Shown here: in pieces, positions 1 to 64,000 of the stretch
Layout of the letters: each line of letters begins with the position of its first letter
Numbering within the stretch: position 1 is the stretch's first letter
From: Thalassia testudinum
Taxonomy: Eukaryota; Streptophyta; Magnoliopsida; Alismatales; Hydrocharitaceae
Direction: 5' to 3'
NCBI GenBank assembly: GCA_037157565.1
Contig: JAZHRO010000055.1
Location: 39,339,001 to 39,403,000 of the forward strand
Length of the DNA stretch: 64,000 bases
Position numbers and translations under genes: made by a program
The notes under the pieces: model-generated
The model's input: only the letters and a program-made list of their open reading frames with translations
The model's database searches: none
Told to the model about the DNA's origin: nothing

Positions 1-104
1 TACTGCTCTTTTGGTTACTTCCTCGTTGGACGACTAGGTCTTGGGATTAGTCGAGTCGGTCTGGTTCTCGTGTCTCGTAGGGACTCAGGAATCGGGTCGT
101 TACA
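1..104 (+). repeat. 3' end of the Tekay 5' LTR
   Basis: It matches 7699-7802 with only a few substitutions and ends in CGTTACA, the same terminus as the 3' LTR. The primer binding site follows three bases later, as expected of a 5' LTR. Confidence 0.93.
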
Positions 105-107
105 AGA

Positions 108-119
108 TAGTATCAGAGC
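108..119 (+). other. Primer binding site (tRNA-iMet type) of the Tekay element
   Basis: TAGTATCAGAGC lies three bases after the LTR. It differs by one base (G to A) from TGGTATCAGAGC, the complement of the 3' end of plant initiator tRNA-Met used by many Ty3 and Ty1 elements. Confidence 0.85.
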
Positions 120-286
120 AAGGTCGTCTCGAGAAGTGAATCAACTGACTGGAAAATAACCAATTCACATGTCTATAACTAGAGTAGCCACCACAACATA
201 TCTTTTGACATGAGCTCTTAGATGTTTCCGTTAGGTATCGTTCCATATTGACGTGTTCCGTTTTGTTTCGCGTCTCCTTGCAAGAG

Positions 287-1552
287 ATGCCTCGTCGCGG
301 GACTGGTGAGGCGAGCTGCGGGCGCGGCCGAGGACGAGGTCGGCGAGGTGGGAGTGCCGTTGCCGACGCTTCAGTGGACCAGCCACTACTCCCGGGCGTC
401 CAGGCCTAGGACCTTGCCCAGCTGATATGGGATATTGTGCGAGAGGAGCTCCACCCACCGCCCCGAGCGCCTCCCCTTGGGGCTGCAGAGGGGGAGTCCT
501 CTGTGGGACCACACGACGGACGCGGCGCTGGACGCGGGGGAGGGGATGGGCCGCCGCCGCCGCCCCCACCTTCCTCCGACACTTCTGTGCACGAGGCACC
601 TTTGCCTGGAGGTGCACGAGCATCCCCACTGCAGCACCACTCTGAGCTCTTCGGACAGTTCCGGAAGCTGAAGCCCCCCTCCTTCAAGGGGGATGAGGAC
701 CCGACCAAGCCAGAGGACTGGCTCGAGCAGCTGGAGAAGATTTTCGACACCCTTCGCCCCCTAGTGGAGTGCCACGTGGCATTTGCCACGTACTAGCTGG
801 AGAGTGCGGCACACAGGTGGTGGAGGGCGGTCTGGGGACAGGAGAGGGATGAGCCGACCTGGGATCGGTTCGTCGCCCTCTTCTGCGAGCAGTACTTTCC
901 CCAGACGTGGCGGGACCAGAGAAGGCGGGAGTTCCACACTCTCCGCCAAGGGACAATGATCGTGAGCACGTACCGCACGCGTTTCCTGGAGCTGTCCCGC
1001 TTTGCAGCAACAGCGGTAGCCACTGAGGAGGAGCGCCTTTGGAGGTTCACCGAGGGGCTCCGGCCTGCGATTCGGGGGTATGTCAAACCCCTGAAGCTGC
1101 CTACGTTTTCGAGGGTGGTGGAGGCAGCCATGACTTACGAGGAGACCAACCCGTCCGCGCGAGACACTGACGGCTGGCGGAAGAGGCCCTTTCTGCTAGA
1201 CTTTTCATAGGGACGGCGAGAGAGGAGGCACGTGGCGTCCGCAGGGGAGCTGTCACATTTTGTAGGGCCATCCGTGGCCTTTGGGGGGCCTCGACAGAGG
1301 CCAGTCACCAGCACCGAACCCCTGCCCAGCCGACAGCAGGGACCCACTAAGGGCGGGAGTTGGGTTCCCCTCTGTTACCAGTGTGTCCAGCCAGGCCACA
1401 TCAGGAGGGACTACCCGTCTAGGGTAGGAGGCCAGCAGATACTTCCCGCGCAGAGCACTGGAGGGCACGCAGGAGGCCGCGGTTCCCAGACGCGAGGAGG
1501 AGGACAGCAATCACGAGGAGGGTATCGGCCAGCACCTGCCCGTCCGACGTAG
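287..1552 (+). pseudogene. gag: Tekay gag (capsid and zinc knuckle), interrupted by stops
   Basis: Gag forms the virus-like particle and binds the element RNA. The first ATG of the frame (287) starts an Arg/Gly-rich basic N-terminus, followed by a Pro-rich linker, the Ty3-type capsid region (about 650-1190; HRWWRAVW and the FCEQYFP region are typical) and a zinc knuckle at 1373-1414. The knuckle reads CYQCVQPGHIRRDY, so its last cysteine is now tyrosine (TGC to TAC) and it can no longer hold zinc normally. In-frame TAG codons at 407, 794, 1208 and 1550 break the gene. All four sit where glutamine (CAG) is plausible. There is no frameshift, and the frame runs straight into protease. Confidence 0.88.
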
Positions 1553-2005
1553 AGTGTGGCTTCTTCGTCCGCACCTAGAGCTGAGGGGCGTATCAACGCC
1601 CTGACACACAGGGATGCTAGAGCTTCGGGATCAGTGGTGGCAGGTATGGTTTCAATTTCCGGCAGACTCGTTTACACACTTTTCGATTCTGGCGCTACGC
1701 ACTCGTTTGTCGCAGCCAGTTTCGCAGTTAGTTTGGGCCAGGATTATATGCTGTTAGAGAATTCGTTAGTAATCAGAGGTTCGAGTGGTCAGCTGTTTGT
1801 AGCTGAGGAGGTGTACACGGATTGCGAGGTCAGCGTCGGGGGACATAGCCTGCCAGCTGACCTGATTATGATACAGATGGAGGACTTTGGCGTAATTCTG
1901 GGGATGGACTGGCTGTCCACTTACCACGCCTTGGTAGACTGTTTTGAGAGGAAGATTGTCTTCTCCATGCCGGAGTTGCCTTCCTTCGAGTTTCACTGAC
2001 AGCCA
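1553..2005 (+). pseudogene. Tekay aspartic protease domain
   Basis: This domain cleaves the Gag-Pol polyprotein. The catalytic DSGA motif is intact at 1685-1696 (LFDSGATHSF), followed by the ILGMDWL segment near 1897, both typical of Ty3 proteases. It is in the same frame as gag and reverse transcriptase. A TGA at 1997 separates it from reverse transcriptase; CGA (Arg) to TGA is the simplest origin, another C to T change, here in a CG context. Confidence 0.9.
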
Positions 2006-3475
2006 GTGGACGGAGGCTTCAGGTGCATTTCGGCACTTCAAGCGGCGAGACTTTTGAGCCAGGGATGTGAGGGCTTCCTAGCTTGTGTGGTGGCAGAGCC
2101 CAGCCCTGTGGCAGACTTCCAGAGCATCCCGGTGGTCAGAGAGTACCCTGACGTGTTTCCAGACGAGTTACCGGGACTACCGCCCGAGCGCGAGATCGAG
2201 TTTGAGATCTCGCTAGTACCAGGGACCAGCCCCATCTCCACCGCGCCATACAGGATGGCACCGCTTGAGTTACGAGAGCTCAAGTCTCAGTTGCAGGACC
2301 TTTTGGAGAAGGGCTTCGTGAGGCCCAGTGCATCTCCCTGGGGAGCCCTGGTACTTTTTGTGAAGAAGAAGGATGGTACCCTATGCCTTTGTGTGGACTA
2401 CCGACAGCTGAATAGGGTCACCATCAAGAACAGATATCCACTGCCGAGGATCGACGACTTGTTTGACCAGTTGCGGGGTGCCACGGTGTTCTCCAAGATC
2501 GACTTGAGGTCTAGATACCACCAGTTGAGGATCAGGGAGGCAGACGTCTCCAAGACAGCTTTCCGCACCCGATACGGACACTACGAGTTTTTGGTCATGC
2601 CGTTTGGGTTGACCAATGCCCCCGCTGCTTTCATGGACCTGATGAACCGGGTGTTTAGACTATACTTGGACTAGTTCGTGGTGGTATTCATTGATGATGT
2701 ACTCATCTATTCTCGAGATCAGACGCAGCACGGACAACACTTGCGGATGGTTCTGGACACACTGAGACGACGTAGGCTGTACACTAAATACAGCAAGTGC
2801 GAGTTCTGGTTGAGGGAGGTGACCTTCTTAGGTCATGTGATCTCTGGAGACGGCTTGGCGGTGGACTCAGCCAAGGTCGAGGTAGTGCTCAGGTGGGAGA
2901 GACTGCGGTCAGTCACTGAGATTCACAGTTTCCTGGGACTGGCAGGCTACTACAGACGATTCATCAGAGGTTTTTCACAGATTGCGCATCCCATGACACA
3001 GTTGACCTGGAAGGACGTGCCCTTCACTTGGACAGACGCCTGTGAGGCCTGTTTTCAGGAGCTGAAGGAGAGGTTGACTTCGGCTCCCGTGCTCACCATC
3101 CCTGACAGTAGTGGCAGGTTCGTTGTGTACATGGACGCCTACCTGCAGGGGTTAGGAGGTGTGCTCATGCAGAGGGGTCACGTTGTCGCTTACGCTTCGC
3201 GGCAACTGAAGCCCCATGAGCATACCTACCCTACCCACGACCTGGAGTTGGCAACTGTCGTCTTCGCGCTGAAGACCTGGAGGCACTACTTGTACGGTGA
3301 GACCTTGGAGATTTTCACAGATCACAAGAGCCTCAGATACCTTTTTGATCAGAAGGAGATCAACATGAGACAGAGACGTTGGTTGGAGCTCCTAAAGGAC
3401 TACGATTGCAGCATCTCCTACCACCCGGGAAAGGCCAATGTGGTGGCTGACGCCTTGAGCTGGAAGGCGCCCGCA
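2006..3475 (+). pseudogene. Tekay reverse transcriptase and RNase H
   Basis: Reverse transcriptase copies the element RNA and RNase H removes the template. Visible motifs are [11 protein letters not shown] before the fingers, CVDYRQLN, the palm segment [31 protein letters not shown] and the catalytic FIDD at 2687-2698. A TAG at 2672 falls only five codons before FIDD. RNase H runs from about 3115 (VVYMDA, with the first catalytic Asp) through [21 protein letters not shown] and [16 protein letters not shown] replaces the usual pattern with Ser after Ala, a local change beside the Asp. Length and spacing are normal and there is no indel. Confidence 0.93.
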
Positions 3476-5053
3476 CACTTGGCCAGTTTACAGTTACAGA
3501 GTTGGAGCCTCTTGGAGGAGGTGGGCAGTTGGCGACCCCTGGAGTTACGGGGACACTGTGGGGCAGTGACTGTGACACGACAGACTAGGCCAAAGCTGAT
3601 AGACCACATCATCACAGGACAGATGGCCAATCCGTACTTGCAGTCCTTCTGCGACAGAGTACTGTCAGGAGACCCAGGGGACTTCTCTTTCACAGGCCAG
3701 GTGCTACGCCTGAGGGGACGGTTGTGCGTTCCCAGGGACGAGGAGCTGTTGAGAGAGCTCCTGACTGAGACACACGGTTCCAGATTCACCATACATCCCG
3801 GAAACACGAAGATGTACCACGACTTGAGACGCGAGTTTTGGTGGAGGGGGATGAAGCGGGATGTGGGTGAATTCGTGCAGCAGTGCTTAGTGTGTTAGCA
3901 GGTGAAAGCCGAGCATCAGAGGCCTGCAGGGCTGCTACAGCCGCTTCCAGTGCCAGAGTGGAAGTGGGAGAGCATCACCATGGACTTGGTGGTGGGTTTA
4001 CCTGTTACCTAGCGAGGACACAACGCAGTCTGGGTAATTGTGGGTAGACTGACGAAGACGGCACGATTCTTGCCGATCCGAGTCACTTTGGGACTAGCAC
4101 AGTTGGCAGAGAGGTATATCCGCGACGTGGTACGACTACACGGAGTTTCGCGAGAAATCGTATCCGATCGGGATACCCGCTTTACGTCCTAGTTTTGGGC
4201 TGAGTTTCAGCAGGCCCTGGGGACGCGGTTGAGGTTTAGTACAGCTTACCACCCCCAGACGGACGGACAGTCGGAGCGCACGATACAGACACTTGAGGAC
4301 CTTTTGCGTGCCTGTGTACTGGACTAGAGGGGCTCTTGGGAGGAGCACCTGCCCCTGGCGGAGTTTGCATACAACAAAAGCTATCACTCGATCATTGGCA
4401 TGGCTCCCTACGAGGCTCTGTACGGACGGAGGTGTACGACACCCTTGAGTTGGGTTGAGGTGGGGACCAAGTGGGAGGTTGGCCCCAGGTTGATCCGGCA
4501 GAGTCAGGAGGTAGTCGAGCAGATCCACAGGCGACTCCGCACTGTCAGGAGCAGACAGAAGAGCTACGCGGATTGGAGACGCAGAGAGGTGCAGTTTGAG
4601 GTTGGGGACCACGTCTTTCTTCGTGTTTCACCCATGAAGGACCTGCAGCGGTTTGGGATGAGAGGGAAGCTCGCGTCGAGGTTTGTGGGGCCCTTTGAGG
4701 TCCTGGAGCAGGTTGGACCCATTGCTTACAGGCTTGCCCTCCCTCCCTAGCTTTCTAGTGTGCACGACATGTTCCACGTGTCCAACCTCAGGAAGTACGT
4801 AGCCGACCTCAGTCACGTACTGAGTCTCGAGAGCGTCGAGGTGGGCGACGACCTGACCTACCCCGAGTGGCCAGTGTAGATTCTTGACCGAGCCGTCCGC
4901 AGTTTGAGACGAAAGCAAGTACCCATGGTGAAGGTTTTGTGGAGGAGCCAGCGGTACGAGGAGGCAACCTGGGAACCTGAGGCGGCAATGCGGGAGCGGT
5001 ACCCGGAGCTCTTCGCGGGTACGTCTTTTCGGATCGATTTCAGTCCTCTTTGA
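3476..5053 (+). pseudogene. Tekay integrase with C-terminal chromodomain
   Basis: Integrase inserts the cDNA, and the chromodomain of chromoviruses is thought to guide it to marked chromatin. The zinc-binding HHCC module lies at about 3770-3898 ([10 protein letters not shown], then CLVC). The catalytic triad is intact: Asp at 3983, Asp at 4166 and Glu at 4274, the D35E spacing of the family. The GPF module is near 4688 (RFVGPFEVLEQVGPIAYRL). The chromodomain covers about 4853-5020 (YPEWPV, VPMVKVLW, YEEATWEPE). TAG stops fall at 3896, 4010, 4190, 4325, 4748 and 4877; the frame ends at TGA 5051. Confidence 0.92.
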
Positions 5054-5158
5054 GTTTGTTATGTTTATATATAATGTTTTTCCTTCACCCTAGTTAGCAT
5101 AAGTTTCGGGGATGAAACTTCCTTTGAGTTTGTTATATTGTTACGAACGTGGCTTCAA

Positions 5159-5196
5159 GACGTCTTTTAAGACGTCTGAGAGGTGGCCCAGACGTC
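5159..5196. repeat. GACGTC palindrome cluster 1 in the Tekay LTR
   Basis: Exact GACGTC sites start at 5159, 5171 and 5191, giving steps of 12 and 20 bp. The cluster is upstream of the TATA-like box, in U3. The 12-then-20 spacing recurs in the SIRE-like LTR at 32330-32362. Confidence 0.9.
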
Positions 5197-5329
5197 TGGG
5201 ATTTGATTTCTGCGGCACGCGCGTTTTCGTCTGCGCGCCTACGCGCGCAGACCTACGACGCCTCTTTTTCCCTCTCCTCCTGCAGGCGCAGGCTGCGCCC
5301 CTCTCTCTCGCTCTCTCTCCCCGCGCGGC

Positions 5330-5337
5330 TTTAAAAG
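5330..5337 (+). promoter_or_regulatory. TATA-like box of the Tekay 3' LTR
   Basis: TTTAAAAG follows a CT-rich stretch and precedes a CT-rich, then GC-rich leader. It lies about 190 bp into the LTR. It was chosen by sequence and position only. Confidence 0.5.
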
Positions 5338-5654
5338 GGCCCTCGTCCTCTCCCTCACTCTCATCTCCTCCGCTCCCTTCTTCTTCTTCCAGCCAGTGCG
5401 AGAGCAAGCGAGCGGCGGCAGCGGCAGCCGCGGCGGGTGTGCGGGAGGAGGCGTTGCGCGAGGGAGGAGACGCTCGGCCGTGAGGGCTCGACCTTGCCGG
5501 GGCAGCTGGAGCCGGCCGGCGGGGGAGCAGCGGGCGCGGAGTGACGCGAGAGGGCTACTGCAGCTCGAGCAGCAGGCAGACGAGGCACGGAGCGGCCGTG
5601 CGTGCCAGGCGGAGAGCACGTCGAGCTCTGATTCTGGAAGTTTTTCCAGAATCA

Positions 5655-5712
5655 GACGTCTGGTCTTCCAACCAGACGACAGTGAAGACGTCTGGAGGAC
5701 TATCTAGATGTC
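5655..5712. repeat. GACGTC palindrome cluster 2 in the Tekay LTR (20-12-20 spacing)
   Basis: Sites start at 5655 (GACGTC), 5675 (GACGAC), 5687 (GACGTC) and 5707 (GATGTC). The steps are 20, 12 and 20, identical to the sites at 32310, 32330, 32342 and 32362 in an unrelated LTR. The two imperfect sites each differ by one base and keep the phase. The cluster is in the transcribed leader. Confidence 0.88.
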
Positions 5713-5817
5713 TGGCAAGTAAGTTATTTTCGTCCTTCTTCCTTTTCTGCGACCGTCCGTACTGAGAACGATGAGTCGGTACGTGCAAGTTCTGAGATTC
5801 GCATCCAACGCGAATCA

Positions 5818-5994
5818 GACATCTGGCCGCAGTGCCAGATGACGAGAACGACTTCCAGACGTCCAGGGTGACCATCGGACGTCTGGGAACTAGGCCAGAC
5901 GCCCCCGCAGGCTTCTGGACGTCTGAGAGACTACGCAGGATAAAGGTACCATCTGACCCACTTTTTGAGACGTCTGGAAGAGGTTCCAGACGTC
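5818..5994. repeat. GACGTC palindrome cluster 3 in the Tekay LTR: six sites in exact 20-bp register plus a pair
   Basis: Sites start at 5818 (GACATC), 5838 (GATGAC), 5858 (GACGTC), 5878 (GACGTC), 5898 (GACGCC) and 5918 (GACGTC), every step exactly 20 bp. A further pair starts at 5969 and 5989, again 20 bp apart, both exact. Intact sites usually extend towards CAGACGTCTG, and the intervening bases show no obvious shared sequence, so this is not an ordinary tandem repeat. Confidence 0.9.
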
Positions 5995-8565
5995 TGATTT
6001 TGGACTGTTTCGTCGTTTTCGACCCGTTTAGGGCCCGTTCGGAGTCCATTTTCTGCGTTTCGAGTTGCGTTCTTTCCGGAATAAGATCCTCTACCCGTTT
6101 CCAGTAATTATATACTGTTCTGAGAAACTCCTTGTGTTTGATCCTTGTGTTAGGACCCCGTTCCTTTGCAGTCTCGGGTGTTGCGGAGGCGCGCGGGATT
6201 TCCGACCACGCCCCCAGTACTTCCGTTGTAGCTGGTAGAGTGGCTTTAGAAATTATTAACATAATTTGTTACAATTATGGAACAATTAATAGAACCTAGG
6301 GCATTGTATGAATCCTAGGAATGAGAAACCAGATTGAATGATAGATCCTAGGGTATTGCATGAATCCTAGGGCTGGAAAACTAGATTGAATGATAGATCC
6401 TAGGGTACGGCATGAATCCTAGGACTGGAAAACTAGCGAAATGAATATACATATTGCAGTCTTGGAAAATGTGGAAAGGAAATAATAGCTGCCTGTAAAT
6501 TGATTTAACAGCTGCCTGTTATGAATAAGTGAACATGATTGAGAATATGGGTTGTATGGACGTGAAACTGGAAATGGTGAAACTTGAATGTGCTGAGTTA
6601 AAAGAGCTGGAACCCTTCGGGGAGTTAGGAGTAGAACTCCTGGAAAGAGAATGAAATGGAACTGAGAAGGAAAGATGTGGAGGTGTGTTGTCTCTTGGGT
6701 ACGTAGTACCAGGGGAAGCACCTGTTACCTGCTTAGTGCAGAGCGGAGCCAGCCGCCCCAGGGACTCGAGGTTAGGTCTAGCCACTTTGTATTGACTTTT
6801 GGCCCTCGCGTACACAGTACCGAGGAGAGCTACTAGTGTAGGGCGAATACTAGCTACCCCACGGGCGCCGGGGTTCTGCTAGCTCACCTACACCGACTTG
6901 TTAGGCCCACTGGGCAAACCAGGGTAGTCAGGTGAGGGTGCGTGACTGTGGAGGGGCAAGGCCCCTGTTTGGTTACTGTGGAGGGGTTGGACCCCTGTTA
7001 CTGAGAGGGCTCTGCCCTATACTGGTTCCGTGCTGTGCTTTGGGCGTACCCGTTAACGGAAACGACTGACCGCGTGCCAGTGCAGGGTAGCTACCCGTGC
7101 GTTTACAGCGCGTGCCGTAGTCACCGTTACGTCTGTCAGTGACCTTAGGGTGGTTGACTGAGAGTAGGATCACCACGGGGGACTCTCCCGGACAGGAGAG
7201 CACCACGTGTTACTTCTACTGTTCGGAAAAGACTGCAATCAAGATCGTTCTCACGAGGAACATTCGAGATCAAGTGAAGGATCTGAGAAATAGATAAATT
7301 ATGAAACAATAGAAAGACGTAAATAAAGGAAGAAAGAAAATAAAACAGCTACTGTACACTTTACTGCTTCTTTAGTTTAGTTGCCACTGTACTCAGCGTT
7401 TCTCTGACGTGTTACACTCGTTACTTTTCAGGACCAGGTGTTGAGCAACCAGGGTCAGCGGCTGCAGAGGACGCTGGGCCGAGTAGAGTCTAGTAGAGTT
7501 ACCACTGTTCTTTTGTGCCCTTTTTGTTCCACTGTAGTGAGTAGTTCTTGTTACTCTCTGTACTATTCTTTGCTCGTAGTTCTTGTTATAGCATAAATGT
7601 TGTTCTATTGTTGTGGTGGTACATGCTGTAGTAGTTCTTTTTCTTACTGCTGTATTTTGTTACTGCTAGTTATATTTCATGTTGAATGTGGCTTATTTTA
7701 CTGCTCTTTTGGTTACTTCCTCGTTGGACGACTAGGTCTTGGGATTAGTCGAGTCGGTCCGGTTCTCGTGTCTCGTAGGGTCTCGGGAATCAGGTCGTTA
7801 CACCCCGTGAGGTTCCTCACAACAATTTCGTTTTGTGAGTATTTGGTATAACGCTCCATCATCAACTCGTCAATATCCTTGGTTTACCTCTTCTGCAAGC
7901 CCATCTTAATATCCTCATTGTTACAGCTAACGTTTGTCCTATTTTGTATTGATATGATTGAAGACGTAAAACTTAGCGCTTGTTGGGTGGCAACCCAACA
8001 CAATTTTGCCTGTATATATTAGGATTCATATTAGCTTATATATATATATATATATATAGATTTTATGTTTATAGGTTTGCCTAGTTGAGCTTCATTGTTG
8101 CAACTTAGAATTTTGCAGGTCATATCCTCCCTTTCTTTACCTTTTCATGTACTTTTTATCATATAATGAGGACATTGCATGAAATAGGCATGGGGGGTGT
8201 GAGTAGTATTATGTTGAGTTTATTTTATCTAGTTCCAGACATTTATATATATATTTGTGTTGAAAAAAATAGGGAAAAAAATGAAAAATTTTGAATTGAG
8301 TTAGAATTGTGGATAAATTTTAGGTATTTACAAGTCACCAACTTTAGAAGAATGTATCGAGAGTTTGTCGCTTAGACTCTTCAGGTTGTAGTCAACTTAA
8401 TCAGCTAGGGTACCTCCTTAAATGCAAATTTGTTTCCCAGTCCTTAACGAGATCTGTTGATTTAGGTTAGCAGGTGATAGAGATGGTAGTACATGGCTTT
8501 TTGGTCCACCCTCTAGTTTAAAAGTTTTTGATGTTTGAGTGTCTCACATTTATACTTACACCTTG

Positions 8566-8795
8566 ATCTTGCTTGTGGCAACTACACATTAAGAACTTAA
8601 TTTTGCAGGCATGGATGTTATGTTGCACTGGGTATGCTCCCGAGATGTAGAGTATTCAGATCCCAGCCTAGCACTTACACTTTCACAAGTATGCATGGCT
8701 GTTATGTTGCACTAGGTATGCTCCCTAGATGCAGGATATTCAGAACACAGCTCGCCACCTATATTCCTGCATGACTCTGCTAAAGTGAGGTTCAT
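8566..8795 (+). repeat. Copy 1 of a 230-bp repeat, with an internal 84-bp tandem duplication
   Basis: This stretch matches 18152-18375 closely. Inside it the phrase around gttatgttgca, then ggtatgctccc, agatg and gatattcag occurs twice, 84 bp apart (8617 and 8701). The second copy has the same internal duplication at about 80 bp. Function unknown; it belongs to the 3' non-coding part of Athila A. Confidence 0.8.
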
Positions 8796-8820
8796 TTTCC
8801 TCTCACTTTCCAGAGTCATG
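8770..8820. repeat. Long imperfect hairpin at the right edge of the 230-bp repeat
   Basis: CATGACTCTG plus AAAGTGAGG on the left and the complement ending in CAGAGTCATG on the right form a stem of about 20 bp with two mismatches, one bulge and an 8-base loop (ttcatttt). Homology with the 18.2-kb copy ends at this hairpin. Confidence 0.7.
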
Positions 8821-9443
8821 TTCAAATCAAGCACATTAAATCGAATTCGTTGATACTTGTTAGGTAAGAGTCAGGTCTGTGTGCTTCGAAAATGGGAAAA
8901 TTACATATTTGGTCAAAATTGGTCAACCCTTGAAAAATATACCCAAATTATGTGAAAATTAGTATCGTTGAGTTCCTCTCGTCGTAAGCTTTCTAACGAC
9001 GATCGTTTTGTAAATTTTCGAGTTTTGTAGCAAAGTTGAGTGTAAAATATGAAGCTACGTAAGAGGGAATTAATTAATCAAAAATTGAGAAGATGATAGG
9101 TTGTTACTACATTATCACAAGCCTACTACCTTACCTTAAATCCTAATAAAAAAACTTTTGTTGCGTGGGATAATAAAACAAGGGGAGGGCCACGTTCTTT
9201 TTCCCGCTTGTTTTTGTTTGCGCGGATCACAAGAGAGAGAAGAGAGGAGAGACTAATAGGGAGACAAATGGGTCTCCTTCACCTTCCTTTTCTCTTCCCC
9301 TATCCTGTTGCCTTCTCCTCCTTCTCTAATGCTAGGCTGCATCGACGGGACCATCGGAGAGCATCGATTGTTGCGGCGATGTGTAAGGTTTGTTTTAGTT
9401 TCTCACCCTTACGTCACTTGCATCCATGAAAGGAGGGGACATT

Positions 9444-9815
9444 ACTAGAATAGGCATGTTTTGTGATGTAATTTTTGCGACAATTTCATAATCGTCACCA
9501 AATGTTATTAGCGACGATTATTTATATAACCATTGACTAATGTGGGATGGAAATCTATGCTCACAATGGAGTCGAGAGTGAAACATCATGAAATTGGCGA
9601 TAGTTACGAAACCGATGTATACAATTGATGACAGTTTTGATAGTATCGTCGTGGAAAAATGTCTCAAAATTTGGGTTCACGTGCAAGGAGAAATTTTTGT
9701 AATGAAATCAATAATGGTATTATTAAAATCATCCCTAACCATGTAATCTAATTAATTTTATAACACATTTTGGAGACGATTTTCATGAAATCGTTGTCAA
9801 TTGTGAAGTATTAAG
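9444..9815. mobile_element. Candidate small inverted-repeat DNA transposon (MITE or CACTA remnant)
   Basis: It begins with a phrase resembling a decayed CACTA terminus (cattactagaa). It has facing arms: gacaatttcataatcgtc near 9479 against a complementary gacgattttcatgaaatcg near 9776, and repeated cgacgat and atcgtcg phrases typical of subterminal repeats. No target duplication was found and no coding is present. Confidence 0.3.
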
Positions 9816-12800
9816 GCAAGCACTGATAAGGTGTGGCTCATCATAGTTAAATGCCCAAGTTAAGGTAGAAACTAGGTTAAAAACTACTGAATTAACACAT
9901 GAAAAAGGTTAAGTGTGAGAAATAGTGAAAAAGACCTTAAACATCAAATCTATGTTAAAAATGCGAAATTAGGTCATTAAATGAGGCATTTTATTCATTA
10001 TTGTAAATTAATGATCCATTTGCAAATTGAACAAGCATTTTAGTTCAAAACTTCAAATCAAAAGTAAAATTAACTTCCTAATGTTCAATTAAGCTTAAAT
10101 AAAAATTTGGTTGCATTTGGACATCATTAGGACCTCTCATTTATGATTTCTCACTTAGATCCTTAAATCAAGAACATTTTATTTATTTAAAAACCTTCCA
10201 GGGACCATTTTGAAAGTCACAAGGGCCTCTTTGTAAATTCTAGGGACTGCTATAAATTGGTTCTTCACCACTTATGGGGCTTAGCACAAAAACTCTACCC
10301 CTACGCCCTCAGAGTGCTTCTCTGTAAATCCACCAACATACCTGCGGTGCGAGTCCAGTGTAGCACCTCAAGAACACCCTCAATCTAGGTCGTCCATCCT
10401 TTGCTCTCATGATCTGATGGCCCTACTCTAATTGAAGCTTCGCGCAGTTCGACACGTGTGATCACCTCTTACCCCAGATCCCATCCAACGGTTGCATTTT
10501 GATTGGAACCTCGTGTGCGCTCTTCTTCCCATCTCAACCGCCTAAACCCTAAGTGTCTAATCGCACCATTGTGGTGCTCTATTCACTATCCTGGCTACTT
10601 AAGGAGCTCCCTGAGCTCGCGCGCAAGCCTAACCAACTCCCTCCCCTTGAGTGGTTCCTTTCATCCACCCTCCAGTTCTTCTTCCTCCTTCATCAGCTAC
10701 GCCTGTGGTACGAGTGTGGCTCTCCCTCAATTTCGTTGCCACAGCAACCTGCTGTGGATCCAAGGATCTCATTCCTTGCTAGAGTCCTCATTTCCCTTCG
10801 TTGCTACAGTGACCAGCTGCAGCCCAGGCATCCCATTCCTCCTTTAGATTAGGATTTTTTTGCTTTTAGAGTAGTTTAGAATAATTATTAGTGTAATTTA
10901 GATTCAGTAGAGTAGAATTAGTGCATTAGTTCATAGAATTAGTTAGTGAACTAATTGATGGATTCGGTAGTTAGATAGGAGTAGATTAGGGTAATTCTCC
11001 CTCACCTCCTCTGATTCACTCAGATAAGAGGAGATGAACCTACTGTCATCCACATGTCCATTAATCTCCCTCTCCATATCACTATCACACTCATCGATTT
11101 TCCTTGACTATTTATTTCATGATTCACTCCATTCATGAGAATCACTATGGATCTAAAGCTCAATAGCTTCTAGATCCACAGTGCGTTCAATTCCATCTGA
11201 GGGTGAATTCATTCATTCCATTAGTCACAAGCACCCTCAATACTGTTTGATTTATGCTTATTTGGTCATTTAGAACTGATCTAAATTCTTGAAGTTGAAT
11301 GAGGATTTTCTGAAGTAATCATATGTTGATCAGATTTAAATGATCAAATTGAGCTTTCTTATGTTTGACTGACTTGATTGCAATGGGCTTAAGCTGTTTT
11401 AACGTAGTTTTGATCATTATATGTGCTTATGCCCAATTTTAAATTTAATCTTTGATTTTTGGCTTTGTTTGGTAGCTCAAGCCCAGGAAATCAGATGTCC
11501 TGATTTAAGGCTTGAGCAATGATCTAATTGATTTTAAAGGATCACCTAGAACACATGCACACCAATTAATGTTGTGCAAATGTTTCAGATAATCAAATCA
11601 TTTTGGTAGAGCCATAGCAATAGCTCATTTGGGGCAACATGGTTTTAAATTCTAAAAATCAGTCTTGAGCTATGATTTCAGAGGAGTTTAATGATGGGAA
11701 CATTCATCTGATCAGAGTTTTAAGTACAACAAAGACGTCTGAACAGATGGATGTTTCATTTGTTCCTGAGAGGTAATGCAGAAATTGATCTCTGACTTGA
11801 ATTTTGGACAGCAACTACAATTGCAGCAGCTGCAATTAATGCTGAATTAGAGAAGTTGAGCAGCTGAATCAGCAGCTAAATTTTAGCAGCTACTGTTGGT
11901 TTGTTTATTACAGCAGTCAACCACTATTTTGGCTGAGTTGGAGTCTGATCTGTGTGGGTTTTGGGATGGAATTGGAATTGTAAGGAGCTGACCTATTGTG
12001 TAGTGTTATGTAAATCGTGTACAAGCATTCTTGTACATTTAATTAACTGAAATTCAATTAGGATTGCTTGTAATCTTGTTTTAAATTTCTTTTGTCAGCC
12101 ATTTGAATTACATATCTGTCCAAAACTAAAATCTTAGTGAAATGGGAGATAAAAATTTGCTTGACTATTCAAACATGTGTAATTTAGCGTGTTAGATATT
12201 TTGGAGTGTTTTAATTATTATTCCAACCCCTAGAACTCCATTCAAGGCCTTACGTTCTCTTTGAAACACTCCTTGAAGGCCTTACTTTGTTAAACTTTGT
12301 AAATAAATAAAAACTATAAAAAATTCCAAAAATAGAAAATAAACCTGTCTTGGTCAAGATTAAGTATATTTTTAGATGCGTACTAAGTTTCAAGGCATGC
12401 TGAATCCCTTACTTGGTAGAACATACCAGCCGACGGTTTAATATACCTTGGAACTTAATAAAAGAACTTAACTTCAAAAACACCAAAAACATCTCCTTCT
12501 CTCTCATCTCACTCTTTCACTCTCATCCCTTACCTTTATTATATATATAAAATCCATAAAAATCAGAAAATACTCAAAAACTCCGAAAAATACTATCTAT
12601 ACTATGTATATACATATATTAAACCTAAGCTATATGTAAATATTATACAATATGTACATAATAAGTATAAATAACTTATATGTGTATTGTACAGCTTAAA
12701 TTAAGTATTTAGAGTAACTTAATGTATATATAATCTTATTGCATTATTTTATATTAATTTATATAACATAAATGTATAATAACTTAGTAATTATATAAAC

Positions 12801-13010
12801 ATATTTAAATGTACATATCTATACCCAATACTGTATATACGTATTTAAATATTTATTATGTACCATATAATACATGTAATGTAACTTAATTATATATATG
12901 CAATAAATAATTAATTTATTAAGTTAAATAGATAATTTATTAAGTTAAAATAGAATAAATTAGTAAATTAAGTTAATATTGAGATAACTTATAGTGTATA
13001 TTTGTACTAT

Positions 13011-13105
13011 ATTATATCAAGTATTTTCAACTAATTTAAACTATATTTATATTGTATTATATCAAGTATTTTCAACTAATTTAAACTATATTTATATTGT
13101 ATTAT
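13011..13105. repeat. 45-bp tandem repeat, about two copies
   Basis: The unit beginning attatatcaagtattttc at 13011 repeats from 13056 with almost no difference, inside an AT-rich stretch (12590-13440) without genes. Confidence 0.85.
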
Positions 13106-15849
13106 AGTATTTATAGTTTATTTATTTGTATAACTAGCTAAAACATGTAGTTAAATCTATATAAATTAAAAGAAAGCTTATAAAATATAATAAAAATCTG
13201 TAATAAATAATTTATCATGTATATAAACACTGTGCAAAGTCAATTTGATAATTAATTAACTAATTTATACTGTAATTAGCAAATTAAACTTTAATTTAAC
13301 CTGTATAAACAGCAAACTTTATCTAATTTAATTATATAATAAACTAACTTATTTTTGTAAACTAACTACATAATTATGTAGCCCTATGTAAGGGCTTTAC
13401 AACCCCATAATTTAATTTTAATTTATAATAAATTATGGCCCTCACTTCGAGGGCCAAAGATTGCACATTAGAACAGTTTTCGGATGGTTGTAGTGCTTAA
13501 GTGAGCATAAGGATAGTGCCACATCATGGCTTTAGGAGTGCATACACCACCTTATTAATGTTTTGTCATCCTACCTTCTCGGTTGTCATGGCGTCGAACG
13601 CCCACATACACATTAGACCTTTTAATTTAACCCTTGGGAAACCCTTTGATTATTTTGCATTCATGATATGTTGTTAAAACTGCAGAATTAACCCTGATTT
13701 AATGCATTCCTCTTAGAATGGATATTTAGTGAGTTATGACTCTCCGGTTATTATGTAGGAGCATTTGTCAATTGATTTTGATTAATTAAAGTTAGTTATG
13801 TTTCCTGATGATGTTATCATCACACATGAAGTGTGTAGAGTTTGAGGGCTCTTCGACACGTATGTCGAAGTCATCGTCACCCCCCGGTGACATTAGATAG
13901 AGTAGTTAGATTCACTCCCTAATAACAAGACATTTATTTGGCCTCTTGTATTAACGTTCCTTGTTTTATGTGCAATTCTTTTAGTCGCAGAGTCTTAGAG
14001 TCTGTGATTTGTTTTTGTGCTAGCTATTTATTCTATTGAGGGTAGTAATAATATGAGAACAAAATATTTGATTGAAATAATTTAGAGGGAATTCACTAAT
14101 TGATTATTCAAGTCCTATGTATAGAAATTGAGGGTAACATGTGTGTCATTAAATAGATAAAGTGAAAGAAGATTATATTGCTTCTTTTGTTGATTTACAG
14201 AATTAAATTGATAACCTCTTTTGATTCCGTGTTTACTAGTTGAGGGACTAAATCTAAGAATCGTTGAATAACACACAACTCGTAATACATGAATGAATGA
14301 CTTGAATGGAACCCGAAAATTGAATATAGATAACTAGATATGGCAATCGGTTGAGTTTGTTGGTGGATTAGGGAGTGGGCTAACCTCCCTGCAACACAGG
14401 GAGTGGATTGACCTATTGGCCAATCGGGTAGCGAGGTAGGGGTATGTAGGTATATAGATACATCATATCTGGATGGATACGTACCAAGTCCGTGGAGAAG
14501 GCTATCTATGAGATAGCATAGGTCGCATCCACGTGTATAGCTCGTGGTATGCAGTTGCCACACTACCTACGCTAGGACCTTGGGGGGATGGAATGAGACG
14601 TAGGGCAAGTGCGTGGTTTCCTCTCAGCCAAGAGGACACTACGTACTTGTCATACCTCTTGGAAAATCACAACAAGATCTCCTCGCATCTTCCGAGGAAT
14701 TGATATGGAACGAATAAGATTATAATATCAGAGGTCACACATTGTTAAATTAAATGTGAAATAACCGAGAAATAACTGGATAAGGCGTAAAGAAAATAAC
14801 AAATTAGTACCCCTCTCTTTTGCATCTTTATTTATTTGTTTAGTTATTTACTTATTTTGTTCTGTCACTTTCCCTTTACTTGTACTACTCTACTCAGCAT
14901 TTGCTGCTGACAACTTTGGGCTCTGTACTCAGGTATTGTTGAGCACTCGGGAGCAGCTGTGCACGGAGCGATCGGTACGGGACCCCATTCAGTTTTTGCA
15001 AACGATTTGTGACATTAGGAGTTCTTTGTCATCTAGTCATTTTCGTACTTTTCTTTTCGCTGTTAGATTTGTGGTTATGACATTGTGGTTATGAAATAAC
15101 CCTTTCCAAGGACCATTCGGAGTTTCTGGAAAGTTAGGGGCATGAACACAATTTTTGACCCCTTAAGTTCGGGTGGTGGGCCTTGTGGGAACGAGAGGTT
15201 AGTGGGGGCCAACAACAACAACAACCAAGCCTTTTCCCACACTAAGTGGGAAGTTTCCGCAATTTTCTCCCTCTCTCCCCTCCCTCACCACACTCACCTA
15301 TGCACACACACATGCACACTTCTCTCTCCCTCACCAAAACCCTAACCTACTCTCCCTATAAAACCCCACCACCCTCTCCATCTCCACACCACCACCACCA
15401 CCTCCATCACTATCGACGGCCTCCCTCCTCCGACTCCTTGCAAGCTGCAGGTGGGGAAGGAGGAAAGCTCAAGGCAGAGCTTGGAGAAGAAGGAGGGAGG
15501 AGTGTGGGTGAGGGAGAGAGGAGCCACGGTTGGGAGCCGTGGGAGCTTGGAGGAGCTTGTGCAGAAGAGAGGAGTCACGGTCGAGAACGTAAGCTTGGAG
15601 GAGCTTAAGAGCGAGGGCGTGAGAAAGGAGAGAGCTCTCTTGAGGGAGCTCATACGAGAGGGAGGAGGCGCGGCTGGAGGAGCCATGAGCACCCGTGGGA
15701 GCTCGAGAGGACGCGCACGAGGAGTTTGTGGAGAACAACCTGTCGACCTCCTGTAACTATTGAAACAGCTACTGCTGTGCTGTAGGCAGAGGCTCGCAAG
15801 GCGACGAAAACCACGAAGGAGTTCTACGTACTGGATTTTTCCAGTATCA

Positions 15850-15915
15850 GACATCTGGAGCATCTACTAGACATTTGGGGCAGCAGCAGGACGCCCAGAG
15901 CTAAAGCTGGACGTT
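15850..15915. repeat. Decayed GACGTC array, four sites in 20-bp register
   Basis: Sites start at 15850 (GACATC), 15870 (GACATT), 15890 (GACGCC) and 15910 (GACGTT). All three steps are exactly 20 bp although no site is still perfect. The position corresponds to cluster 2 of the younger Tekay LTR. Confidence 0.75.
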
Positions 15916-16074
15916 TTGAATTTACGCAGAGTGCCGAGGTATGAGTTCTATACCCTCATGCATGCATGTACGTGAGGTACGTAACGTTGTGCTATCATTG
16001 TTTTAAACTTACGAATGCATGCACAGGTATAAACCTTGGAAAGGCACGTAAGCACGATCTTCGAGGTGCTTTAG

Positions 16075-16252
16075 GATGTCTGGATGTCTCCACAGCCGTC
16101 TGATAGACTTATCAGACGTCTAGACGCACTGACAGACATCTGGAAAGACCCTAGGATGACTGTAAAGGGGTTCCAGATGTCCACCAGCAATGTAGGAACA
16201 CATGGTGAGTTACTGGCCTCGTTTAAGACATCTGAGACTATTACCAAACGTC
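16075..16252. repeat. Decayed GACGTC array, five sites in 20-bp register plus later sites
   Basis: Sites start at 16075 (GATGTC), 16095 (GCCGTC), 16115 (GACGTC), 16135 (GACATC) and 16155 (GATGAC), all 20 bp apart. Then come 16176 (GATGTC, step 21) and a last pair at 16227 (GACATC) and 16247 (AACGTC), 20 bp apart. Several changes are CG to TG or CA, as expected from methylated-CpG decay. Confidence 0.78.
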
Positions 16253-17980
16253 AGATTTTGGTCAGTGGGCACATTTTTGGCCCGTTCAGGGCCCAAACGG
16301 AGTCAGATTTATGCAAACGAGGTACTGTCATTTTCCATCCAAGTTTTTCCATGTGTTAGTAGCAGTTATACACTGTTATGAACTCGTCTGATGTAACTTA
16401 GTCATTGGTATAGGTCTCCAACCTGTAACGTGTTCAGGGCCCGCAGAGACGACAAGATCTGTGGTTCTTGCCTCCATTCCTCTCGTGTTTTCCGGTAGAG
16501 TGGTTTACTTTAATACTAAAGATTTAAATAAGTAAAATGCATACTTAGAATAACTTGAACCATAGGATGTGAAATGAACCCTAAGGCAGAAACGAATGAA
16601 CAATGCTTGAGCTACACTATTTGCTTTGAGATTCATGTTAAAACCCTAATTGCTAGCAAGTGTATAGATACATGATGTGATGCTTCTTCAGTTATTAAAA
16701 CACAAACTACCTGTTATATGAATGAGAATCGGAATGTGAACAATGAGACATGCATGTTGAAAAATGAAATGAAATGAATACGAGTATGAACCCTACGGGG
16801 AACTAAGAGAAGAACTCCTGTATATAGAAAGAATCTCGCATGTAGGCGGGAAGTGAGCTGGTCCTTGTGTACGTGGTACGAAGGAAAGTGACTATCTTGT
16901 GTACACAGTACCAAGGGGAGTCACTATGCCTTTCGTATGGAAAGAAAGTTGGTACTTGCGTACGTGGTACCGAGGAGAGCTACGACCACCTTAGTGTGGG
17001 GGGAGCCAACCGCCCCACGAGGCTCGGGGTTAGGACTGGCTACCCTACACCGACTCTTGTTAGGCCCACTGGGCAAACTGGGATAGTCGGGCAAGGGTAC
17101 GCGAACTGTGAGGGGTGAGACCCCTATTCTATTTTGAGAGGGCAAGGCCCTGTTCTATTCCATGCTGTACGTTTGGGCGTACCCACTAGTGGAAATGACT
17201 GACCGCATGCCAGTGTGGGGTAGCTACCCATGCACTTATCGTGTGTGCCGTAGTCGCCGCTACGACGCGACTATGACCTCAGGGTGGTAGACAAGGTGTA
17301 GGACTACCATGGGGGACTCTCTCGGCTAAGAAGTACCACGTGTACATCCTGCATCATGGGAAAGCTACAAGTGAGATTGTTCCCTTAGGGAACAATAAGA
17401 TTAAGCAAAGTTGTGGATCTAGATTAGCACACTCGACCTAGAAACACATAAATAAGATAAATGGAAACGGTGGATAATACATAACCGACAATTGCATGTT
17501 AATTGGTTGCTTGTTTCTTTATGTTAAATTACATGTAAATGGCTTAACCACCACTCTACTCAGCGTTAGCTGACCACAAATTATATAACCTTGTTTAAGT
17601 CAGGGAGTTGAGCAGCCAGCACCACCAGCTGTAGAGGGAGCTGGGCCCAGTCGAGCCCAGACTTAGCTGTTGTTGCTTTTTTGTTCCAGCATTTTCTTTA
17701 TGTTCTAGTAGTGAGTACTTTGATATATGTAAAACTGTTTCTGTTACATTTTCATTCTACTTCTCGCTGTTGTAGTTGTGATGGCATGTAATATTGTGAG
17801 ACTTTTCATTTTGTTTCCTTAACTAACTCTTAGTTATTTCTGCTTAGTTACATTGCATATGTGGTTGTGGAATATTTTCTGCTTTTGGTTATTTCTCGTT
17901 GGATGAATGGATCTTGGGATTAGTCTAGGCGAGCCGATCTTGGTTCCGGTAGGGATTTGGGATCAGGTCATAACAAGATA

Positions 17981-18150
17981 GCATTTTTGCTTTATTTTCT
18001 TTTTGTAACACAATATGATTAGTTTATTTGGCTATGTCTATATTTTATGATTATGTAATGAGTGACTACAATCTTGTTTCGTTATGATTTTTGTACTCGA
18101 CGACCTACACTCCCTCATTCGATTTGCATGGTGGGGCTCGGGCCGTCACA
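17981..18150 (+). repeat. Tail of the older Tekay-like LTR, resumed after the nested LTR
   Basis: It ends in GGGGCTCGGGCCGTCACA, a Tekay-type LTR terminus, immediately before Athila A sequence resumes at 18151. Together with the stretch up to 15069 it forms one interrupted LTR tail. Confidence 0.6.
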
Positions 18151-19066
18151 GATTTTGCTTGTGGCAACTACATGTTAAGAACTTAATTCATAGGCAGGGC
18201 TGTTACGTTGCATTGGGTATGCTCCCAAGATGTAGAGTATTCAGATCCCAGCCTAGCACTTACACTTTCACGGGTATGGTTGTTATGTTGCATTGGGTAT
18301 GCTCCCCAGATGCAGGATGTTTAGATCCAAGACTACCATCTAGATTCCCATGTAACTCTGCTGAAGTAAGGTTATGAAACAAGCTTTTGAATGAGTCCCA
18401 CGTATATAGTATATATTATATATTATGCAAAAAATAAAGAAAAGGAAGAAAATAAAGAGAAAAAAAGAAGAAAGAAAAAAAGGAAGAAAAGGAAGAAAAG
18501 AAAGAAAAAAACAAGAAAAAAGAAAAAGAAAAAGAAAAATATATATTAGTTCATATTCAAATATGCATTGCAGAATAAGGAGGTTGTCACTTATGGTGTC
18601 ATCCTAAGGCATTGGAGTGAAGGGCCCTTCCTATAGTTATATATAGTAATAAATAAAAAGAGGCAATGATTCTATTTTTGTAGTAATGGTGATCTGAAGT
18701 GGAGTAAGTGGGATGATAGGTGAACACAATATGTAATAAGAGAAACTTCTAAATGCAGTTGCCACTTGTCGAGTCAGTTTTATGAGCACGAGAACTTGGA
18801 TTTTCAATTTCTCGCAAACCTTGGGTGGACATTAGAGCCGTAGAATCTACTCTAGAAGTTGATGATCATGAGATGCATGAATTTAATGGGATTTGGCAGT
18901 TTGTATTTAGGGCGGTAGTCTAGAGCTATGGGTCTTCACGTAGGAATTCTCTTACGTGTTTCTATAGTTGGTGACGACTATTACATCATTCTTGAAAAAT
19001 CCTAACTCAAATTTTGGTTTTATTCATATTTTTTCTTGGGACTAGCAAAACCTAGGCATGGGGTTG
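18151..19066 (+). mobile_element. Athila element A, 3' non-coding region, second piece
   Basis: It begins with the second copy of the 230-bp repeat (18152-18375) and continues through a purine-rich tract (18425-18545). It ends with the conserved phrase GGGACTAG, AAAA, CTAGGCATGGGG at 19038-19063, directly before an LTR start. The same phrase precedes the 3' LTRs of the other two Athila elements here, so it marks the polypurine tract. No credible gene is present. Confidence 0.72.
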
Positions 19067-19960
19067 TGATAAGTGAGCATAATTATATGTTAACAAGCTT
19101 ATACTTGTTGGTTTTGAGTGGTAGTTGCATTGGATTTAGGTCAGTATGTATATAATTGCATATTTGCATGATAGGGCTAAAACTGTCATTTTGACCCTGT
19201 TTTGTACTAATTTTAGGTCTTGCTATGTGCAGAAATCCTTTACTCAAGTTCATGACGAGAAGAAGCAGAAATAGAGGTCATAAAGCTCCACTTGAGAAGA
19301 GAAGAATCAATTTTGGCCATGAAAACCCTAGCCCTAAACCTTAGTCAGAACCTGCCTTATTTTAGCTTCACCTAAAACCCTAATCCTGATACCTAATCCC
19401 AACCCTAAACCATCCCTCTTCAGCTCTCCTAACCCTAATCCTAACCTAGTCCTAAAAACCTAGCTCACACTCTTAATGATACTCTCCTAATTCTAGTCAT
19501 AATCCTATTTTGAAGCCCTCACGTTATTCACATGTGTCACATAATTTTTCTACACTAAATTACCAAAAGTATTCTTTGAAATTAATTGATAAAATGTGAC
19601 AATCAATTTAACTAGGTTTCAATCACATTCCATGATTTTATCCAATCAAGATCCTGATCCTAATCTAAATCCCAAAATTTGTGATACCTGACACACCTTC
19701 AGCATTTTGTCCATAACTTTCTAAATTTAAATCCAAATTGAGTGATTCAAGTTGCATTTGAAAGCGGATTTCATGGGATATGACTTTCCTTTAATGTGAA
19801 ATTTCAAGTTTGGAGCATATAGAGGCTGAAAATTGAAGACATTAGGAGTCCTACTTTCCCATTTAGATAAATCCCTAACCTAATTTCCAAAACCTAAACC
19901 TGTTAGTTGGCCACCAAGACACCTATGGGTGCCCATCGCCTCTCCTTGTGCCTATATAAA
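19067..19960 (+). repeat. Athila A 3' LTR, piece 1 (U3 through TATA box)
   Basis: It starts TGATAAGTGAGCATAA right after the polypurine box and runs to TATATAAA (19953-19960), where Athila 2 is inserted. It joins 31727 to give ctatataaacacc, a sensible promoter. The four pieces together total about 1.73 kb, close to the 1.70-1.72 kb LTRs of Athila 2. It contains many ccctaa-like phrases (19320-19480) that are AT/CCC-rich but do not form a regular telomere array. Confidence 0.7.
19953..19960 (+). promoter_or_regulatory. TATA box of the Athila A 3' LTR
   Basis: TATATAAA is the last sequence before the Athila 2 insertion, and its last five bases are the target duplication. CT-rich leader sequence follows once the insertions are removed. 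Confidence 0.65.
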
Positions 19961-21661
19961 TGATGAGACCACATGTGTGGGCTAATTAATTACATAAATG
20001 ACTAAATATTACGATAATGTCTACATATATAAAGCATACTTTGATACGTAAATAGATAAGTGCTTACATATTTTACTTGCATAAGAGAGTTATATATTCT
20101 AGGGGCATGCATGCATTATATGCATCATTTTATTATTTTCTTGTAAATAACCTTTTCTTGTTACCACGTGCAAGACCCACCGATCACAACAAAGAAACTG
20201 CCTCCGACCTGATTGCCCACCCAAATCAGCCGAGTCTCACACAGCAACCTCAACCGCCTCAGGATCTTCAACCATCTGTTGGAGAGTTGGTGGCGATGTC
20301 TTCAAAAAGGAGTTCTGTGCAGAGAAAAAAATCTCATCATCTTCTATCGTCTCCTCCATCCTTCACCACCGTGAAGAAAGCAAACACCGTGGTTGGTGAG
20401 CGCACTGCGGATTGAAGCAAACATCATTGACGCCGCCTACCCCCGGGTGGTGCTCGGTGACATAGAGCACCACCACCACCATGACCTTGCCTACTGCAAC
20501 CGACCCTAGCCTCCTCCACCAACGCTCGGGCACACCACCCTTGCATGCAGCCTACCTTCTCACCATGCGCAATAGGTGCGCGCAAGCCTCTGGACACTAG
20601 CCTCTGTGCATAGGCTCCCGGCGAGGCCAGACCCAGCCTGGCCATGCTCGTGCACAGTAGCCACCTTGCGCACGCCCTTGTGCACGCATGCATGCCTAAC
20701 CCCCTTGCACGCGCCAACAGCCACCGGCATCTCCTCCACCAAAGCAGAGCCATCGACTTCCTCTTCTTCCTCTTCTTCTCCACCAACAAAGGAGAGGAAA
20801 AGAACCCAAACAACCACTGCTTCCTCCGCTCGCAGCCACCTCCATGGACCTCCATTCTCCATGCTGTCGCCTTCGTTGAGATCATCGTGCCCTCATGAGC
20901 TCGACCACATCCTTAGACGCACCCACCGCGACCCGAGTGCATGCGTGGAGTAACCCACCACCGACGAGCTCTTCCTTGCCGTTCGACGACCTCCAACCAC
21001 CACCATCAATGCCACCATTGTCATCGGGATCCCCTTAGCACCATCAACCTCTTCTGAGCTCTGCACCTCCAACCGGGCCTCCCTCTCCGCTTGCGCACAA
21101 GGGGAACAAGTTCCCCTGTTTCTCTATAGTTAAGAGCCTATTTGTATTTACACATTATGCTATTGTGGAAAACTATTACTTTATTTGATGACTCAAATTA
21201 ATTGAGTGAAATTGCATGCATGCCCTTGAGTGTTTATATTATTTCTCTCATGCACTTAACTCTTACATGTTGAATTTGATACATGCATAAAATCTCATCA
21301 AAAGCACGCACATGACCTAAAAGAGAAAGCCCAATGTCTTGAAGTATAATTACACTACATGCCATTGCAAGTTATTTCAAGGAAAATTACATACATACCC
21401 CCTCATTCTTAAGTCTTTGTATGTTTGCTTCTTTTCGCCTCATTTCACAATAGATTTGAGCATGGATTTCGCACTCGATTGGACGAATACAAAGGAAAAT
21501 TATTCGTAATTTTATAGATCTGTTCTTCCCTGTGGATACAATATCCTAATCATTGTGGTTAGATTTAATGAATTTTTGATATGAGATTTCCACCACATAA
21601 AATACATCAACGACACATCTTTTTATTATAATCATCTTAACAAGCATAAATCTCATTATCA
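19961..21661 (+). repeat. Athila 2 5' LTR (1.70 kb)
   Basis: It starts TGATGAGACC and ends TTATCA, and is homologous along its length to 30007-31721. Open frames on both strands around 20400-20950 are mirrored in the other LTR with many differences and contain low-complexity Pro/Ser/Arg runs; I treat them as noise. Confidence 0.92.
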
Positions 21662-21663
21662 AA

Positions 21664-21681
21664 TGGCACCGTTACCGGGGA
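21664..21681 (+). other. Primer binding site (tRNA-Asp type) of Athila 2
   Basis: TGGCACCGTTACCGGGGA begins two bases after the LTR. It matches the Athila-type tRNA-Asp primer site TGGCGCCGTTGCCGGGGA with two G to A changes. Confidence 0.92.
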
Positions 21682-23065
21682 GACAATAGATGCAATAAAT
21701 TTACCTGACTTTATTTCTGATTATTCTGAGTTGCGCATTTACCTGATCATTCTTTATCTTTTTTGTGCGAAGAATCTAGCGAGGCGATAGGCATAGCTCA
21801 GAGACGACGTCGACCTTGAGCGACATCCACACGAGGAGATAATCACAGGAGGCTGTGGGCCTTGATCCCACATGTGTGGGGACGCGCAGAGGACCATCTA
21901 GGAGGATTCATCCTCTTAGATTTCTGATTCAGCATTTTAGAGTAGACTATTTAGGTTTAGTCTAGTTATTTGTTTTCTCGCCCTTATACTCTGGAGCTAG
22001 TTTTTGGGGGAGTGTCCCTGATTCAATAGACTCTAGGTTTATTTTTAGTTAGTTCTTTTGATTGAACATTTATTATTAAAAAAAAAAATCCAAATTGCTG
22101 GCTAGAAGCTCCATATATTTAGGACGACCATATAGATTGCTTGAGCAGCATCTAGATTTTTTTACTGCATTGCATGCATTTCTACATCGAAGAGTGCTGG
22201 AGCAAGATATGTACTTCCTATCTTTTTACATTATTTATCAGCACACGCATTGCATTTGGATATAATTAAAGAAGACCACTTAAGCTGACTTGAAAAGATT
22301 AATCAAGTGGTCACATTTCTTCTCGAAAAGAAAGTAAAATATATAGGAAGTGTTTGAATAACTTGATTGTGGTTTTCAAAAGAAAAATCACTTTTCGCGG
22401 TGTGATGCACACTTCCTGCACTGAGCACGCACCATAGGCACTGCACTAGGACTAGGACTCTTAAGTTTATAGGCATCGATCTCTTTATCGGTGAAAACCC
22501 TCCTATCTCGCTTCAAAACAGTGGTATTAACGTTTGCCTGAGTGATTTGATACTCTAAGGAGGGGGACACCCCTTCAAGGAATTCAAGGGTAGTTAAGAG
22601 ACACCGCTAACACATCACTTCAAAGGAAGGGTTCGCCCTACTTGCATCTCTTGGTCCATCCTTGGAGTACCTTTTTACTTGAGCATCTGAGAATATCATT
22701 GCAGCAAAGTGTACATCTCTAGGGCACTCGAAGGTCTATTTTAGGGTGCGTAATTAATTGACAACTTGATTTGTCACCCAAAAGAACTAAAAGTAACCTC
22801 AACCTCCTTAATAGCCTTTGACAAGGAATCTCAAGTGCCTCACTTCTCTTATACCACTTACGTGGGAACGGAGAAATACTACCTTGACTCTATTTGGCCA
22901 AACTAGAAAGGTTGGAAGAGGGCTTAAAGTGCTTTAACTCAATAAAAGACCTCTTGCCTTGTGTTTGCTTGGTGTATGCTTGGTAGGTGCTCTCTTAGAA
23001 ATAGTCTTCTTTTCAACCCTAAGCCTGAGAGAATTATTAGGAAAGCCAACCAAGAAAGAAGAAAA
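21682..23065 (+). other. Athila 2 leader, non-coding
   Basis: This 1.4-kb stretch lies between the primer site and gag. I see no domain, and short open frames are not credible. It is expected to hold packaging and translation signals, but none can be recognised by eye. Confidence 0.6.
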
Positions 23066-24390
23066 ATGGCTGAAGAAAGACCTGAAGAAGAGATTAGGGT
23101 TGGTGAAAATCAGAGAACCTTGAGAGACTATTTCTTCCCTACAACCCACCAAGCCCTACCTATCCGAAGACTTGGAGTGGATAATCCATATGAAATCAAG
23201 AGCAGCACCATATCTTTGCTTCCCTCTTTTTATGGTACTGCTAGGGAGGATCCCTATAGGCATCTTGAAGAATTCACTGAGGTCTGTTCCACGGTGAAGC
23301 TCCAGGGCATTACTGATGAAGCCCTGATGAGGACTCCATTTCCATTCTCCCTCAAGGATAAGGCCAAGCACTGGTATCATACCCTCGATGCAAGGTTAAA
23401 TGATTGGGCCACCCTTAAGGGAGAATTCTTGAAAAAGTATTTTCCTATGAGTAAGACCAACCATTACAGAAGAGAGATTATGGGTTTTACTCAACAGAAA
23501 GGGGAGCAATTTCATGAGACTTGGGAGCACTTTAATGACCTTCTTAGATTATGCCCCCACCATCAGGTGCCAAGATGGTAGTCGGTCGAAAGGTTCTATA
23601 ACGGATTATTTGAAAGGCACAGGCAAACCATCGATGCAGCCTGTGCAGGAACCTTCATTACCAAAACTGAGGATGAAGCATGGGCATTATTTGAAACATT
23701 AAGTGACAATTCCATACATATATCCTTTGCCTATCAAGAAAGAAAATCATCAATCCTGTAGAGAAAGATAGAGGCCCATGAAGCTAGGGCTACTCAGGAT
23801 TTGACTTATTAGATTCAATTGTTGAACAAAAACTTTGATAAGCTTTTAGCAAATCCCGGCATGAACCCATAAGCAACCTCTATCTTTCAGGCTTCAAGTG
23901 AATGCTCCATTTGCCAAAGCACAACACACGCCACTGTAGAGTGCCACCAAGAAAATTAATTCCTTGAGTTGATTCAGGCCAACCTGAACACGGCCCAAGG
24001 TTTCTGCCCACTTCCTCGCAATAACCCTTATTCCAATACCTATAATGCAGGGTGGTGGAACCATCCAAACTTCTCATGGAAGCAAGGTGATGCTTCTAAC
24101 TCAAGGAATACAAGACCCCTACCTCCTTAACCCATCTACCAGCCATCCTATGCAAACCCTCCTCAGAGTAAGCCTTCTGAGATGGATGAACTTAAAGCCA
24201 TGATGAAAGCGATGCAAGAGCATCAGAATATGGTCATCCAATCTCAGAATAAGATGATTACAGATATGCAATCCCAAATTGGTCATCTTACTGAGGCAGT
24301 TAGGCAGCGAGATCTAGGGAAGTTGCCTAGCTCTTCTGAGGTGAACCCAAAGGGCAAGGGGTCATATTCAGGGAGCATGCCCAAGTTGTG
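23066..24390 (+). pseudogene. gag: Athila 2 gag
   Basis: Capsid-type Gag of the Athila lineage. The chosen ATG at 23066 begins an acidic N-terminus (MAEERPEEEIRVGE), followed by LRDYFFP, the EDPYRHLEEF segment, FPFSLKDKAKHWY, FLKKYFP and LLRLCPHH. A CX2CX4HX4C zinc knuckle (CSICQSTTHATVEC) is intact near 23904-23945. A Met/Gln-rich helical stretch near 24182-24300 looks coiled-coil. One frame covers it all, with stops at 23579, 23759, 23810 (TAG) and 23870, 23957, 24128 (TAA). All fit Gln codons hit by C to T. A frameshift follows near 24385. Confidence 0.88.
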
Positions 24391-25480
24391 ATCATGCTGA
24401 GAAGTGGAAAGAAAATTGACAAGCCTGATAGTACTCCTACGGTCACCTCTCAAGATTCCCCTCCTACATTAGACTCGACTTCCATCTCCATCGAGGAAGA
24501 GCCACGCTGCTCTCCCTCGCTTGAAATCACCCACCCTGAGGATGTCGTCATTCCACCACCCCTTTCCCTCCATGATGACCCCTCTACCCAGAAGCCGAGG
24601 GTGCCTTATCCAGAGCCCCTATCTGCTCCTGGGGAATCTTTTGTTGGCTCGTCTGGAGCCAAAGATAGGACGAAGGAGATTATGGACACTTTTAGGCGAG
24701 TCCAGATCAACTTGCCTCTGTTGGAAGCTATTAAACAGATCCCATCTTATGCCATGTTTCTAAAGGACCTGTGCACCCAGAAGCACCGATCTAGGAGATA
24801 GGTCCAAGCTGAGGTCATCCTGCCTGACCATGTTAACTCGATTCTCCAACATGGAACACCCCCCAAAATGAAAGACCCAGGGGCCCCGTATATTTCAGTG
24901 GTTATAAGTAACCAACGCATTGACAAGGCTCTGCTTAATCTGGGTGCGAGGGTGAACATTTTAACGAGCTCTGTCTATGACCTTTTGGGAGGAGGTGATT
25001 TAAAGCCTAGTCCAGTCATCCTCCAGATTGCAGATAGATCACTTAAGACACCACGAGGATTACTGGAAGATGTCCAAGTGAGAATGGAGGACTTCTTCCT
25101 TGTTGAATTTCTTGTGCTAGATACTGACCCATCTAATAAGCCCACCAAGTCATCCATTATTCTGAGACGCCCCTTCCTGGTAATAGCCAATGCCTCTAAC
25201 AATTGTAGATCAGGGGCACTTAAAATGGGCTTTGGGAATAAGAAGATCTGGTTGAATGTTTTGGATACCTACAAGCAATTCAGATTGGAAGATTGTTCCC
25301 AGATTGAGGTAGTTGATAAAATCATTGAAGAGACTACTCCAATACTCTTATGTAGAGATCCCCTTCAAAAGGTCATATCTAAGGACCATCCTCTGACTAT
25401 TAAAGAAATTGAAGGGGATATACCTGAATTAGAAGAGTTGCTGGGGGTACACACAGAGTCTCTGTCCCCTCCTTGAACCG
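24388..25480 (+). pseudogene. Athila 2 Gag-Pol junction and aspartic protease
   Basis: It starts at MLRSGK, the phrase seen at this junction in the family, and includes the conserved LLEAIKQIPSYAMFLKDLCT segment before protease. The protease active site reads LLNLGAR at about 24931, where the family has Asp in place of Asn; a single G to A at 24937 explains it, so the catalytic Asp is lost. The flap and later segments (LQIADRS, PRGLLEDV, FLVLDTD) are clear. A TAG at 24799 and a TGA at 25474 interrupt the frame. Confidence 0.88.
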
Positions 25481-27150
25481 TAAAGGTAGATCTGCTACCT
25501 GAGGCAGGGACATCTCAACTTAAACCCTCAATCCAAAAGTTTCCTGAGTTGGAGCTGAAACCCCTCCCGAGCACATTGAAGTATGCTCTCCTTGACCCTA
25601 ACGACACGCTCCCCATTATTATCTTGTCTGCATTATCTGAATCGCAGGAGGGAGCTCTACTTGAGTGTTTACAAAGGCATAAGGAAGCAATGGCTTGGTC
25701 AATAGCTGATATTAAGGGTGTTGATCCCTTCCTTTGCATGCATCATATATACACGGACTAGTCCGTGAAACCCTTTCGAGATATGCAGAGAAGGCTCAAC
25801 TCCACTATGCGGGAGGTTGTTAAAAAGGAGATTCTGAAATGACTGGATGCAGGAATTATCTATCCCATTTCAGATAGTAAATGGGTCAGTCCTATTAATG
25901 TGGTACCTAAAAAGGAAAGAATCACTGTGGAAGAGAATGACCAAGGAGAGTTGGTAATCATTAGATCGTTAACTGGTTGGAGGGTCTGCATTGATTACCG
26001 TTGTTTGAACACGGCTACCCAGAAAGACCATTTCCCCTTATCAGATTTTGGAATGATTGGCGGGGAATAAGAACTTCTGTTTCCTTGACGGGTAGTCTGG
26101 GTATAATCAGATAGCCATCTTTCCTGACGATCAGGAGCGTACCACCTTCATGAGTCCATATGGCACTTTTGTGTTCTGCCTAATGCCATTTGGGTTATGT
26201 AATGCTCCTGCCACTTTCCAACGTTGTATGATGGCTATCTTTTTTGATATGATCGACAAGTTTGTTGATATTTTCATGGATGATTTCTCCATTTACGGCT
26301 CATTGTTTGACCTATGCCATTCGCACCTTAATAAAGTCTTAACCTGTTGCAAAGAGGCAAAGTTGGTGCTTAGCTGGGAGAAAAGCTACTTTATGGTCCA
26401 GCAAGGCATTGTGTTGGGGCATGTAGTTTCCAAGAGAGGATTAGAGGTGAATACCGCAAAAATTGATTCTATCTCTAAGCTTCCGTCGCCCATCAATGTT
26501 CTTCAGGTTAGATCTTTCCTTGGCCATGCTGGGTTCTATAGGAGCTTCATTAGAGATTTCAATAAAATCTTTAAGCTACCCTACGACCTGTTAGCAAAGG
26601 ATGTTTCCTTCAATTTTGATGATAGATGTGGCGAGGCTTTCCAAGTCTTGAAGAAAGCCCTTATTGCCGTATCGATTCTCCAAGCACCAGATTAGACCCT
26701 CCCATTTGAGCTAATATGCGATGCTTCTGATTTCGCAGTGGGAGCGGTCTTAGGTCAAAGGGTTGATGGAAAACCTCGTGTTGCATTATGCCAGCATGAC
26801 CCTTATGGATCCTCAGCAAAACTACACAGTCATTGAAAAGGAACTTTTTGTTGCAGTATTTGCTTTGAAATAATTTCGAAATTACCTTTTGGGATCCAAG
26901 GTTGTGGTGTTCACTGATCATTCTATTTTAAAGCATCTTCTTGCTAAAAAGGACACCAAACCTCGCTTAATTCATTGGATTCTGCTACTCCAGGAGTTTG
27001 AAAGAGAAATTAAAGATAGGAAAGGAGTTGAGAATGTGGTAGCAGATCATCTATCTAGGATCTCTATTGAGGCATCAACCCACGCTGGCGTTACTCAAGA
27101 GACTTTTCCTGATAAGTCTCTGTTGGCCGTGGAGGCCAAAACTCCTTAGT
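25481..27150 (+). pseudogene. Athila 2 reverse transcriptase and RNase H
   Basis: Reverse transcriptase begins with the MQRRLN segment near 25782, then CIDYRCLNTATQKDHFPL, MPFGLCNAPATFQRCM and the catalytic FMDD at 26273-26284, intact. The frame shifts near 26060, in the segment before CFLDG, and again near 26790 inside RNase H. RNase H shows ICDASDFAVGAVLGQ (about 26713), then [21 protein letters not shown] and NVVADHLS. Stops at 25759, 25840, 26089, 26693 and 26870 break it; most fit C to T or G to A changes. Confidence 0.9.
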
Positions 27151-28402
27151 TCGCTGACATAGTGAACTATTTGGTCACGGGCATTACCCCCAGTACTTGG
27201 GACAAGCAGAAGTGAGACAGGTTTCTTGCTGGTACTAAATTTTATCACTTGGAAGAACCTGAGCTATTTAGAATAGGCCCTGACTAGCTTTTTCGCTATT
27301 GCGTCCCTGACGAAGAACAAAGGAGTGTGGAGGGCATTTTAGTGGAAAAATGACAGCCCATAAAGTTCTTCAGTCTGGCTTTTGGTGGCCCACATTATTC
27401 TGAGATGCACATACATATGTGGGTGCATGTCTATGTTGCCAGCAGACGGGAACCATCGGAAAAAGGGATGAGATGCCCCAGCAACCTATTCTCCCCGTTG
27501 AGATCTTTGACATTTGGGGCATCGACTTCATGGGTCCCTTTCCTATGTCCTTCGGATATGAATACATCCTTGTAGCTGTGGACTATGTATCAAAATGGAT
27601 AGAAATCATACCCACGCAGACCAAGAACCATTCCGTGGTCTTGGATTTTGTTAAGGCTAATATCAATTCCCGGTACAGGTGCCCAAGGATGATTATAAGT
27701 GATGGAGGACCTCACTTCAAGAACGTGCACCTCACAAGACTACTCCAAATGTTGGGAGTCAACCACATGATAACCACACTTTACCATCCCCAAACGAGTG
27801 GACAAGTTGAACTGTCTAATAGGGAGATTAAGAGAATTTTAGAGAAAGCTGTCAGGTCAGACCGTAAGGATTGGTCTAGAAAACTAAATGATGCTCTTTG
27901 GGCCTACAGAACAACGTGTAAGACTCCCTTAGGCATGTCTCCTTTCCGTCTTGTCTACGGAAAGGTGTGCCATCTTCCCATTGAAATCCAACACAAAGCC
28001 TATTGGGCTATTAAAAACGTTAACTTAAATCTGGATAAAGCGGGAAAGGCACGTATATTGGAGTTAAGTGAGCTTAAGGAGCTTCGTAATGAAGCCTATG
28101 AAATTTCTCAAGCTTACAAGCAACGTACAAAGGTCTTCCATGATAAGCACATCATTAGAAAGACCTTTGAGCCTAACTAGTAGGTTTGGCTTTTCAATTC
28201 CAGACTTAAATTATTTCCAGGAAAGCTTAAGTCCTGCTGGGATGGGCTTTACGTTGTTATCAATACCTTCCCTCATGGAGCTATAGAAATTTAGAACCCT
28301 ACTTCTGGTGCAAGCTTTAAGATAAATGGCCAACAACTTAAACCTTATGTTACTCTTTTAGATGGCCAGGTTTTGGATTCACTTCAGCTTGAGGAGCCTT
28401 AG
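27151..28402 (+). pseudogene. Athila 2 integrase, zinc module partly deleted
   Basis: The catalytic core is open from 27419: Asp at 27524 (GIDFMGPF), Asp at 27701 (SDGGPHF) and Glu at 27809 (GQVELSN), giving intact D35E spacing. The C-terminal part has [24 protein letters not shown]. Upstream, the HHCC module is damaged: the frame jumps from the ILVEK segment directly to KVLQSGFWWPTLF, so about 15 residues with the two histidines are missing. At 28178 and 28181 two TAG codons stand side by side. A last recognisable segment, [14 protein letters not shown], runs towards a TAG at 28400, which I take as the pol end. Confidence 0.88.
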
Positions 28403-30006
28403 CTCCTCACACTCTCCTCCTCAAGTGATATTCTTCTATGTCTTTATTTTTACAATGAGGGCATTGTCAGTCTTAGGCATGGTTAGGTATAACCTAAGGA
28501 TGTTTATAGCATTTTTAAATATTTGCATGCATTTAGGATAAGTGCATTAGCCAAAAAAGAAAATTTCTCTTGAGCTGAATTGGTTAGTCCCTAGCAGAAA
28601 ACTTTTTATCAAGGAGGTGTCATTAAAGTTTTTCTTCTTAAATTGTTTCTTAAGTTTACAATCCAGTATATTTACTTCACTTGCACGTAGATTGGGTAAT
28701 GGATCATTTTAAGGAAATCAATAAACATTTTTAGTCTACTGAATCCTTGGACAGTTAATAGGGAGACAGGCAAACTATCTTCTATTAGATCCACCTAATA
28801 CTTGTGAGAAGAAAGTAGAGAGATTATTAGTGTGTTAAGTCTAGTGCAAGGACTCTTAAGTTCTGGATAATTAGATGATGATACCTCAAAGTTAGGCATA
28901 GTTTTCACTCTCTATTCATATGTACGTACATTGTGTAAATTCCTGAGAGTCACCAAATAAGGCAGATACACAGAGTGAATCCTAATAAAACTATGACTAT
29001 AGATCTTTCAAAAAAAAAAAAACTATGACTATAGAGGATGGTTACGACCGTCCTTCATAGAGTCCTCAACTGAAGGAGGGTAATAATGTCAAAGGTCATA
29101 AATACGATTGTCCTATCCATTCTTTCCCAGTGCTAAGAGTAAGCACTTCCACTAAATAAGCCACACAATATTCTCTTGATCATCATCATCCCTAATAATG
29201 CCTCATGAATAAAAGTATGCATCGTTTTGTGTTAGTAGTAAAGAAAAAAAAAACAGAGAGAAATATTTAGAAAAATATGAAAAAAAAAAGTCCAAGTGTG
29301 GAGTTTTATCTTCATGTCATTTTTTTAGGTGTCGATGTTTTTGAGGCAACAACAATAACACCCATTGCGATCCACCAAATATGACCCATACCTACTTTTC
29401 AGTATTTCTAATCGCCCGAATACTAGCTGAGGACTTCTAACTTAGTTATAGGGTTATTAGGACTTTACTTGAAGTGTGACAGCCATGTGAGGCCACCAAA
29501 CAGGGAATACACATACAAAATCTGGTAAGATATGTGATCTCAGAAAAGAAAGAAGAAAAAGAAAAGAGAGAGGGAGTAACACAAAGGAACACAAAGAGAG
29601 CACAGTATTTAGCCTTTCTCTGGGTTGACTTATTTAATAGTCTAAAGATCTAGAGTCTGTAGTACTAGACTACATGTAGCACCAGATGAGTGTAGGCCAC
29701 CAAATATAAATCCATTCAACTCAGTATCTCCTACCTAAGCCAAAAAGTCAGGGTCAAACTACATATTATTTTCTGCACTGTCCCCGAGGGAAGAAGTTGC
29801 CTATCCTAATAGAAGTTTTATTAAAGGTTAAGTACAAATTGTAAATGTAAGTTGGCTTTTCACTTGGATCCATTACCTAGGCTACTATCACTTCACATTT
29901 GTTTGGATTTCTAAATTTTTGGAATAAGGGAACAAGAAATCTTTTGGTCACTACCATCATTTTTCACTTTTGCTAGGGACTAGTAAAAATTAGCCATGGG
30001 GGCATT
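28403..30006 (+). other. Athila 2 3' non-coding region and polypurine tract
   Basis: There is no credible gene in these 1.6 kb. Near 28455 it has the phrase gagggcattgtcag...taggcatgg also found in Athila A, followed by A-rich stretches. The end carries the conserved box GGGACTAG, AAAA, TTAGCCATGGGGG (29976-30002) just before the 3' LTR. In elements of this lineage this space sometimes holds an envelope-like frame; none survives here. Confidence 0.7.
28987..29034 (+). repeat. 16-bp direct repeats around a tiny poly(A)-tailed insert
   Basis: AAAACTATGACTATAG occurs at 28987-29002 and at 29019-29034. Between them lies atctttc followed by a run of A. This is the footprint expected of a very short target-primed retroposition. 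Confidence 0.6.
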
Positions 30007-31721
30007 TGATGTGACCACATGTGTGGGCTAATTAATTACGTAAATTCCTAATTATTACGATAATGTCTACATATATAAAGCATACTTCGATACACAAATA
30101 GATTAGCGCTTGCATATTTTATTTGCATAAGAGAGTATATATATATTCTAGGGGCATGCATACATTATATGCATCATTTTATTATTTTCTTGTCAATAAC
30201 CCTTTTCTTTTTTACCACATGCAAGACCCACTGATTGCAACAAAGAAACCACCTCATCCTCGCCGACTTGATCGCCCACCCAAATCAGCCAACTCTCGCG
30301 CAACAACCTCAAATGCCTCGGGATCTTTGACCATCCATTGGAGAGATGGCGACAATGTCTTTAAAAAGGAGTCCTGTGCGGAGAAAAAAAATCTCATCAT
30401 CTTTGATCGTCTCCTCCATACTTTACCACTATGAAGAAAGCAAACATCATGGTCGGAGAGTGCACTGCGAATTGAAGCCAACTTCGCCGATGCTGCCTAC
30501 CCCCGGGTGGTGCTCGGCGACAAAGAGCACCACCACCACCACGACCTTGCCTACTGTAGCTGGCCCCAGCCTCCTCCACCAACGCCCGTGCGCACCACCC
30601 TTGTGTGCGGCCTGCCTTCTCATTGCGTGCAACAGGCATGCGCAAGCCTCTGGCAACCAGCCACTGCGCATAGGCTCCTCGTGAGGCCACGCCTGGCCTG
30701 GCCATGCTCGTGCGCAGTAGCCACCTTGCACATGCCCTTGTGCGCGCATGTGCCCTTAACCCCTTTGTGCACGCCAACAACCAGCCGCATCTCCTCCACC
30801 CAAACAGAGCCACCGACTTCCTCTTCTTCCTCTTCTTCTCGACCAACATAGGAGAGGGAAAGAACCCAAACAACCACCCCTTCCTCCACTCGCAGCCACC
30901 TCCATGGACCACCATTCTCCACGCCATCGCCTCCGTTGAGCTCGCAGTGCCCTCACGAGCTCGGCTACGCCCTCAGATGCACCCACCATGACTCGTGTGC
31001 ATGCGAGTAACCCATCGTCGACGAGCTCTTCCTCACCGTCCGGTGACCACTGACCGCCGTTGTCGACACCACCACCATCATCGGGATCCCCTCACCACCA
31101 TCGACCTCCTTTGAGCTCTACGCCACCAATCGGGCCTCCCTCTCCGCGTGCACATGAGGGGAACAAGTTCCCCTGTTTCTCTACAGTAAAGGGCCTATTT
31201 GTATTTACACATTATTCCATTGTGGAACACTATTGCTTTATTTGATGACTTAAATTAATTGAGTGAAATTTCATGCATGCCTTTAAGTGTTTATATTATT
31301 TCTCTTATGCACTTAACTCTTACATGTTGAATTTGATACATGCATAAAATCTCATCAAAAGCACTCACATGACCTAAAAAAGAAAGCTCAATGTCTTGAA
31401 GTATAATTACGCTACATGCCATTGCAAGTTATTTCAAGGAAGGAAAATTACATACATACCCTTGCATTCTTAAGTTATTGTATGTTTTCTTCTTTTTGTC
31501 TCATTTCGCATCAGATTTGAGCACGGATTTCGCCCTCAATTGGATGAATACAAAGGAAAATTATTCGTAATTTTATTGATCTGGTCCTCCTTGTGGATAT
31601 GACATCCTAATCATTGTGATTACATTTAATGAATTTTTGATACGAGATTTCCACCACATAAAATACATCAACGACACATCTTTTTATTGTAATCATCTTA
31701 ACTAAGAGTAAATCTCCATCA
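30007..31721 (+). repeat. Athila 2 3' LTR (1.72 kb)
   Basis: It starts TGATGTGACC and ends TCCATCA and is collinear with 19961-21661. The target duplication ataaa follows at 31722-31726. Confidence 0.93.
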
Positions 31722-31726
31722 ATAAA

Positions 31727-31786
31727 CACCACATGGCCTCCATTAGTTATATACAACTCTCCTCCTTGCTCGTTCTTCCTCCTTTG
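31727..31786 (+). repeat. Athila A 3' LTR, piece 2 (60 bp of CT-rich leader)
   Basis: This is the sequence between two insertions: it follows the ataaa duplication of Athila 2 and ends in ctttg, the duplication of the SIRE-like LTR. It continues the CT-rich stretch found at 33507. Confidence 0.65.
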
Positions 31787-32195
31787 TGTTGGTGCTAGAG
31801 CACCACGATCATTTGTTTTGATGATAACAAAACACGTGTTATTTAACATTTGCAATTTGAGTCCTAGATTTCAGGTCAATTGCAAATGAGGACGTGTTTA
31901 GACGGAGCTCGAGCTCGCATCCAGGACGGATTGGAGGAGCTTGACGGAAAATAGAGGAGGTTCGCGTGGAGCAAAAGATTGGAGATGAAAGACAAGAAGA
32001 ATAGGATAGATTCTTTTTTATCCTTTCATGTATCTCTTGTATTTATTTTCTTGCTCTTTATTTTCCTTAGACATTATGTTAAAGAGCCTCAAAGAACCCT
32101 AACAGTAGTCCTAGGAACACCTGCACAATCCTAGGATACGTAGGTTTTCTGTAGAACACTTAGAAAACCAATATAGGGTTAAAACTGACTTTCCA

Positions 32196-32733
32196 GACGT
32201 CTAATTCAATAATCAGACGTCTGATAAAGGATTTTAAGACGTCTGACTGTTGTTTCAGACGTCTGATAACTGTTAGGCTGGACATAGTTAGTTCTGTCTG
32301 ATGAATTCGGACGTCCAGACCTTATACCAGACGTCTTAGGAGACGTCTGATGACTTTGCCAGACGTCCAGTTAGTGGACCGTTGGCTGGCTTAGAAGACA
32401 CTCAAGAATATGACCGTTAGAGCCTTATCAGACGTCCATAGGACTTCACAGACGTCTGATAAATGACCGTTTTGCCTCGGCTGACCCAAAATCTCTTCTC
32501 AGAGATTTTCTAGCCGTTGCAACGTTTGGAAATCAATTCCCACGGTAAAAGTAGGTTTCCAGACGTCCAGACTTAGTGCCAGACGTCCTCTATGTCGTCT
32601 GATGGACTTGTACAAAAACCCTGTTTAGATCTGATTCAAGTCAGGGAGAAACCCGCATAGAATCAGACGTCTGACCTTGGAATCAGACGTCTTAAAGTGG
32701 CCTTCCAGACGTCTGATGCCATAGTTAGACGTC
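32196..32733. repeat. Eight GACGTC-N14-GACGTC pairs (16 perfect palindromes in 538 bp)
   Basis: Perfect GACGTC sites start at 32196/32216, 32238/32258, 32310/32330, 32342/32362, 32431/32451, 32562/32582, 32666/32686 and 32708/32728. Within every pair the step is exactly 20 bp. The eight 14-bp spacers differ from one another apart from a frequent final ca, so the pairs are not simple copies. Between pairs, steps of 22 (twice) and 12 (once) bring neighbouring pairs to 42 or 32 bp. Chance expectation is about 0.13 sites for this length. Confidence 0.97.
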
Positions 32734-32846
32734 TGATAACCCTGTGAAGTGTAATCATTGTCCTGATTTCGGCCTGATTCTCTTGGGCTTTGCACCCAAC
32801 GGCTATGGAAGCTTTTCCAAGCCTTCCAAAGCCTTCCTAAGGCCTC

Positions 32847-32854
32847 TATAAATA
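32847..32854 (+). promoter_or_regulatory. TATA box of the SIRE-like LTR
   Basis: TATAAATA lies in a small palindromic context (cctctataaatagagg) about 115 bp after the last GACGTC pair, which puts the whole array in U3 as an upstream promoter region. Confidence 0.75.
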
Positions 32855-33506
32855 GAGGGGAACCTTTGTAACACAAGATACACACTAAGAGAAACAAGAG
32901 ACACACCTAAGCAACTTAGTTCCACTCTTTTGTGTCCAATTGAGGCCCTTGCTCTCCAAGCTCTAGTTTCATTCTCTTGAGAGCATCAAGCCTTCGCGCG
33001 CCCGCTCTCCCGCTGTTGATAACGAGAGCGACGTAGCGCCATCGCGTGGCACACGCACCGCGTCATCATCGACGCACTCCTTGCAAAGGGGAGTTTCCTA
33101 TTTCCTATAGAAGCTAGGTTCAATTTTGTTGGCTCTATAGGACTGTTGTTTATTTTTGTATTTTGGTTGGGTATTCGCTTTGCGAATTCCCGTCTCCTTC
33201 GTGGGACAAAATCCTTCTCGTGGAGAGAAGGGGTTGAGGAACGCTACCCTCGTACTTGTAGCGTGGTTGTACTGAGGTTGAATCACCCTCGTTTCAAAGT
33301 GATTCGGTTAGTGGATTTGATCAACTAGGTTGATCGGAAAATCCTAACTCGAGAGGGTTAGGTGGTGGTTTTCACCCGGTTTGGGTTTCCACCTAAAAAT
33401 CTTTGTGTACATTGTGTGATTGCCTATTTTGTGATATTGCTTTTTATATTCAATTCCGCAATTTTATTACGTCACCCCTCCTAGTAGGGACGAAACCTTC
33501 ACTTTG

Positions 33507-33620
33507 GTCATATTCTACCTCCTTAGCCTCTTCTTCCTCCTCCTCCTCTCTTCTTCTTCTTCCTACCTCTACCTTCTATTTCTGCCTTCCCCTCCCTCTC
33601 CCGCGTTCTTCCTCTACCTT
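33507..33620 (+). repeat. Athila A 3' LTR, piece 3 (CT-rich leader)
   Basis: A pyrimidine-rich stretch between the SIRE-like LTR and the minus-strand Athila-like element. It ends with acctt, the target duplication of the latter. Confidence 0.62.
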
Positions 33621-36365
33621 TGTTTGCGAGGAAAAATCAAGTTTTAAAATCGATGTGTCATAGTATAGGTCGAAATCGCTCGAAAACAAATAAATTTTAT
33701 CACTTGAAGTTTTGAGTCCGAGGTCGAACATAGGGAGTAAATTGGGGTTTAAAAATCAAGAGCACAACATTGGAAAATTGAATATGATATGCAATGAAAA
33801 CTAGAGTTGTAATGCAAAAATGTAAACACAGAAGAATAAAGAAGTCAATGTATGAAGACAAGCACAAAAAATGGACGTCTGATTTGTGAATTAGACGCCT
33901 TAAACTTATGGATGCTATAGTGCTTTATTTCTTCTTTTGATCTCTATCTCTGTTCTTCTCTTGCAGCTGCTTTCTTCCTTCTCCTTCTTTCTCTTCTTCT
34001 GCTCTTGGGCCTGTGCCTTAGCTTCTTTGCCTTTGGCTTCTTCTCTTTCTTCTTCTTCTTTTTCTAGTGGCTCCTCTTTCTTCTGCCTTCAGTTCCTTCT
34101 CCTTCTCTTTCTTCTTCATCCCTTCAACCTCTCTGACTTAAGCTTTCTTCCTCTTCAATCTTGCCTTCTTCTTCCTTTGCTTTTTCTTCTTCTCCTTTCC
34201 TGTGAGAGCAAAGACTACCCCTACCAGCGCTCTCTCTCTTCCTCTTTCTCTCTTAGGCTCGCTCTCCCAGAGCCTTTATCTCGGGTAATCGAGTCAGGTA
34301 CGTGCCCAGGACCAGGCCCACCGGCGTTGAGGATCCTGAGTCAAGTTCAGCGGAAGCCAGGTCAGGAAATGCCAGGTCAGATTTAGTTGTTGAGAGTTCC
34401 CCATTGGGTGAGGAGTGCAGGGTTGAGTATATGGGTCGCACTAGGTCTGCGAAGGCAAGGTCACGGATGAGGTGGTGAGAGGGTGAGTGGGACCTCACCC
34501 AATGGTCAGGAGGCGATAAGCCTACTTTAATTTTTCAATTTATTCAATTGCAGCGCTTCAAGATCTTCCAAGGTGGGACTATCTTCCCACGTCCCTTCGC
34601 GTGCGTCCGCAGCAAGCAATGTTGCTTGATTGCAGCTGATACTGTGGCCTTTAGTGCCAATTGGTTGCCTGGATCTGTGCACAAGGGGAGTCTGCGCAAC
34701 CTGGGGCTATGCACCTAGAGCAGGCAGACCTGGAGCGAGCTCCCAAGGATGCTGCTTGCTTACGTCAATGGTGGCGAACCTCCAGCACTTGTCTTCACGA
34801 AAATGGCCTCGCGGTCTCGTCAGAAAGCTTCACCGAGACACGGAGAATGTGTTGTGGGGGTCGACATGGTGTGGGGCTGTCGGAGTGTGCTTGCCTAGGG
34901 CAGCCTGTGTGCGTGAGAGTGGGTGTGTTCGGGGGGTGTTTTGGGGGTGTGGTGCAGTGAGTGGAGTGAGGGTTTATGATCAGTGAGGTGTTGCGGACCA
35001 TATGGGGTGGTTGGTGAGGCAGATGGAGGTGTGGAGCGGTGAGGATGCCTCGTCGGAGGTCTGGCCAGAGATGAAGAAGGTGATGGTGGTTGCGTGCATT
35101 GAGGGGCATTTTCAAGAAACAAGGAGGGAAAAAGAATTAGAAAGGAGAGAGGACTTAGCTATGTGTAGAGAGATGAAGGGGGAGGCAGAGATGGTGGCCG
35201 GCTCGTATTGCCGTTGCCGGAGATAAAGCACTCAGTGGGGGGAGGATGTCGACGACAAAGGGGTTGTAGAGGCGTCGGCGGGTGTAGCGTGACGCGGATG
35301 AACAGGAGGAAGAGACCCAGCCATTGGTATTGTGGCGAGGCGACGAGGGAAAGAGAGGGGGGTTGCCGGAGCTTGCTGAGCCACTGGCTGGAGGGGGAAG
35401 AGACAAATTAGAGGGATTCCCAGGCCAATTTCAAGCGTGGGAAATGCGAGGTGATCTGGGCATGCTTTTATAGGCCCTGGAGGAAGGAATCGGAAAGCTC
35501 ACTGGAGATGGAAATTAGAAGGAGACCCGAATCTCTCATGCATTCGCATGAGAGATTGGGTAACAAATAGAGCCTCGAATTGTGTTCAAACTGAAGGAGA
35601 TTTCTCAGAGAATCTCCCTTTCAATTTTGAAGGGGATTCTCTGAGAAATCAAAGAGATCTTGCCCTCGAAGTCTCGTCGGAGTAGGATTCCTTCTGCTAT
35701 AATGGCGGAGGGACCAAATTGCAAAGAACGAAGACAAAGATAGGGGGTTTCTGCAGAGGTTTTCAAAAGATAGGGGTAGAAATGTAATTCGGTTGAACTT
35801 GTTTGCAAAGTAGGTCAAGATGAATTCCCCTTAGGTGCAAATTTTGGTACAAACCTAATTTGGACCTACGGAATCCAATGGTGAAGTTGGATTTTGGGTT
35901 TGACCACGTTTGACTGGATAATTTACGTAAAAACTCAATTTAGGATAAATATTTATCTGAAACCCCAATTTAGGTCAAAATAGGTTCTAAGAGCTAAATT
36001 GAAGGTTCTAAACCCTATATAATATTTTTCCATCATTTTAAGATGGTTTTGGTGAATTTTATCCTAACCAGAACCTTGTTAAATCAAGTGGGTCTATTTT
36101 AGGGTTACATGAAGTCATTTAATTACTAGAATTCACATGAACCCTTTTCTGTTTAAACCAACCCACTTTTTATCTTGTTAAGACCATTTAACTTGTGTTT
36201 GTTGTTATACTGCAATGGTAAAATTACAGTTTTCCCCTTGTTTCTTGCTTTTCTCTCAGAATGGTTATTCATTGAGTTCAAACCTCCAATTGGTTATGTA
36301 GGAGCTTTTGTTCTCTTTTTTGGGTCAAAATGAGCTTATTAGGGCTCATGATGGTATTCCCATCT
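33621..36365 (-). repeat. Athila B 3' LTR (2.75 kb)
   Basis: It is collinear with the 5' LTR at 44672-48778 once the nested LTR is removed. Read on the minus strand it begins AGATGGGAAT, where the other LTR has TGATAGGAAC, so the first base seems mutated, and it ends CGCAAACA. A TATA box on the minus strand (TATAAAAG) lies at 35465-35472. A long CTT-rich tract at 33930-34200 is a GA-rich leader in element orientation; the Ser/Leu-rich frame across it is low-complexity noise. Confidence 0.9.
33874..33899. repeat. GACGTC pair in the Athila B 3' LTR
   Basis: GACGTC at 33874 and GACGCC at 33894 are 20 bp apart, the same module as in the Tekay and SIRE-like LTRs. It lies in the leader part of the LTR. 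Confidence 0.7.
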
Positions 36366-38022
36366 TACCCCTGTGCCTAGTTTTTCTAGTCCCTTAGCAA
36401 AATTTTAAGGTTTTAACTTTTGTTCTAGACCATGAGTTCCTTGATGTTCAAAGATTATGATGAATGCTTTTTTTTCTTTTTTATTAGGTTAGAATGCCGA
36501 TAGTAGGCCTAGAGGTACTCAAGTACCAACCAAGATTCAAACCTGACCAATTCTAGCCTCAGTCCTCCACGAAGGTTTTTAAGGCCCACAGGAACTATCC
36601 TAAGGTTCGTTGGACTCCGCGGTTAAAGCACCCATGCTTGTAATGTATTGTAGCCTTGGTTCAGTTTGCAGTGCGTTTTTTGTAAGAGAGAGACAGAGGA
36701 TTTTCTTTGTTTGGAGAATTTTCTCTCTTCCTTCTTTTTATTTCTAGCTTCAGATTGGCTTCTCAACACGGTCTGTATCGGATTCCTCATCCCCATCATC
36801 AATCCTCGAAGGGTCCCTGGCAATTGATGCCTCATGATAGCATCGCCCATGGAAACTCCCAGAACCTTGGCTTTTGAGATTTCGAGATAATCCCGCCCAG
36901 GGTGTTTTATTGCTAAATCTAGACCCTAGCAATCGACATTTCGTGATAATAACGCCCATGGCATCTGAACCAGAACAGGGTGCTTACATTCCCCCAGTAG
37001 GATATGTAAATATCCTAGGAGATAGGCACCGAGGAGACGATATGTTATTGCAAATCTTCGAGGGGAATTTCCTGCCTCTCCTCACCGGGAACTCATCCAA
37101 ATCAACTTGTGTTGATCGGCCACTCCTAATCTAGGCGACTTTTTCAGAATGCTTAAACGCTTTTGCGTGATTTCGATAATATGCGCACCAAACCAGATTG
37201 TGTGTGGATTAGGGTGCTTAGGTTATCGAGTCTCGCAAATCAAAGGTTAGTTGACGAGGTCGAATACTCCCTAAGCCTTAGACCTAATACTTAAGCTTTG
37301 CATTTTCCCCAACCTCTTGAGGACTATCCAGATCTTAGCGGATACTTGAATTTTTAAGCCTAAGAGTCTAGTCCAAGAGGCCTAAGATTAGCGTTCCTAC
37401 TAATCTCTTTTGTGTCTCATTAGCACTTTTTTCTTTCATTTTCTTTTTCTTGATGTGGTCTAGAACTTAGTTAATCCCTTAATTTCTTACTAATGACTTT
37501 CTCTTCTGTTTTTTCTTTTTATTTTGTGCTCCTTTTTTTGACACTTTGCACTTTTCCCCTTTTTGTCCTCATGATTTGTATGGCCTCAAAAATTTCTCTC
37601 CCCTCAGAAATTTTTTATTTTTTTTTCAAGATTTTTTCATTTTTTAGTGTTTTTGTGATATGCGATTTTTTTGTTGAAACCTTTTCTTGTGAGATGAGTT
37701 TTCATGGTGTTTTGCACTTTCATACCCCCCCACGCCTACCATTTGCAATGTCTCCATTGTAAATTAGGTGGGTTTGAGTTCAGCTTAGATCATTCATTAG
37801 AACAGGTTTTAGGTGGGCGAACGGGTCGAGGCGATTGTTGCGAACGATTTCAAAACTCAGGTATGGGTACCTGAGGTGGGGTCGGTTGTTCTAATGGATG
37901 AACCCTAAAGTGCAATATGAATTCTGCGTAGGAATGTTAAGAAAGGTTTCAGGTTTTTCAAGAATGATGAGTTGCCTCCCATTAAGTGCTGAGTTTTGCG
38001 CCATCGGCTGGGCGCAATGAGC
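36366..38022 (-). other. Athila B 3' non-coding region, with polypurine box and post-pol box
   Basis: The polypurine box occupies 36368-36393 (minus strand GGGACTAG, AAAAA, CTAGGCACAGGGG) beside the LTR. The post-pol box (minus strand CAGCACTT then TGGGAGGCAAC) is at about 37965-38000. Between them there is no credible gene. Three related units near 36819-36960, each ending in a phrase like gataatcgcccatgg, are about 50-60 bp apart and form an imperfect tandem repeat. T-rich tracts occupy 37480-37700. Confidence 0.7.
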
Positions 38023-41000
38023 TCAGGGAGAATGGAGAGTAAAGGATATCTTAGCCAAATTTGTATCGGTCAAGTCAATGAAGGGTTTGAGTCTCTGACC
38101 GTTCATGATGAAAGGTTCTGAATTGTGGCTGAGTGGACTGATCTCAATGGCTCCATTTCCAAAGATTCGTCGGACGAGGTAGGGTTCGATCCATTTTGAT
38201 CGTAGCTTTCCTGGGAACAGTTTAAGCTTGGCATCAAAGAGTAGGACTTTTTAACCATGGTGGAAGATCTTTCTGGATATGTGCTTGTCGTAAAAGGCCT
38301 TAAACCACTCTTTGTAAATTCACGAGTTCTCATACGCGTCGTGGCGTAATTCGTTGATCTCTCTCATTTGAAGCTTTCTGTGGGTTCCTACTTTAGAAAG
38401 ATCTAAGTTGCAATTCTGTACTGCCCAATAGACTTTGTGCTCCAATTCGACGAGGAGGTGACATGCCTTCCCGTACACTAATCTGAAGGGAGACATACCT
38501 AATTGGGTTTTGTGGGTGGCCCTATAAGCCCACAAAGCTTCCGGAAGTCAGGATGACCAATCCTTCCTATCAGGTCAAACATTAACTTAGAGGATTTTCT
38601 TGATCTCCCGATTTGATAGCTCAGCTAGACCATTAGTTTGGGGGTGGTATGGAGTAGAGATTCAGTGCAACACCCCGTATTTCATCATCAGTGACCTGAA
38701 CTGAGCGTTAGTGAAATGGGTTCCTCCATCAAAGATTATAGCACGTGGAATCCCGAACCATGAAAAGATCTGATGAATGAATTTGATAACCACTTTATGA
38801 TCATTGGTTCGGGTCAGAATGGCTTCGATCCATTTGGACACATAGTCAACAGCGAGTAGAATGTACTCAAAGTCATCTGAAATAGGGAAGGGTCCCATAA
38901 AATCTATCCCCCACATGTCAAAGATTTCGCATACAAGGATCGGCTGCAAGGGCATCATATCATGATGGCTCATGTTGCCTAAGGTTTGGCAATGAGTGCA
39001 TGCCCTACAGTGATTTATGCATCTTTGAAAATCGTGGGCCAATAGAAGCCGCATTGGAGGACTTTCACTGTGGTTTTATGACATGAAAGATGTCCACTGC
39101 ATGCCTTGTCATGGCAGAAAGATAATATGTCTTGAATTTCCGCTTCTACCACACATCGTCGAATGATCTGAACAGCACCGATGCGGAAAAGATACAGGTC
39201 TTCCCAGAAGTAATACTTGGCATCGGAAAGCAATTTGTCCATCTTGGCCTTCGGCCAATCGAAAGGGATCTAATGTGATGCCAGGTAGTTTACTATATTA
39301 GTAAACCATGGAGGCCTTGTATTGATAGTCAGGAGGTGCTCATCAGGAAAATGTTCCGTGATGGGTCTAGAAGGGTCGATGATCTCAGAAGGAAGGCAAG
39401 ACAAGTGATCAGCTACCACGTTCTATTTTCCCGCTTTATCGCAAATCTCGAGGTCAAACTCTTGCAACAGCAAGATCCATCAAATTAATTGAGGTTTCTT
39501 GTCCTTCTTTGCAAGGAGATGCCTCACAGCTGTGTGATCCGAGAAAATGATAATGCAGGAACCCAGGAGAAAAGATCTGAATTTTTCCAGGGCAAATACT
39601 ATGGCTAGCAACTCTTTCTCAGTAACTGTGTAGTTACGCTGAGCCTCGTCAAGTGTCTTGTTAGCGTAGTAGATGACCACAGGTTTCCCGACAATTTTCT
39701 GCCCAAGTACCGCTCCTACAACGAAATCAGATGCATCGCACATGATCTCAAAGGATTGAGACCAATTAGGGGACTGTAGGATCGGGGCTTGGGTGACTCG
39801 ATCACGGGGGATTTCAAATGCTTGATTGCATTCCTTGGAGATTTTGAAAGGTACATCCTTGGAAAGTAGAGTAGTCAGAGGGCACGCAATCTTTGAGAAA
39901 TCAGGAATGAATCGATGGTAAAAATCGATGTGCCCCAGAAAAGATTGGATGTCCTTTATCAAGCTAGGCATAGGGAGTTTTGAAATCAAGTTCACCTTGG
40001 CTTGATCGACTTGGATGCATTTTTCTGAAATGAGATGTCCCAGGACAATTCCTTCAGGCACCATGAAATGTCTCTTTTCCCAGGAAAGAACCAAATTCAC
40101 GTTAATGCATTGCCTGAGGATTTAGACCAAGTGCAGGAGACAATCGTCAAATGATTCTCCGAATATTGAAAAGTCATCCATGAAGACTTCCATATAATCA
40201 CCTACTATATCTGAGAATATGGCAAGCATGTACCGCTGAAAGGTAGCAGGTGCATTGCAAAGGCCGAACGGCATCCTTTGGAACGCGTATGTCCCGAAGG
40301 GGCAGGTGAAAGTGGTCTTTTCTTGGTCCTCAGGATGGATTTCCACCTAGTTATAACCGGGATACCCATCCAAAAAGCATAAGAACCTATTTCCCACTAG
40401 TTTCTCGATGATCTGATCAATAAACGGTAGTGGGAAATGATCCTTCTTCATGGAGGAATTGAGTCTTCTGTAATCAATGTAGACTCTCCACGAGTTTGCC
40501 CCACAGGTCGGTATGATTTCTTTAGTTTCAGTCATGATCATGGTGAGTCCTGCCTTCTTCGGCACAAGCTGGATTGGACTCACCCATTGACTGTCAGAGA
40601 TCGGGTAGATGATCCCTGCATCTAATCACTTGATGATCTCCTTTTTCACGACCTCCTGTGGATTAGGATTTATACGTCTCTGCATTTCATGGGAAGGTCA
40701 TGTGCCCTCTTCGGTGTAGATACGATGTGTGTAGTAAGAGGGGCTGATACTAGTCAAATCATCGAGAGTCCATCCAATGGCTTTACGATGTTGCTGAAGA
40801 ACAATAATTAGATGGGATTCCTGGTCAGGTGTGAGTCTGAAGTTGATAATCACAGGAAACGTCTGATTGGAACCCAAAAAGACATACTTCAGATGGTCGG
40901 GAGGAGGCTTGAGTTTCAGAATGGGGTTATTAGCAGCAGCGGGCAGTTCAGGGTGTGTGTCAAGAGCAAGGGAAGGAGTTATGGGTGTATCTAAGTCAGA

Positions 41001-42061
41001 TTCGGACTCCTCTGATTGCAAGTTTTGATCCTCTTGTGGTTGATCAGAAGTAATCAGGTTGTCCTCAATATACGGTTCATCAACCACAGCCTTGATATCA
41101 CATATCTGTTCTATAACACTGCAGTTAATCCCTTGTTGGGCCTTAAAGATGTCAATCTTCAGTGTTTGGTTCCCGAATTTCAGTTCAATTTGGCCCTCCT
41201 CAAAATTTATATTGGCCCTAGCAGTGGCCAGAAAGGGTCTCCCTAGTATAATTGGTATATCCCTTGGGTTTCTGGAGCATCCATATCCAAGACTACAAAA
41301 TCCACCAGGAAATAGAAATCCCGTACCTTAACGATGACATCCTCAAGAACTCCTTTAAGTGACTTAATAGAACGGTCAGCCAACTGCAATGTCACCTCTG
41401 TCGATTTAAGCTTAGCTTCTTCAAGTTGGTCAAGGAGGGATGTAGGTATTAGGTTTATGGAGGCTCCTAAATCTAATAAGGCTCTGTCAAATTGGGTATC
41501 ACCAATGGTACATGAAATCAGGGGAGTACCTAGGTCTTTTGCCTTAGGTGGAATTTTGCTCAAAATTACAGAGCTAGCTTGCTCTGACAGTACGATTGTT
41601 CTCCCACTTTTGGTTCGCGGCTTACGCTTGGGTGTACACACGTCCTTTAGAAAAAATGTATAAGCCAGTACGTGGCGAATTGCATCCATCAAGGGGATGT
41701 TTATATGGACTTGTTCAAACAGCTTGACCAGATCCTCCTCTGGAGCCACGGGTTTGTTTGTCCTCTTTCCCTTGGTCAAGGCCTCGAGAAATGGAACCTT
41801 GGTTGGTTCCTCTAGAATAGGTCCAGGTTCTTGATCTGGGATAGGGGTGTCCTGGATAACTATCCTAGGGCTTGGGTTACTACCAGGTTGAAAGTGGCTT
41901 GGATAAGGTGGGTCTTGTGTTGTTTTGCCACTATGGGTTGTTACAGAATTCAGTCCTGCTTGGTTTTTGTTCGGAGTTGGCAAAATAGGTGGCTGCTGAT
42001 GAAATCCCACATACGATGTCGAAGCTTCCATCCCGTCGGGTGATGGAATAGAAGGGGCCTA
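38023..42061 (-). pseudogene. pol: Athila B pol: protease, reverse transcriptase, RNase H, integrase
   Basis: From high to low coordinates: protease with an intact DLGASINL motif in a frame at 42031-41243; reverse transcriptase from about 40690 with YIDYRRLN, MPFGLCNAPATFQRYM and an intact FMDD; RNase H with MCDASDFVVGAVLGQ and FSDHTAVRHLL; integrase with a zinc region near 39100-39000, GIDFMGPF and FDGGTHF. Reverse transcriptase to RNase H stays in one frame across 41087-39430, broken only by stops that fit Gln or Arg codons changed by C to T. Integrase needs several frameshifts. The end is taken as TGA at 38025-38023. Confidence 0.9.
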
Positions 42062-43558
42062 ATAAATCATGTGGGCTTGTCCCAGATTTGGGTTCATAAC
42101 GCACCTCTAGTTTGTCACGTTATTTGGATTTGGTAGAGGTTGCGAAGGGAGTGTGCCAGGTTGGTGGGAATTCTCCATCTGGGTGAGTTGATTTTGTACC
42201 TCTATGATCTCATCCTTGTGCTGCTTTTGCATAGCCACATTCATCTTCTGCATGTCAGCCAGATTCTGAAGGACAAGAGTAATTTGATCTGTTTAGGTTG
42301 CCTAGATTGATAAGTGGGGTTGGGCCGAGGTTGAGGAGGCTAACATGGACGAGGAGCTTGTGGATGGGGTTGATATGGTGGTCTTTGATTCTGATTATTT
42401 CCCACCCACAGGAAGTTGGGATGATTCCACCATCAAGGGTTATAGGTATTAGAGAATGAGTCATTCTGGATGGCGTTGAGGTCCTCACAAGTCTGAGGAA
42501 CCTCAGGAAAGTCAGAGTATAAGGGTTCAGAGTTCCCCTAACTAGCATAGGTCGGATCGGAGTTTCCTCCAATCCTAGAGTCAGACAGGGGTGGATATGG
42601 TTCCATCTCCTGAGAAGATCGGTGATAGATGTTATGCACAGCTTACCTCCCAAGAGGTGGCTGTGCAAATGGGTTTTGCGCAAAGGTGGCTCGCTGCAAA
42701 TGTCGAGTCAACTCATCCACCTTCTTCTCTATGATAGAGACCTTGTCCAACCGACTGGCCATCAGTTCCAAGTCGATGGATTCGGACAGGCCCTGCATCT
42801 CATGTGCTCCCCTCGGATTCATCGATGCATGGCCATTCGTCTGGTTGAATAAGCCCATGGAGTCATTATTGATGGAGTTCTTGCACATTCTCGAGAATCT
42901 CCCACATAGTGTCTTCGTGTTTACCAATGATATTCCCTCCGCAGGTTGCATTGACAAATAAGCAGATATCTTCATGGAGTCCCTGGTAAAAAGACTAAAC
43001 TTGTTCCCATTTAGGAACTCCATGATGGGGGCACTTTCGTATGAGATCCAGGAATTGGTCCCATGCTTCATGAAGAGGTTCTCCAGATTGCTGGGTGAAG
43101 TGTGTGATCTGGTGTCTTAAGGCATTCGTCTGACCAACTAGGAAGAACTTTTTCAAGAATTTGGATTGCAATTCAACCCATGTGTTGATTGGACGCGTTT
43201 GAGTCTGATACCAGTGAGTTGCCTTGTCCATGAGAGAGAAGGAAAACATCTTCATAAGAAGAATATCCTGATTTTGGACATCTGACTCGAAGGTCTGGGC
43301 CAGATGTTTGATGTGCTGGAAGGGATCCTCGGAATTAAGCCCATGAAATTTTGGAATGGCATGAATCATGTTGCGCTTGAGTTCAGAATCAAGACCTCCA
43401 GCCGGGATTTGGACTGGAGGTTCAATTGCCACCACAGTGGGATTATAGTGATCTTGCATCATAGGATGCTGTGGCAGGTTTACAAAGCCTTGAAATAAAT
43501 CATTCAGGCGCTGGAGTTGGTTTTCAAGATTATTCTCTTCTTCTACTGGTTGTGCCAT
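42062..43558 (-). pseudogene. gag: Athila B gag
   Basis: The ATG at 43558 opens MAQPVEEENNLENQLQ, a helical N-terminus, followed by the Athila-type capsid signature: IPKFHGLNSEDPFQHIKHL, FSFSLMDKATHWY, FLKKFF and LIRKCPHHGVPKW. The first frame runs to 42995, then the product continues in a second frame (43071-42643) and a third (42683-42255), so at least two frameshifts are present. No intact zinc knuckle is visible. It lies directly upstream of pol, as in Athila 2. Confidence 0.86.
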
Positions 43559-44651
43559 GACGATGGAAGAAGGAGAATTGGGTTCTGATGAATCAGAGGA
43601 GATGTCTATGTGGTGGGGTTACTGCACAAACACGGACGTCGAGGCTTGACCTCGGTGGGAGTGAATCACTAAAGGAGGTCTTAAGGATGGTCTTAAGGAC
43701 CTCCTACCAAACATGCACCGATGGTTTGGACAAGATTAGAATGTGCTGGACCCAATCAAGACAACCAAAAAATTTGGATGACTATAGAGGTTCGAGGCGG
43801 ATGATACCCCTTAGTTAGAAAGTCGTCCACCTGAGAAATACCTAGGCAGCCAGAGAGGGAGAGTCTCGTAAAGACCCCTACAGGGTAGAGCGTCCCCACG
43901 AGGTACAGGGTTTCCCCCACCTGACCTCTCTTGTCACTGAGGTTCTAGGTAGACCAGAATGGGGACTTTGACCTCTTAAGTCTACCACTTTTATTTAAGA
44001 GCAAAGGTGCTTAGGATTCCACTTGAACTTTAGAAGTATTGAGTGCAAAAGTGACCTAATTTCAAGGTTGGTTGACCCAACAAGAGGTCAACTTCACCTA
44101 TTTATCCTTTGAGAAGTTTTAGGTCCGTTCTTTTAGGATTCAAGTGAAGTTTAAGAGCTTGAATTTTAGGGTGTCTCTTGGATAGGTCTTTTCAACCAAG
44201 GCTTAGGCACACCTCTTTTGAGATAGTTGATTCTTGCTTAGAAAGATGTGTCTCTAAAACCCTAAATTGGAATCCTTAAGTTGGCTGTAATTTTGGTCCA
44301 ATTTAGTCGCCAAAAATATGGTATCTAGGGCTTAATGAAGAAGGTGGTAGCCTTAGTTACTTTAAATGGATGCACAAAACAATATTTGTTGTTGAAATCA
44401 AAATTAGGCAACTTTGGTGACTTAGCTAAAGATGGAAAGCAGGTAGCCCTAATTGATTTTATCTTGTTTTTCCTTTTCAGAATGAGGGGGTTAAGATAAA
44501 GGGCTAATCAGAGATTACCTGCCCTGGGTGTGCTTGCTGTGCAGCTATCTTCCTTTGAGTCTTTTTCCTTGAAACAATCACAAAAAAGGAGATATATCAA
44601 GTTAGTACCAAATTAGAAATTGTGATCAAGATTTCTAAATTGCCTGTTACT
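43559..44651 (-). other. Athila B leader, non-coding
   Basis: This is the 1.1 kb between the primer site and gag. No domain or reliable open frame is visible. Confidence 0.6.
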
Positions 44652-44669
44652 CTTCGGCAATGACGCTGA
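44652..44669 (-). other. Decayed tRNA-Asp primer binding site of Athila B
   Basis: On the minus strand the sequence TTCAGCGTCATTGCCGAAGA keeps the core of the Athila primer site (GCG, C, TTGCCG) with several substitutions, two bases after the LTR end. Confidence 0.7.
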
Positions 44670-44921
44670 AATGTTTGTGAGGCGAAATCAAGTTTTAAAA
44701 TCGATGTGTCGTAGTATAGGTCGAAATCGCTCGAAAATAAATAAAACTTATCACTTGAAGTTTTAAGTCTGAGATCGAACACAGGGAGCAAATTGGGGTT
44801 TAAAAATCAAGAGCCCAACTTTGGAAAATTGAATATGATATGCAATGAAAACTAGAGTTGTAACGTAAAAATGTAAGCACAGAAGAATAAAGTCAATGTA
44901 TGAATACAAGTACAAAAAATG

Positions 44922-44947
44922 GACGTCTGATTTGTGAATCAAACATC
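44922..44947. repeat. GACGTC pair in the Athila B 5' LTR, second site decayed
   Basis: GACGTC at 44922 and AACATC at 44942 keep the 20-bp step. The second site has changed further than its counterpart at 33894. Confidence 0.65.
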
Positions 44948-46565
44948 TTAAACTTATGGATGCTACATTGCTTTATTTCTTCTTTTGATCTTTGTCTCTG
45001 TTCTTCTCTTGCTACTGCTTTCTTCCTTCTCCTTCTTTCTCTTCTTCTGCTTTTGGGCCTGTGCCTTAGCTTCTTTTCCTTTGCCTTTGGCTTCTTCTCT
45101 TTCTTCTTCTTCTTTTTCTGGTGGCTCCTCTTTCTTCTGCCTTTAGTTCCTTCTTATCTTTCTTCTTCAGCCATTCAGCCTCTCTGACTTAAGCTTTCTT
45201 CCTCTTTAGTCTTGCCTTCTTCTTCCTTGGCTTTTTCTTCTCCTTTCCTGTGAGAGCAAAACCTACCCCTACCCACGTGTGCTCTCTCTTCCTCTTTCTC
45301 TCTTAGGCTCGCTTTCCCAGAGTCGCTGTCTTGGGTAATCGGGTCAGGTACGTGCCTGGGACTAGGCCCACCGATGTGCGGTGGTGGGCGAGGAGTGCAG
45401 GGTCAGGTATACGGGTCGCACCAAGTTCGCAGAGGCAAGGTCACGAACGAGACGGTGAGAGGGTGAGTGGGACCTCACCCCGTGGTCAGGAGGCGATAAG
45501 CCTACTTCACTTTTTCAATTTACTCAACTACGGCGCTTCAAGATCTTCCGAGGTGGGTGATGTGTCGTTGTGCGTGTGTGTTAAGGAGTGTCGTTATAGT
45601 CGCACTTGCAACGTCGGTTTTAAAATAATTAAACGAAGGTGAGTCCGAGTGTCGGTCTCAAGGAGGTGTGAAAATCAGATTTTTACTTTACCACTTGTTG
45701 TCAAGGAAAGTGCGGAGTTTTGCTTTCGAAAGGTGCGGTTTTGAAAAGTGAGAGAGAGATAGAGAGAGAGAAGGTTTAGGGTTAGAAAGCTCTTTGTTTT
45801 GATCATGCAACTTGAACAGAAATTAAAATGGCAACTGAACGGAAAATAACTTCATTAAACATGCACTTGTAGTTCATGACTTACAACATTAAATACATGC
45901 TTCAACAAAAATAATAAAAAGCTTAAAAGAGAGAGAGAGTGTGTGTGGAGAGCGACGAGGCAGCCACGGCGGTGGAGGAGGCTCCGTCGGCGGCTCGTTG
46001 TCTCCGGCGATTACAAGAGTGCCTAAAGCTATCTAAGAGAGGGGTGGAGTAGTTGCAAGGGGGAGTGGATGCCTTGAATGGTGGTTGGAGGGGGTTTAAA
46101 TAGAGTTAAGGGCTTCCTAAAAGAAGAAGGGGCTTTAGCGACATCCAGAGCATCACTAAAACCGCTTCCAAAAGCGTCGGTGAAGCCCTCCCGCCGTTGG
46201 TCAGCCACCCGCCTCATTCCTTCTCCTCACGCGATCTGCTGTCGCTGAACGGGAGCCATCCGATCAAAGATCAGACGGCTGAGAGTCTTCCTCGCCTGCG
46301 CTGGGATTGCGCCTCGGGCACGCGTGTGCGCCCGCGTCTCCGCTCGGCGTGCGCGCGCGCGTGGACGCTCGTGAGCTGCGGTCGCACCGCATGGCAAGAT
46401 CCCGGTCGCCCGTTGCTGATCGGGCGGCCCAATTTCTCCGCACCTGTCGCCCGTCTTCAAATCCCACTCCGCGCGGCTCGAACTTGCGTCGCGTGGGTGC
46501 GGGCGTGCGCGCTCACCGTTGTGCCACGCCCGTGCTTTGTCGCGGGGACTGTGGGCGGGCACGCG

Positions 46566-46604
46566 AATCTCGACCGTTCGATAGAAGATCGACGGCCGAG
46601 ATTT
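46566..46604. repeat. Inverted repeat in the solo LTR
   Basis: The arms AATCTCGACCGTTCGAT and ATCGACGGCCGAGATT pair with one mismatch and one bulge around a short loop. Confidence 0.75.
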
Positions 46605-46665
46605 GATCTCGGCTGGCTGAAGGCGCGGCGAGCGCAGGGGCGGGGCTGACATGGCACAATCTGGG

Positions 46666-46687
46666 CCGTTGATCTCCAGATCAACGG
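46666..46687. repeat. 22-bp palindrome in the solo LTR
   Basis: CCGTTGATCT and AGATCAACGG are perfect complements separated by cc. A sister palindrome lies at 60660 in the related LTR. Confidence 0.85.
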
Positions 46688-48783
46688 TCAGAACTTCTTG
46701 GACCCATTGTAGGAGCTTCGGATGTCGGATTTGGCCGATCTTGAGTCCGTTGGACTCCGGTTGTCGTTCTGAATCCATCCGTGTGGTCTGATTGCTCATC
46801 TGAGGCCTGCTTTGACAAATGGTTACACAAATGGCCATTAATGTAGTTTATAAGAAATCTTGGTACATGATGCATGCAATGCTCCTATTCTACTTATGTT
46901 GTGCCTTTTATTATAAAGATGGGCCATATTCAACATAATTATCACCCCCTTGTGTAATGTTATCAGTGGGACTATCTTCCCACCTCCCTTCGCGTGCGTC
47001 CGCAGCAGGTAATGTTGCTTGATTGCAGCTGATACTGTGGTCTTCAGTGCCAATTGGTTGCTTGGATCTGTGCACGAGGGGAGTCTGTGCAACTTGGGGC
47101 TATGTACCTGGAGCGGGCAGACATGGAGCGAGCTCCCAAGGATGCTGCTTGCTTGCGTCAATGGCGGCGGACCTCCAACACCTGTCAACATGAAAATGGC
47201 CTCGCGGCCTCATCAGAAAGCTCAGAAACTTCGCCGAGACACAGCGAATGTGTTGTTGGGGTTGACATGGGGTGGGGCTGCCGGAGTGTGCGTGCTTAGG
47301 GCACCCTGTGTGTGTGAGAGTGGGTGTGTTCGAGGGGTGTTTTGGGGGCGTGGCACGGTGAGTGGAGTGAGGGTTTATGATTAGTGAGGTGTTGCGGAGC
47401 TTATGGGGTGGTTGGCGAGGTGGATGGAGGTGTGGAGCGGCGGGGACGCCTCACTGGAGGTCTGGCCGAAGATGAAGAAGGTGATGGTGGTTGCGTGCGT
47501 CGAGGGACGTTTTCAAGAAATATGGAGGGAAAAAGAATTAGAAAGGAGAGAGGACTTAGCTGTGTGTAGAGAGATGAAGGGGGAGGCAGAGATGGCGGCC
47601 AGCTCGTATTGTCGTCGCCGGAGACGAAATAATCAGTGGGGGGAGGACGGCGACGACGAAGGGGTTGTAGAGGCATCGGCGGGTGCGGCGCGATGCGAAT
47701 GAACAAGAGGAAGAGAACCCTGCCACAGGTATTGTGGTGGGGCGATGAGAGAAAGAGAGGGGGGTCGTCGGAGCTTGCTGAGCCACTGGTCGGAGGGGGA
47801 AGAGATGAATTAAAGGGATTCTCAAGCCAATTTCGAGCGTGGGAAATGCAGGGTGATCTAGGCATGCTTTTATAGGCCTTGGAAGCACGACGAGCTCGTC
47901 AGAGATGGAACTTAGAAGGAGACCCGAATCTCTCATGCATTCGCATGAGAGATTGGGTACCAAATAGAGCCTCGAATTGTGTTCAAATTGGAGGAGATTT
48001 CTTAGAGAATCTCCCTTTCAATTTTGAAGGGAATTCTCTAAGAAATCAGAGAGATCTTGCCCTCAAAGTCTTGCCAGAGTAGGATTCCCTCTGCTATAAT
48101 GGCTGAGGGACCTAATTGTAAAGAATGAAGACAAAGATAGGGGGGTTTCTGCAGAGGTTTTCAAAAGATAGGGGTAGAAATGTAATTGGGCTAGACTTGT
48201 TTGCAAAGTAAGTCAGGATGAATTCCCCTTGGATCCAAATTTTGGTACAAACCTAATTTGGACCTAAGGAATCCAATGGTAAAGTTATATTTTGGGTTTG
48301 ATCATGTTTGACTGGAAAATTTACATAAAAACTCAATTTAGGGTAAATATTTGTCTACCTCAATTTAGGTCAAAATAGGTTCTAAGGGCCAAATTGAAGG
48401 TTCTAAACCCTAGAGAATATTTTTTCATGATTTTTAGAGTGTTTAGGTGAATTTTATCCTGACCAAAACCTTGTTAAATCAAGTGGGTCTATTTTAGGGT
48501 TACATGAAGTCATTTAATTCCTAGAATTCACATGAACTCTTTTCTGTTTGAACCAACCCACTTTTTATCTTGTTAAGATCATTTGACCTATGTTTAGCCC
48601 ATGAGAAAACCCATTGTTGTACTGCAATGGTAAAATTGCAGTTTTACCCCTTGTTTCTTACTTTTCTCACAAAATGGTTATTCATTGAGTTAAGACCTCC
48701 AGAGGGTTATGTAGGAGCTTTTGTTCACTTTTCTGGGTCAAAATGAGCTAGTTAGGGCTCATGATGGTGTTCCTATCAACCTT

Positions 48784-49445
48784 CTAATTGGATTTTAGTT
48801 TCCCTTAGTCTATTAGGAACTCCCTTCTTTAGTTAGGTTCCCTCTTGCCTCTACCTTCTAGTCGAAGATCTTCTTCGGGATCTTCTTCAACTTCTTCCAT
48901 GACTTTTATTTGACCATCTTTAGAAGCCTTCCTCTACCTATGGGGGCTTGTGGTGGTTCTCTCCTTCGATTGTCTTGGGTTTCCTCGCATTCGTCATCAT
49001 TTCAGCTATTTCTTTTTTTTTACTCTCTCTTCTCCTTCTTTCTCTACTTCTTCTTGTTGGTGTTCTTGTAGTTGTGAAATTTTGATTAGTAGTAATATAT
49101 TCTTGATTTTCTATATATCTCTCTCTATTTTCTTGTTAGCTTGTTTCTTATTTACTTTATTGTTCCAAAAATTCCAAACAAGTGTGTGTGTGTTGTGTTT
49201 TTGCAACATCGCATTTCCCAAATTTTCGCACCGCTTAGCAATTCCATCTTTCAAAATTTGTTATGACTTTTCCGCACTTCCAATAATCACCTAATTTTGT
49301 CACTACTCATATTGAGGATTAGTTAGAAAGTAACCCATCAAAAAGCCTCCCTGAGATATGACTACGACTCTCATATATTATGATTTTATTCCGTTACGAG
49401 TTCAGGATTTTGATTTGAGCAATCGTGTATTCTCGCACTACAACA
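48784..49445 (+). repeat. Athila A 3' LTR, piece 4 (leader to 3' end)
   Basis: It continues the CT-rich leader after Athila B and ends near CTCGCACTACAACA. The end is uncertain by a few bases because the partner LTR and the other target duplication lie outside the window. The final cactacaaca could also be read as a CACTA terminus, but the summed LTR length (1.73 kb) favours the LTR reading. Confidence 0.6.
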
Positions 49446-50290
49446 ACAAATTTAACCTATTGCAGGTTTCACGCATCATTTAATCACAAAATCAGACTTC
49501 TTCTAGAGCTGTCTATGCACATCAGGAACCTGTACTCAGTTCTATGCAAATTCCCAACACTTGAAAACTTAGGCAACCATGCCTACACATCATCCAAACC
49601 TTTGTTGACATCCCTTAACTCTTGTAGATCACAAAAACCACAACTAATAGGTGGATAAATAGTCCTTCCTATTATATGCAAACTAAAGTTTTGATTGGGG
49701 TGACTCCCTATGCTACCACCACCAAACCCAAGATCCTCCAATTTACAGAAAACCCATTAATTTTCCCTAGTGTCTAGATTGAAATCCAAGTCAATACTTA
49801 AATCAAAAGGGGTATTTTGTCCTACCTTGATCCTAAAAGTGTTGCTGCAATTGTTGGTGCTCTTTCTCCTACCCTTCTCCAACAATAGCCACTCACCGCT
49901 ATTTAGCATGCATACACCTGCCTGCCATCAACATTTAAGCTTTCAGAGATCACGATCAACCCTTTCATTCCCCCCTCAAGGCCATACAATTGCTTAATCA
50001 TCTGAATCTCCCGAAAAACTTGCCATGCAAACTCTTCTCCATTCCCCCCAATACTTAAAGGAAGGAGAACCCATTGGTGGAGTAGGGTCTTACGTTGATG
50101 TGGGCACGCTAAGAGAAGGTAATGGAGGTCCTCCTCCCACTTGCAACAGTTGCTAGAGCTTCCAATCACCCCTCCTCCTCTACTCCTGTGTTGCTGCTAT
50201 CCCTCTCTCTCTTTCCCTCTGTTGTCATCCTCAATCTCATGCTAGAAGGGAAAATGGCAATGGTGGGGGCTAATCTAAGGATTAGGGTTG
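49446..50290. other. Unassigned stretch
   Basis: Open frames occur on both strands, for example a minus-strand frame near 49903-50169 with a LLLACPHQRKTLLHQWVLLP segment, but I recognise no family and trust none of them. Confidence 0.4.
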
Positions 50291-50294
50291 GAGC

Positions 50295-50770
50295 ATCTTT
50301 ATCCTCTTGTCCTATTGGCCCCTTAGACGGGTGAGCCTTTATACTTATACCTTTCCACCTCTTGCTCAGCTGTCAATGCTGCACTAGTGTGCAAAGAAGA
50401 TGTCACCCAACAAGTAGTTTACTTTATAAGTAAAACCTATCAAGTTGTTGAGGATAAGTACCCTCCCAATGAAAAATTGGGACTAGCTCTCATCATTGCT
50501 GCCAAAAATTGTGCCCATATTTTTAGGCTTACACTATTATTGTCCTCTCAAATCACTCATTGAGGAGAACACTACATAAACCGGCAAGTTCTAGTTGCCA
50601 GATAAATGAGCCTTGGAATTGGTAGAGTTTGATATTAAGTATTAATCTCGATTGGGAAATAAAGGATAGGTCTTAGTAGATTTCCTAGTACAATTTACCT
50701 TGGCAGACATTTCAGTTGGCGGATCTTGCTAGCTTTTCGTAGAAGGTTCTTCTACGATGATTGGGGTAGG
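50295..50770 (+). pseudogene. Fossil RNase H of a Tat-lineage Ty3 element
   Basis: With frameshifts and stops ignored, the segment EPLYLYLSTSCSAVNAALV, then VVYFISKTYQVVEDKYPP and EKLGLALIIAAKN, is the RNase H of the Tat/Retand lineage. It is followed by the remnant EFDIKY and FLVQFT, which lead into an LFVEGSST segment. That last motif marks the start of the second, archaeal-type RNase H found only in Tat elements. The segment is cut at about 50770 by CACTA-like sequence. No reverse transcriptase or integrase is attached. Confidence 0.75.
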
Positions 50771-51250
50771 CACTAAAACAGTCTGCACCGACATTGACGG
50801 TCAATAACTGTCAATATAGATCAAAATGTCTGTTGTTGTAGGTTTAAAGAGCTATTTCAACGATCATTAAGGCCATTGTCTTAAGAGGCGTCACTGTAGG
50901 GTATATTGATGGTCAAAACCGTCGGTGTTGTACCTTGAGCTATAGCGATGATCATATTGTCATGAGCTTTTGATCCTCCGTTCATGCCAATAGCATTGAT
51001 TATGACCGTCGGTGTAGACGTGTAGTGCTAACAAAAGTTTTTGTCAATGTAATGCAGTAATCTTTTCTAACGAAGAAATTGTTGGTAAAATCGTAGCTAT
51101 AGATAAATTAGTTATTATTCTTCATAAGACAAACATTGATGCTTATTTCCATTAATATTACCATCAATATAAATCTTTGATGAATAGAAAAGACTATACC
51201 TGTAATGTGTCATCATTAAGGTGTCCCTATGTTTAGTGTTTACTTTTTAT
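50771..51250. mobile_element. CACTA-like terminal or MITE sequence inserted in the Tat fossil
   Basis: It begins CACTAAAACA and has the subterminal phrases caccgacattgacggtc, then aaaaccgtcggtgttg and gaccgtcggtgtagac, typical of plant CACTA (En/Spm) ends. A terminus-like TGTAGTG ends at 51027. Possible 3-bp target duplications (agg and cta) do not match, so the exact ends are uncertain. No transposase is visible. Confidence 0.5.
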
Positions 51251-53913
51251 TATATATATAATGCATAAATGGAACTTCATACTCTTATGATATCAACTAA
51301 GCATACAAACAATTAAAGTCTTACATAATTCAATCCAAATATGACACATTTTGGAAACATCAAATATTATTAACAAAGAAAAAAATTTGTCATTAACAAA
51401 TGTTTCCTTTAACTTGAGTTCATAAGTTTCATGAGTACTATCTATGCAAATTTTTGTCGAATACAAACTATCATATGAAATGATATATACAACAAAAAAT
51501 GAAAAAAAAATTCTCCACTTAAAGCAATCCTCAAATTTCCAGTCTTCTTGAATGCCATTAATCCTTGCATCTCCTAAGAAAAAAATCAGAATTATATATC
51601 ATTATTAAAAGTATTCGGAAAAGGGATAAAGAAAAAAGATAAGTACCAAAGAAAATAGAAGCTAAGTAAGAAACAAGTATTTGTAGCTGAAATGTTTGTA
51701 CCTGAAATGTGATCCATAATTAAGAAACAATAACACATCATGAGGATATAATGAGAAAAAATAAGAAATCATAAAATAGAAATCTATTGGAAAAGCCAAG
51801 AAGCTTGGATACTCCATGTTTAAACTCATAAAAATAGAAGTCTAGCAAATTTTGCTAACTGAATATAAATTAAAAATGAAAGATATGGTATTAGACCATG
51901 CAGAAGGCAACCCAACAAGATGTTGCAATCAATTTTGATAACTTGAGTTATAGTATTTTGAGTCTTTGATTTGCATTCATTAGGTGAAAGCCCAACAAGA
52001 TATTGCTATCATTTTTTATCAATTATGGCCATGCATTATATTTAAAATCATTGATATAGATGTAATGTTATTGCTTTAATCCTTCACCTTTCCATTCAGA
52101 ATCTACAACGAATATGCAAATAGGAACACACATGCAAGGTACATCTAAAATTGAACACATCTTCATATTAGCTTGGAAAAAGAGCTCGATTTCAATTTCC
52201 TACATAATGGAGTAGATCTATTGAGAATTGGAGACAACACTACATATTGATTACATGTCCCAAATGAAAACAATTAGCAATAGAAATACACTACACAATA
52301 TCTACATTTGAATATGATCAAATGACACGAGAAGAGGGATTGAGTATGTGCACTACAAACCCTTTACTTGTTAGCAATCAACAAAAGAACCAACGTCAAC
52401 ACACCCCTAAACTCGAATCCTACTCAACCTCTAGCAATCAGAACCATGATTGCTCAAAATTAATTCTACTAAGTTGGATTGGGTCAAGTTCGAGTTGAGT
52501 TGACTAACTTACAAAAGAAGTTTTTCATTAAATAGAACTAGTAGTAGTAATAAGGACATAACATTAGCGATATTCAAGATCCGAAGCTCTTGTCTAGATC
52601 AGTGAAGATGACTTTGGAGTGTCTAGATTAGTGAAGACAACTGCAAAGACTCTCCAAGTGTGTAGTAGATCAAGTATATGATCAGAACAAATTATAAAAA
52701 CAGAGTCGGAAGACCAAACTTGGCTCACACAAATATATATGTGAGGGGACACAACTCAATCATGTCAACACAATATTTGCACATAAAGGGAGAAAGTATA
52801 ATGTCTTCAAAGCATAACAACTAGCAAGATTGGTAGGTTGTGCAAGTCCTTTGATAGGCAAAACCATCAAGCACTGAATAAAATCCAGATTTCAAACTAC
52901 AAACTTCTATATATATGATCTTCACTTCTTTTATGACTATCATTGGATGCTACTTGAGAAGTCCCAGTGCATTTAGCACCTCTTCTCCTTCCTTGTATCT
53001 CCTTGACCTACATATCTTGATACACAATAAATCTTCAACAAAGTCCCTCACCAAATATAAAAACAACATAAACAAATGAAAACACCAACTAGCTTTGCTA
53101 CCATGTTGATTGCAACATTAAGAGCACTAAAAAAGCATTGATTTTTTTTTTTTGTGGTGAGGTGGGATGGGAGGGATCTCTCATGGTGAGAAATGGAAAC
53201 ACAACAGAAAAAATGTCCCTTGGAAACTAAATATTCTATCCTAAGAAAAAAAGCCCCTTGTACTTCAGCACCGGGAGGAAATCTTGGATAGATGTATCTA
53301 TGTCAAAAGTAGCTTTTTATGTGCGTAAATAGATGGGCACTATTGAATAGTGGAGGGGTACAATCAAGGTAAATTTACATTAGGAATGAAAGTTAAATTA
53401 GACAAGAATAGGCAAGAAGGTGAAAAGTGGTTTCTCATAAATTTCAATAATTTGATGTTGATCTTTTCTATAATAGATGCAAAATTGACTTTCAATACGT
53501 AGAATAGTGACAGGAGCAACTACCACTATGAACATCACAAATTCATGAAAATATTTTATCCTAAATAGTAACCTCATTTATTCTTGTCATTGTCATATTG
53601 CACGCTTCCCTTATGCAATTCCCTCCACATGCTTTAAACTATAAGGTAAAATCTTGGTTACATTGAGTTGATTCCAGGAATGGCTCAAGATAGATCTGAA
53701 TGGAGACAAAAGAAGTCCATATAGCTGAATAACTTTATGTATGATTGTATATATATACAACCATACATCCATATCCCATTGAGGGATGCCATCTATGATC
53801 CAATTATACATCCAAGGAATCTAATCTAAACAACCAACTTCTGATCACCACCTAAGTTCTAGTGAAATTAAGGCACCACATCTTTTACTTAATGCAGACT
53901 TTGCAAGCAATGG
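51251..53913. other. AT-rich stretch without recognisable features
   Basis: I see no credible open frame, RNA gene or long repeat. It could be the interior of a DNA transposon or old intergenic sequence. Confidence 0.4.
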
Positions 53914-55064
53914 TGTCACGCCTTGCAACAGCAACCCTTGGAGATCGGCGTTGCGGCCACATGGCCACACCCTATCATCTCCCGAATACTAAAGGCTTCT
54001 ATTAAAACACTTGGAATCAGGCTTAAGGAAAAGTTGCTACGAAGAAGTAAAAGCTAAAATTCTAGAAAATATCCAACAGAGTTTCCCCATATTTTTTTTA
54101 CTTTCCAAAAATTCCTGTACCTATATGGAAAAATGAACACAAATTGAAAAGTAAAAATAAGGTGAGTACACCCCACTCAAACTACGGAAAACAAAATGAA
54201 TGGCAGGTACACCTCGTGTCACACCACATCCACAATTAATTATAAAACCATTCACAGGTGGTGGTACACCCCACCAAGCAGTCACACATAATTATATATG
54301 CATGTCTACGCCCACCATTCAAATATTTATAGCCATTCATTAAATTGAAGGTCTTGTTTTGAAAAGCAAAAGTTATTAGATGCTTGTGGAGCAATATAAG
54401 TTCTTAATACAAGTTCCATCTATCATGTGTATAAGTCTAAGATTTGAAATTCTCATTTGCTTGTAATTTGCTCTCAAATCACCCTTGATTACATCTTATT
54501 AGCCCGTTAATTAATTGTATGGCCATAGCTATGCACACCAAAAAGTTTAATCCTGCAACTATTCTGATTTTTTAACATCTTTTGGTAAAAACAAAATTAT
54601 ATTAAGACGGAACAAGTCCTCACGTCAAGTTTGATTGTGCAAATAGCTTCTCTAAGCATCGACCTTATATGTCTTGGGCCATTTTCCTACATAGTTTCAA
54701 ATTCAAAAGACCGTGCCTAGTGGTTCCTTTAAAACTTCTTGACCTTTTCAAAGATGATATATGTTAAATACCACACTTCCAACATGCACCATTCCACTGT
54801 CTGGTCTTCTCTTTATTTACCCGTGCTGGTTATTTCATTTTATCATCTATTGGTGGGACAGTAACTTTTATCCTGCTTGATTTAAACGAATACTTCTATT
54901 TTGCCCTTTCAAGATGGGATTAAGTTGGCATTGCCTCCATTGAAGCTGTAACACAAATAGCTTTCTCTTCTTGAAAAAAAACTAGGCAGTAATATAGTTT
55001 TTTCTTGAGTAACAATGTTTTTCTGTGGTATCTTTTACTTGGAAAGCTTTCTTTGAAGATAACA
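53914..55064 (-). mobile_element. Candidate minus-strand solo LTR (1.15 kb)
   Basis: On the minus strand it begins TGTTATCTTC and ends GGCGTGACA, with the 5-bp phrase aatgg on both sides (53909-53913 and 55065-55069). The end region resembles Tekay-type LTR tails (gtgtactcacc, then acaggaatttttgg). The flank match could be chance, and no related copy is in the window to confirm it. Confidence 0.42.
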
Positions 55065-55069
55065 AATGG

Positions 55070-56749
55070 GAGATAAGACTCTTATGCCAAACATTTGGTT
55101 ATGCAAAATGGGTAGGGAGGCCCATATCCTTTCTACCTCCCTCCCATTGGAGCCTCTCTTAAATAGCCTCTGCCCTAATGGCCATAATACCCTTACCAAT
55201 GATTCTAACTGTTGGTCCTCATTGTATTACACAATTAAAGTTCAAAAAGTCTGTATGTGTACGTAATTGGATGGATCAATGCATAGTGAGTACTCAGCAT
55301 GCAAAGAAGGTGAGTATGTAGTTTCTTATTTTTGAATATTTAAAATACAAAATAATTTATCTTTACCACTAGTTATATAAAGACAAATATTAATAAAAAA
55401 ACCACCACCTTTTAAGATTTATAATTTGTTTCAATAAATCTGAGGAAATATTCATTTCAACTATGGACTCCTATATGATGCTAAAATGAATGACTTGTGA
55501 GCTATCTATGTATGCTTTTTTTTGTTTCTAGATTGTTCAATGTGTTTGGTGTAATTGACAATTATTTTGTTGCTCTTTGTTGAAACCTCAAATATAACAG
55601 AGAAGTCCCTTTGTTTGGTATTGATTTAAGAGCAGTTCTCCTTGGGATCAGATTATGTGTGCTTGGACTGAAGTTGCGATTTAAGTTGCCCATCAGTTTG
55701 TATGATCTCCTTAATGCCTAATCTAAAGTGATTATACATGTTGATTATGAGTAGCAACAAATTGTTATTCATGATGTTGCATGTTCAAAGGAAAATCTGC
55801 AACAACAAAAATATACCATCCTTAGTAAATTAACGAAAGCATCTAAAATATACCATTAGATCATTTTCCTTCTCATTCACTACAGTTCCATCCTTGTGTT
55901 TCCGACTAATCATGTAAATGTCAGCTCTTGTAGGAATTAGTTCATCTGCCTATGTCTAATGTTGTATGCATTTGTGTCAAGAGCTAAGGATTAACGAATT
56001 ATTCCAATGCCAATAGATTGATATTAAATAAAAACATGTTACATTTTCATAGATTGATATTAAACACCAAGAAATCATCTTTGAGTCCGGTAAATCTCAA
56101 TATTATGATCATACATGACTAGAAAGGAAGCTACATAACTGTAAAAAGGAAATGCTTTGTAGCTTTTTGGTCTTTATTAGAGTGAATGCCTATGCCAAAA
56201 ATGGAGGCCCCATAATTCTTTATGATTTCTTACCTATATCTGTTATTTGCTTGAATTGGAATGACAGGTAGAGTAGTAGATTAATTTCCACTAAAACTGT
56301 TCTCAACAACTTGATTTCCTTATCAATCTAGGGTTTAATCCACGATCAGTGTTTCGGATTATCTTTTACATTTTTCAACATGAGAATCCTAGCGATGGTA
56401 CTATACTTTATTTGTAGCATTGCTTTCTCAACCATCCAGTTGATGCCTATTATAGATGTATAGTAACTTGACTTTGTACCAATGACAATAAAATCAAGAT
56501 ACTTTTTTGTGACTTTCTTCTCTACATAATTATTAGGATAAAATTGTACAAGGTTTTAACATTTATGGTAAAATGTGTTACGAAATTGAGAGATTATACT
56601 CTAGTGTCTATTGACACACAAGTGTCGTCCTTCCCAAATTTGAAATGTTATGTTTAGCGTCCTTTATTGGTAGATTAGAGGGAATTATGACATATCCATC
56701 TCAGTTTAGTATTGATTTCATCTTGTAAGCTATAATTGGATGCTGCAGG
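55070..56749. other. Stretch without recognisable features
   Basis: AT-rich; a 66-residue frame at 55066-55266 has no family I recognise and is probably chance. Confidence 0.4.
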
Positions 56750-59700
56750 TGATGAGAGGCTCATCATGACTTCTAATTATCCCTAATTAACTAGTTTCCC
56801 TAGTTAATTAGCTAGGAATATGCATATATAAGGGTTAATTATGTAATAAGGGACAAATCAATAAAGGACTTAAAAATAAGTTGAAAATTCCTAATTATAA
56901 GTCAATTAATATTATTAATAATTTAATTAATAAATGGACTTGAAATACCATTAATTAGTTACCTAATTAATACTTTATTTAACTTAAGTGTAACTTAAGA
57001 CCTAAGTCTTTAATAACATAAGTTAATAAATAAATAAATATAAATAAATGGGTCAAAAATGTGAATACATGGCTTTAATATAATATTTAGCTAATTTATA
57101 ATTATATATAAAAAGTTGGAAAAGAATTAAATTAAAATTAACTTAAATGACCTCTGTTTACATTTTAGTCCCTAGAATTCATTGCATTTGAGTCCTTTCC
57201 TTTTACATAGGTCCTTAGCTTTTATTGCATATCGGTCCTTGTGAGCATCATCTTCTTCCTCTTCTTTTCTTCTTCACACACACGAATGGTTGTCAAGCGG
57301 CGGTGAAGACACCACCTGATCACCTCACATGCGGCGCCCTTCCTTCCTCACGAAGCTCTTGGAGCTTGCGCTCACCTCCCTGATTTCATCCATCGGTCTG
57401 GATCATCTCTAAATCCTATTTAGGGCTCGGTGATAACTTCACTGGCATCGAAGAAGATGCCGGTGGCTACCCTGTAGCTAGATGCATTCCCATCCAGATA
57501 CAACCCCCTTCATAGCCGCCGCAACCTATAAATACCCTTCAACCCCTACGATTTGAGCTTGATCAGCTCCCTTTCCCTCTCCACCTCACCGTAACTAGTC
57601 AGTAGGTTCTTTTGTAACTCTGGTGTCTTTGCTCTTCTTCTCGAGCGTGGCCGCTCAGGACGCGTTGCCTCTCTCACCACCTCCTCTTCTTTATCACCCT
57701 GCCAACAGCGATTGAGCGCCCCACTCTCCCTCTAATCTCCGCTTCGATCAGCCGGAGCTTCTCTTCTCACCCAATCTAGATTTCGATCCCGTTCATGCCT
57801 TGCCAACGGCGAGATCCCTTACCTCCTTCGTCTGGTAAGTAGTCTTAACTCTTAGGAGTAGGTTTAGCTAGGTAATTAGATAAAATTAGCTTAGTTTAGT
57901 TAGCTTCAATAGTTACTTCTCCGACTCCGGCGAGGCCAAGTCCAACCTTGTTGGGCCTTCTTTCACACTTCCAGGTAATGTTCCACTCTCCTTACCTTCT
58001 CATGTTTCATTTCCACCTTCTTTCCTGTATTGATATCACGTATACCATCTAGACCAGTTCACTATCATCGGCGATCTCCGTTGTCTATGGCGGAGGTCAC
58101 CAATCCTTATACACCTCCATTAGTGTCTTCCATCGTTAGAATGCCACCCTAAGGCCCTTCCCAACCTCAGAATTACCCCAATTATTCATCTAACCATCTA
58201 TATCATTGCACGCACACCTGAACACTTCACAATCCATGGTGAAGTGTCTAGAGGTAGTTGCACTTCCAATTGAGGTTCACCATCACTTAGTCATTCCCTT
58301 AGGACCTCAACGATCACCTCAATTGCTCCTATAGAGCAATCAATAGAAAAAAAACACAAATCACTCCTCTTTCCTAAGCACGCTGTCAATGGCATCTTAG
58401 GAGAAGGTTATCACCTAATTAAGTAATCACACATCATCACCTCTCCCTTTAGAGTATTTCCCCTCACTCAATTGAGTAGGAGAAGGAACTATGGGTTATA
58501 ACGAACTCAGAGTGTGAATTCTCTGAAATCCAAGCATATCTTCTATTATGATCATCAATGGAGTAAATTGGTGGGCTCCTGAGGTTCCTTGTGATCTCAG
58601 GAAGCTTTTCAGACCTTCAATGGTTTCTTTTATTGAGTTTTATACATCGTTAGTCACTTCTTGTACTTACCGGAGCTCGCTAGAGCTCCGACGAGTTGAA
58701 ACTGAACTTCAGCCCATAGAACTTCATGTGGAGCTCCAGACTGATTCGTTAAGATTTGAGGATTATGTTTTGATGATTATATTGGTGATTTGACGTCTGG
58801 AGTGTGTTATAAGTCTCCATCTTCTCCAACTTAGGCGGAGTTGGTGAGATGTCTCCATTAGAGTTTAGGATGATTCCAGAGGCCTAGAAGTAAGAATGAA
58901 GCTGATGAGTTTATCCTAGTTAGTTGTTTGATCAGAGAAGCTGTAGTTTGTTCTGTCGAACGAACTTCTTTAGGATCTCAGGCGACACCTCTGGAAACCC
59001 TAGGAAAAGAGTTCAAAATGCAATTTTGAAGTGCTGAATACATTTCTGATGTTGTTTAGAGATGATCCAATGGTCCAATTTGATCAGAGACTGTTTGATC
59101 AAGAAAGTCAACTCTGAGCTCACTTTGGTCAACCCTAAGTTTAATTCAAGGATTAAGTGTTTAATTCTGTGAATTAAAAGGTTGAAATTCTTTTTGGGAT
59201 GACTTAGAGTGAGTTGGAGTTGTTTTGATTGAGTTTTATTGAGGATTTAGTGTGAATCAATTCTTTAGTCAATTTGGGTTCTTTAGAACCCAATACTGAG
59301 TCCTCTCTGTTCTGGGCAAGATTCCATCGCCAATTCCACCCAGTTGTGATTGCTACAACTCTCAGAGGTTGTTGATTCTATTACTTGTTGCTGTTGTATA
59401 TCTATTGGCCAAAACATATCTTGATTCGGAGCTTTATAGCTTTAGAACAAAGCTCTGAGCTTGAACCTTCTTCCTGTAGCTGTTAGAACTCCTTTCCTTA
59501 CTCATCTGCTGCGGAATCACCTGCTGAAGGTGATTCAGATCCTATTTGGAGGTCTAAGACCCTACTATAAGTTGTATGATCTGAAGAGTCTCCTCTACAG
59601 CCACTGATGGCTGCACTAAAGCTTCACCTTTGCCCTTCAAATCGAAGGGCAAAACATTGCCTTCACATCAAATTGATGCGTGTTTCTTGTAGAGTAGGTC

Positions 59701-60659
59701 AAGGGCTTTCGATTGAGCCTTTGCTTGATTGATTTGGTGAATGAAGCCGATCGGAATCGTCAGCCGAAGTCTAGCCAATATCGGGCAGAACCTAGGAAAC
59801 AAAGTCCCACCTTGGAAGTTCTAGAGGCACTGCCTTGTTATATTATGATTTTGTGAAGTGGACGCTTCGGTCATCAGCATAGGGCACGAAATGAAACTAA
59901 TATGGGTGCAGGCACGTGCATTGCATGTGCTTGTGCATGGGTGTGTGTGTGTACGCCTGTGGGCGTGAGCGTGGGCCTGTGAGTGGGCGAGTGGGCCTTG
60001 GAGGTTGGTTACTGTGCATGAGCTTGAATTGGACAATAAACCACCTAAGAAAAATTAGGCTCGAGCTCAAGTAGGGTCTAGTCCACCCAATTGGGCGCTG
60101 TGTATCCTCGAACGAGCTTGGGCCACTGATGTAAACACATTTACACTACTTAAAATGTCTATTTTTGCATGTTCTTAAGCATAGGATTGCATTTCATGAT
60201 ATAAATATTGCATAACATGCATCATCTTGCATTTAAAGTAGTTTGAATAAAATGGAGGTTAATTGTCTCCTTTTATGTGCTTGGACAGGGCAAACATTTA
60301 ATCGGGGCCTCGGATCAAAGATCCAACCGTATGGATGTGATCAGGGCGGCGATTGGAGTTCAATGACTCTAAGATCGCCCTAATCAGGCATCCGTAGCAT
60401 CAGATAGTTACTGGGGAACCCTAGAAGATCAAGGGCTAGGATGGTGAAAATCCGCACTTCAGATGACAAATCCGACCACACGGATGAATTCGGATCGACG
60501 ATCGCAGCCAAACGACGTAAAAATCGAGTCAATCCGACATCCGTGGCACCATCTACAACTTCCAGAAGATGGACGGCTAAGATGGCGCCACGTGGTGCCA
60601 TCTCGACCGCCCAAATGGCCGCATGCATTCTACGAAGGCCCTGCACCCAACCGCTCTCC

Positions 60660-60683
60660 GCCGTTGGATCTTGATCCAACGGC
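60660..60683. repeat. 24-bp perfect palindrome in the solo LTR
   Basis: GCCGTTGGATC and GATCCAACGGC are perfect complements separated by tt. It corresponds in form to the palindrome at 46666. Confidence 0.88.
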
Positions 60684-61137
60684 TGTGGTCGACCGCGCCT
60701 AAAAGGGTCCGCTCGACCATCCGCGCCCTATAGCTCGACCATTTCGCGAGCGGCAGGCGTGAGTTCGAGCCGCAGCGAAGGGCTGGAAGGTGCGGGCAAT
60801 TGAGGCGCGTGGAGCATCAGATGGAGATCCAACGGCTGCGCGCGCCCGATAGCGCCGACGCGCTATTACATGCGTGGCATGGACGCGCGATCGCACGCGG
60901 ATGGGCACGCAGCGCAGCGGGTGATGGCGTGACTTAAGCCGTTCGATCTTGCCATCGGACAGCTGAGATTCAAAGGACGTGGGAAGCCGTTGCGTGCGCG
61001 GGTAGCTGAGTGGGCGCACGTGGGCGCGGAAGCTACGCCCACGTTTGGGGCTTTAGCGACGGTATTATCTGTCACTAACGACCCCTCATTTATTATTTTT
61101 AAGTTGTAATGTCCATTTTTCCCCCACTCCTTGCAAC

Positions 61138-61145
61138 TATAAAAG
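61138..61145 (+). promoter_or_regulatory. TATA box of the solo LTR
   Basis: TATAAAAG lies about 1 kb into the LTR, followed by a pyrimidine-rich leader. Confidence 0.65.
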
Positions 61146-62222
61146 GAGACCCCCTCCATACGAAATTCTCATCCCTTCCTTCTCTTCTCTACCCCTCCAA
61201 AGCTCAAGAGAAGCTTGTCCCACACCCGGGATGCTTCTCGCGAGATAAAGTCCAAATTTTCGTCCCCCTTCGGAAGTGGATCCCGCAACGACGACGGCGT
61301 GCTGCTTCGTTCCCGTTCTGCTTCGTCCTGCTTCGTTCCCCTTCGTCCAGGCGTCGTCCCGTCCGGCTCGTCCTCCAAGTAACCGTCGAGGAGGATTTCT
61401 CTCTCCCTATTCTTTTTACTGCTTTCTAGTATAGATTTACTGCTTTCTAGTGTAGTTTTGCTCGTCCTCCAAGCAATCGTCGAGGAGGACACTTCTCCCT
61501 CCATTTTTTTAATGCTTTCTAGAGTAAATTTATCGCTTTCTAGAGTAATTAATTTATGCTTTGTAGTTGTAAGAATGAAATGAACAATCTCCTTAATGAT
61601 AAATTCCTTGTTTATTCTACATCTCATTTTGATTTCTCTGTGTAATATTCTTTTTCTCTCTTACTCTCTCTCTCTTCTATGTATTGTAAATAATTAGATA
61701 GTTTTAAATTGAATTATTCCGTGACAAATAAAAAGAAATGCGTAGTTTTTAAATCAAACGTCCGCCTCCCTGTGTTCGACCCGGAATTTTAATTTCGGTA
61801 TAAATTTTATTTGTTGAACACGAATTCTTCGCTTTCGAACTACAACGACAGGTTTTCCAAAATCGAACACGTCAGCGTAGCCATTCGTAACGTTCAACAG
61901 CCACCCATTAAAAACTAATTTTTATAATTGAAGATTAAATGGGTTAAGTGTTGGCGTGAAAATGACTAAGTGTGGACATAAGACACAGTGAAGAGGATAA
62001 GGAAAAGATAAAGGAGAACAAAGAATGCTTAAGGAGAATTGAAAGAAGAAGAGGAGAAGAATAAGAGGAAAAAGAGAGTGAAACAGGGTAAAGGAAAAGA
62101 GAGGGAATGAGAGAGAGAGCAACGACAGAGAAGAAAGGAAATAACAAAGAAGAAGAAAAGGGCTGAAGAAAGAATGAAGGAAAGAATTAGAAAGAAGAGG
62201 GATCAAACTTCTTGCATGTTCA

Positions 62223-62248
62223 GACATCCGATACTACTATCAGACGTC
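62223..62248. repeat. GACGTC pair near 62.2 kb
   Basis: GACATC at 62223 and GACGTC at 62243 (the latter within a full CAGACGTCTG) are 20 bp apart. They directly follow a GA-rich tract, the same neighbourhood as the pair in Athila B read in its own orientation. Confidence 0.7.
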
Positions 62249-62760
62249 TGATTTTCTTTAATATTGCATTTTCATGTTCTTTTATTGTTATTTTGAGCTC
62301 TCAACATTGTAAAAGGCAAATATACTTCTTGTATATCATTTTCTTGTCTTAATCTCTTGTAATTAAAAGTAATTGATGTAATAGACATGTTTACTTGATT
62401 TTTAATGACAAATCACATGTGTAAATATGTTCTTTCTTAATGGAATGTTGCATGCTTTTATTTGAACATCTCTTATGCAAGATTCATGTACTTAAAAGTA
62501 TTTTAATTATAACCTAATTAATTGATTGATTCTTAATTATGCTTAGGAATTAATGGTGAATTAAGCTTACTATTATGCCTCCTAGTGAATGACTTGGACT
62601 CAACCAGTTAAAAAGAATTTAAAATCTAAAATGTTAGGTTAACTTGACCCTATGCTACACAACCAATATTAATTCGAGTTAACCTAAGTTACTTTCTTAT
62701 GCAATCAATTAAGCATAAATAACTTAATTAACTGTGCTGAGGATTTGACCCACCAGCAGG

Positions 62761-64000
62761 CAAATGATTCGAAAAAGGGATTATATGAAAAAGAAAAAGA
62801 AGGGTTGAGAGTTTCTTCAACCCTTTAGCCTTCTTTGATAATGCTGCTGTTAGTGAATCTTTGATGGAAGATTTTGGATCCTGACAATGCGGTCAGAGCA
62901 ATTATTGACATGGAGGCTCTTTTCACTGTGATTTATGATTAAAACTATTGTACTCACATATAAGGACCCTTTAGTATTAATTCCTTAATATTGACATGTT
63001 AGGAAATAGTAACAACATTTAGATGTAATAACTTGTTTCCTTCCATAAACTCTTCCTTAAGCTTAGAATGCTTCTATCCCTAAATCAAAATAATTATTAT
63101 GCATGCTTGGAAATATACCCTATATTGTCTAATCCAAATCATGAGCTAGATTGCCCTTATTTTGAAACAAAGCTTGTGAAAACTGCTCCTTAGTGTTCTC
63201 ATCCAAATCCTATATTATCTTCATGAACATAATATTTTTCATCTTAAGTTTAGGTTAAATGATGTTTTAGCTTCCACAAAAACATAGTTTTATACCTATT
63301 CAAGGTTAAGAAAAAGAAACTCATAGAACGAAACAAATACAAAAGCAGAGTTCCTATACACATCCGTACATCGCTAGACATACAAATCTGGTACTTACTA
63401 GAAGATGAATGGCAACCGGCAACTTAATCTACTCCATGCAAAATCCTCATCATGAGAGATCCACCTCCAATCATATGCCACTACATTCAAGACCATAAAT
63501 CATATTAAGAAATAAGTTAAGCATCTAATTCTAACCCTCAATCAATCACATAAAAGTTAAAGTTAACCGTATAACCTAAACCTAAATTAAGCTTGCGAGT
63601 GACTAAGAGAGGTCGACTACAATTGAGAGTTGGAATAAGAGATATTGAGCATAGATCTAAGCTTAGGTTTGATCTGCATGTTTGATTGAAGAACTTACAC
63701 CTGTATAAGTCCTAAGTATTATACACAGATTGATGCTTTATTATAAAAAGAAATAAGACAAGCATTTAAGAAGATGCATAAGTTAGCCATTTTCAATTAA
63801 TTTTTTTAAAAAGATTAGCATTTTCAACTAATAATAATCACTTACATAACAAGGACTTCAAACTCAAGTAAGAAAAACATTGTTGTTTTGCATACTTGGT
63901 TAGCCTAGCTAACAGATTTTGCAGGCTTGCTATATGTTTGAACCAGCCCAAAAAAGAGCACCTAATTGCCCCTTATTGTTCTTCTTCCCTACATCATCGA
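62761..64000. other. AT-rich right edge without recognisable features
   Basis: I see no credible gene, repeat or element boundary in this stretch. Confidence 0.4.

Follow-up and report, generated by a model that had tools for sequence, protein, structure and literature searches.

Palindromic boxes in Sirevirus LTRs

Palindromic repeated motif (RM) boxes were described by Bousios et al. (2010) in 13 Sireviruses, in most of which a TATA box is located shortly downstream (PMC2829016). An element carries 8 to 32 boxes, counted for the LTR and the linker together and clustered in the LTR, and the motif was called Sirevirus-specific in comparison with classic (Ty1/copia) elements; in the sections of that paper covered here, no common binding factor is reported (PMC2829016). 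The locus analysed here is located in a window (the whole stretch of DNA that was analysed) of 64,000 nucleotides from the genome of Thalassia testudinum, and bears 16 GACGTC palindromes in the U3 region of a Sirevirus-type LTR, designated family A. The array shares several properties with the RM boxes: the box of Usier, GTCGGACGTCCGAC, has a GACGTC core; elements without ENV have no linker boxes, and likewise none are present in the full-length family A relatives L009, L013 and L017; and the clustering of at least eight boxes upstream of a roughly central TATA box is also found in the window LTR (PMC2829016). The array starts at LTR position 410 and spans about 530 bp, slightly outside the usual ranges (200-400 for the start and 300-500 bp for the span), and 12 of its 16 sites lie in the upper half, compared with 92% in the paper (PMC2829016). 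The CGG-CCG core, however, is rare here: the immediate flanks of GACGTC are G and C in 2 of 99 paired sites, many of which are copies of one another, and A and T in 67. Since the CGG-CCG signature is so uncommon, the array is regarded as RM-like and not as a typical RM; Tnd-1 is likewise an exception as to the core signature (PMC2829016). Another difference is that, in this genome, a Ty3/gypsy LTR also bears such an array. Nothing on the distances between RM boxes was found in the main text of the 2010 paper (PMC2829016).

In maize, the palindromes of Sirevirus LTRs are hotspots of small RNAs (PMC10760457, PMC5311732). Like the present array, the maize clusters occupy the cis-regulatory region of the LTR and have strong predicted folding, but their sequence is different (CACCGGACNNNGTCCGGTG), the emphasis is on hairpins and siRNAs, and no spacing is given in the sections covered (PMC10760457, PMC5311732). 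The as-1 and as-1-like elements recognised by TGA bZIP proteins also have tandem sites for two dimers, the spacing of which affects binding and activation; they are composed, however, of TGACG sites, whereas here T at position -1 is absent from the 99 paired sites and the main step is 20 bp (PMC9360754). A locked 20-bp pairing was not found in the literature surveyed, and a description might be contained in Bousios et al. (2016). The preliminary description, which knew of no account of such a structure, was thus right as to the pairing but not as to palindromic boxes upstream of a Sirevirus TATA box, which were published in 2010 (PMC2829016). In relation to the literature surveyed, the boxes themselves are known, whereas the locked 20-bp pairing appears to be new, and so does its recurrence, with identical 20- and 12-bp steps, in an LTR of the Ty3/gypsy type.

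The array and its carrier

The array is carried by a solo LTR flanked by the 5-bp target duplication CTTTG (31782-31786 and 33502-33506). The features of this region, in window coordinates, are the following.

31787..33501, plus strand: solo LTR of family A, non-autonomous Sirevirus (Ty1/copia) elements, with TG...CA ends and target duplication
32196..32733, unstranded: GACGTC-N14-GACGTC array of eight pairs in U3, found by sequence scan
32194..32265, unstranded: pairs 1 and 2, four-site block with steps 20-22-20, imperfect inverted repeat (repeat, fold and covariation tests)
32310..32367, unstranded: pairs 3 and 4, four-site block with steps 20-12-20, as in the gypsy family B
32431..32456, unstranded: pair 5, offset from the adjacent pairs by about half a helical turn (gaps of 69 and 111 bp)
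32562..32587, unstranded: pair 6, within a diverged direct copy of the pair 3 block
32662..32737, unstranded: pairs 7 and 8, four-site block with steps 20-22-20, imperfect inverted repeat
32846..32854, plus strand: predicted TATA box, CTATAAATA, which starts 118 bp after the start of the last site

In the window LTR, the 16 sites occupy LTR positions 410-942 and the TATA box, which would act as the promoter, starts at position 1060 of 1715. The layout is similar in seven LTRs of the family, where the first site is found at 410-442, the last at 900-947 and the TATA box at 1038-1065. The U3 position that had been proposed for the array, upstream of a TATA box, is supported, and so is the assignment to a SIRE-like element, by Sirevirus end structure in the full-length relatives (L009, L013 and L017, with an internal region of 1.5 kb) and a copia gag in L009. 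Because the window copy is a solo LTR, the end structure was checked on a full-length relative. In L009, the junction reads TTTCA-ATTGG-TATCAGAGC, i.e. the CA end of the LTR, ATTGG and the primer binding site TATCAGAGC, and the 3' attachment site AT/TG (AAAAAGGGGGAGAT/TG) follows the last polypurine tract. AGGGGG tracts occur five to six times in the terminal ~280 bp of each of the four internal regions analysed. A Retrotran_gag_2 domain (copia-type gag) was identified in L009 (E 8.4e-9), and the two ORFs that were scanned in its 1.5-kb internal region contained no pol domain, so the family was taken as non-autonomous. The identity between the two LTRs of an element, 98.1% in L009 and 97.6% in L013, points to recent activity.

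Pairing of the sites

The GACGTC sites of the array start at 32196, 32216, 32238, 32258, 32310, 32330, 32342 and 32362 in the first half, and at 32431, 32451, 32562, 32582, 32666, 32686, 32708 and 32728 in the second. The listing agrees exactly with the eight pairs reported in the preliminary description, each GACGTC-N14-GACGTC (20 bp from start to start), and with the gaps of 12 and 22 bp given there between three neighbouring pairs. The whole window contains 35 GACGTC sites; in 100 dinucleotide shuffles of it, the mean was 5.77 and the highest count 10. When 16 sites were placed at random in the same span, eight equal distances were obtained in none of 20,000 trials, the largest number being six; it should be considered here that the window copy was picked for its perfect array.

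A larger set of 234 kb comprised the window and 17 stretches of 10 kb sampled elsewhere in the genome, which were set at round coordinates and are not a random sample. Among the 64 palindromic hexamers, a locked distance was found in this set for GACGTC alone, besides the TATATA/ATATAT microsatellites: 50 GACGTC pairs were at distance 20, and the next-best other hexamer, CCTAGG, had five. Exact 20-bp pairing was observed for 99 of the 152 GACGTC sites. For the other 53, one-mismatch partners were found at exactly 20 bp in 21 cases and in no more than four at each of the remaining distances between 8 and 60. The 39 exact pairs of the sampled 170 kb belong to family A (34), to a diverged A relative in L025 (2) and to a diverged relative of family B in L009 (3), the last two assigned by reading the sequence and the surrounding matches.

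Spacing in the whole genome

Exact matches were counted in the assembly from which the window comes (4.26 billion bases), with the reversed pattern as a control. GACGTC-N14-GACGTC matched 478,420 times (control 3,075). The adjoining spacings were at or below the control level: N15 gave 2,769 matches (control 2,813) and N7-N13, pooled, 7,728 (control 13,078). Smaller peaks were observed for N6 (85,986; control 5,715) and N16 (49,205; control 5,775). Thus, within the range counted (N6-N16), the histogram has the form that had been predicted, with a sharp peak at k = 14 and lesser ones at 6 and 16. The N16 peak looks like the layout of one family, since the family A gap sequence was seen by eye at nearly all N16 places among the matches listed. 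The 478,420 matches are copies and not independent events, because the lock within one family is largely a matter of shared ancestry; the array could have originated independently only twice, or just once if the module moved between elements.

Conservation and origin of the array

Conservation within family A was estimated for seven LTRs from three sampled loci, in comparisons between loci and leaving out the window and L007. The share of identical comparisons was 75.7% for GACGTC (284/375), 50.1% for other NNCGNN hexamers (830/1,656) and 50.8% for hexamers lacking CG (21,888/43,071). The mean pairwise difference between nine LTRs, with sites defined on the window copy and thereby favoured, was 0.073 in the sites, 0.045 in their flanks (two bases on either side), 0.155 in the spacers, 0.097 between the pairs and 0.104-0.116 elsewhere. 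CpG retention in the copies relative to the window showed no clear difference between the sites (103/125) and the other CpGs of the LTR (330/416), and the informative test is that of whole hexamers and not CpG retention alone.

Family B was represented by eight LTR pieces, 47-93% identical (47-89% for the B relatives), with L031 and the relative of B in L009 left out. GACGTC was identical in 362 of 467 comparisons, against 444 of 3,225 and 6,166 of 29,681 for the two other classes of hexamers, respectively, although six of the eight pieces had been chosen for holding a pair and the figures may be somewhat inflated if the aligner draws GACGTC sites together. After removal of every exact pair of the selected copies, the values were still 161/266 and 444/3,203. 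The array is a real, strongly conserved composite site.

The inner 10 bp of the eight family A spacers had a mean of 2.89 identities, compared with 2.67 after shuffling (p 0.20), so the average likeness of the spacers does not exceed that after shuffling, and they are not recent tandem copies. The difference of all spacers, as it was originally stated, holds for this average likeness but not for every pair: a 43-bp direct repeat, now diverged (33 of 43 positions identical, sites included), contains pairs 3 and 6, and the two end blocks, pairs 1+2 and pairs 7+8, are inverted repeats with arms of 34-36 nt (79-83%, p 0.005). These duplications are old, but units are also being gained at present in L017 and L007, with a fresh duplication of a 20-bp unit inside the array of one LTR in L017 (1385-1425) and a 52-bp insertion inside the array in L007. 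An absent excess at k = 14, or an origin of the pairs as recent tandem copies, had been named as findings that would refute the preliminary interpretation; the excess is present and the pairs are not, on the whole, recent copies, yet old duplications built part of the array.

Neighbouring pairs are separated by anything from 12 to 111 bp. A constraint on distance is argued chiefly from the contrast between these variable gaps and a spacer whose length is fixed at 14 while its sequence is at background. No pattern of helical-turn steps was found in the changes of gaps between family A copies in 14 of 18 loci (L005, L006, L008 and L030 were left out by hand, as were matches shorter than 350 bp); many of the 19- and 21-bp values in this set reflect selection, since loci had been picked for an N15 or N7-N13 pair.

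A second carrier of the Ty3/gypsy type

Another array of GACGTC sites is located near the beginning of the window, in the 3' LTR of an element designated family B.

5140..7802, plus strand: 3' LTR of the Ty3/gypsy family B, ten GACGTC sites with 20- and 12-bp steps
5159..5196, unstranded: three sites 12 and 20 bp apart
5655..5712, unstranded: 20-12-20 block, two of its four sites decayed by one base
5858..5994, unstranded: run of four sites spaced 20 bp, one of them with a single-base decay, followed by a pair

The 5' LTR, 94% identical to the 3' LTR, lies mostly just upstream of the window (part of it in L026). The domains are arranged in the order Retrotrans_gag, RVP_2, RVT_1, RT_RNaseH, Integrase_H2C2 and SH3_Tf2-1, and family B is a Ty3/gypsy element by its gypsy gag and protease and by the position of the reverse transcriptase and RNase H upstream of the integrase. 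Its relatives L027 and L028 have the layout 20-12-20-12-20, with the steps of family A pairs 3 and 4. The LTRs of families A and B match in short pieces only, none exceeding 48 bp, and no likeness was found between their spacers (p 0.97), all of which are 14 bp long. Within family B, the spacers are alike (p 0.0007). Most family B sites are situated downstream of TTTAAAA at 5330, the TATA-like motif taken as the promoter; a TATATA also occurs at 6109. A U3 enhancer is less easily reconciled with this layout, unless the promoter is the later motif, TATATA at 6109.

As a separate observation, the step left after decay of the middle site in 20-20 runs of family B is 40 bp in L032 and 41 bp in both L029 and L033, as though loss of the site had released the distance. 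The observation concerns these three copies; the window and L001 keep 40 or 20-20.

Possible function of the paired sites

The array probably represents the cis-regulatory (enhancer) part of the U3 of a Sirevirus-type LTR retrotransposon, composed of paired dimer sites for a host protein. The sites, their spacing and positions, the classes of the elements and the conservation are shown by the sequences; the protein, its cooperativity and the activation are proposed from them. The working unit would be a pair of sites, mostly R-GACGTC-Y, with centres exactly 20 bp, or about two helical turns, apart. Each palindrome may be bound by a dimer of a host DNA-binding protein, and two dimers might touch or be bridged on one side of the helix, which would fix the length of the 14-bp spacer and leave its sequence free. 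The presence of many pairs upstream of the TATA box might then increase transcription of the element.

The preliminary description had pointed to the ACGT core as a site of plant bZIP proteins. A classical TGA/CREB-type bZIP (TGACGTCA, as-1) is unlikely, since T at -1, necessary for the TGACG half site, was found in none of the 99 paired sites: the base at -1 was A in 88, G in 10 and C in 1 (a purine in 98 of 99), and a pyrimidine occupied +7 in all 99. Many of these sites being copies of one another, it may be added that T at -1 was also absent from the 36 sites of 18 distinct pair types; among the unpaired sites, it was found in 10 of 53. The classical bZIP/TGA site, considered on account of the ACGT core, is disfavoured by the -1 base.

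The sites had also been suggested to fall on nearly the same face of the DNA. For the pair, 20 bp is about two turns, and the steps of 12, 22, 32, 42 and 52 bp are near whole helical turns, but the gaps of 69 and 111 bp are half-integral and phasing of the full array is weak. In family A, p was 0.04 at a period of 10.5 bp and 0.16 when the period was scanned; in family B, it was 0.94 at 10.5 bp and 0.035 when scanned, with a best period of 10.0. General helical phasing beyond the pair was thus not retained.

Since the gypsy lineage has the same sites and the same 20- and 12-bp steps, two unrelated classes of elements appear to use the same host factor, and the shared spacing suggests convergence on, or exchange of, docking sites for one host protein. 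Tentatively, one dimeric host protein could read a two-dimer code (20-bp GACGTC pairs with 12-bp joins) that the two superfamilies acquired separately. If this is true, the genome would now contain roughly half a million identical composite sites, which could act to titrate the factor or to rewire it. It is possible too, if somewhat doubtful, that one element captured the array from another by recombination or template switching, a route that is compatible with an enhancer function. Families A and B have the same core, flank preference and 20/12-bp steps, and copies of A are found inside or next to B-type sequence (L009 and L007), all of which speaks for such a transfer; the shortness of the A-B matches (up to 48 bp) and the unlike spacers argue against it.

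An enhancer of paired sites has to be weighed against the maintenance of the pairs as RNA or cruciform hairpins, each palindrome pairing with its neighbour and the four-site blocks folding into longer stems that serve the element or feed small-RNA silencing by the host, as has been proposed for the palindromes of maize Sirevirus LTRs. The array has a folding energy of -218.6 kcal/mol, compared with -149.8 for shuffles (z -10.5), although such a score is expected, since sites that are self-complementary would fold however they were arranged. Inverted repeats are formed in blocks 1+2 and 7+8, and an excess of siRNAs at such palindromes in maize is recounted in the literature (PMC10760457). The stems, however, do not extend into the spacers: among 26 spacer clusters (the distinct 26-mers among the matches listed plus those in the fetched loci), 35 of 130 inner positions were complementary and about 35.8 were expected, with p 0.53 for family A alone and 0.37 for family B alone. 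Of ten flank comparisons made without correction, the two on third positions showed pairing slightly above the shuffled level (11/18 and 12/18, p ~0.035 each). Where the commonest letters of a block position do not pair, a pair is created by 38 of 65 single changes, whereas at paired positions in 23 family A rows, 48 single changes break the pairing and 28 keep it (as G-U or a standard pair), and of the double changes, three keep it and one breaks it. A hairpin loop does not require exactly 14 nt. Maintenance by hairpins is thus unlikely, as spacer complementarity, flank pairing and block covariation speak little for it.

The array might also be a fossil without function, in which a 20-bp unit was spread by slippage and unequal exchange and then copied by transposition. 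Such events are indeed recorded in the fresh duplication in L017, the insertion in L007 and the diverged copies of pairs 3 and 6, and the likeness of the family B spacers and the loss of CpGs in the sites about as often as elsewhere are in line with it. Ancestry alone, however, predicts the opposite of spacers that diverged to background while keeping their length, and leaves the same steps in a gypsy element unexplained. As whole sites are better conserved than the neighbouring sequence, the functionless reading is already disfavoured, and it appears quite improbable. For the preferred reading, an enhancer of paired dimer sites, the fixed 20-bp pair, with site and length kept and spacer sequence free, provides a concrete probe, the 26-bp unit with variants of its spacing, for finding the factor. 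That Ty1/copia and Ty3/gypsy elements have these steps in common would be a clear case of two unrelated classes relying on one host regulator or of enhancer exchange, and with 478,420 exact pairs the elements could be a large sink for, or source of, the sites of the regulator.

Neighbouring elements and repeats

Among viral contigs, one stretch matched the extended pair and was taken as a chance match. In L009, the full-length family A element is located inside diverged gypsy-type (B-like) sequence bearing 20-bp GACGTC pairs (2386-7379). In L017 (1-10000), a period of ~3.15 kb corresponds to an LTR-internal-LTR-internal-LTR arrangement of family A, which was possibly formed by unequal recombination.

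The solo LTR in the window has repeats on both sides. Direct repeats that are 86% identical (19961-21654 and 30007-31716), placed around gag (22946) and integrase (27404) pieces, probably represent an LTR element directly upstream of it. Just downstream, another LTR element is probably represented by direct repeats of 86-90% identity (33621-36364 and 44672-48777), with minus-strand ORFs between them, including a protease-like one (41243-42058). Closer to the end of the window (61366-61550), a tandem repeat with a period of 93 and 1.9 copies contains embedded 21-bp repeats.
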